Source: Phycisphaerae bacterium
GTDB lineage: Bacteria; Planctomycetota; Phycisphaerae; Sedimentisphaerales; Anaerobacaceae
DNA length: 33,695 nt
NCBI GenBank assembly: GCA_030608075.1
Contig: JAUWIU010000011.1
Location: forward strand, 1-33,695
Direction: 5' to 3'
The notes under the pieces are model-generated. The model did not search any database, had not been told where the DNA came from, and saw nothing but the letters and a program-made list of their open reading frames with translations. Shown here piece by piece: positions 1-33,695 of this stretch (positions are counted from its first letter, which is position 1; each line of letters opens with the position of its first letter). A program made the position numbers and the translations under genes.

Positions 1-1
1 C

Positions 2-1846
2 ATGGTTATAGACAGCCGGGACAGGTGTCACATCTCTTATCGTGACCGGCGGTACTTTCGGTTGAAGTACATAGTACAGGACGGGCTGGGCGGATGGGAG
101 GACGTTCAGGTTGTGGATGACCCCGGTCCGATTGTCGACCCGGACGGCAAGGGCAAGGTGGGACGAGGCCGGTTTACCTCGATTGACCTTGACAGTAACG
201 AGGACCCGCATATCAGCTACACCGACCTTGATGTCGGCTCTATGAAATATGCGAGGTGGAACGGCTCGGCGTGGAAGGTTGAGACGGTTTACTACGGGGT
301 GGGCGGCTATCGTGCAATTCAGGGGACTTCGCTGCAGCTTGACAGCAAGGACCGGCCTCACATTGCCTTCGTGGACGCTACTGCTCCTGAGCGTTTCAAA
401 TGCGCCAGGTGGAACGGCTCAAGCTGGGACATCCAGACGATAGACCCGGCCGGCGGCAGCGACCATCCGACGATTATGGCGATAGATTCGAAGGACAATC
501 TGCACATTGCTTACGGCAAGAAGTATGCGAGGTCGAACGGCTCGGAGTGGGTCATAGAGGTGATACCGAACGTCAGAGGCGGCGGTACATCATTAAAGCT
601 GGACGAGAACGATGACCCGCATATTGCTCACACTCAAGACAATAATATGTGGTATCTGTACTGGGACGGGAGCGGATGGGTAGACCAGCTTGTGGATGGT
701 TCGCCGGAGGCCGGCGAGGAGCGGTGCCTTGCCCTGGACAGCAGGGGCGTTCCGCACCTTACTTACTGGGCGCAGAAGTTTTACGATGAAAATCAATTGA
801 GATACGCGACGATTGTCTGTCCCAGGCCGGACTGCGACGGCGACGGGTACGTTGACCGCCTGGACCTGCGCGTGTTGGCGGAGAACTGGCTGTGGACAGG
901 TCATGCAGGGGACAACCCGGCGGACATCGGGTGCGACGGCGACGTTAAGTTCGATGATTACGCGATGCTTGCGGATGAGTTTTTGGGGGATACGGTTTTG
1001 ATTTCCGGCGGTGAGTTTGAGATGGGCGACCATTGTGACGCGGGCTGGGCTGATGAGAAACCGGTGCATACTGTTTATGTGGATTCATTCTATATGGCGA
1101 CCAGGGAGGTGAGCAACCGACAGTATTGCGCTTACCTGAACTCTGCGAGGTCGAAGCATCTGATTGAAGTGATGGCAGGGGTAGTTTATGGTATCAGCGG
1201 TAACGAGCCGTACTGCAATACGGATGAGGCAGATTCCGACGGCAGGATTTTGTTCGACGGCAGGTGGTTTTGGGTGGTTGAGGGCAAGGAGGAACATCCG
1301 GTGGTGGAGGTGAGCTGGTATGGTGCGGCGGCGTATTGTAACTGGCTAAGTGCGCGGCAGGGCAGGGAAAGCTGCTACGATATTTCCACGTGGAACTGCG
1401 ATTTTTCGAAGAACGGCTACCGTCTTGCAACCGAGGCGGAATGGGAATACGCTGCCCGCGGCGGTTTGGCGTATTACGAGTACCCCTGGGGTAACGAGGA
1501 GGACGGCTCAAGAGCGAACTGGCGGGTGTCCGGCGATGCGTTTGAGACGGGCGTTTATCCGTGGACAACGCCGACTGGGTATTATGAGCCTAACGGTTAT
1601 GGTCTGTACGACGCGGCCGGTAATGTGTGGGAGTGGTGCAACGACCTGTATGGCGAAAGCTACTATGCGGCAAGTCCTTATGACAACCCTCAAGGCCCTG
1701 CCGGTGGGCATTATCGTATTCTGCGCGGCGGTAGTTGGGGCGGCTATTCGATTCACTGCCGGGCGGCAACACGCTACGGCGAGAACCCGGCCTATCGGGG
1801 CAGCATCGGCGGGTTTCGTATCGTGTCAGCGGCGGTGTCACAGTAG
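2..1846 (+). CDS. Secreted propeller-repeat / dockerin / FGE-sulfatase-domain protein (5' partial)
   Basis: The reading frame is open to the left edge, so the true N-terminus is outside the window. Residues 1-275 are about six degenerate repeats built around 'LDS..D.PHISY' followed by 'KYARWNGS.W', which looks like an extracellular beta-propeller. Residues ~276-328 form a dockerin-like pair of Asp-rich loops (DCDGDGYVD, CDGDVKFDD). Residues ~330-614 are a formylglycine-generating-enzyme/SUMF1-type domain (GGEFEMGD near its start, EAEWEYAARGG, NVWEWCND, and a C-terminal RGGSW..GGFRIV). In true FGE two cysteines follow RGGS; here only one remains (SIHCRAATR), so sulfatase activation is doubtful and a binding or other role is likelier. 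It converges with the beta-helix gene on the other strand. Domain assignments are confident; function is not. Confidence 0.85.
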   Translation: MVIDSRDRCHISYRDRRYFRLKYIVQDGLGGWEDVQVVDDPGPIVDPDGKGKVGRGRFTSIDLDSNEDPHISYTDLDVGSMKYARWNGSAWKVETVYYGVGGYRAIQGTSLQLDSKDRPHIAFVDATAPERFKCARWNGSSWDIQTIDPAGGSDHPTIMAIDSKDNLHIAYGKKYARSNGSEWVIEVIPNVRGGGTSLKLDENDDPHIAHTQDNNMWYLYWDGSGWVDQLVDGSPEAGEERCLALDSRGVPHLTYWAQKFYDENQLRYATIVCPRPDCDGDGYVDRLDLRVLAENWLWTGHAGDNPADIGCDGDVKFDDYAMLADEFLGDTVLISGGEFEMGDHCDAGWADEKPVHTVYVDSFYMATREVSNRQYCAYLNSARSKHLIEVMAGVVYGISGNEPYCNTDEADSDGRILFDGRWFWVVEGKEEHPVVEVSWYGAAAYCNWLSARQGRESCYDISTWNCDFSKNGYRLATEAEWEYAARGGLAYYEYPWGNEEDGSRANWRVSGDAFETGVYPWTTPTGYYEPNGYGLYDAAGNVWEWCNDLYGESYYAASPYDNPQGPAGGHYRILRGGSWGGYSIHCRAATRYGENPAYRGSIGGFRIVSAAVSQ

Positions 1847-1941
1847 CAGCGTTTGAGATTTATAAGTCCCTTTTCTTGTTCAGGCTGAGCTTTTTTTCGA
1901 GATTTGCACTTATCCGGGTATGATGGGCACGCACACGAAGG

Positions 1942-3480
1942 TCACTGGAGGCAGCCTTCGACCAAAGCGGAGAAGTCGAGAAAATTGATTATCCCGTCGC
2001 TGTTAAAATCGGCGTGTGGTGTGTACTCATACGCACCGCGCGTGCAGGGGGTGGTGACGGCGACGGTTTTGCCCCAGTAGTCTCGACCGCCGTTGTTTGG
2101 TATGGGTTTTCCGGAGGCGATTGCCGGTGAGCCGGGGCGAACCCGATAGCCGTCCACGGAATGCAGACCGGTGCCGCCGGAGCCGGGGTTCAACAGGAGC
2201 GGGTCAGAGGTGATTGCGTTGGGGTCGGACGGCCTGCCGGAATGATTGCCGTAGAACACGTTATTCTCAAAGATTGTATTATGACTGCCTGCCAGAGCAT
2301 ATCTGAACTCGCCATCTGCGTAGAAAATATTGTTATAGAAATGAGTATTAACAGGATAGTCGTCAAGATAATATGCAAGCTGTACCATGAGCACACTCAT
2401 ACCGCGACGGACATAAATGGTGTTATTGTATATCTTGTTATCCCGTGTCGGCCCGCCAAACTGGAAAATCCGTGCGCCGTCATTCTGACTGATATTATAT
2501 CGCACTATATTATTAGAGTTGTCATCGCCCATAATCAGAAGCAAGCCCCCGTCGTTATCATGACTATAGTTGTACTGAAAGGTAGTGTTGTGACAGTGCC
2601 TGTCAGAATCAAAACTCTGACCATCAAGCGTCCCCTTGACATTACAGACTTCATTGCATTGAATCAAAGTATTAACACATCGATATGGCCATATCCCCAC
2701 TGCCCTGTCACTTACACGCATCCTGGCGCCGTTAAGATAAGTACCCTCAATAATCGCCCCGTCACAGTCCCATATAACGATTCCATCGCCGGCGACGTCT
2801 TCAATGGTATTGTTACGGATAACTACATTCCGATTCAGGACAGTACCGTTTTTGTCGGATTTCAGCACAATGCCGTCCCGGTCGGTCCTTACTATGCGGC
2901 AGTTTTCGATTAAAAGGCCATCGAAATGGGTGGTGTGACTGCCGCTTCCCTCATTGTTGATATAGATTCCCATAGTATAGTTCTTTATGTTGTAATAGCC
3001 GTTCACATCGTGGATATAGAGATTCTTCAGGTGTACGTGGTGTGCCGTACCGAAATCGTCAATCTTAACCGCAACGCCCTTGTACTTGCCTCGCGAGCCG
3101 GCGGTGTTGGTGATTTCGAGATTGTTGATTTCCCAGTATTCCACGTTCTCCAGCAAGATGGTGGCGTAAACACCACCGCCGTCGATACGAGGCTTTGCCC
3201 CCAGGCCGTACATGTCGATAACAATCGGACCGGCATCACTGCCGCTGCCGTGGGGGGCCAGCTCTCCGGCATAACCTGAGCCTGCTTTGAACAGTATTCT
3301 GTCGCCTGGGCTGAATGTACGTGAGTTGACCGGGCTGAGGCTTTTCCAGGGCATATTTGGGTCGTTTCCCCTGTACGCATCACTGCCGGTCGCCGAGTCC
3401 ACATAGAAAGTAGCAGCCGAGACGATTCGGGCGACACTCAACAGGACAATACAAGCTGAACAAAGCGGCCTTATATGCAC
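1942..3480 (-). CDS. Secreted right-handed beta-helix protein with C-terminal dockerin
   Basis: About 512 aa. A signal peptide ends near 'RIVSA', followed by ATFYVDSATGSDAYRGND, the usual opening of planctomycete parallel beta-helix (pectate-lyase-like/DUF1565) proteins. The middle is rich in NNxI and NTTF-type turns (IENCRIVRTDRDGI, VIRNNTIEDVAGDGI), typical of beta-helix rungs. The tail (ADFNSDGIINFLDFSALVEGCL) is a dockerin-like half. A carbohydrate-binding or lyase role outside the cell is inferred. I chose the GTG at 3480 because AGGAG lies four bases upstream and it gives a compact signal peptide. An in-frame ATG at 3519 is possible but adds an atypical acidic leader. A well-formed promoter lies at 3594-3622. 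Confidence 0.82.
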   Translation of the reverse strand: MHIRPLCSACIVLLSVARIVSAATFYVDSATGSDAYRGNDPNMPWKSLSPVNSRTFSPGDRILFKAGSGYAGELAPHGSGSDAGPIVIDMYGLGAKPRIDGGGVYATILLENVEYWEINNLEITNTAGSRGKYKGVAVKIDDFGTAHHVHLKNLYIHDVNGYYNIKNYTMGIYINNEGSGSHTTHFDGLLIENCRIVRTDRDGIVLKSDKNGTVLNRNVVIRNNTIEDVAGDGIVIWDCDGAIIEGTYLNGARMRVSDRAVGIWPYRCVNTLIQCNEVCNVKGTLDGQSFDSDRHCHNTTFQYNYSHDNDGGLLLIMGDDNSNNIVRYNISQNDGARIFQFGGPTRDNKIYNNTIYVRRGMSVLMVQLAYYLDDYPVNTHFYNNIFYADGEFRYALAGSHNTIFENNVFYGNHSGRPSDPNAITSDPLLLNPGSGGTGLHSVDGYRVRPGSPAIASGKPIPNNGGRDYWGKTVAVTTPCTRGAYEYTPHADFNSDGIINFLDFSALVEGCLQ

Positions 3481-3593
3481 GAAACTCCTGCTTTCTTTTG
3501 GCTGCCCACAAGCGAGCATCTTCCATCTGGGACCATCAAGCCGATATTCCCATATTCCTTCAATTTTCTTAGTTCCTCCTGATACGTTATTCT

Positions 3594-3622
3594 ATAATAC
3601 CAAACCTCGGTCGAAAATGCAA
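3594..3622 (-). promoter_or_regulatory. Sigma70-type promoter for the beta-helix gene
   Basis: Read on the minus strand: TTGCAT at 3622-3617, a 17-bp spacer, then TATTAT at 3599-3594. The start codon is about 110 bases downstream. The segment CTTGCATTTTCG is also present in the promoter of the C10 peptidase at 11158. Confidence 0.65.
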
Positions 3623-3629
3623 GATTCCC

Positions 3630-3733
3630 ACTCCTTCGGCTCCGCTCAGGACAAGTTTCGCGGGAATAACAAGGGCGGGCCAGGATGACAAGAGGCGCAG
3701 AATGACAAGGGGCACAGAATGACAAGAAGTGCA
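3630..3733. repeat. Interspersed intergenic repeat with a 17-bp tandem repeat (x3)
   Basis: The left part (CCTTCGGCTCCGCTCAGG and flanks) gives 'CPERSRRS' when translated on the minus strand. That peptide is a hallmark of an interspersed intergenic element often mis-translated in environmental genomes. It is followed by three tandem 17-bp units, consensus GRATGACAAGRRGYRCA, at 3683-3699, 3700-3716 and 3717-3733. It sits between two divergent promoters. I see no coding function. Confidence 0.7.
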
Positions 3734-3753
3734 GGGATGCCAACTGGGGGTGC

Positions 3754-3782
3754 TTGACAGAAGTTGGCGTGGGTCTTATCAT
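3754..3782 (+). promoter_or_regulatory. Sigma70-type promoter for argH-thiL-tsaE
   Basis: TTGACA at 3754-3759, an exact 17-bp spacer and TATCAT at 3777-3782 (5 of 6 to TATAAT). The predicted start near 3789 leaves a leader of about 30 nt before argH, which has GGGAG upstream of its ATG. One of the two strongest promoter matches in the window. Confidence 0.8.
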
Positions 3783-3819
3783 TTGACTCGAAAGGGATTG
3801 ATTTTCGGGAGCTGATAAG

Positions 3820-5205
3820 ATGGCCAAATCAAAGAAGAGCTGGGAGAAGCGGCTTGCAGGAGAACCCGACCGGCTGACAGTTGATTTTGTGGAGTCATTG
3901 TCTGTCGACAGGCGGTTGTACAAATATGATATTGTCGGCTCAATCGGGCATGCCGAAATGTTGGCGGAGCAGAAGCTGATAACCCGGGCGGAATTCAAGG
4001 AGATTAAAAAGGCGCTTCTGGAAATAGCTGAGGAGATTGCGGACGGACGGTTCAAGTTCGACAAGACATTGGAAGATATTCACATGGCTATCGAGGCGGC
4101 GCTGGTGAAGAAGACGGGCGAGGTCGGCAAGAAGCTGCATACGGGGAGAAGCCGCAATGACCAGGTTGCTGCGGATATTCGGCTGTGGATGCGAGATGAG
4201 ATAGAAACCCTGCAGGCGAAGGTCACGCTGCTTCAAAAGGCGTTTGTTAAATCAGCGGGTAAGTATGCCGAGGACGTGATGCCGGGTTATACTCATCTTC
4301 AACGAGCGCAGCCGATAGTTATCGCGGCGTATCTGTTGAGTTTTGTTGAGCAGTTCGAGCGTGACTTTATTCGCCTTGGAAACTGCCGGGAGCTGTTAAA
4401 CATTTCGCCGTTAGGCAGTGGTGCGATAGCAGGCTCTACGCTGGCGATAGACAGGGAGAGCACGTCGAGGAAGTTAGGTTTTGGCGGTGTGAGCCGAAAC
4501 AGTATTGACGCGGTGAGTGACAGGGATTTCTGCGTCGAGTTTATCTTCGACTGCGCGCTTATTGCGACGCATTTGTCCCGATTGGCTGAGGACTGGATAA
4601 TTTATTCGACCAGCGAATTCGGTTTTTTGTCGATTGACGAGAGGTACTGCACATCGTCGAGTATGATGCCGCAGAAGCGCAATTGTGACGTTCTGGAGCT
4701 GATTCGCGGCAAAACGGCCAGGGTTTACGGCTCATTGCTCGGGATGTTGACTGTGCTGAAGGGCCAGCCGACCGGCTATAATCGTGATTTGCAGGAAGAC
4801 AAGGTTCACATTTTCGCTGCGAGTGACACTGTGAGCCAATCCTTGGATGTGGCGCGGGCGGTGGTTGCGGGCAGCAGGTTTAACAGGAAGAAGATTTCAG
4901 CGAGCTTAGATGAGGGGTTTCTGGATGCGACGGCGTTGGCGGAGTACCTGGTAGTCAAGGGTGTTGCCTTTCGCGACGCGCACGGCATCGTCGGGTCGCT
5001 GGTTGCTTATTGCGAAAAGCAGGGAAAGAAGCTGGCTGAGCTTGGTCTGGATGAGTTGAGAAGGTATTCGGCTTCGATTAAGAAGGATGTATACGAATCA
5101 ATCGGCGCGGCGAATGTTGCAGGTAGATATATTACCGAAGGCGCCGCCGGGCCGGGAGAGGCAAAGAAGCAGATTGCGTATTGGCAAAAGCGGTTGGGGC
5201 GATGA
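3820..5205 (+). CDS. argH: Argininosuccinate lyase
   Basis: 461 aa, the normal family length. It cleaves argininosuccinate to arginine and fumarate, the last step of arginine synthesis, in the cytoplasm. The fumarase/aspartase superfamily signature is present as SSMMPQKRN (about residues 285-293), including the Ser of the flexible catalytic loop. The substrate-binding elements [11 protein letters not shown] and [11 protein letters not shown] are also intact. The ATG at 3820 is preceded by GGGAG and a strong promoter. The stop overlaps the thiL start as ATGA, so the two are translationally coupled. No other arginine gene is adjacent, so its partners must be elsewhere. Confidence 0.97.
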
Positions 5206-6125
5206 GTTCGAGTGAAGACGAGATAACTGCCTGGTTTGGAGAGCAGAGCACATTGTCGCCGGCGGATTTTCCCATCGGCATCGGTGACGATATGGCCGAG
5301 ATTCGGCTGGGGGACGGCAGGTCGGGTCTCGTCACGACTGATATGTTAGTGGAGGGGGTCCACTTCGACCTTAGAGAGGCGACCCTGGAGCAGGTGGGAT
5401 ACAAGGCGATGGCGGTTAGTCTGAGCGATTGCGCGGCGATGGCGACCGTTCCGGTGGCGGCGGTTGTGAGCGTTGCGCTTCCAGGAGGTTTCGGCCAAGA
5501 GGAGTTGAAGCGGCTGCACTGCGGGATTACTTCAGCGGGGGATAAATTCGGATGTGCGCTTGTGGGTGGTGACATTACGAGCCGGAAGGGTGAAAGGATG
5601 CTGGCGATAAGTGCGGCGATGCTGAGCAGGCCGACCGGCAGCAAACCCGTCAGGCGGTCGGGGGCGAAGGTCGGCGATAGTATCTGCGTGACCGGCTCGT
5701 TAGGCGGTTCGGGGTTTGGCAGACATCTGGAATTTGAGCCGAGAGTCAAAGAGGCATTAGGAATTGCCGCCAAGGTTACTATAAATGCGATGATAGACAT
5801 AAGTGACGGGCTGAGCAGCGATTTGAATCGAATCTGCCGGCAAAGTGGCGTGGGGGCTATTATAGATGCGGTGCGGATTCCGATATCGAATGAAGCGAAA
5901 AAGAGCAAAGAGCCTCTGAGCTCGGCGCTCAACGACGGGGAGGATTTTGAACTGCTCTTTACCTTATCTGAAAAAGACTGTGAGCGATTACTCAGGCGGT
6001 GGGACGGGCCGGTGCCGATTACGAGAATCGGCACAATTACGGACACCGGGAAGATGCAGATAAAGCGGCGAAACGGCAGGGTGAGTGAGCTGGAAGCTAA
6101 AGGATACGACCACCTTCGTGGTTGA
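5202..6125 (+). CDS. thiL: Thiamine-monophosphate kinase
   Basis: 307 aa, close to the family norm. It phosphorylates thiamine monophosphate to thiamine pyrophosphate using ATP. The N-terminal PurM/AIR-synthase-like fold shows [10 protein letters not shown] and [12 protein letters not shown], the metal- and substrate-binding aspartate motifs. The C-terminal half has [12 protein letters not shown] and [11 protein letters not shown], both typical of ThiL. The ATG at 5202 overlaps the argH stop (ATGA); a TTG at 5181 would only add a tail inside argH and is not preferred. It is followed closely by tsaE. No other thiamine gene is visible here. Confidence 0.95.
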
Positions 6126-6133
6126 TTATTGGG

Positions 6134-6583
6134 ATGGATTTCGAGGTTATTTCCAATTCGGCGGAGGAGACGATAAAGATTGGTCGGAAGCTCGGTCTGC
6201 AATTAAAGGGCGGCGAGATTGTTGCTGTTTGCGGGCCTTTGGGCAGCGGCAAGACGCATTTGATAAAGGGAATTGCAGGTGGTGCGGGAGCGATAGACAG
6301 CAAGAGCGTCAACAGTCCTACATTCGTTATAGTCAATGAGTATGCGGGCCGACTGGATATTTTTCATATAGACGCTTATCGGCTGAATTCGATTGGCGAG
6401 TTTGAAATGCTCGGCTTTGATGACTTTTGTTATCCGCAGTCGGTGGTTTTGATTGAGTGGGCCGATAAGATTGAATCAGCTCTTGCGGGAACGGAGTACG
6501 TTCGGATAGAGCTTTCTCATACAGGGCAAACAAGCAGGAAAATACGTGTCGAAAATACGCCGGCCTACATAACGCGTACATAG
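6134..6583 (+). CDS. tsaE: tRNA threonylcarbamoyladenosine biosynthesis ATPase TsaE
   Basis: 149 aa, typical for the YjeE/TsaE family. This P-loop protein works with TsaB and TsaD in making t6A on ANN-decoding tRNAs. Walker A is GPLGSGKT at residues 34-41; the family motifs SPTFVIVNEY, FHIDAYRL and VLIEWADKI follow in order. The start is either ATG 6134, eight bases after the thiL stop, or TTG 6122, which overlaps that stop; I chose the ATG. It is the last gene of the argH unit. The gene downstream is on the other strand. Confidence 0.93.
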   Translation: MDFEVISNSAEETIKIGRKLGLQLKGGEIVAVCGPLGSGKTHLIKGIAGGAGAIDSKSVNSPTFVIVNEYAGRLDIFHIDAYRLNSIGEFEMLGFDDFCYPQSVVLIEWADKIESALAGTEYVRIELSHTGQTSRKIRVENTPAYITRT

Positions 6584-6589
6584 CATTTC

Positions 6590-6630
6590 ATCGAAATTAT
6601 CGAGCAGGCAGGTTGTTTTTCGATTTTTTT
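6590..6630 (+). terminator. Weak candidate terminator after tsaE
   Basis: ATCGAAA at 6590-6596 can pair with TTTCGAT at 6618-6624, and is followed by six T. The loop is about 21 nt and the stem AT-rich, so this is weak, but the position seven bases after the tsaE stop fits. Confidence 0.35.
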
Positions 6631-6668
6631 GTCCAGCAATGCGGCTTGTGCAAATATAATCGTCGAGA

Positions 6669-8075
6669 CTAATCGAGGACAACTTCGTCCTGGTATGCAG
6701 GGACAGTTACCTTCCAGCCGGTTTGCTGGCGGACGTGTGGGCCGAAAGACTTTGCGCTGTCGGGCTCGCCGTGTACGACAAAGACTCGTCGCGGCGGGCT
6801 CTGAAGCTCCTGGAGCCATTTGAGCAGCTCATCTCTGTCGGCGTGAGCCGAAAAGCCGTTTACGCGCACGATTCTGGCCCTTATCCGGCGTTTTTCGCCG
6901 AGTATTCTGACCTGGTCGGCGCCGTCCACAATCGACCTTCCGAGGGTGCCGACGGCCTGATAACCGACAAACATTATCGTATTCTCGGGTCGGGAGATAT
7001 TGTTGACGAGGTGGTGCTTTATTCTGCCTCCTGTGCACATTCCCGAGCCGGCGATTACCATAATTGTTCCTCTCATATTGTTGATTGCCTTTGACTCATT
7101 GGCGGTGCCGGCCAATTCCAGCCCGGGCAGAGAAAACGGGGATTTATGCATTTTGACCAACTTTTTCATATCTTTGTCAAATAGCTCGGGGTGATGCTTG
7201 AAAACGGTGGTAATTCTGGAAGCCATGGGACTATCCAGGAACACCTTCATCGGTGGTATGGCGCCGGCCTGCAGCAATTCATTTATGTAGTATAAAACCT
7301 CCTGAGACCGCTCGAGTGCAAAGCTGGGGACAATGATGTTTCCGCCGGCTTTTGCTGTTGAATTGATAACCTCGGCAATCAATTTCTCTATATCTTTGGT
7401 GTCATCGTGAGCGCGGTCGCCGTAGGTGGACTCGATGAGAACATAGTCGGCTTTTTCGAAAACAGTTGGGTCGCGTACGATGGGCCTGTCGGGTCTTCCG
7501 ATATCGCCGGAGAACAGGATAATCCTTTGCTGTCCATTTCGGCGTACTTTTGTCCTTATTATAGAAGAGCCGAGGACATGACCGGCGTCATAGAAAGTCG
7601 CTTCGACTCCGTTGCCTAACTGCACGGACTGTCTGTATTCGACCGGCGAGAAGGAGGCAAGACTGGCCTGGGCATCTTCGGTACTGTATAGGGGAACGTA
7701 GGGATATGGGCCGGTCCTACCTTGCTTCTGATGTCTTTTGCGCTTGAATCTGGCGTCTTCTCCCTGTATTTTCGCCGAGTCCAGCAGTATGATTCGTGCA
7801 ATATCTGCGGTGGCGGCGGTACAGTATATTTTCCCTTTGAACCCTTCTTTAACCAGCTTTGGCAGCAGGCCGCAATGGTCGAGATGTGCGTGAGTCAAAA
7901 GAACGGTGTCTATGTTCCCAGGCGGGACTGGAAACGGGTCCCAGTTCCTGGTTCTGAAGTGGCGTTCCTGATAAAGTCCGCAGTCGACAAGAATACTGGC
8001 GCCATTAGCCTGCAGAAGGTGCCGGGAGCCGGTAACATTCTGAGCAGCACCCAAGAAAGACAACTTTATTCTCAC
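6669..8075 (-). CDS. Metallo-beta-lactamase / beta-CASP RNA-processing exonuclease
   Basis: 468 aa. It has the CPSF/Ysh1-like layout: a beta-lactamase fold with the metal motif H62-A-H64-L-D66-H67, SGDIGRP and IESTYGDR, then a beta-CASP domain with IAGSGMCTGGRIKHHL, and a C-terminal RMMBL domain with GFSAHADRDEL. These are the zinc ligands and RNA-channel motifs of bacterial beta-CASP ribonucleases, so cytoplasmic RNA cleavage is the expected activity. The start is GTG at 8075 with GAGGTGA upstream. A strong promoter lies at 8128-8156. The gene is convergent with tsaE and appears monocistronic. Confidence 0.93.
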   Translation of the reverse strand: MRIKLSFLGAAQNVTGSRHLLQANGASILVDCGLYQERHFRTRNWDPFPVPPGNIDTVLLTHAHLDHCGLLPKLVKEGFKGKIYCTAATADIARIILLDSAKIQGEDARFKRKRHQKQGRTGPYPYVPLYSTEDAQASLASFSPVEYRQSVQLGNGVEATFYDAGHVLGSSIIRTKVRRNGQQRIILFSGDIGRPDRPIVRDPTVFEKADYVLIESTYGDRAHDDTKDIEKLIAEVINSTAKAGGNIIVPSFALERSQEVLYYINELLQAGAIPPMKVFLDSPMASRITTVFKHHPELFDKDMKKLVKMHKSPFSLPGLELAGTANESKAINNMRGTIMVIAGSGMCTGGRIKHHLVNNISRPENTIMFVGYQAVGTLGRSIVDGADQVRILGEKRRIRARIVRVNGFSAHADRDELLKWLQELQSPPRRVFVVHGEPDSAKSFGPHVRQQTGWKVTVPAYQDEVVLD

Positions 8076-8127
8076 AACTTCACCTCATATAGCCGGGCAA
8101 TAAGCAAATCTGAACCCTCAGCCGGGA

Positions 8128-8156
8128 ATTATAGTTTCTCCGCCACTGTTTGGCAA
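8128..8156 (-). promoter_or_regulatory. Sigma70-type promoter for the beta-CASP ribonuclease
   Basis: On the minus strand: TTGCCA (8156-8151), a 17-bp spacer and a perfect TATAAT (8133-8128), about 50 bases before the GTG start. Confidence 0.75.
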
Positions 8157-8243
8157 GTCCATTTTATCTGGGTACGTCCCACTTTTACAAATTGGATAAA
8201 GGCGCAGTCATTTGAGATGGGGATGGCTGCGGGTTGCGTGAAG

Positions 8244-9059
8244 TTATTTTCCCTTTTTGGGTTTTAGCAGAAGGTTTTTCACATTGTCAATAATTTCGGC
8301 ACCGGCATCTTTGCCTGAATCAATAAGCTTTCTGCCCTTTTTGGAGGCGATTTTGCCGAGGTCGGTGATTTTGCCCAAAGCCGAGTCCATCGTATCAACT
8401 ATATCTTTGGGCAAAACGCCGGTGCCCTCTTTGGCCGCGGCGATTGCTACGGCAAGCAGGATTTCACGAGACAAGCCGCCTGTGTTGAGTTTGTCGTCAG
8501 CACCTAATTTGGTCATCCTGATGGGCGGGAGAGACAAGGTGACGGTATCGGCTTTGCCCGGTATGGGAAGCAGTTTGACCTTGACGGTGATATTTGTGAT
8601 TTCGAGGTTATCGATTCGCAGCTTTTTGCCGGCAGGCTGCGACTGCTGCTTGTCTTTGGCAGGGAACGAGCTTATTACATCGTGCAGATTGTTGGACAGA
8701 CCTTTTTGTTCGATGACGAGATTTACGCCATCAAGTTTAAGCGACTCAATTTGTACGGTATCAGTGCGCAAGGAGGCGATGTTTGCTGCTGCCGAGACAT
8801 TATCAAGTTCGAGAAGGTTCTCATGAGCATAACCGGCCGGATTTCTAACGGTAAGCCCAGTAACCGCTACAGTGCCTTTAAGAATTGAAATGTCGACATC
8901 GTCGATATCGACTCCAACTCCAAGGGCTTTTGTTGCAGCGACTTCAACGCCTACTTTCAAAGCGTGCTCGCCGAAGAAATAAAAGGTTGCGCAGAGGATT
9001 ATGACCACAACAAGCAGAGGCAAAACGGCAAACTTCAGGATTTTGCTGCTCATTTTCAT
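8244..9059 (-). CDS. AsmA-like membrane-anchored protein
   Basis: 271 aa with an N-terminal membrane segment at about residues 9-29 (KFAVLPLLVVVIILCATFYFF). This is followed by a region resembling the start of AsmA/DUF748 proteins: VGVEVAATKALGVGVDIDDVDISILKG, then 'TGLTVRNPAGY' and 'SLKLDGVNLVIE', the alternating-strand pattern of the AsmA/TamB beta-groove. The C-terminus is Lys-rich (KKGRKLIDSGKDAG..LLKPKKGK). The bulk should lie in the periplasm. Function is unknown; envelope lipid transport or assembly is inferred from the family only. The start may be ATG 9059 or the second ATG two codons later. It has its own promoter and a structured leader. Confidence 0.8.
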   Translation of the reverse strand: MKMSSKILKFAVLPLLVVVIILCATFYFFGEHALKVGVEVAATKALGVGVDIDDVDISILKGTVAVTGLTVRNPAGYAHENLLELDNVSAAANIASLRTDTVQIESLKLDGVNLVIEQKGLSNNLHDVISSFPAKDKQQSQPAGKKLRIDNLEITNITVKVKLLPIPGKADTVTLSLPPIRMTKLGADDKLNTGGLSREILLAVAIAAAKEGTGVLPKDIVDTMDSALGKITDLGKIASKKGRKLIDSGKDAGAEIIDNVKNLLLKPKKGK

Positions 9060-9075
9060 CTCTTACCAAGAAAAG

Positions 9076-9122
9076 AGGGAGACAGGCGATTAAATCTAAA
9101 CTTTTCGTCACCCAGTCTCCCT
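9076..9122. repeat. Inverted repeat in the leader of the AsmA-like gene
   Basis: AGGGAGAC at 9076-9083 is perfectly complementary to GTCTCCCT at 9115-9122, with a 31-nt loop. It lies in the mRNA leader between the promoter (9183-9211) and the start codon at 9059, so it could affect translation or RNA stability. No known riboswitch is recognised. Confidence 0.5.
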
Positions 9123-9182
9123 GCCGCAATGTGCCTTTATGAATGTCCGGCGAAACCGCCCATCTGCACTTGCGACATATAC

Positions 9183-9211
9183 AATATACACCAAATCACA
9201 AGAATTGTAAA
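9183..9211 (-). promoter_or_regulatory. Sigma70-type promoter for the AsmA-like gene
   Basis: On the minus strand: TTTACA (9211-9206), a 17-bp spacer and TATATT (9188-9183). It gives a leader of about 115 nt. Confidence 0.65.
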
Positions 9212-9314
9212 GTCAAATTAGTTTTTTTTGAAAAAAATTATGCTGACAGGTATGGGCAAATCGGCAGCACGGCCAGGCGCTCGTGCAGACCGAGGCTTGA
9301 GTTGACTGCTGCTG

Positions 9315-9752
9315 TTACCTGAGAGGCCAGTCGCGCGGGCAAAAATAGAGCCAATCATCGCCAAAGCTCTTCAGGTCGAGATAGTCAACGTCTCCGTCCT
9401 GGTCCAGGTCCGGGCCCAGCTCGCTTCCCGTCTCAAGCCATAGTTCGGCGAATTTTGCAAAGTCGTGGAACTCAACGATGCAGGCCTGGCCACCGGGCCA
9501 AAACCCTCCGATGAGTTCATAGCTGCCGGCGCTCATTAGGCCGACATCCGACCGGCCGATGGCTCCGCTCAGTATGAATCTTGCGCCGCTGCTGGTGCTT
9601 GCGCCGGCGTGTATAGTGCCGGAGCTCAGGTAATATCCGCCGGTTTGGGCCTGGGCCGACGGTGCAAAGTGCAGCCCCGGGTGCAGTGCTACCAGAAAGG
9701 CGGTGACAGCCAAGGCGGTGCTTTTGCCGGCCAAATTACAAAGTCGCTTCAT
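9315..9752 (-). CDS. Small secreted protein with dockerin-like tail
   Basis: 145 aa. A signal peptide ends near 'PSAQA-QTGG'. Residues ~38-92 are a short beta-rich module (YYLSSGTIHAGASTSSG..YELIGGFWPGG) that I recognise as a common planctomycete secreted module of unknown function. The tail has two helix-loop repeats: FHDFAKFAELWLETGS, then DLDQDGDVDYLDLKSFGDDWL, a calcium-type dockerin loop. The ATG is preceded by GGAGGTGA, the best ribosome binding site in this stretch. It lies 39 bases after the amber-interrupted gene and is probably co-transcribed with it from the promoter at 11077-11105. Confidence 0.8.
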   Translation of the reverse strand: MKRLCNLAGKSTALAVTAFLVALHPGLHFAPSAQAQTGGYYLSSGTIHAGASTSSGARFILSGAIGRSDVGLMSAGSYELIGGFWPGGQACIVEFHDFAKFAELWLETGSELGPDLDQDGDVDYLDLKSFGDDWLYFCPRDWPLR

Positions 9753-9791
9753 AGTTCACCTCCGGTTCTTATCGTTGTGTGCTGGACTACC

Positions 9792-10934
9792 TTAGTTATA
9801 TTCAATGACCTGATAGCTGACCCTGCGCTGTGGTTGTTGGCTGGACCCAACCATTGAATCGATGCTTATGGTAATCTGCGAGGCGGTAAGCGAAACCAGG
9901 CACGCGCCGCTTCTCATTGCACCTGCCTTATCACTGACAACAAACTGGCTGTTGACAACGGGGCTTAAAAAGACCACACTTTTGCCCGGGTCAATTGATG
10001 GTGAAAGGCTGCCAGACAACTCGTGCTGGCCCGCATCGAATGTAATTACTCCTCGCACCACCTGCTTGATTGTCGCTCCTGACGAGAAAGTTATTGTTTT
10101 GGCTGTCGCATCGCTGGCTATGTTCATACCGCCGCCCGCCACGAAAGCGACGTTTCCGCCTGGATTGGAAACTCCGTCTATGCTGACCATGGCGCCGATT
10201 TGTGCGGCGGTGACGATGTGCGGATTGTCGGTTCTGATAGAATGGCTCTCGCCGATGGTTATCGTCTTGGCAGAGGTGTTTGCGGTAATGGTCACGCCAC
10301 CCTGCGGCACAAGGTTTATGTTGCCACCTGGATTGGCAACGCCCTCCACGCTGGCCAGGGCGCCGGTTTGTTCGGCGGTGACCTGGTGGGGATTATCGGT
10401 TCCGGCGGAGTGATTCTCTCCTATGGTGATGGTCTTGGTGATATTGCTTGGCGTTATGGTAAGGGCATCAGCGGCAATTATGTCAACATCGCCGCCGGGA
10501 TTAGTGACGCCGTCGATGCTCGCCAGCCCGGCATTTTGTGCGTAAATCGCATAGGGTGCGGGCGTTATCTACTGACGTGGGCTGAGGATGTCATATTCAT
10601 TTGGGTCTTCAAGCTCGCCGGCGCGTACGCCGACCTCGAGCCAGAGTGCCTGGCCTGCGAACACCGCGCCGCCGAAATCCAGTTGCACGGTGAACTGACC
10701 GTCGATTATGTTAAGCTCATCTACCTTTATTGTGTTTGTCTGCGGACTGCCGGCGTCGGGGGCGTCATAAAGCCTGAACCAGAAATCATATAGCCCGTCT
10801 GCAGGGTAGTTGGCGTCATAGAGGTAACCCTGGTATGCGAAAGCCGTACCCACGGGCGCAGCGGCGGCAATCTGGGCCAAACAGACCGTCAAACCAAAAG
10901 CAATAAAGATGGCTGTTCTTTGTGTGGTTTTCAT
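9792..10934 (-). pseudogene. Repeat-bearing secreted protein interrupted by an in-frame amber codon
   Basis: One continuous frame runs from ATG 10934 to the stop at 9792 except for a single TAG at 10571-10569. The upstream piece has a signal peptide (ending IAAAAPVG) and a conserved planctomycete N-terminal module (AFAYQGYLYDANYPADGLYDFWF), ending in LSPRQ. Immediately after the TAG the frame resumes with ITPAPYAIYAQNAGLA, the expected continuation, then repeats, then a C-terminal strand-rich domain ending VSYQVIEYN. No other stop occurs in the 73 codons between the TAG and the next candidate start (GTG 10349). Total coding capacity is about 379 aa. A point mutation, sequencing error or amber readthrough would each explain it. 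TAG ends other genes here (tsaE, C10 peptidase), so the code is not reassigned. Confidence 0.78.
10077..10523 (-). repeat. 168-bp tandem repeat (two full units and one partial)
   Basis: Read on the minus strand, units at 10523-10356, 10355-10188 and a partial one at 10187-10077 encode 56-residue blocks: 'SIDGV.NPGGNV', then 'KTITIGE.HS', then 'TDNPH.VTA.Q.GA'. The pattern resembles stalk or fibre repeats (phage-tail-fibre/adhesin type) and lies inside the amber-interrupted gene. Confidence 0.8.
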
Positions 10935-10964
10935 TTTTTTCCCTTTCAAAAAGAGTGTTTAGCA

Positions 10965-10981
10965 GCGCCGCTGGCTGGCGC
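10965..10981 (-). other. GC-rich hairpin in the leader of the repeat-protein gene
   Basis: On the minus strand GCGCC, a 7-nt loop and GGCGC form a hairpin about 30 bases before the ATG at 10934. It sits in a leader of about 136 nt. It may modulate translation; no known riboswitch class is recognised. Confidence 0.35.
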
Positions 10982-11076
10982 GATTAAGACCCAAAGAACT
11001 CCGTGAAACCGACCAGGGACAATCGCCCGTTATCTGCCCTTCTTTTATCGGCTTGTAAGCGTTGCAAGTGTACGTT

Positions 11077-11105
11077 ATTGTAGTTTTTTTGGGGAACTCT
11101 GTCAA
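11077..11105 (-). promoter_or_regulatory. Sigma70-type promoter for the repeat protein and small dockerin protein
   Basis: On the minus strand: TTGACA (11105-11100), a 17-bp spacer and TACAAT (11082-11077), a near-consensus site. It is divergent from the C10 peptidase promoter about 50 bp away. Confidence 0.75.
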
Positions 11106-11157
11106 GAATATTGAGGCTTGCGATGCCGCGTTTTTGAGCGCTTTTTTTTCAAAATTC

Positions 11158-11186
11158 TTGCATTTTCGGTGGGAATCCGGTATATT
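11158..11186 (+). promoter_or_regulatory. Sigma70-type promoter for the C10 peptidase
   Basis: TTGCAT at 11158-11163, a 17-bp spacer and TATATT at 11181-11186, about 72 bases before the chosen start. It shares CTTGCATTTTCG with the beta-helix gene promoter. Confidence 0.65.
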
Positions 11187-11264
11187 CGATTTGATAGGAC
11201 ATCTCGGCGATGTTGTGATGTGTTCCGGATGGGAGTTTCTGTGGGTCTGAAGGGTGATAGTCTG

Positions 11265-13889
11265 ATGAGAAGGCTTGATTGCAAGGCCGTCTGGCTCGGT
11301 TTTCCGAGAGCAATTTTCCCCGCAATTATGGTTTCTCTTGCTTTGGTTACGCTGCTGTCGGGCAGCGTGCACGCGGCGAGGGTGGACATTGAGCAGGCCA
11401 AGGCCGTTGTCCAGGGCTGGCTGCGGGTGAGTCCCCGGCCCCTTGGGACGGTCCTTGGGCAGTCTGTCAAGGACGCCCAGGAATTCACAGATGATGATGG
11501 CAATAGCCTTTATTACGTTGTCGAACTTGAGCCGGAGGGCTTTGTAATTGTGTCGGCCGATGATGCTATCGAGCCGGTAATCGCTTTTTGTGCGGCGGGC
11601 CGGTACGACCACTCGCAGGACAATCCGTTAGGTGCTTTGGTGAATAGCGACATGAGAGCGAGAATGGAGCTTGCCCGCTCTCGCCGGCTGGAAGCAACAA
11701 CGGCTGCGGCCTCGCGCAACAAACGGTTTTATCTGGAGTCATTCGCCGGGGACTTGCGTGCAGAGGGCATGGTATTGGGAGAAGGAATTGCAGCGTTTGG
11801 TCTGCCGGATTTGAGCGACCTGCGGGTGGCGCCTTTGACAGAGAGTAAATGGAGCCAGGAAGACGAAGGCGGGCAATACTGCTATAACTATTACACGCCG
11901 AACCATTATCCAACGGGATGTGTTGCCACGGCAATGGCGCAGCTTATGCGGTACCATCGGCACCCGACAGGCGGTATTGGGGTGCGAAGTTTCCAGATTA
12001 AGGTCAATGGAGCGGCGCAGTACTGGAGCACCAGGGGCGGCAACGGGACAGGCGGGGCTTATCAGTGGGATGATATGCCGCTGGACCCGGACCCCGGTAC
12101 GACAGATGCCGAACGGCAGGCTATTGGGGCGCTGTGCTACGATGCGGGGCTTTCGGTGAGCATGAGTTACACGGCCGACCATTCGTCGGCAAGTTCCAAG
12201 GATGCGAAGGATGCGCTGAACGATGTGTTCGGGTACTTAGGTGGTGTGTATGCCTATAAGTCGGGCAATAACATTGGCAGCGGTCTCAAGGCAATGCTCA
12301 ACCCGAATCTTGATGCGGGTTTGCCGGTGATGCTGTCCTTAGGCCGGACCGGCGGGGGACACGTTGTGCTCGCCGACGGTTATGGTTACAACAACTCCAC
12401 GCTATATCATCACCTGAACATGGGGTGGAGCGGATCAGATGATGCGTGGTATGCGTTGCCGCTTGTGGACGCATATTATACTTATACATCCATCTCCGGG
12501 TGCGTGTACAATGTGTATACCAGTGGTTTAGGTGAGATTATCAGCGGGCGGGTGCTTGATATGGCGTCGAATCCTATTGTCGCCGCAGCGGTGACTGCGA
12601 AGGTTGGCGGGACGACGGTGGAGCAGACGACCACAAACGCCGAGGGTATTTATGCCCTGACAAATCTTGGCTCGAACACGAGCTTTACGATAGCGGCAAG
12701 CAAAGAGGGTCATGCTTTTAGCCAGAAGAATGTGTCGACCGGGCGCTCGCGGGACTTTCAGGCAACGAGCGGCAATATGTGGGGGGTTGATTTTGTTTCG
12801 CAAAGCGCAACGCCGCCGACGGCGTATGATAAGACTGTATCGGCTCTTTCGGGGACGGCTGAAACTGTCACACTCGATGCCACTGATGAAGGGTATCCCG
12901 ACCCGCCGGGCCGACTGAGTTACACGGTAACATCATTGCCGGAGCACGGGATTCTGACAGACCCTCAGGCCGGCGAGATTGCAGAGGTGCCCTATACGCT
13001 TGGGGGCAACGGAAATACGGTCGAGTACCTGCCGTGCGCTTACTTTACGGGTGAGGACAGATTCGAGTTTGTTGCCGAGGACAGCGGCACGGCTCCGCTG
13101 GGTGGCGAGTCAAACACGGCGACGGTGACTGTCGAGGTGGACAATCACATCTATACGACGTATGAGCCTACGACGAATTCCCTGGCGTCCTGGCCGCTTT
13201 GGACGAGCTATCATGACTGCCGCACGCAAGTGATATACCTGGCCGGCGAAATCGGTGGAGCCAAGAGCATCACAGATTTGTCGCTGAACATTTACGAGGC
13301 ACCGGGGCGGAGTCTGAATAACTGGACAATTCGGATGAAGCATACCGGGCAGAGCGAATATGTGGGTGTGCCGCAACTCGAAACGACCGGGTGGACGGTT
13401 GTCTACCAGGGCGACGAGGCAGCTACACCGATAGGCTGGCGGAAGTTTTTGTTCCAGACGCCCTTCGAGTATAACGGCCAGGACAATGTGCTGGTCGACT
13501 TTAGTTTCGATAACAGCTCTTCGGCGTCTGACGGGAGCTGTTTTGTGTCCGACACCGGCAGGACGCGGGTTGTGATAGTGCGCTCCAACAGCGAGCACGG
13601 CAATCCGCTGGATTGGGAGATTTCTACGGTGGGTAGTTATGCGGTAGCGACTGCGGTGCCGAACCTTAAGCTGACCGCAGAAGTCTCTGTTGAGCCGGTG
13701 GTGGGGGATTTCGATGTTGACTGCGGGGTTGATTTTTATGACTTTGCGACGCTTGCTTCGGCGTGGCTGAGTTCGACGGGGCAGGTCGGCTTTGATGAGC
13801 GGTGCGATATCTCCCAAACTAAAGATGGCCTAATCAATAATCTTGACCTCGGCGTTTTTTCGCAAAACTGGCTGGCAAGTTCCGAATAG
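11265..13889 (+). CDS. Secreted C10-family cysteine peptidase with dockerin
   Basis: 874 aa from ATG 11265, chosen because GAAGG precedes it and a clean signal peptide follows (cut near SVHA-AR). Residues ~32-110 resemble the streptopain propeptide (FVIVSADDAIEPVIAF). The peptidase domain carries the catalytic Cys219 in PTGCVATAMAQLM and His366 in GGHVVLADGYG, with NMGWSG after it. Next come a carboxypeptidase-regulatory-like beta-sandwich (SGRVLDMASNPIVAAAV), a cadherin/Ig-like module (PPTAYDKTVSAL..), an unassigned beta domain and a dockerin pair (DFDVDCGVDFYDFATLASAWL and a second half ending FSQNWL). The precursor should be exported and processed outside the cytoplasm. Catalytic residues are intact, so activity is likely. 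It ends in TAG. Confidence 0.9.
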   Translation: MRRLDCKAVWLGFPRAIFPAIMVSLALVTLLSGSVHAARVDIEQAKAVVQGWLRVSPRPLGTVLGQSVKDAQEFTDDDGNSLYYVVELEPEGFVIVSADDAIEPVIAFCAAGRYDHSQDNPLGALVNSDMRARMELARSRRLEATTAAASRNKRFYLESFAGDLRAEGMVLGEGIAAFGLPDLSDLRVAPLTESKWSQEDEGGQYCYNYYTPNHYPTGCVATAMAQLMRYHRHPTGGIGVRSFQIKVNGAAQYWSTRGGNGTGGAYQWDDMPLDPDPGTTDAERQAIGALCYDAGLSVSMSYTADHSSASSKDAKDALNDVFGYLGGVYAYKSGNNIGSGLKAMLNPNLDAGLPVMLSLGRTGGGHVVLADGYGYNNSTLYHHLNMGWSGSDDAWYALPLVDAYYTYTSISGCVYNVYTSGLGEIISGRVLDMASNPIVAAAVTAKVGGTTVEQTTTNAEGIYALTNLGSNTSFTIAASKEGHAFSQKNVSTGRSRDFQATSGNMWGVDFVSQSATPPTAYDKTVSALSGTAETVTLDATDEGYPDPPGRLSYTVTSLPEHGILTDPQAGEIAEVPYTLGGNGNTVEYLPCAYFTGEDRFEFVAEDSGTAPLGGESNTATVTVEVDNHIYTTYEPTTNSLASWPLWTSYHDCRTQVIYLAGEIGGAKSITDLSLNIYEAPGRSLNNWTIRMKHTGQSEYVGVPQLETTGWTVVYQGDEAATPIGWRKFLFQTPFEYNGQDNVLVDFSFDNSSSASDGSCFVSDTGRTRVVIVRSNSEHGNPLDWEISTVGSYAVATAVPNLKLTAEVSVEPVVGDFDVDCGVDFYDFATLASAWLSSTGQVGFDERCDISQTKDGLINNLDLGVFSQNWLASSE

Positions 13890-14305
13890 TGGCTCTGCTC
13901 TTCTGGGACATTTTGTGTTTAGGCCGGAAGTTCTCGAACGAATGGACCGGGCGGGGGTTTTTCCATGGTTATGGACGGGATGAGAATTCACCACAAGGTT
14001 GCCGACGAGTCGGAGCGTATTATGTTCCGGCCTGCGTTTTCGCTGTCGCGAACAGTAATGCAAGACCTGAAGTCGTTAGGGTACAATGTGCCCTGACAAA
14101 GTATACAGTTGTGCCGGATGCAATTGTAAGGCGTCCTTTTGCTCAGGGTCGACACGGGCGTGAAAGTTAACCGACAATTTGTCCTTTCTGCAGAATAATA
14201 ATTTTTGCTGTAATTGAACGGCAGGAGCCGAAGATACAGTTAGAGGCGGGCCTTTTGCGGTAAAGCCGATTAAGCCGTTATTTTCTTTAGGCACAGCAGA
14301 GACAA
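13890..14305 (+). other. Gap between the C10 peptidase and ftsW; possible 43-codon ORF only
   Basis: Nothing recognisable fills this 416-bp stretch. The most gene-like reading is an ATG at 13965 running to TGA at 14096 (43 aa, starting MVMDGMRIHHKVADES and ending LKSLGYNVP), but it has no clear ribosome binding site and no family. An overlapping 93-codon frame from 13889 has no convincing start or composition. I see no clear terminator or promoter. Confidence 0.3.
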
Positions 14306-15490
14306 ATGGTCAGGAAAAAAACAGGGGACCGGGTCTGCGATTATATATGGGTGGTTGTAATCATTCTGATGGCGACCGGGGCGGTGTTTGTCTTTTCGGC
14401 CAGCGCCAATCTCAGTCAGCAAGTTGAGCTGCATCGATTTTACGATTTTCCGGCGCTTCGTCAGATTTTGTTTTTTCCTGTTGCTGTTATTGTGATGTAT
14501 ATGGCTTCGGCGGTGGATTACCATCGGTTGGGGCTTTCGGCGGGCTGGTTGAAATCCCCGATGAGCTATTTTCTGGTTTTGAGTATAGCACTGCTTGTGC
14601 TGGTTTCGTCGCAGAGGGTTTACGCCAGTCTGCCGGGATTGATTCCGGAGATAAACCGGCACTTCCGGTGGCTTCGGATACCGGCCGGGCCTGTCTCGCT
14701 CAGCTTTCAGCCTTCTGAGCTGGCAAAATGGGTTATTATTATCTTTTTGGCGGGTTTCTGTGACAGGTTCCGTGACAGTATGGGTTTATACTGGAAGAGA
14801 TTCATTCCGATTTGCGTGATAGTAGCTCTGGTGGTCGGATTGATAATTGTGGAGGACTTCGGCACGGCGGTATTCATATCCTTTTTGAGCTTTCTGATGT
14901 TACTAATTGCGGGGGTAAAGCTGTGGCACATTCTGACGCCGATACCGTTTGGGGCTGTTGTTTTTGCGGCGGCGTTGTTGCGCTCACCGGACCGCGTAAG
15001 CCGGATATGGGCATTTCTTAACCCCGAGAAATGGGCGGATTCGGCAGCTTACCAGGCGAATCAGTCGCTGATTGCCCTTGGTTCGGGCGGACTTTTGGGC
15101 AAAGGATTAGGCAAAGGGGTCTGCAAATACGGGCATCTTCCGGAGGATACGACGGATTTTATTTTCGCGATTATCGGCGAAGAGTTAGGCTTTGTGGGGA
15201 CGGCAGCTGTGATTGGACTGTTTATTGCTTTTGTGTTCTTAGGAATTTTAGTGGTTGTACGGTGCAGGGAGCGGTTTGGCCAGTTGTTGGCGGCGGGGAT
15301 TGTTTTGACGATAGGCGCTCAGGCGGCGCTTAATATCGGGGTGGTAACAGTGGTGCTTCCGACAAAAGGGATACCGCTGCCTTTTGTAAGTGCGGGTGGG
15401 ACGAGTATGCTGCTGTCGGCCGGTGCGGTTGGGGTGCTGCTGAATATAGCGAAACAATCCGCCGAATCGGAAGTGCTGGGGGAACAATGA
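14306..15490 (+). CDS. ftsW: SEDS-family peptidoglycan glycosyltransferase FtsW
   Basis: 394 aa polytopic membrane protein of the SEDS family, which polymerises lipid II at the division septum. It shows about ten hydrophobic segments and the family motifs QPSELAKW (~residues 135-142), NPEKWADSAAYQANQSLIALGSGGLLGKGLGKG, FAIIGEELGF and a C-terminal GIPLPFVSAGGTSML. The direct overlap with murG favours FtsW over RodA. The start is ATG 14306 with only a weak upstream ribosome site. Other division and cell wall cluster genes (murD, mraY, murC) are not adjacent, so the cluster appears broken up. Confidence 0.9.
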   Translation: MVRKKTGDRVCDYIWVVVIILMATGAVFVFSASANLSQQVELHRFYDFPALRQILFFPVAVIVMYMASAVDYHRLGLSAGWLKSPMSYFLVLSIALLVLVSSQRVYASLPGLIPEINRHFRWLRIPAGPVSLSFQPSELAKWVIIIFLAGFCDRFRDSMGLYWKRFIPICVIVALVVGLIIVEDFGTAVFISFLSFLMLLIAGVKLWHILTPIPFGAVVFAAALLRSPDRVSRIWAFLNPEKWADSAAYQANQSLIALGSGGLLGKGLGKGVCKYGHLPEDTTDFIFAIIGEELGFVGTAAVIGLFIAFVFLGILVVVRCRERFGQLLAAGIVLTIGAQAALNIGVVTVVLPTKGIPLPFVSAGGTSMLLSAGAVGVLLNIAKQSAESEVLGEQ

Positions 15491-16593
15491 TGAAGAAAAG
15501 GGCGTTTTTCTTTGCCGGCGGCGGAACGGGCGGACATATTTACCCAGGCCTTGCTGTGGCGGAGAAAATAGCAGAGCTTGACGTTGAGGCAAAACTCCAC
15601 TTTTTCTGCAGCAGCCGCGAGATTGACGGGCAGATTCTGGTGAACACGGGTTTTGGATATACGTGCTTGCCGGCGAGGGGGTTTTCCATTAAGCCGGGCA
15701 GGCTGGTCGAGTTTTGCAAGTCGTTTTACGACAGCTACAGGATTGCCAAGGCGGCAATCGCTGAAAGTGAAAGTGCCGTGGTGATTGGTGCAGGCGGGTA
15801 TGTGTCGGGGCCGGTTTGCTTAGCGGCGCATAAACTTAAGACTCCGGTCAAACTTTTGAACGTCGATATTGTGCCGGGCCGGGCAAACAGGCTTTTGGCG
15901 CGTTGGGCGGATGAGATTTTTGTTCAGTTTGAAGAGACGGCTGAGAGCTTTGCTAAAAGCGGGGCTGCGATAAGCGTTGTTGGCTGTCCTTTGCGGAGCG
16001 GGTTTGACAGGCCTTCGGCAGGCAAGGCGTTCGAGCAATTAGGGCTTGATAAGGATAAGAAGATTCTGCTTGTAACGGGAGCGTCGAGCGGCTCGGCGAG
16101 TATTAACGCTGCGATATGCTCGCTGTTAGAGAGGCTGAGCGATTTTTCGGATGAGTGGCAGGTAGTGCATCTGGCGGGACGGGACGATTTCGAGAAGGTC
16201 AAGGAGCGGTACGGCGATGTGAAGATTGGCCATACACTCTTGAAATACTACGATGATATGGCGGATTTGTTGGCTACCGCCCAGTTGGTTGTGGGAAGAA
16301 GTGGAGCGGTCAGCGTGGCAGAATACGCGGCGGCGGAGGTAGCCAGTATCTGTATGCCCTATCCGCATCATAAGGACAGGCAACAGTATTTGAATGCGGG
16401 GAAGCTCGTTCAGGCTGGTGCGGCGGTAATAGTTGATGATTTGACCGATGATGACGACAGGGATGAGTGGCTGTGGGAGGAATTAGAGAAGTTGATGAGA
16501 GATGACGGCAGGCGGCGAGAGATGAAAGCCAATTGCCAAATAGTGGCCGTGACAGACGCGGCTCTAAAAATTGCGGAGAGACTTCTGGAATAG
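15487..16593 (+). CDS. murG: UDP-GlcNAc:lipid I N-acetylglucosaminyltransferase MurG
   Basis: 368 aa, family-typical length. This GT28 enzyme adds GlcNAc to lipid I to make lipid II at the inner membrane face. FFAGGGTGGHIYPGLA (residues ~7-22) is the N-terminal G-loop; GAGGYVSGP and the C-terminal VGRSGAVSVAEYAA and PHHKDRQQYLNA match the sugar-nucleotide-binding side. The usual HEQN segment in the N-terminal domain reads LNVDIVPGRANR here, a departure from the common pattern, although the flanking GxxNR part is kept. The start overlaps the ftsW stop (ATGA), so translation is coupled. The ftsW-murG pairing supports both calls. Confidence 0.93.
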   Translation: MMKKRAFFFAGGGTGGHIYPGLAVAEKIAELDVEAKLHFFCSSREIDGQILVNTGFGYTCLPARGFSIKPGRLVEFCKSFYDSYRIAKAAIAESESAVVIGAGGYVSGPVCLAAHKLKTPVKLLNVDIVPGRANRLLARWADEIFVQFEETAESFAKSGAAISVVGCPLRSGFDRPSAGKAFEQLGLDKDKKILLVTGASSGSASINAAICSLLERLSDFSDEWQVVHLAGRDDFEKVKERYGDVKIGHTLLKYYDDMADLLATAQLVVGRSGAVSVAEYAAAEVASICMPYPHHKDRQQYLNAGKLVQAGAAVIVDDLTDDDDRDEWLWEELEKLMRDDGRRREMKANCQIVAVTDAALKIAERLLE

Positions 16594-16642
16594 GCGCAAA
16601 AGGGCACAAGAAAAAGGGATTGGCAAGGATAGGTAGTCGATA

Positions 16643-16713
16643 CCGGATGCTGGATACTCAATGCTTGATGCAGGACGGCCGATGGTGGATGCTTGAGTCT
16701 TGGTGCTTGATGG
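16643..16713. repeat. Degenerate GATGCTTGA-type repeat
   Basis: Between murG and the ACT gene, the motif GGATGCTgGAtaCT / AATGCTTGATG / GGATGCTTGAG / GGTGCTTGATGG recurs in imperfect form. This resembles the low-complexity 'GCATCAAGCATCCAG' intergenic arrays seen in planctomycete and other environmental genomes. It is non-coding. Confidence 0.6.
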
Positions 16714-16736
16714 TTGTTTAGCGTACAATGTATAAG
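16707..16736 (+). promoter_or_regulatory. Candidate promoter for the ACT-domain gene
   Basis: TTGATG at 16707-16712, an 18-bp spacer and TATAAG at 16731-16736. It overlaps the end of the degenerate repeat and leaves a leader of about 45 nt. Confidence 0.45.
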
Positions 16737-16787
16737 ATGGTGAGCGGAAAGCAAAAGGTTAAGAATTGAGAATGAAAGGGAAAAAAG

Positions 16788-17189
16788 ATGGCTGTTAAGC
16801 GGATTACAATTCGAAGTGTGGAGATTGAGGATAAGCCGGGGACTCTGCAGGGACTTTTGGCGAAGATTTCTTCGGCGAATGTTGATTTGCTGTGCCTGGC
16901 GGCGTTTTCGGCAGACGGCGGTCGCGGAAAAGTGTACTTAAGCGCCAAAGACCCGGAAGCCTTTGCGGCGTTTGCACGAGGGGCTGGGATTGAGACAAAC
17001 GCAGCAGCGGGTTTTGTAATAAGTGGCGGCGACAAAGCAGGGGCTGCTGCGGAGGCATTGAAGGCTCTTGCGCAGGCAGATATTAACGGAGTTGCCGGTG
17101 CCGCGATGGTATGTGACGGAGAGTATCGGATGTTGGTCGTGGTAGATGCCGCGGATGGCGATGGGGCGGGAGAGGTGTTAGGCGCTTAG
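16788..17189 (+). CDS. Tandem ACT-domain protein
   Basis: 133 aa. The first half reads as an ACT domain (VEIEDKPGTLQGLLAKISSANVDL, residues ~11-34, is the classic ligand-loop start). The second half (~70-130) looks like a degenerate second copy. ACT domains bind amino acids or other small ligands and usually regulate a partner enzyme; with no catalytic domain attached, a regulatory role is inferred. The ATG follows GAAAGGGAAAAAAG. It stands alone between murG and convergent membrane genes. Confidence 0.82.
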   Translation: MAVKRITIRSVEIEDKPGTLQGLLAKISSANVDLLCLAAFSADGGRGKVYLSAKDPEAFAAFARGAGIETNAAAGFVISGGDKAGAAAEALKALAQADINGVAGAAMVCDGEYRMLVVVDAADGDGAGEVLGA

Positions 17190-17231
17190 CGTATCCTGCA
17201 GTTGCAATTTGGTGCGATGGGGTTGAGCTTT

Positions 17232-17747
17232 TTAGGGCCAGAAGGCGGCGACTGCGACCGTCAGCCAGATGATAAAGCCGATTGCGAGCTTGGTGGTTGT
17301 GCCGAGGAGTTGGCCGAGACCTGCTCCGAGGCCGGTGTGAACCGATTCGTGCATTTGTCTTCCGCCGAGGGATTCCAGTGCCCAGGCCCCGAGGCCTGCA
17401 CCGATGCAGGAGCCGAGCAATGTGCCGAGGAAAGGGATGGGAATGATGAACGTTCCGAGGACGGCACCGGTGATGGCACCGATGATGGCGCCGAGCGAGC
17501 CGCGAAGGCGGGCGCCGGCTTTTCGGGCGCCGCCCATGCCGCCGAAGAACTCAATCAGCTCACCCAGGAGCGCCAAAACGGCTATGGCGATTAAAGTGTA
17601 GATAGAGAAAACGGCGTCGTCTGCGCGCCACCAGGCAAACAGGGCTGTGGTTATAACGATAAGCCAATTGCCGGGCAGCGCAAAAGGGACCATTGCCAGC
17701 CAAACGGCATTCAGCAGAAGCAGTGCGATTAACCAGACGTAAAGCAT
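17232..17747 (-). CDS. DUF456 family membrane protein
   Basis: 171 aa with several hydrophobic segments. The N-terminal pair (VWLIALLLLNAVWLAMVPF and WLIVITTALFAWW) is followed by the DUF456 hallmark GELIEFFGGMGGARKAGAR and Gly-rich helices (GAIIGAITGAVLGTFIIPIPFLGTLLGSCIGAGLGAW). Function of the family is unknown; it is an inner-membrane protein. The start codon lacks an obvious ribosome site. It is the leftmost of three minus-strand membrane genes but is separated from the next by 196 bp. Confidence 0.87.
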   Translation of the reverse strand: MLYVWLIALLLLNAVWLAMVPFALPGNWLIVITTALFAWWRADDAVFSIYTLIAIAVLALLGELIEFFGGMGGARKAGARLRGSLGAIIGAITGAVLGTFIIPIPFLGTLLGSCIGAGLGAWALESLGGRQMHESVHTGLGAGLGQLLGTTTKLAIGFIIWLTVAVAAFWP

Positions 17748-17943
17748 AGGTTAATTTTAGGAAAGAAATCGAAAAGGAAAAGAAAATTAGGAGATGGCAC
17801 AAGCGTGAAATCGTCGGGGCAGGCTCGTTTCCATCGGTCTGTTTGGTCTTATTGGCGTGGCTATACTGACGGCTGCTGGCGCGATTACTGCGGCCAGATT
17901 AGGATTATTTCGTTTGGAGCTCTGGTCGTTTTACGGACAGGGC

Positions 17944-18639
17944 TCAGACACGCCAGTCGGCGTAGCCCTTTATGAATTTGTTCTGCACAATCATGCCAAC
18001 GGCTGTCGGGATGAGCAATAATACGGGAAGGAGCCAATTGTAGCCATACAGCCAGTCGTGGATATTGTCGGTAGAGGGCTGCTGGATGCTCTCATAGTGA
18101 TAGAACAAAGAGAGCATGCCTGTTACGATGAGGACGCCGCCGCCGAAACTGGTAAAAAGCATAACGGCGATTTTAAAGACGATGAATGAAATCATTCCGC
18201 CTGCGATAACGCCTATAATGACACCTGCCAATATGTATTTCTCGGGCAGCTCGAAGGCGTACCAGATACCTCCTGTTAGTATCCCGCCGGCGACTGCTCC
18301 CAGTGCGCAGACGGCCCATCGCATGAGCGGGACAGAGATAGCGGCCAGGATGAGAAAGCCGACCACACCACCCCAGATTTTGGTATCAAAGAACTGGTCG
18401 CCTAACCTCATGCCGGCGTACAGGCCGACCAGCGCAAAGCAAATAACGACGAGAACCTTGAATATGCGCCAGCCATAAAGCAGGTACACGGTTCCGAATG
18501 AGATTGCCAAGACCGCCTGGAGCCAGGACAGGGCTGTTACCTGCTCCCAAAGGAAATCGATAGGCTCAAATGGTGTATCAGAGGCGGATTCAGCCGAAGA
18601 TGCGGCAGCTTGAGCGAGAATTGTCAGGTGCTCCATCAT
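17944..18639 (-). CDS. Polytopic membrane protein, DUF4203/TMEM198-like
   Basis: 231 aa with seven or so transmembrane segments starting near residue 45 (AVLAISFGTVYLLYGW, VLVVICFALVGLYAGM, then Gly-rich helices to ~190). A soluble N-terminal stretch precedes them. The pattern of short Gly-rich helices resembles DUF4203/TMEM198-like proteins, but I cannot assign a function. The start ATG follows AGGAG with good spacing. A perfect TTGACA on the minus strand at 18736-18731 has only a weak -10 (ACTTAT) 17 bp away, so its promoter is uncertain. Confidence 0.75.
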   Translation of the reverse strand: MMEHLTILAQAAASSAESASDTPFEPIDFLWEQVTALSWLQAVLAISFGTVYLLYGWRIFKVLVVICFALVGLYAGMRLGDQFFDTKIWGGVVGFLILAAISVPLMRWAVCALGAVAGGILTGGIWYAFELPEKYILAGVIIGVIAGGMISFIVFKIAVMLFTSFGGGVLIVTGMLSLFYHYESIQQPSTDNIHDWLYGYNWLLPVLLLIPTAVGMIVQNKFIKGYADWRV

Positions 18640-18736
18640 TTTTCTCCTGAGTTTGTTTTTAGTTGATTGCGGCAGGCCGCGATTAATCTGCGTAACAGTA
18701 TTTCAGAATAAGTTATCGATTCAGGCGACTTGTCAA

Positions 18737-19282
18737 TCATTTGTCGGGTCCCTGGTCGGTGTGGTGCGGGTGTTTTTTCGCTGTCGCCTTTTGCCCGACG
18801 GGCCGACAGAGCAAAAGCTGGGTAATTGTTCCAAAGGCTGTCATCGCGATACCGATGGTGCCATAAAATGATTGCCTGTCGTTAATATGTGTAATTGGGG
18901 CTGAACCCTTGTACAACAAGAGCAAAATCATGCCTGCAAAAATGAGCAGTGTCCCCAGGATGGTAGAGCACAGAGCAGGGATTAGGCGGGAAAAGAAGAA
19001 GCCGGCCGGGGCTAATGCGGTGTAGGCTCTTTCGATGATTGCTGCGATAAGGCAGCCTGCGGCGGCGGCGATGGTTAGCGACATAGTGTTTCTGCCGATT
19101 ACGACAAAGCCGCAGGCGGCGCCGGCGAGCAGGCCTGCGACAGCGGCGAGCGGTCTTCTAAAGGCCGAGCCTGCGAGCCAAAGAAACAGCCCAAGCAGGA
19201 CGCAGGTCAGGCCGGGGCCGACTAAGATTACGGGTTCGAGACCCGGTGCTGTTTGTTCAAGATTTTTTAGACTTTCAATCAT
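18737..19282 (-). CDS. Hypothetical membrane protein
   Basis: 181 aa with about five transmembrane segments: ~17-38, 45-60, 66-84, 91-117 and a final one near 140-158. The C-terminus is basic and His-rich (KKHPHHTDQGPDK). It looks like a relative of its downstream neighbour but I do not recognise a specific family. I chose ATG 19282 because CGAGG lies six bases upstream. An in-frame ATG at 19300 lacks correct spacing. It and the 17944-18639 gene, 97 bp away, probably form a unit. Confidence 0.65.
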   Translation of the reverse strand: MIESLKNLEQTAPGLEPVILVGPGLTCVLLGLFLWLAGSAFRRPLAAVAGLLAGAACGFVVIGRNTMSLTIAAAAGCLIAAIIERAYTALAPAGFFFSRLIPALCSTILGTLLIFAGMILLLLYKGSAPITHINDRQSFYGTIGIAMTAFGTITQLLLCRPVGQKATAKKHPHHTDQGPDK

Positions 19283-19761
19283 AACGCCCTCGCGGAGCAT
19301 TCCTTGGCCCCTGTTTTAGTTATCGGCCTATTGGAAGGATTTTCGTTAAATAGTTGGCTGCGGAGCGGGTTTGACGCCTGCAAATGGCGGTTTTTGGGTA
19401 ATGACAAAGGGCCAGCAGCTAAATTCGCGCAGATGGTAATTAAGGGGAAGATGTTGAAGAGGCAGGAGGAGAAAGACGGAAAGGACTCAATTTTTTTCCC
19501 GAGCAATCGTTACTCTCAGCTCAAACCCAGCATTTAGAGTAAGGATTTTCTACGGAGAAATTTCTTGACGAGTTCGGCAGTTTATGGTACATAACCATTT
19601 GTTTTGATTCTCTGCAAAAGAGAGGCAAAACTTAAAACCTGGTGAGACGGAGAAAAGGGTAAGGAGAAGCTTTTCTCACCACCAGGTTTTTTATTGGGGT
19701 ATAGCGGATTTGGCATCGACGTCAAGAAAACAGTCGTATGTGTAGTAGACAAAGCCGCCGG
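19283..19761. other. Intergenic region with palindrome and hairpin; no gene seen
   Basis: This 479-bp gap lies between the minus-strand membrane gene and the 3' end of the PA14 gene. It holds a palindrome ATGGT-ACATA-ACCAT at 19584-19598. On the plus strand this overlaps a partial promoter (TTGACG 19565-19570, 17 bp, TACATA 19588-19593). Just downstream is the strong hairpin described separately. A 77-codon plus-strand frame at 19304-19537 has no recognisable family and is not called. Confidence 0.4.
19634..19692. terminator. Strong two-stem hairpin, probably a bidirectional terminator
   Basis: AAAACCTGGTG (19634-19644) pairs perfectly with CACCAGGTTTT (19680-19690). Inside this, GAGAAAAG (19650-19657) pairs with CTTTTCTC (19670-19677) around a 12-nt loop. 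T-runs follow on both strands. On the minus strand it lies about 70 bases after the PA14 gene stop, as expected for its terminator. The loop reads GGTAAGGAGAAG on the plus strand, and CTTCTCCTTACC (anti-Shine-Dalgarno-like) on the minus strand. Confidence 0.75.
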
Positions 19762-22326
19762 CTATTGTTTCGTACTAATGATTCGAACGTCATCAATATC
19801 AAAAACCGCATTGGCGACAGCCTCATCGGCGTTTAGCAGGTCCGGCTTGTCCGTGAGATATTTGCTGCCTCCTTCTCCGTATCTGCTGAAATCTTTCAGC
19901 CTGTACGCTCCAGTGCGAAATACCACACGTTCAACCGTCGGCACGCCAAATCTCGAGTTATACGGATTAGCCGTGTTGTCAAGCGCTTCGGCAAACGAAG
20001 CACGTGAAACAACCTTATCACCGTTTAATTGCAGGTCGTACTTGCCTGCCGTAGTGTCAACGGAAATATCAAACTTGAGCCATTTGCCAACAGAGAACGA
20101 TGCAACATCGCTTAGATTTGCACCATTATTGGCCCTGACCTTGCCGCTCATGCCTTCAACCTTAATCCGCACGGGCCGCTGACCCTTATAATTCTGCAGC
20201 TCGATTTCAAGGCTATCACGTCCGATTTTCTGTGTACGCAAACGGAAGGTAATTTTAGCCTTTTTAGTCTCGGGAAATACGCGCACCGCCTTTGCATAGT
20301 TGTAAGGAGCTTTATCCTGCAGTCTGAGGACATTGTTGCCATTGTCTTTGACAACCGCCACCGGCACCCAAATCCCGCTGTAGATGTTCCAGTCGGTTAC
20401 GATACCGCCGGGTTTCATATCTTCAAAATCATCATTAACACCCCTTTCGACCGTTCCTCTAATTGGTACGGGCACGCGTGCTACCCAAATATCTTCTTTA
20501 TTTGAAGAATACGTCAGCCACATTGCGCCGTCGGGAGGTGTCCCGTTGCCGGGTATAATCCCACGTACGTATTGTGCGCCGCCGCCGTCCTTATTGGCGC
20601 CGCCGAAGCGCATTGGTGGTGTTTCACCCTGCACATTAAGAAAGTATGTATCGAAGTTCATACCGTTGTCGCTTGTAGTTACTGACAGTGGATGGCGCCA
20701 CCTCGTATCTTTCACCGGGTTGTACACGAGAGCGTATCTGCCGTCCGAGGTGCGCTGACCCCATATCTTGGCGCCGCCATAATAGATATTCTCACCTTCA
20801 CCCTGCTTGCTAATGTGGCCACGTTCCCATTCAGCTTGTTTGCCGACGTGGCCAGGTTCCCGTTTGCCGGTAACAGCCATCTTCTTCCATTTCCACATAC
20901 CTACGATTCTGCCGTCAGCAAGATAATACCAGTCGAATGCTTTCAGATAGCGAGTTCTGTAACCTGAAAGAGCAAAGAACCCGCTGTTTTTGTCGCCGTC
21001 TTCTTCATAGCACTGCTGCATCATAAGTTTGTTGGCCAGAAATTCATCAATGGCTTTTACGAATCCCTTATCGGGTGCTTCTTTGTAGAATGGGTAATAA
21101 GGCGAGTTATCTTTGTTATATCTCTGGAATTCGTTGTATCGCACCCAGTAAATCGGGCCGTAATTGCCAGGTCCTTTTATTTCCCTTACAACCCTTCCGA
21201 TACCTTTGCCATCGTTGGGTGTATGAGGCATACCATGAAAGCCACAGGCGATTAATCGTCCGTCGGATGCTACATACCAGTTCATACGCTGGTGTGAAAG
21301 ACTGTACTGTAGTTTGTTGTTCTCTTTTCTGTTGCGGAACTTCTTGGCAGGGAAGATTGTTTGCGGTTTATGCCAGTTTCTTCCATCCTCGGACCATGTT
21401 ACAAGAGCGTAGCAGGGTGGCTGGTGTTCGTGAGCAGGGCCGCTTTCATAGATTACCCAGAATTTGTTTTGACAATAACAAATCATTGGCTGATGGTTGT
21501 AAGTAAAGCCAATATTCTCGAAACCTGCATCCGGGTAGCTCGGCAGCGTTTCGGTTACACGCTCTGGATGCTCCCGATTACACCGGATGACCTCAAAATT
21601 GTGCACACCAACCACAGGCCTGAATCTCCCATCATGATAATTAGTGTCCGCATAGGGAGGGTCTCCTCCAGTGAATCGAGGAAGAAAATCCAGAACCGCA
21701 GACTCATCATCCTCGTCATTGTCACCGTCCTGTTCCGATGGCCTGTTGTCAAAATCGAAGACCATAAAATCCTTCGGAAGTCCCTCGGTGCTGTGGCTCA
21801 GGGCCGAAGCCGGAATAATTTCTTTTTCCCTGCCGGCCCATTGCCAGTAAAGATGCAAAAGCGCGTTCTTGCTCGAGGATACGAACTCAAGTTTTATCGG
21901 CGACTTTTGGCCGCGTGTCATATTTACTTTGCCGGTGTGAATGCCGCCTTGTTTTAGGCTGTCCATAACGACGGCATTGCCAATTGTAATACGGATACCG
22001 TCCTGTGCCTCGGCGATGAATGTCACTTCGCCGGTAATCGGGCCCTTAATGAAACCGTACCAGCGAGCCGCCCAATCGCGGCCCCGGCTGCCTCCCCATT
22101 TGTAGTCGACCGTCGGCAGAATATCTATCATCCCTGTTTCCGGCTCGTCAAAATCGTCGCTGTTGTAATACATCCCTATAAGGCCTTGGCCGTTTAGTAT
22201 TTGCTGTCTGGCTGCCTTTTTCTCCTGCTCGGCAAGTGAACCCATAGCGTTCGGGACGGTACTGCGGGCAAGCAGCAATCCCACCACGGAAACAATTGCC
22301 AACATAAAGACCTTTACTCTGTACAT
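19762..22326 (-). CDS. Secreted PA14-domain / sialidase-like protein
   Basis: 854 aa from ATG 22326, chosen because AAGGAG sits just upstream and a signal peptide follows (YRVKVFMLAIVSVVGLLLA). Residues ~42-180 are a PA14-type carbohydrate-binding domain (GLIGMYYNSDDFDEP, ARWYGFIKGPITGEVTF, IRITIGNAVVMDS, LHLYWQW). Residues ~215-610 are rich in 'WSEDGRNWHKP', 'SDGRLIACG' and 'SDNGMNFDTYF' blocks, which resemble BNR/sialidase propeller strands. Residues ~640-854 look like a laminin-G/concanavalin-like sandwich (GKYDLQLNGDKV). A role in binding or trimming polysaccharide outside the cytoplasm is inferred. The classical sialidase Arg triad was not identified, so no enzyme activity is claimed. 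Confidence 0.82.
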   Translation of the reverse strand: MYRVKVFMLAIVSVVGLLLARSTVPNAMGSLAEQEKKAARQQILNGQGLIGMYYNSDDFDEPETGMIDILPTVDYKWGGSRGRDWAARWYGFIKGPITGEVTFIAEAQDGIRITIGNAVVMDSLKQGGIHTGKVNMTRGQKSPIKLEFVSSSKNALLHLYWQWAGREKEIIPASALSHSTEGLPKDFMVFDFDNRPSEQDGDNDEDDESAVLDFLPRFTGGDPPYADTNYHDGRFRPVVGVHNFEVIRCNREHPERVTETLPSYPDAGFENIGFTYNHQPMICYCQNKFWVIYESGPAHEHQPPCYALVTWSEDGRNWHKPQTIFPAKKFRNRKENNKLQYSLSHQRMNWYVASDGRLIACGFHGMPHTPNDGKGIGRVVREIKGPGNYGPIYWVRYNEFQRYNKDNSPYYPFYKEAPDKGFVKAIDEFLANKLMMQQCYEEDGDKNSGFFALSGYRTRYLKAFDWYYLADGRIVGMWKWKKMAVTGKREPGHVGKQAEWERGHISKQGEGENIYYGGAKIWGQRTSDGRYALVYNPVKDTRWRHPLSVTTSDNGMNFDTYFLNVQGETPPMRFGGANKDGGGAQYVRGIIPGNGTPPDGAMWLTYSSNKEDIWVARVPVPIRGTVERGVNDDFEDMKPGGIVTDWNIYSGIWVPVAVVKDNGNNVLRLQDKAPYNYAKAVRVFPETKKAKITFRLRTQKIGRDSLEIELQNYKGQRPVRIKVEGMSGKVRANNGANLSDVASFSVGKWLKFDISVDTTAGKYDLQLNGDKVVSRASFAEALDNTANPYNSRFGVPTVERVVFRTGAYRLKDFSRYGEGGSKYLTDKPDLLNADEAVANAVFDIDDVRIISTKQ

Positions 22327-22423
22327 CGCACTTCTCCTTGCAAAATGTAATACTGTGTCAACATAAGCAACTGCAAAGCCATTTGCTCGAATTGCCTGTT
22401 TTCCGATATAAGCCTGTTTAGCT

Positions 22424-22452
22424 AATATATCAAAACAGATTTTTTTACGCAA
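22424..22452 (-). promoter_or_regulatory. Sigma70-type promoter for the PA14 protein
   Basis: On the minus strand: TTGCGT (22452-22447), a 17-bp spacer with seven A, and TATATT (22429-22424). The leader is about 90 nt. The rest of the 22453-22770 gap shows nothing convincing. Confidence 0.65.
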
Positions 22453-22770
22453 GCACAAATAATTTGGCGAACTCCAAACGCCCAAGCAGCAATATGACGC
22501 CCGGCCTGCTCAGCATAATATCAGAAAACAGCAACGTAACGGTCTGAGTTGTTTTGCTATGGGCATTCGGCTTTCCTTGAAACAGTGACATCTTTGAGCA
22601 GGTATTTTACACCTCTGGAGCAGATAAAGGGAGACAATTTGCTTGCTGTGAAGAGACAGTGTATAGGCGTGTCGAGTCAAATAAGAAAGTTTCTCACAGT
22701 TCTTTGGCTCGTTCCGGCCGAAAAAAATAGCCTGTGTGACAGGAGTGTAGTTCAGGCAGCAAGCATAACT

Positions 22771-22802
22771 AAAAGAAAAGGCTGGCCGTTGAATACCAGC
22801 CT
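22771..22802 (-). terminator. Rho-independent terminator of the RRM gene
   Basis: On the minus strand AGGCTGG pairs with CCAGCCT around a 10-nt loop and is followed by TTTTCTTTT. It lies about 65 bases after the RRM gene stop. Confidence 0.8.
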
Positions 22803-22865
22803 CTTCAAAACTACTGTTGCCAAATGAGCAATAACGTGCGGAGCACGTTTTTGTAGCATCGATTG

Positions 22866-23231
22866 TTAGTAACGACGTTTGCTGCGACCACCACCACCAT
22901 TGCGAGAATCGCTTCGTCCCCGTCCTCCGCCTCCGCCGCGGCCACCACTGTCAAAACCACCTCGTCTGCCTCCGCCGCTGCGATGGTCTGTTTTCTGCCG
23001 ACCTTCTGCAACGTTAATGGCGCGTCCACCCAACTCCTTGCCGTTCATTTCGGTGATTGCAGTTTGAGCTTCATTGTTAGAAGCCATTCTCACAAACCCG
23101 AAACCTCTTGACTCGCCGCTGGCTCTGTCGCTCAGGATACTGACCGACTCGACCTGGCCAAAGGCTTCAAAAGCCTGACGTAATTCATCTTCGGTCATCT
23201 CTGGTGATAAATTCCCTACATAGATATTCAT
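22866..23231 (-). CDS. RRM-domain RNA-binding protein with Gly/Arg-rich tail
   Basis: 121 aa. Residues 1-80 are one RNA recognition motif with RNP2 (IYVGNL, residues 3-8) and RNP1 (RGFGFVRM, ~43-50). Residues ~85-121 form a Gly/Arg/Ser-rich tail (RSGGGRRGG, GGRGGGGGRGR), the layout of cyanobacterial and eukaryotic cold-induced glycine-rich RNA-binding proteins. It should bind single-stranded RNA in the cytoplasm; a cold- or stress-linked role is inferred by analogy only. AAGGGAG precedes the ATG. A promoter lies at 23284-23312 and a terminator at 22771-22802, so it is a monocistron. Confidence 0.93.
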   Translation of the reverse strand: MNIYVGNLSPEMTEDELRQAFEAFGQVESVSILSDRASGESRGFGFVRMASNNEAQTAITEMNGKELGGRAINVAEGRQKTDHRSGGGRRGGFDSGGRGGGGGRGRSDSRNGGGGRSKRRY

Positions 23232-23283
23232 TACAGCTCCCTTTTCAAGTTTCTTTAGAAAGACTCATTAGCCAATCTTCGCG

Positions 23284-23312
23284 AATTTAACCCGTAGATG
23301 TGTTTAAGTCAA
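23284..23312 (-). promoter_or_regulatory. Sigma70-type promoter for the RRM gene
   Basis: On the minus strand: TTGACT (23312-23307), a 17-bp spacer and TAAATT (23289-23284). The leader is about 45 nt. Confidence 0.7.
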
Positions 23313-23347
23313 TGATAAAAATGGCTGTATTTCGAGATTTGCATAAT

Positions 23348-23393
23348 TTTTTCTCCGTGCTTGAGATTTATTAACCAAAAAAACGGAGAAAAA
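23348..23393. repeat. 11-bp perfect inverted repeat upstream of the RRM promoter
   Basis: TTTTTCTCCGT at 23348-23358 and ACGGAGAAAAA at 23383-23393 are perfect complements around a 24-nt A/T-rich loop. It lies 35 bp upstream of the RRM -35 box and is a candidate regulatory site. It does not look like a terminator. Confidence 0.55.
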
Positions 23394-23647
23394 GACGTCC
23401 ATATCCGTTCGCGCGATGTATGGGACATAGGGTTTCCCGTGACGAAGTGTTGACTATCCCCGATATTGCGAAAAAACGCTCAGAAACTTGCTTTTCAGAC
23501 GGGGACAATGGTCAAGAACCGTAATAAAGATTGATGATAAACCGTAGAATACACATTTACGCCGATTTTTCCGGTGGGTAAAAACCTCGAGAAGCAGTAA
23601 AAATACTGGAATCTTCAAGACAGACCTGATATTCTATCGGAAATGAG

Positions 23648-23667
23648 GCTCAACAGCGTAGTTGAGC
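23648..23667 (+). promoter_or_regulatory. Hairpin/operator-like inverted repeat before the Tat oxidoreductase
   Basis: GCTCAAC, a 6-nt loop and GTTGAGC form a perfect 7-bp inverted repeat 49 bases before the start codon at 23717. It is either an operator or a leader hairpin. I found no convincing promoter in 23394-23647. Confidence 0.45.
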
Positions 23668-23716
23668 AGATATAAAGCCCAGATAAAAAGAAAACTGAAA
23701 ATGAAAGGTAACTATC

Positions 23717-25021
23717 ATGTCACATTGGACGCGACGTAAATTCATGAAAGCTGCTGGAGCATCTCTGGTGGCCTCGACGGCGCCTTTTATCATGGCTAAA
23801 GCCAGAAGCGCATCTCCGAACGAGACGGTCAACCATGCTGTTATAGGGGTTGGCGGCATGGGTTCGGGCCATGCGGGACATTTTGCCGGAATGAAAAACT
23901 GTCGGCTGGTGGCCATCTGCGACGTCGACCCGCAGCGCCTCGATAAAACGGCGAAAAATGTCTCGGAGCATGGGAAGGTGAAAAAATACATGGATTATCG
24001 AAAGCTGCTGGAAGACAAGGACATCGACTCGGTCAGCATCGCCACATGCGACCACTGGCACACGCCGGTCGCGCTGGCGGCGATTATGGCAGGCAAGCAC
24101 GTATACGTGGAAAAGCCATCCAGCCATACGGTCCACGAGGCGAACCTTCTGATGAAAGCCGCCAAGCAATACAACAAGTGCGTGCAGCACGGCACGCAGC
24201 GCCGCAGCAGTACGGGTTTCATAGCGGCTGAAAAAGCCCTGCGACAAGGCATCATCGGCGAGGTCTATATGGCAAAAGCAATCAACCACCAGCGGCGGCG
24301 TAAAATAGGCCATGCCATGCCGACCCAGCCACCCACCGGAGTAAATTACGACATGTGGCTGGGACCGGCGCCAAAGGTTCAGTTCACGAAGAACCGTTGG
24401 CATTACAAATGGCACTGGTTCTGGGATTACGGCGGCGGCGACATTGTCAACGACGGCATCCACCACCTCGACCTCGCGATTTGGGGTATGGGCAAGGATA
24501 AACAGTATCCGACTCATATAGTCACGTCAGGGGGACAATTGTGGTACAACGATGACCACGAGACACCAGATACGCAGACAATCGTTTACATCTATCCGGA
24601 CGCGCAAATCATTTATGAGATGCGGTTGTGGACCCCTTATGACATGGGAGGTCACGGCAATGCGACGGTGTTTTACGGCACCGAGGGTTGGCTGGAAGGG
24701 ACCACGGCGCACAAAGGCCAAGAAAAAATCAAAATCCGCCCGGAAGATTACGGCGTGCAGCCAACCGAGGGCAACATGGACAACTTCATCACCGCGGTGC
24801 GGAACGATGACCCGTCAATGCTGAATGCACCGATTGAGGTCGGTGCGGTATCGGCGATTCTGTGTAACCTCGGCAACATCGGCACGCGGTTAGGTAATGC
24901 CTCGCTGACCTACGATGACAAAGGTAAGAAGATTACCCAATGCAGCACCGACTTGAGCAAGGCCAATGCAATGCTGACTAAGCAGTACCGTAAGCCCTAC
25001 ACGCTTGCCTACACGGGATAA
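23717..25021 (+). CDS. Tat-exported Gfo/Idh/MocA family oxidoreductase
   Basis: 434 aa. The N-terminus carries a twin-arginine signal (TRRKFMKAAGAS, residues 5-16) and a hydrophobic stretch ending near 'MAKARSA'. A Rossmann NAD(P)-binding half follows (AVIGVGGMGSGHAGHFAGM, ICDVDPQRL) with the family EKP motif in YVEKPSSH at ~residues 130-137. The second half is the alpha/beta substrate domain (WHYKWHWFWDYGGGDIVNDGIHHLD). Such exported oxidoreductases are very common in Planctomycetota and usually act on sugars or polyols with tightly bound cofactor. The substrate here is unknown. The alpha/beta hydrolase follows 77 bp downstream, perhaps co-transcribed. Confidence 0.92.
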   Translation: MSHWTRRKFMKAAGASLVASTAPFIMAKARSASPNETVNHAVIGVGGMGSGHAGHFAGMKNCRLVAICDVDPQRLDKTAKNVSEHGKVKKYMDYRKLLEDKDIDSVSIATCDHWHTPVALAAIMAGKHVYVEKPSSHTVHEANLLMKAAKQYNKCVQHGTQRRSSTGFIAAEKALRQGIIGEVYMAKAINHQRRRKIGHAMPTQPPTGVNYDMWLGPAPKVQFTKNRWHYKWHWFWDYGGGDIVNDGIHHLDLAIWGMGKDKQYPTHIVTSGGQLWYNDDHETPDTQTIVYIYPDAQIIYEMRLWTPYDMGGHGNATVFYGTEGWLEGTTAHKGQEKIKIRPEDYGVQPTEGNMDNFITAVRNDDPSMLNAPIEVGAVSAILCNLGNIGTRLGNASLTYDDKGKKITQCSTDLSKANAMLTKQYRKPYTLAYTG

Positions 25022-25098
25022 GCGCCTATCAAGTGAGTGTTGAAGCTATCATTGCCGAGTGGTTACGGCTGGACCCCAGGTTTTGTGAAGTAATTGTT

Positions 25099-26040
25099 AT
25101 GCAGACTATCTGGCACCGGCAAAAAGTGAATCATAGGGTAGTCGCAACGAGGATGGCTACAGCACTGGCGAGCCTTTTGGTGGTCGTTGGATGCCGCGAC
25201 AAAGGTAATAGTGCAGGGCCTGAGATGACTTCAGGCCCTATAGCTGCCACGGCCGTTTCAACTGACGGAGTTCCAATTCATTATCGAGTGCAGGGAACCG
25301 GCACGCCGGCGTTGGTGTTTGTCCACGGCTGGTCTTGTGACAGCAGCTATTGGAATGCGCAATTGACTCACTTCAGTAAGCAGTATCAAGTGGTTACTAT
25401 CGACCTGGCAGGTCATGGCAAGTCAGGGCTTGAGCGGGCAGAATGGACTATTACAGCATTTGCCAGGGATGTTGCAGCGGTCGTTAACAAACTCCATCTC
25501 AACCAGGTTGTGCTCGTAGGACACTCTATGGGAGCCGACGTCATTGTGGAGACAACGCGACAGATACCCCGGCCTGTGATAGGACTGGTTGTGGTAGATG
25601 CCTTTCGCAGTCTGAAAACGCAGACTCAAGAACAAATCAAGCGATTCATTATGCCCTTCCGTGCCAATTTTGCAGAAACGACCGACAGGTTTGTGCGGAG
25701 CTTGTTTGCGCCCACGTCAGAGCCTGACTTGGTAGAAGAGACCGCCCTGGACATGTCGACAGCTCCTCGCGAGGTCGCCCTGGCTTGCCTCGAGGCCTTA
25801 CATCAATGGCGGAGTGAGGAATTAACAGAGGCTCTGGGGAAGGTAACCGTGCCAATTGTAGCCATCAATTCGGATATGAGGCCTTGCGATGTGCAGGGTT
25901 TTCAGAGCACCTTCCCGACTTTCAAATTCATAATCATGTCAGGTGTGGGCCACTTCGTAATGATGGAAGACCCAGAAACATTCAACCAGCTCCTTGCCGA
26001 CACCGTGAAAGAGCTAAAGGCCGCAGCCACTCCACCGTAG
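25099..26040 (+). CDS. Alpha/beta hydrolase, predicted lipoprotein
   Basis: 313 aa from ATG 25099. The N-terminus is basic and then hydrophobic (ATALASLLVVVGC), giving a lipobox V-V-G-C with the modified cysteine at residue 32. Membrane anchoring outside the cytoplasm is therefore likely. The hydrolase fold shows LVFVHGWSCDSSYW (oxyanion region), the nucleophile elbow VGHSMGAD with Ser143, and the catalytic His in GVGHFVMMEDP. The substrate is unknown; esterase or lactonase types are all possible. A GTG at 25033 would add an N-terminal stretch that masks the lipoprotein signal, so I rejected it. Confidence 0.87.
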   Translation: MQTIWHRQKVNHRVVATRMATALASLLVVVGCRDKGNSAGPEMTSGPIAATAVSTDGVPIHYRVQGTGTPALVFVHGWSCDSSYWNAQLTHFSKQYQVVTIDLAGHGKSGLERAEWTITAFARDVAAVVNKLHLNQVVLVGHSMGADVIVETTRQIPRPVIGLVVVDAFRSLKTQTQEQIKRFIMPFRANFAETTDRFVRSLFAPTSEPDLVEETALDMSTAPREVALACLEALHQWRSEELTEALGKVTVPIVAINSDMRPCDVQGFQSTFPTFKFIIMSGVGHFVMMEDPETFNQLLADTVKELKAAATPP

Positions 26041-26044
26041 TAAT

Positions 26045-26089
26045 GCGTAGTAAAGCGTTCCATAAAATCGTCGACTAAGCTAACTACGC
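26045..26089. repeat. Inverted repeat between convergent genes
   Basis: GCGTAGT at 26045-26051 pairs with ACTACGC at 26083-26089 around a 31-nt loop, between the 3' ends of the hydrolase and the glutamate-synthase-like gene. It may act as a weak shared terminator; no T-run supports it. Confidence 0.35.
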
Positions 26090-26093
26090 GACT

Positions 26094-27684
26094 TTAACTG
26101 TCAAGAATTCTTTCAACCTTTCCTTGGTCCACATCCATCACATACTGAATTCCGCTGACCTGGGCAGCCTCATTTGTCAAGGCCGCTATGTCATCCCTGG
26201 TTATGTGTTTCAGAGCAAACTTGCGACAACCAGCCATTAGCTGACGTAAGCCCTGGACCAGGCGCTCGTAGTAGGTGTAAAGCCCCAGGGCGCCGGTCGG
26301 GAGCTTTTCGAATTCCTTGTCGCCTAATTCCCTGCGGAGCATGCCTGAGGTCACAAATATTTCATCTTTCGAGCTGCCGAAGCGTTCGATGTACACCGGC
26401 ACCTGGTGTTCATCAATCGTGCGTCCGATTGTTTTACCTACCATCGCGGCGGCTATTGGCGCCCGGGCCATTCCAATCAGCTTCACAAACGGTGCACCGA
26501 GAGCAAGTCCTTTGAAGATTTGGTCTTCAAAAGCAAAGCCACCGGCTAAAGCCAGTGCAGGCAGATACCCGTCCTTGCCGGCAATACGTTTGGCATACCG
26601 ATACAAAAGCGAGTGCAGGTGCACAGGAGGAATACCCCACTCATTCATCATCCGCCAGGGGCTCATACCGGTGCCGCCGCCCGCACCATCGACAGTTAAA
26701 AGGTCGAGTTTGTACCGCGAAGCAAACAAAACCGCCCTTGCCAGGTCCGCGGGCCGATAAGCTCCGGTTTTTAGAAAGACGTATTTGGCACCGGCATTAC
26801 GCAGCTCCTCCACCCGCTTGGCAAATGATTCCTTGGTTACCATACCCACGCGTGAATGCCTTTCAAATTCTTTGAACGCGCCTCGTTCAAAAGCCTTGAT
26901 AACATCCGGGTCAGTCGGGTCCGGCAGGACCACATAACCGCGCTCGTATAACAGTTGGGCCTTTTTAAGGTCAGTGATTTTCACTTCCCCGCCGATATCC
27001 TTGGCACCCTGTCCCCACTTGAGCTCCACGCACTCAACTCCGAGTTTTTTCTATGGCATATTCCTGCACCCCAAGCCGGGTATCCTCAACGTTTGCCTGT
27101 ACGATGATTGCGCCGTAGCCGTCTCGTTGATGGTCTTTATAGAGCTTCACGCGGCGTTTGAGGTCGGCAGTATCGACCACCCGGCCGTTCTTGATAACAG
27201 CCTCAGGGTCCATTCCTACAACGTTTTCGCCGATGGTCAGGCCGGTGCCTGCTAAGGCAGAGCCGATGGCCAGACCTTCCCAGTTGTTCTTGGCGATATT
27301 TGTCGAACCAATTCCCGGAATATGCCAGGGACAGCGATACTTTATCCCTTTATCATGACCGAAGGCAATTTCCAGGTTCACAGCAGGAAAGATGGCTTTG
27401 TCGCTATCTGGTTCAATGCCGTGTGCGCCCACAGCGGTTCCCATAATGTTGAAGTGTGAATAATCAACCGGATAAGTCTTTTCGGCAGCGGCGGTGACCA
27501 TACCGAAAGGTTGTGGATAAATAACTTCGTGGCCGCGGTAGGCGCTCTTGCCTATCTCACACATACCGATACAGCCGTCCACACATGTAACACACATACC
27601 CGAGGCGGGTACAACCGAACCTTCTGTTCTGTTCTTTGTTAAGGTTGCCGCTGAGGCGTTTATCTTTGAAAACGTAAGTGACAT
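26094..27684 (-). pseudogene. Glutamate-synthase-like FMN protein, frameshifted at an A6 tract
   Basis: Two frames make one protein of about 530 aa. The first (27684 to 27034) has a Cys cluster C-x2-C-x3-C-x3-C near residue 31 and the start of the FMN barrel, ending 'VQEYAIEK' then TRS-stop. The second continues as GVECVELKWGQGAKDIGG and carries VDGAGGGTGMSPWRM and LALAGGFAFEDQIFKGLALGA, the FMN/GltB2-type barrel. Removing one A from the A6 run (T6 at 27045-27050 on the plus strand) restores the frame exactly. Unlike true glutamate synthase, no CHxNxCPxG [3Fe-4S] motif is seen after GLALGAPFVKLIG. It is the last gene of the redox operon and 20 bases after the iron-sulfur gene. A real lesion or a homopolymer error are both possible. 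Confidence 0.8.
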
Positions 27685-27704
27685 TGTGTTTAGCTCCTTT
27701 ATCG

Positions 27705-28385
27705 TTATTTATCTTTCTCTATCTCACACGCTACACAAGGGTCCATGTAGCACATCATATCGTCAAACTGTTCTTTCTCGATGCAGGGCGGAGTAAGATT
27801 TGCACAGGCCCCGCAAATTGCTTTTTCGGGTTCGTTGTATGTGCATCGAAGCTGGCAGGCCGGGCATACATACATGCAGCCGCCGCACAACCGGCATACA
27901 TCAGATTTGATGTCAAACGGCGTACCGATGCTTCTTTTCTCGCCTCGATTGCGGAAACCAATGGCCTTGGCCATCATTTGTTCTTCGCACATTCGAACAC
28001 AAAGACCACAAAGGATGCAATCTTCGTACTCTTGTCTGAAACGCTGTTGGCGAATACCGTGGGATGCAGCAAGGTCCTGGATTATTTTAGACTGGGGACA
28101 TGAAGCCAGCAGCAGTTCCAAAATCATTCTCCGGGCCTTTAGCACTCTTGCCGATGCCGTTCGCACCTTGAGTCCTTCCTCGGCTGGATAGGTGCATGAG
28201 GAAACCAGTTTTGCCTTCGGTCCTTCTCCAATCTCCACCACACAAAGCCGGCAGGCCCCGTATGCCGACAGCCCGTCCATATGGCAGAGTGTAGGAACGG
28301 GAAACCCAATAAATCTTGCAGCTTCCAGCAGGGTGGTGCCTTTTTCGACCGAAACATCCAAACCATTTATTTTCAATGTTATCAT
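27705..28385 (-). CDS. HydA-N/NuoG-like iron-sulfur subunit without a catalytic domain
   Basis: 226 aa from ATG 28385, which overlaps the upstream stop (ATGA). Residues 1-70 are a plant-type [2Fe-2S] domain with Cys34, Cys45, Cys48 and Cys64. A linker typical of NuoG/HydA (RRMILELLLASCPQ) follows. Then come two [4Fe-4S] motifs: CILCGLCVRMC (~114-124) and CRLCGGCMYVCPAC. A further Cys-rich tail (CGAC, CYMDPCVAC) may hold another cluster. This is the electron-wire half of an [FeFe]-hydrogenase or NuoG-type subunit, but no H-cluster or molybdopterin domain is attached. It would pass electrons between the NuoF-like flavin and a separate partner, plausibly the adjacent FMN protein. Confidence 0.88.
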   Translation of the reverse strand: MITLKINGLDVSVEKGTTLLEAARFIGFPVPTLCHMDGLSAYGACRLCVVEIGEGPKAKLVSSCTYPAEEGLKVRTASARVLKARRMILELLLASCPQSKIIQDLAASHGIRQQRFRQEYEDCILCGLCVRMCEEQMMAKAIGFRNRGEKRSIGTPFDIKSDVCRLCGGCMYVCPACQLRCTYNEPEKAICGACANLTPPCIEKEQFDDMMCYMDPCVACEIEKDK

Positions 28386-31300
28386 GCCGACTTTTCCTCC
28401 ACTGCTGCACATTTGGCCTCTTCGTTTTTGCTGCGCTGTGTGAACTCCAGGTCGCACCTCAGGCATCTTCGTGCCTCGCGGGTCGCTTGTTCGACAGTCA
28501 ATTGTCTCTCCACTTCCACAAAGCTCTTTACCCTTGATTTGGCATCGAGCATAGCAGGTTCTACCCTTGCCACATCTTCAAGCTCTTCATCGCTGACCTC
28601 AGCAGGTTCTATGAAAACCCCCGGCAGTTTTACTTTCGGTGGCTCAACAAGTTCCCGACCGCAAACATACCGGTCTATGACTTCCGCAACTTTTTTCCCT
28701 GCCGCAATGGCATCAACAACAGTATTAGGACCTGTCACCAGGTCCCCTCCGGCGAACACTCCTTTACGATTGGTGCGAAGAGTTTTCCCCTCGACACGCA
28801 ATCTGCCGCCCTTATCAAGTTCCAACCCCATAGAGGCCAGGCAATCGCTATCCGGTCGTTCGCCGATAGCCACTATCATGGTATCCAATGGAATCGTGAA
28901 CTCGGTACCAGCAATAGGGACCGGTCTGCGTCGGCCGCTTGAGTCAACATCGCCCAGCCTGTTTCTGATGCATTCGATGTCAGCTAAACGTCCATTTGCC
29001 GAATCTATTCTCACTGGCTCAACGAATGTTTCGATTTTGACTCCCTCGGCCTCAGCAGCTTTGATGTAACGTATGCTTGTTGGCGAGACTAATGTTTCAA
29101 GCCTTATACCTTCCTCGAGAGCTGCTTCGACTTCTTCGGCGTAAGCGGGCATCTCCAGGGAGGTACGGCGGTAGAGCAGCGTTACACTTTTGACTTTTTT
29201 CTGACGAATAGCCACTCTTGCAGCGTCCACAGCCGAGTTACCGCCGCCAACGATACCTACGTGTCCCTCGGCCAGTTCCTCACCTCTTAAATTGAAGGCT
29301 TTTAGGAATTGCATTGATGGATAGACCCCTTTGGTGTCTTCTCCTTCAAGGCCTAATTGCCAGCTTTTATCTGCTCCTATTGCCAGGAAAACCGCCTTGA
29401 AGCCATCCTTAAATAGTTCATCGATAGTTACGTCGCGACCCAGGGCGGTTCCGCATCTGAGGGTAATGTTTTCATCAAGCAGCGATTCTATCTCCTTGCG
29501 TGCCACATCCCGAGGGAGGCGATAAGCCGGTATGCAACTAATAAGCATTCCACCAGGCTCATTGGCTGCTTCAACGAGCGTCACTTTGTAGCCAAGCAGA
29601 GAAAGATAATGAGCGGCCGAGAGACCGGCAGGGCCTGAGCCTACGATTGCTATCCTGTGAACATCCTTGCCCCGGTGGCTGGTTGCAACAGGTTTGTAAA
29701 CCGAGGGGTCAATTCTATAGGTTATAAATCTTTTCAAGGCTCGAATCGCAATGGCTTCGCCCCCGCTCACCGCAAGGTTGCATCTGGTTTCGCACTTGCG
29801 ACCACAAACCCGACCGCATACCGATGGGAAGGGGTTGGCTTCCCTGATAACTTTGTAGGCTTCTTCGTACTCGCCCTTTTCAATCAGGGCGACATAACGC
29901 CAAGCCTCGGTGTCCAGCGGGCAAGCGGCCTGGCAGGGCGCTCCCACCAGTTCTTTGCACACGAAAGCATCGCATTTTTTATCAATCACGTGCCGCCGGT
30001 ATTCATCGTGGAAGTAACGGAGCGTGCTCAGAACAGGATTCGATGCCGTCTGCCCAAGACCGCACATCGTCGTGTCCTTCACCACCTCCGCTAATTCTTT
30101 CAGAAGGTCTAAGTGTCCGGGTGTTCCCTTGCCTTTTGAGACGTCATCGAGAATCTCGTACATCCGTTGTGTGCCCTTTCGGCAGGTGAAACATTTGCCG
30201 CACGATTCATCCTTCAGAAAATTCATAAAGTACCTGGCGATATCAACCATACAGGTGTTTTCATCCATAACAATCATGCCGCCGGAGCCCATGATTGACC
30301 CCACCTTGGTTAAGCTGTCGTAATCTACCGGCAAATCAAACATATCTGCAGGAATGCATCCCCCTGATGGTCCGCCCGTCTGAACCGCTTTGATTTTGGC
30401 CTTGCCTACCGGGCCCCCGCCGATATCGTAGACAATTTCCTTTATTGTCATTCCCATTGGTACTTCGACCAGGCCGGTATTCTTGATTTTGCCAACCAGG
30501 CTGAATATTTTTGTGCCGGAATTATTCTTGGTCCCGACCATCGAAAATTTGTCGGCACCCACCCTGAAAATTAATGGAATGTTCGCCCAGGTCTCAACGT
30601 TGTTAATTGCCGTGGGTTTGCCGTCAATACCTTTTTGTATGGGAAATGGCGGGCGCTGGCGCGGCTCACCCATCTTTCCTTCGATAGACCGTATCAGCGC
30701 CGTCTCCTCACCGCACACAAATGCGCCGGCACCTTTGACGAGGCTGATATCAAATGAAAAGCCGGTTCCGAGAATGTTCTCACCCAAAAGACCAAGCTGG
30801 TGTGCTTGTTTCAGCGCGATGTTCAAATGCTTGACGGCAACCGGATATTCATTGCGGACATAGACTATACCTTCCGTGGCCCCGGTCCCATAGGCGCCGA
30901 TGAGCATTCCTTCGATGATGCTGTGCGGGTTTCCTTCCAGGACGCTGCGGTCCATATAAGCGCCGGGGTCACCCTCATCGGCATTGCACACAAGGAACTT
31001 GCCGCGTTTGTTTGGCTGTTTTGCCAGCATTTCCCATTTCAGGCCTGTCGGAAAACCAGCGCCGCCCCGGCCGCGCAATCCAGAACGCTTGACCTGCTGC
31101 ACTACCCACCCGGCGTTGCCCTTGGAAAATACTTTCACCAGCACCGAATATCCACCAGCTTTGATGTAATCATAAATGCGGATAGGGTCAACCTTCTCAT
31201 TCCACGCAAGAAGTCTACGAACCTGTTTATTGAAAAAAGGTATATCATCCTGCTTTTCCACCGGCTTGCCGCTTTCCGGGTCGACGAAAAGAATATCCGT

Positions 31301-31624
31301 AAGCACTTCGTCTCTTGCTGCGGCCTCGACAATACGTTCCATCTCTTTGGGACCAACTCTCGGGTAAAAGACCCGGCGAGGCTCAACAAGTACAGAAGGC
31401 TCCATTTGGCAAAATCCATGGCATCCGGTAATGCGCAGGCGGACCTTTTTGCTCAGGCCCTTTGCCAGAATCTCACGCTTGGCCGCACGGATAAGGTCGC
31501 CGGCTCCACTGGCCTGCCCGCACGTCCCTGTGGGAATAACTATGCAGGGATTCCCTTCATCTGTGGCATCAATAAGTCCCTTCTGTAATTTCTCCAGTTC
31601 GTTAATAGAAGATAATCTTAACAC
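28382..31624 (-). CDS. NuoF/HydB-like subunit fused to a GltD-like FAD/NAD(P) oxidoreductase
   Basis: 1080 aa from GTG 31624, chosen because AGAGG lies upstream and it clears the preceding gene; a GTG at 31717 would overlap it. Domain order: thioredoxin-like [2Fe-2S] (GTCGQASGAGDL and GCHGFC, ~30-90); NADH/FMN domain (GRGGAGFPTGLKW ~183, NADEGDPGAYMDRS); SLBB; N3-type [4Fe-4S] (CGKCFTCRKGTQ ~471, MCGLGQ). A C-x4-C (CDAFVC ~549) then leads into a GltD module: CQAACPLDTEAW, CGRVCGRKCETRCN, FAD site VGSGPAGLSAAHY (~656), NAD(P) site VGGGNSAVDAARV (~786) and AGGDLVTGPNTVV. The usual HydB ferredoxin tail is replaced by GltD. It should link NADH, a low-potential carrier and NAD(P)H. A bifurcating role is inferred. 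Confidence 0.9.
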   Translation of the reverse strand: MLRLSSINELEKLQKGLIDATDEGNPCIVIPTGTCGQASGAGDLIRAAKREILAKGLSKKVRLRITGCHGFCQMEPSVLVEPRRVFYPRVGPKEMERIVEAAARDEVLTDILFVDPESGKPVEKQDDIPFFNKQVRRLLAWNEKVDPIRIYDYIKAGGYSVLVKVFSKGNAGWVVQQVKRSGLRGRGGAGFPTGLKWEMLAKQPNKRGKFLVCNADEGDPGAYMDRSVLEGNPHSIIEGMLIGAYGTGATEGIVYVRNEYPVAVKHLNIALKQAHQLGLLGENILGTGFSFDISLVKGAGAFVCGEETALIRSIEGKMGEPRQRPPFPIQKGIDGKPTAINNVETWANIPLIFRVGADKFSMVGTKNNSGTKIFSLVGKIKNTGLVEVPMGMTIKEIVYDIGGGPVGKAKIKAVQTGGPSGGCIPADMFDLPVDYDSLTKVGSIMGSGGMIVMDENTCMVDIARYFMNFLKDESCGKCFTCRKGTQRMYEILDDVSKGKGTPGHLDLLKELAEVVKDTTMCGLGQTASNPVLSTLRYFHDEYRRHVIDKKCDAFVCKELVGAPCQAACPLDTEAWRYVALIEKGEYEEAYKVIREANPFPSVCGRVCGRKCETRCNLAVSGGEAIAIRALKRFITYRIDPSVYKPVATSHRGKDVHRIAIVGSGPAGLSAAHYLSLLGYKVTLVEAANEPGGMLISCIPAYRLPRDVARKEIESLLDENITLRCGTALGRDVTIDELFKDGFKAVFLAIGADKSWQLGLEGEDTKGVYPSMQFLKAFNLRGEELAEGHVGIVGGGNSAVDAARVAIRQKKVKSVTLLYRRTSLEMPAYAEEVEAALEEGIRLETLVSPTSIRYIKAAEAEGVKIETFVEPVRIDSANGRLADIECIRNRLGDVDSSGRRRPVPIAGTEFTIPLDTMIVAIGERPDSDCLASMGLELDKGGRLRVEGKTLRTNRKGVFAGGDLVTGPNTVVDAIAAGKKVAEVIDRYVCGRELVEPPKVKLPGVFIEPAEVSDEELEDVARVEPAMLDAKSRVKSFVEVERQLTVEQATREARRCLRCDLEFTQRSKNEEAKCAAVEEKSA

Positions 31625-31682
31625 TTTGTGCCTCTTGGAAACACTTATGTTAAACAACCGGTTTCCCTTGGTATTATCTTGG

Positions 31683-32573
31683 TTAAACCAAATCCAAGAT
31701 ATGGTTTTTACATCCACGGCGCGAGCAAATCTGTACTATTCCGCCGCCTTCGACAAGCATTGGCACCATCGGCGCCGCACAGACGGAGCAGTCCGATGTG
31801 CTGGGAAATTCCACGCCACAATGCGGGCAAAGAAAACTCACAACCAAGCCTGTGGGGACGTCAAACTCGGAAGCAAAATTGTAACTACCATACAGGCAGG
31901 AAAGCCTAAGCCATCCTTGCTTGTGGTCAGAGGATACGTTTACCAGAATTGATGGGTAGCCGTCAATGGCAAATGTCTCATCTTTCAGGCTGTGATTGCA
32001 ATGAGGACAACTTACATTGATGGGGAAGATTCGTTTATCCTTTCCCAGCTCAATTGTATCAAAACCTTTACGAGCCTCATCTAATAGTTGACCAACCCTT
32101 GATTTTCTGACCTTCGAGAAGTAATGGCCGTCGATAACAACCACCGGCCCCAGCGCGCATGCGCCTAAGCAGTTCACCGTTTCCAGCGTAAATTCCCAGT
32201 CGGGAGTTGTTTCTCCGGCTTTGATTCCTAACTGCTGCTCCAGCTCTTCCACGACTCTTGGCGCGCCCCGAACATGACACGCTGTCCCAAGACAAGCGCA
32301 GACAAAATGCCTGCCCCTTGGTTTCAGGCTGAACGAACGGTAAAATGTGGCGACACCATATACGTCAACCAGAGAGCGGCCGGTTTCTTCGCCTACTATT
32401 CTGAGCGACTTTTCGGGAAGATAGCCATATTCAGCCTGGATTTCTTCGAGAATGGCGATAAGGCCGCCCCTGTCCTCGTTATGCTTGTCCAGAATTCTTA
32501 AAATATCTTTCGAATCCACCTCTTTCCCGGCGTGGGTATTGTCTTTGTTTTTGATAACCGTGTCTGTCTTCAT
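31683..32573 (-). CDS. NuoE/HydC-like [2Fe-2S] subunit with Cys-rich C-terminal extension
   Basis: 296 aa from ATG 32573, one base after the preceding stop, with GAGGA upstream. Residues ~20-175 are the 24-kDa NADH dehydrogenase fold: ILEEIQAEYGYLPEKSL, then C-x4-C (CLGTAC) and C-x3-C (CLGAC), the four [2Fe-2S] ligands. From ~190 to the end there is an extra domain with CPHCNHSL, CPHCGVEFPSTSDCSVC and a final CSRRGC, looking like zinc ribbons. NuoE/HydC proteins are usually about 160 aa, so the tail is an addition. It should form the NADH-oxidising core together with the next gene. Confidence 0.9.
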   Translation of the reverse strand: MKTDTVIKNKDNTHAGKEVDSKDILRILDKHNEDRGGLIAILEEIQAEYGYLPEKSLRIVGEETGRSLVDVYGVATFYRSFSLKPRGRHFVCACLGTACHVRGAPRVVEELEQQLGIKAGETTPDWEFTLETVNCLGACALGPVVVIDGHYFSKVRKSRVGQLLDEARKGFDTIELGKDKRIFPINVSCPHCNHSLKDETFAIDGYPSILVNVSSDHKQGWLRLSCLYGSYNFASEFDVPTGLVVSFLCPHCGVEFPSTSDCSVCAAPMVPMLVEGGGIVQICSRRGCKNHILDLV

Positions 32574-32574
32574 T

Positions 32575-32868
32575 CTATTGGTATTCCTCGCAATGCCACA
32601 CGCCCCCTTCGGGTTTTGGAAAAACACAGGTTCGGCGGTTCTCACAATCGCTGCACAGTCCGATGAATTTGGTTGAATCTTTCTCCTTAGCGCCAGCAGA
32701 GCCTGTCGCCGCCAACTGCTTTTTTCCAGGAGTCTTTATAAAAGAGGCTTCTTCAATCTCGAACTCTTCGCAATAAAAGACAGGTTTGTCAGGTTCTCGT
32801 CGAAATGTGCAGGACGAGGCATTCTTGCAGCTCGAACAGAGCCCAAGGTATCTCATATCTTTTGACAT
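32575..32868 (-). CDS. 97-aa protein with duplicated four-Cys motif
   Basis: Two copies of the same ~30-residue unit: 'YLGLCSSCKNASSCTFRR...FYCEEF' (residues ~6-36) and 'FIGLCSDCENRRTCVFPK...WHCEEY' (~68-97), joined by a Lys/Ala-rich linker. Each has C-x2-C-x5-C and a later C-E-E, suggesting one metal or iron-sulfur site per copy. The ATG 32868 is preceded by AAGGA with proper spacing; a longer frame reaching 33105 has an implausible N-terminus that runs into a repeat. It is the first gene of the redox operon, directly before the NuoE-like gene. I do not recognise a named family; an electron-carrier, metal-delivery or assembly role is only a guess. Confidence 0.8.
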   Translation of the reverse strand: MSKDMRYLGLCSSCKNASSCTFRREPDKPVFYCEEFEIEEASFIKTPGKKQLAATGSAGAKEKDSTKFIGLCSDCENRRTCVFPKPEGGVWHCEEYQ

Positions 32869-33057
32869 GGCTAATTCCTTACTCTGCGCTTCGTGATTAC
32901 CTGAGACATCGCAAAAACCATACCACTTGTTGAACACGGAAACGTACCGCCACTGACACTTGGCTCGAAAGCGAGTGCAGCGAGGAAATTTCGCACCTAA
33001 TCGAACAGAATCAGTCAATTTGATGAAATGAATTTTTTTGATGCGACCGGTTTCAGC

Positions 33058-33099
33058 CCTGCCTTCGCAGGAGCAAGCTTGCCCCCGTGGAAACGGGGG
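33058..33099. repeat. Cluster of three small hairpins (REP-like element)
   Basis: Consecutive: CCTGC-CTTC-GCAGG (33058-33071), the perfect palindrome GCAAGCTTGC (33073-33082) and CCCCCGT-GGAA-ACGGGGG (33082-33099). It lies upstream of the redox operon on its 5' side. It looks like an interspersed intergenic element and not a terminator, because no T-run follows. Confidence 0.6.
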
Positions 33100-33109
33100 T
33101 AGCACACAG

Positions 33110-33163
33110 GCGGGGAGATTTGAACCAGCGGGGAGAATTTACCCAGCGTTGAGAATTCAAAAT
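33110..33163. repeat. 18-bp tandem repeat (three units)
   Basis: Units GCGGGGAGATTTGAACCA (33110-33127), GCGGGGAGAATTTACCCA (33128-33145) and a diverged GCGTTGAGAATT... (33146-33163). The array runs straight into the FN3 fragment. Confidence 0.6.
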
Positions 33164-33353
33164 GGGCAGCGCCAAGAAAGCTGATATGGGCAAAAAGCGA
33201 TTTGACTTTTTCGCTAAGGCGGTTTACTTTACGGCAATAACCAAAGTAACCTTAGTTGACCAGCCGGAAAAAACAGAACTCGAATATCGCGTTATAGCGG
33301 TAAACAAGGCAGGCGAAGGCGAACCGAGCAATACCGAAATGGTTGTGCTGTAA
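33162..33353 (+). pseudogene. Fibronectin type III fragment
   Basis: 63 codons. Only the last part (EYRVIAVNKAGEGEPSNTEM) is recognisable, as the final strands of a fibronectin type III domain, which normally needs about 90 residues and follows other domains. The start ATG lies inside the tandem repeat and has no ribosome binding site. It is therefore probably the 3' remnant of a larger secreted protein gene that was truncated by rearrangement. Confidence 0.55.
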
Positions 33354-33419
33354 AAGAACGGTGTTTTTGAGCTAAAATCGACGTTAGGCTCGGAAAATTG
33401 ACAAACAGGCAGATTTTGC

Positions 33420-33448
33420 TTGTTTTAACGGTCTTTGTGTGTTATTAT
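33420..33448 (+). promoter_or_regulatory. Candidate promoter for the last secreted protein
   Basis: TTGTTT (33420-33425), a 17-bp spacer and TATTAT (33443-33448), about 60 bases before the start at 33514. The -35 is weak. A perfect TTGACA at 33398 has only TGTTTT at the right distance. Confidence 0.45.
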
Positions 33449-33513
33449 GGAATGTTACTTTAGGCCGCTGTGTTAGTGGTCTGGTCTTAATAAATTTTTG
33501 AGGAGGTAGAGTT

Positions 33514-33695
33514 ATGAGAAGTAAATCAATTTTTGTATTTGCAATGGTATTGGTTATGTACTTTGCTGTGTCGAAAGCTCATGCCACCACTACTATCTTT
33601 GATGATGGAAAAATACATTATATCACCGACCAATATTACGACACTCTTGAAATAAGAAATAGTATCGGCGGGGAACCCACCACGCTTGATATGTC
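33514..33695 (+). CDS. Secreted protein, 3' partial
   Basis: The frame is open to the right edge. A perfect AGGAGG (33501-33506) precedes the ATG. The first ~24 residues are a signal peptide (IFVFAMVLVMYFAV, cut near KAHA-TT). The visible mature part begins TTTIFDDGKIHYITDQYYD. Too little is present to name a family; a beta-strand-rich extracellular protein is likely. Confidence 0.75.
   Translation, partial: MRSKSIFVFAMVLVMYFAVSKAHATTTIFDDGKIHYITDQYYDTLEIRNSIGGEPTTLDM

Follow-up and report, generated by a model that had tools for sequence, protein, structure and literature searches.

The operon and its interrupted FMN-barrel gene

The window, that is, the whole stretch of DNA analysed (33,695 nucleotides), carries on its reverse strand a set of genes for NuoE-, NuoF- and NuoG-N-like subunits followed by a gene for an FMN-barrel protein related to glutamate synthase. 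The features are listed below.

26094..27029 (-): C-terminal part (about residues 219-529) of the FMN-barrel glutamate-synthase-like protein; PF01645 E=7e-10; family-profile residues 207-529
26442..26495 (-): APFVKLIGMARAPIAAAM, at the position of the GltB [3Fe-4S] loop (alignment to GltB)
26658..26690 (-): DGAGGGTGMSP, counterpart of GltB GHDGGTGASP, glycine-rich FMN-barrel loop (alignment to GltB)
27034..27065 (-): frameshift region splitting the FMN-barrel gene; extra base in an A-run, intact copies in relatives
27034..27684 (-): N-terminal part (about residues 1-213) of the same FMN-barrel protein, in another frame; 90-91% identity to intact relatives; profile residues 1-225
27559..27594 (-): C-x2-C-x3-C-x3-C motif (CVTCVDGCIGMC), predicted [4Fe-4S] site; in 75/76 close and 20/20 distant homologues
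27705..28385 (-): NuoG-N/HoxU-like (BfuA-like) subunit with [2Fe-2S], ferredoxin-like 2x[4Fe-4S] and a Cys-rich tail; PF13510, PF12838
28382..31717 (-): NuoF (BfuB/HydB-like) fused to a GltD-like Fer4_20 + FAD/NAD(P) domain; PF01512, PF10589, PF14691, PF07992
31683..32645 (-): NuoE (BfuC-like) [2Fe-2S] subunit with a Cys-rich C-terminal extension; PF01257 E=2e-46
32575..33105 (-): small Cys-rich protein upstream of NuoE, true start probably inside the ORF; no Pfam match

The ORF at 26094-27029 covers the C-terminal 58% or so of a protein of about 529 residues. DNA alignment locates one surplus base in the A-run of the window near positions 27045-27050, and a profile search of the whole source genome recovered the FMN-barrel protein as two segments, one covering residues 1-225 and the other 207-529. 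In homologues the protein is encoded by an uninterrupted ORF of about 525-549 residues: a whole-genome search identified five relatives with one ORF of 527-529 residues, the first 213 of which are 82-91% identical to the window, and a more distant relative is 546 residues long. The frameshift thus rules out the 311-residue ORF as a natural whole protein. The GTG at 27029 was likewise rejected as the true start, this codon being internal to the longer conserved protein. Full-length identity within the family amounts to 73-92% across many phyla, indicating that the ORF is real beyond chance and suggesting, by inference, horizontal spread. As the source assembly (1.5 Mb) is only 67% complete, a sequencing or assembly error is the simplest reading of the frameshift. 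Although the break is there in the assembled sequence, it is improbable that the gene is broken in the organism itself and the system on its way to being lost: an extra A within an A-run is a typical error in a MAG of this completeness, both halves are conserved at the level of the family (86-89% identity to a relative) and the adjoining genes are intact.

A scan of 84,980 species genomes provided the 80 closest loci, in which conservation was assessed. In every one the FMN gene comes after a NuoG-N-like gene and, as far as the contigs extend, NuoE and NuoF lie upstream with the same orientation; NuoF is often a NuoF-GltD fusion, as in the window. By record title, the operon occurs in Planctomycetota, Zixibacteria, KSB1, Ignavibacteria, deltaproteobacteria, Acidobacteria, Bacteroidetes, Latescibacteria, Armatimonadetes and others. 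A histidine kinase gene and one for a sigma-54 response regulator are often encountered ahead of it. No glutaminase partner was found for the FMN-barrel protein. The locus is a real, conserved combination of known modules for which we found no description: searches of the open-licence literature, papers on BfuABC included, yielded no account of a NuoEFG plus FMN glutamate-synthase-like operon, and an older or subscription paper may exist.

Other observations concern the surroundings. Homologues of the small Cys-rich protein (CSSCKNASSC..., LCSDCENRRTC...) are encoded just upstream of NuoE in many loci; the protein may bind metal or have a regulatory role in the system. The Cys-rich, zinc-ribbon-like extension of NuoE (about 110 residues) is kept in most family loci. 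PPDK_N (ATP-binding) proteins recur beside the operon (L022, L039, L043, L045, L055, L058, L061, L067), with a receiver domain in one checked case. In the window, the region beside the operon on the opposite strand (23717-26040, +) encodes, as judged by eye, a Gfo/Idh-type oxidoreductase with a Tat-like signal and an alpha/beta hydrolase.

The FMN-barrel protein compared with GltB

PF01645 is matched by the window fragment and by an intact relative (E=1e-11) above the curated cut-off, over profile positions 185-303 only. The relative (529 residues) shows no other Pfam domain, in particular no glutaminase and no GXGXG. No NCBIfam family matches the protein, no PDB chain was matched in phmmer or profile hmmsearch searches, and hhalign of the family against GltB returned a probability of 49%. 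By these measures, the FMN-barrel protein is a divergent PF01645 family. Its FMN-site motifs, KxxQGAK..GG and DGxGGTGMSP, agree with those of GltB on alignment, in keeping with the initial annotation, which had considered the barrel motifs clear.

In an AF2 model of the intact relative (mean pLDDT 76, pTM 0.80) the barrel is confident and the N-terminus unplaced: residues 1-70, modelled from a shallow alignment (Neff 1.5), have a pLDDT of about 30, and the model does not put the N-terminal cluster beside the FMN. The predicted fold is an FMN TIM barrel, of the expected FMN-barrel superfamily. Its best matches (VIA-align) are FMN-dependent alpha-hydroxyacid oxidases, with Z of about 25-26 over 300-320 residues and 11-16% identity, a similarity that says nothing on the substrate. 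At the presumed place of the catalytic His/Arg pair that follows the FMN-binding strand of the oxidases, the family has DGAGGGTGMSP, as in GltB. GltS is not among the top 50 fold matches listed, an absence that is itself uninformative.

The initial annotation had also reported that the segment binding the [3Fe-4S] cluster of glutamate synthase (CHxNxCPxG) is missing from the ORF, and this proved correct. Canonical GltB from related genomes carries GCxLLRKCHxGxCPxG after the barrel. In profile-profile and merged alignments, the GltB stretch LGAEQFGFGTAALVTLGCxLLRKCHxGxCPxGIATQ pairs with the Cys-free LGAPFVKLIGMARAPIAAAMVGKTIG, and a CHxNxC-like motif is lacking in all 76 intact homologues. Neither the GltB alignment nor these homologues reveal ligands of the [3Fe-4S] type elsewhere in the chain, where the N-terminal cluster of cysteines is the only conserved one. 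The sole conserved cysteines of the family, C31, C34, C38 and C42, form the C-x2-C-x3-C-x3-C motif in 75 of the 76 homologues; the exception is locus L019, whose gene is also that of L004 and has Ser instead of C34. The genome of this locus has no GltB, and GDH genes flank its operon on both sides. One of the two patterns used to scan for the close loci included two of the motif cysteines; the 20 further, distant copies (39-69% identity), every one with the motif, are free of this bias, since they were found by a whole-length profile search. The N-terminal Cys cluster described earlier is therefore real, but was misplaced: it lies outside 26094-27029, in the upstream ORF, because the gene is split in two and 27034-27684 carries the N-terminus. 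The four cysteines are predicted to bind an Fe-S cluster that probably replaces the [3Fe-4S] cluster and is itself probably of the [4Fe-4S] type.

The protein is thus not a standard glutamate synthase, and this part of the original interpretation is supported. It shares with GltB an FMN barrel with KxxQGAK..GG and DGGTGxSP-type motifs and, possibly, glutamate chemistry. Unlike GltB, it lacks the [3Fe-4S] cysteines, the glutaminase domain and the GXGXG domain, has an additional four-Cys motif at the N-terminus, measures about 529 instead of about 1500 residues and is partnered with NuoEFG-like subunits.

The NuoEFG-like subunits

NuoF occurs in two forms. The short form (about 616-680 residues, n=16) has a HydB-like C-terminal 2x[4Fe-4S] part; in the long form (about 1040-1130 residues, n=41), to which the window protein belongs, this part is replaced by Fer4_20 and an FAD domain. 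The best PDB matches of NuoF are 7t2r_B, 8a6t_B and 9n5u_A, HydB-type chains of bifurcating hydrogenases. The solved chain nearest to NuoG-N is 9mqx_A (247 residues).

Several features of the Bfu family are recognizable. NuoE has the four Cys of the BfuC [2Fe-2S] site, NuoF the BfuB NADH/FMN domain with the B1 [4Fe-4S] (PF01512, PF10589) and NuoG-N the A1 [2Fe-2S] (PF13510). The B2 ligands, which are reported to be a conserved mark of bifurcating BfuB that homologues without bifurcation lack (PMC9304861), are present as His-x5-Cys-x4-Cys in 62 of 62 BfuB-like proteins, and the window has the same motif. Other features are missing or altered. A motif survey found the A2 His/Cys3 motif in none of the NuoG-N proteins listed. 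The four-Cys set of the N-terminal B5 [2Fe-2S] is variable in the family and incomplete in the window (VIPTGTC, three Cys). The C-terminal B3/B4 clusters, present in the short-form proteins listed, give way in the window to Fer4_20 and the GltD-like FAD domain. With A2 absent, B5 incomplete and B3/B4 replaced, the NuoEFG part is Bfu-like by its anatomy and not a strict Bfu member.

The resemblance to BfuABC/HydABC (PMC9304861) lies in the combination of NuoE, NuoF with B1 and B2, and a NuoG-N-like subunit that would feed a third-substrate subunit. Besides the A2, B5 and B3/B4 differences, the systems differ in that the third-substrate subunit is here an FMN barrel; PMC9304861 mentions neither such a subunit nor "glutamate". 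The B3/B4 replacement has already been described: in sub-type I BfuB of Hydrogenedentota [FeFe]-hydrogenases these clusters are replaced by DPD_II and an FAD/NAD(P) domain (PMC11406978), as in the NuoF-GltD of the window. The partner there is the [FeFe]-hydrogenase BfuA, whereas here it is a short BfuA-like protein together with the FMN barrel. The StnABC transhydrogenase (PMC10482914) also joins a HydBC-like core with a GltD-like NADPH domain; in contrast to the present system, that domain resides on the NuoG-like StnC instead of NuoF, and there is no FMN-barrel subunit.

Links to glutamate and proposed function

Within 10 kb of the operon, 10 of the 80 loci, from several phyla, contain a total of 11 GDH-family genes (PF00208/PF02812). 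At a density of 0.42-0.59 GDH-family genes per Mb, the 1.25 Mb covered by the loci would be expected to contain only 0.5-0.7 (Poisson P<1e-8). Four of the 11 were confirmed by Pfam (PF00208 + PF02812), and in other cases whole-genome PF00208 searches gave matches at the same places. In L031 and L041 the GDH gene sits inside the operon, flanked by the genes for the small Cys protein and NuoE; in L019 and L038 it comes immediately after the FMN gene. GDH-family genes are found in 32 of the 35 operon genomes, indicating that glutamate can be made without the FMN-barrel complex.

Canonical GltB, scored as PF01645 at E<=1e-20, co-occurs with the operon in 10 of the 35 genomes and is missing from 25; it was found in none of the seven operon genomes whose records are titled "chromosome". 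In the Planctomycetota sample, GltB is present in 2 of 12 operon genomes versus 170 of 282 others (Fisher P=0.005), or in 2 of 10 once two incomplete genomes are set aside (P=0.02). Of the genomes with any FMN-barrel family member, 9 of 38 have GltB, versus 163 of 256 of those without one. As the genomes are related and phylogeny is ignored, these comparisons are no more than suggestive. Lineage or anaerobic life style may be the cause of this scarcity. A split glutamate synthase with a separate GXGXG subunit was considered and is unlikely, as GXGXG is absent from all 24 GltB-less operon genomes searched.

In light of the GDH genes and of the scarcity of GltB, the suggestion in the initial annotation that loss of the cluster points away from glutamate is unsupported. 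The role of the [3Fe-4S] cluster is to transfer electrons rather than to bind substrate, and the N-terminal cysteines are its apparent replacement; lack of the cluster therefore does not exclude glutamate. We infer that glutamate/2-oxoglutarate is the best-supported candidate substrate.

The proposed assembly would be a soluble, NADH-linked flavin/Fe-S complex built from four different subunits: NuoE, NuoF(-GltD), NuoG-N and the FMN barrel, the latter being catalytic. NADH would reduce the FMN of NuoF, and the clusters of NuoG-N would relay the electrons to the N-terminal cluster in the FMN-barrel subunit, which would carry them singly to the barrel FMN. This would exchange hydride with the substrate, the most likely pair being glutamate and 2-oxoglutarate plus ammonium, via 2-iminoglutarate. 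A second branch would probably involve NADP(H) at the GltD-like FAD in the fusion form, as in the window, and ferredoxin at B3/B4 in the short HydB-like form. Electron bifurcation or confurcation might then couple the reaction. Redox potentials are about -130 mV for glutamate/2-oxoglutarate + NH4+, -300 mV for NADH and -450 mV for ferredoxin; at these values, reductive amination with NADH could drive the reduction of ferredoxin, or ferredoxin could assist NAD+-linked oxidation of glutamate. Both directions are compatible with the sequence, from which they cannot be told apart.

We advance the scheme as a whole (the four-part complex, the Cys cluster in place of [3Fe-4S], glutamate as likely substrate, bifurcation as a possibility) tentatively, as plausible but short of probable. 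Its narrowest version, a Bfu-like NADH/ferredoxin/NADPH complex whose glutaminase-free FMN barrel would serve as a bifurcating or confurcating, ammonium-dependent glutamate synthase/dehydrogenase replacing GltB in many anaerobes, is unlikely. Against the scheme stand the missing or altered A2, B5 and (window) B3/B4, which define Bfu, and the existence of standalone paralogues without NuoEFG, implying that the barrel does not always need these partners. Such paralogues (L121-L137, 39-63% identity) occur in other Planctomycetota, two per genome in several genomes of one family resembling anammox bacteria. AmtB and PII genes lie near L136, haem-oxygenase-like genes near L122 and L127.

Neighbours of the standalone paralogues such as the haem-oxygenase-like and FAD-linked oxidase genes fit a possible though somewhat doubtful alternative, namely that the complex is as proposed and the substrate of its barrel is a different small carboxylate, amino acid or imino acid. 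N-methylglutamate synthase, with methylamine, provides a parallel, and the GDH-family neighbours would then act on other amino acids, PF00208 spanning Glu, Leu, Phe and Val dehydrogenases. The barrel is also very far from GltB, as seen from the partial PF01645 coverage, the hhalign score and the PDB searches; yet it retains the KxxQGAK flavin-site motif, and the operon genomes are depleted in GltB. A less probable alternative still is that NuoE-NuoF-NuoG-N is an NADH:acceptor diaphorase or transhydrogenase and the FMN protein a subunit for electron transfer or carrier reduction, or else an independent enzyme, with a gene that just happens to lie in the operon. In the fusion form, NuoF-GltD might connect NADH with NADPH unaided, as occurs in Stn with GltD on another subunit (PMC10482914), and FMN-barrel paralogues do occur alone, but the position of NuoG-N directly before the FMN gene, seen across phyla in each of the 80 loci, argues against it, as do barrel residues that are nearly invariant across the family, suggesting a specific substrate.

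If the proposed complex with glutamate as its substrate is correct, many uncultured anaerobes (Planctomycetota, Zixibacteria, Ignavibacteria, deltaproteobacteria and others) would carry a previously undescribed NADH-linked flavin complex, adding a type of third substrate to BfuABC-like enzymes and giving a name to proteins that databases can only label "glutamate-synthase-related". Ammonia assimilation or glutamate oxidation could then be joined to energy conservation, which would explain how genomes without a canonical glutamate synthase may cope. The FMN-barrel complex may thus represent an alternative route of glutamate and ammonia handling in anaerobic bacteria.
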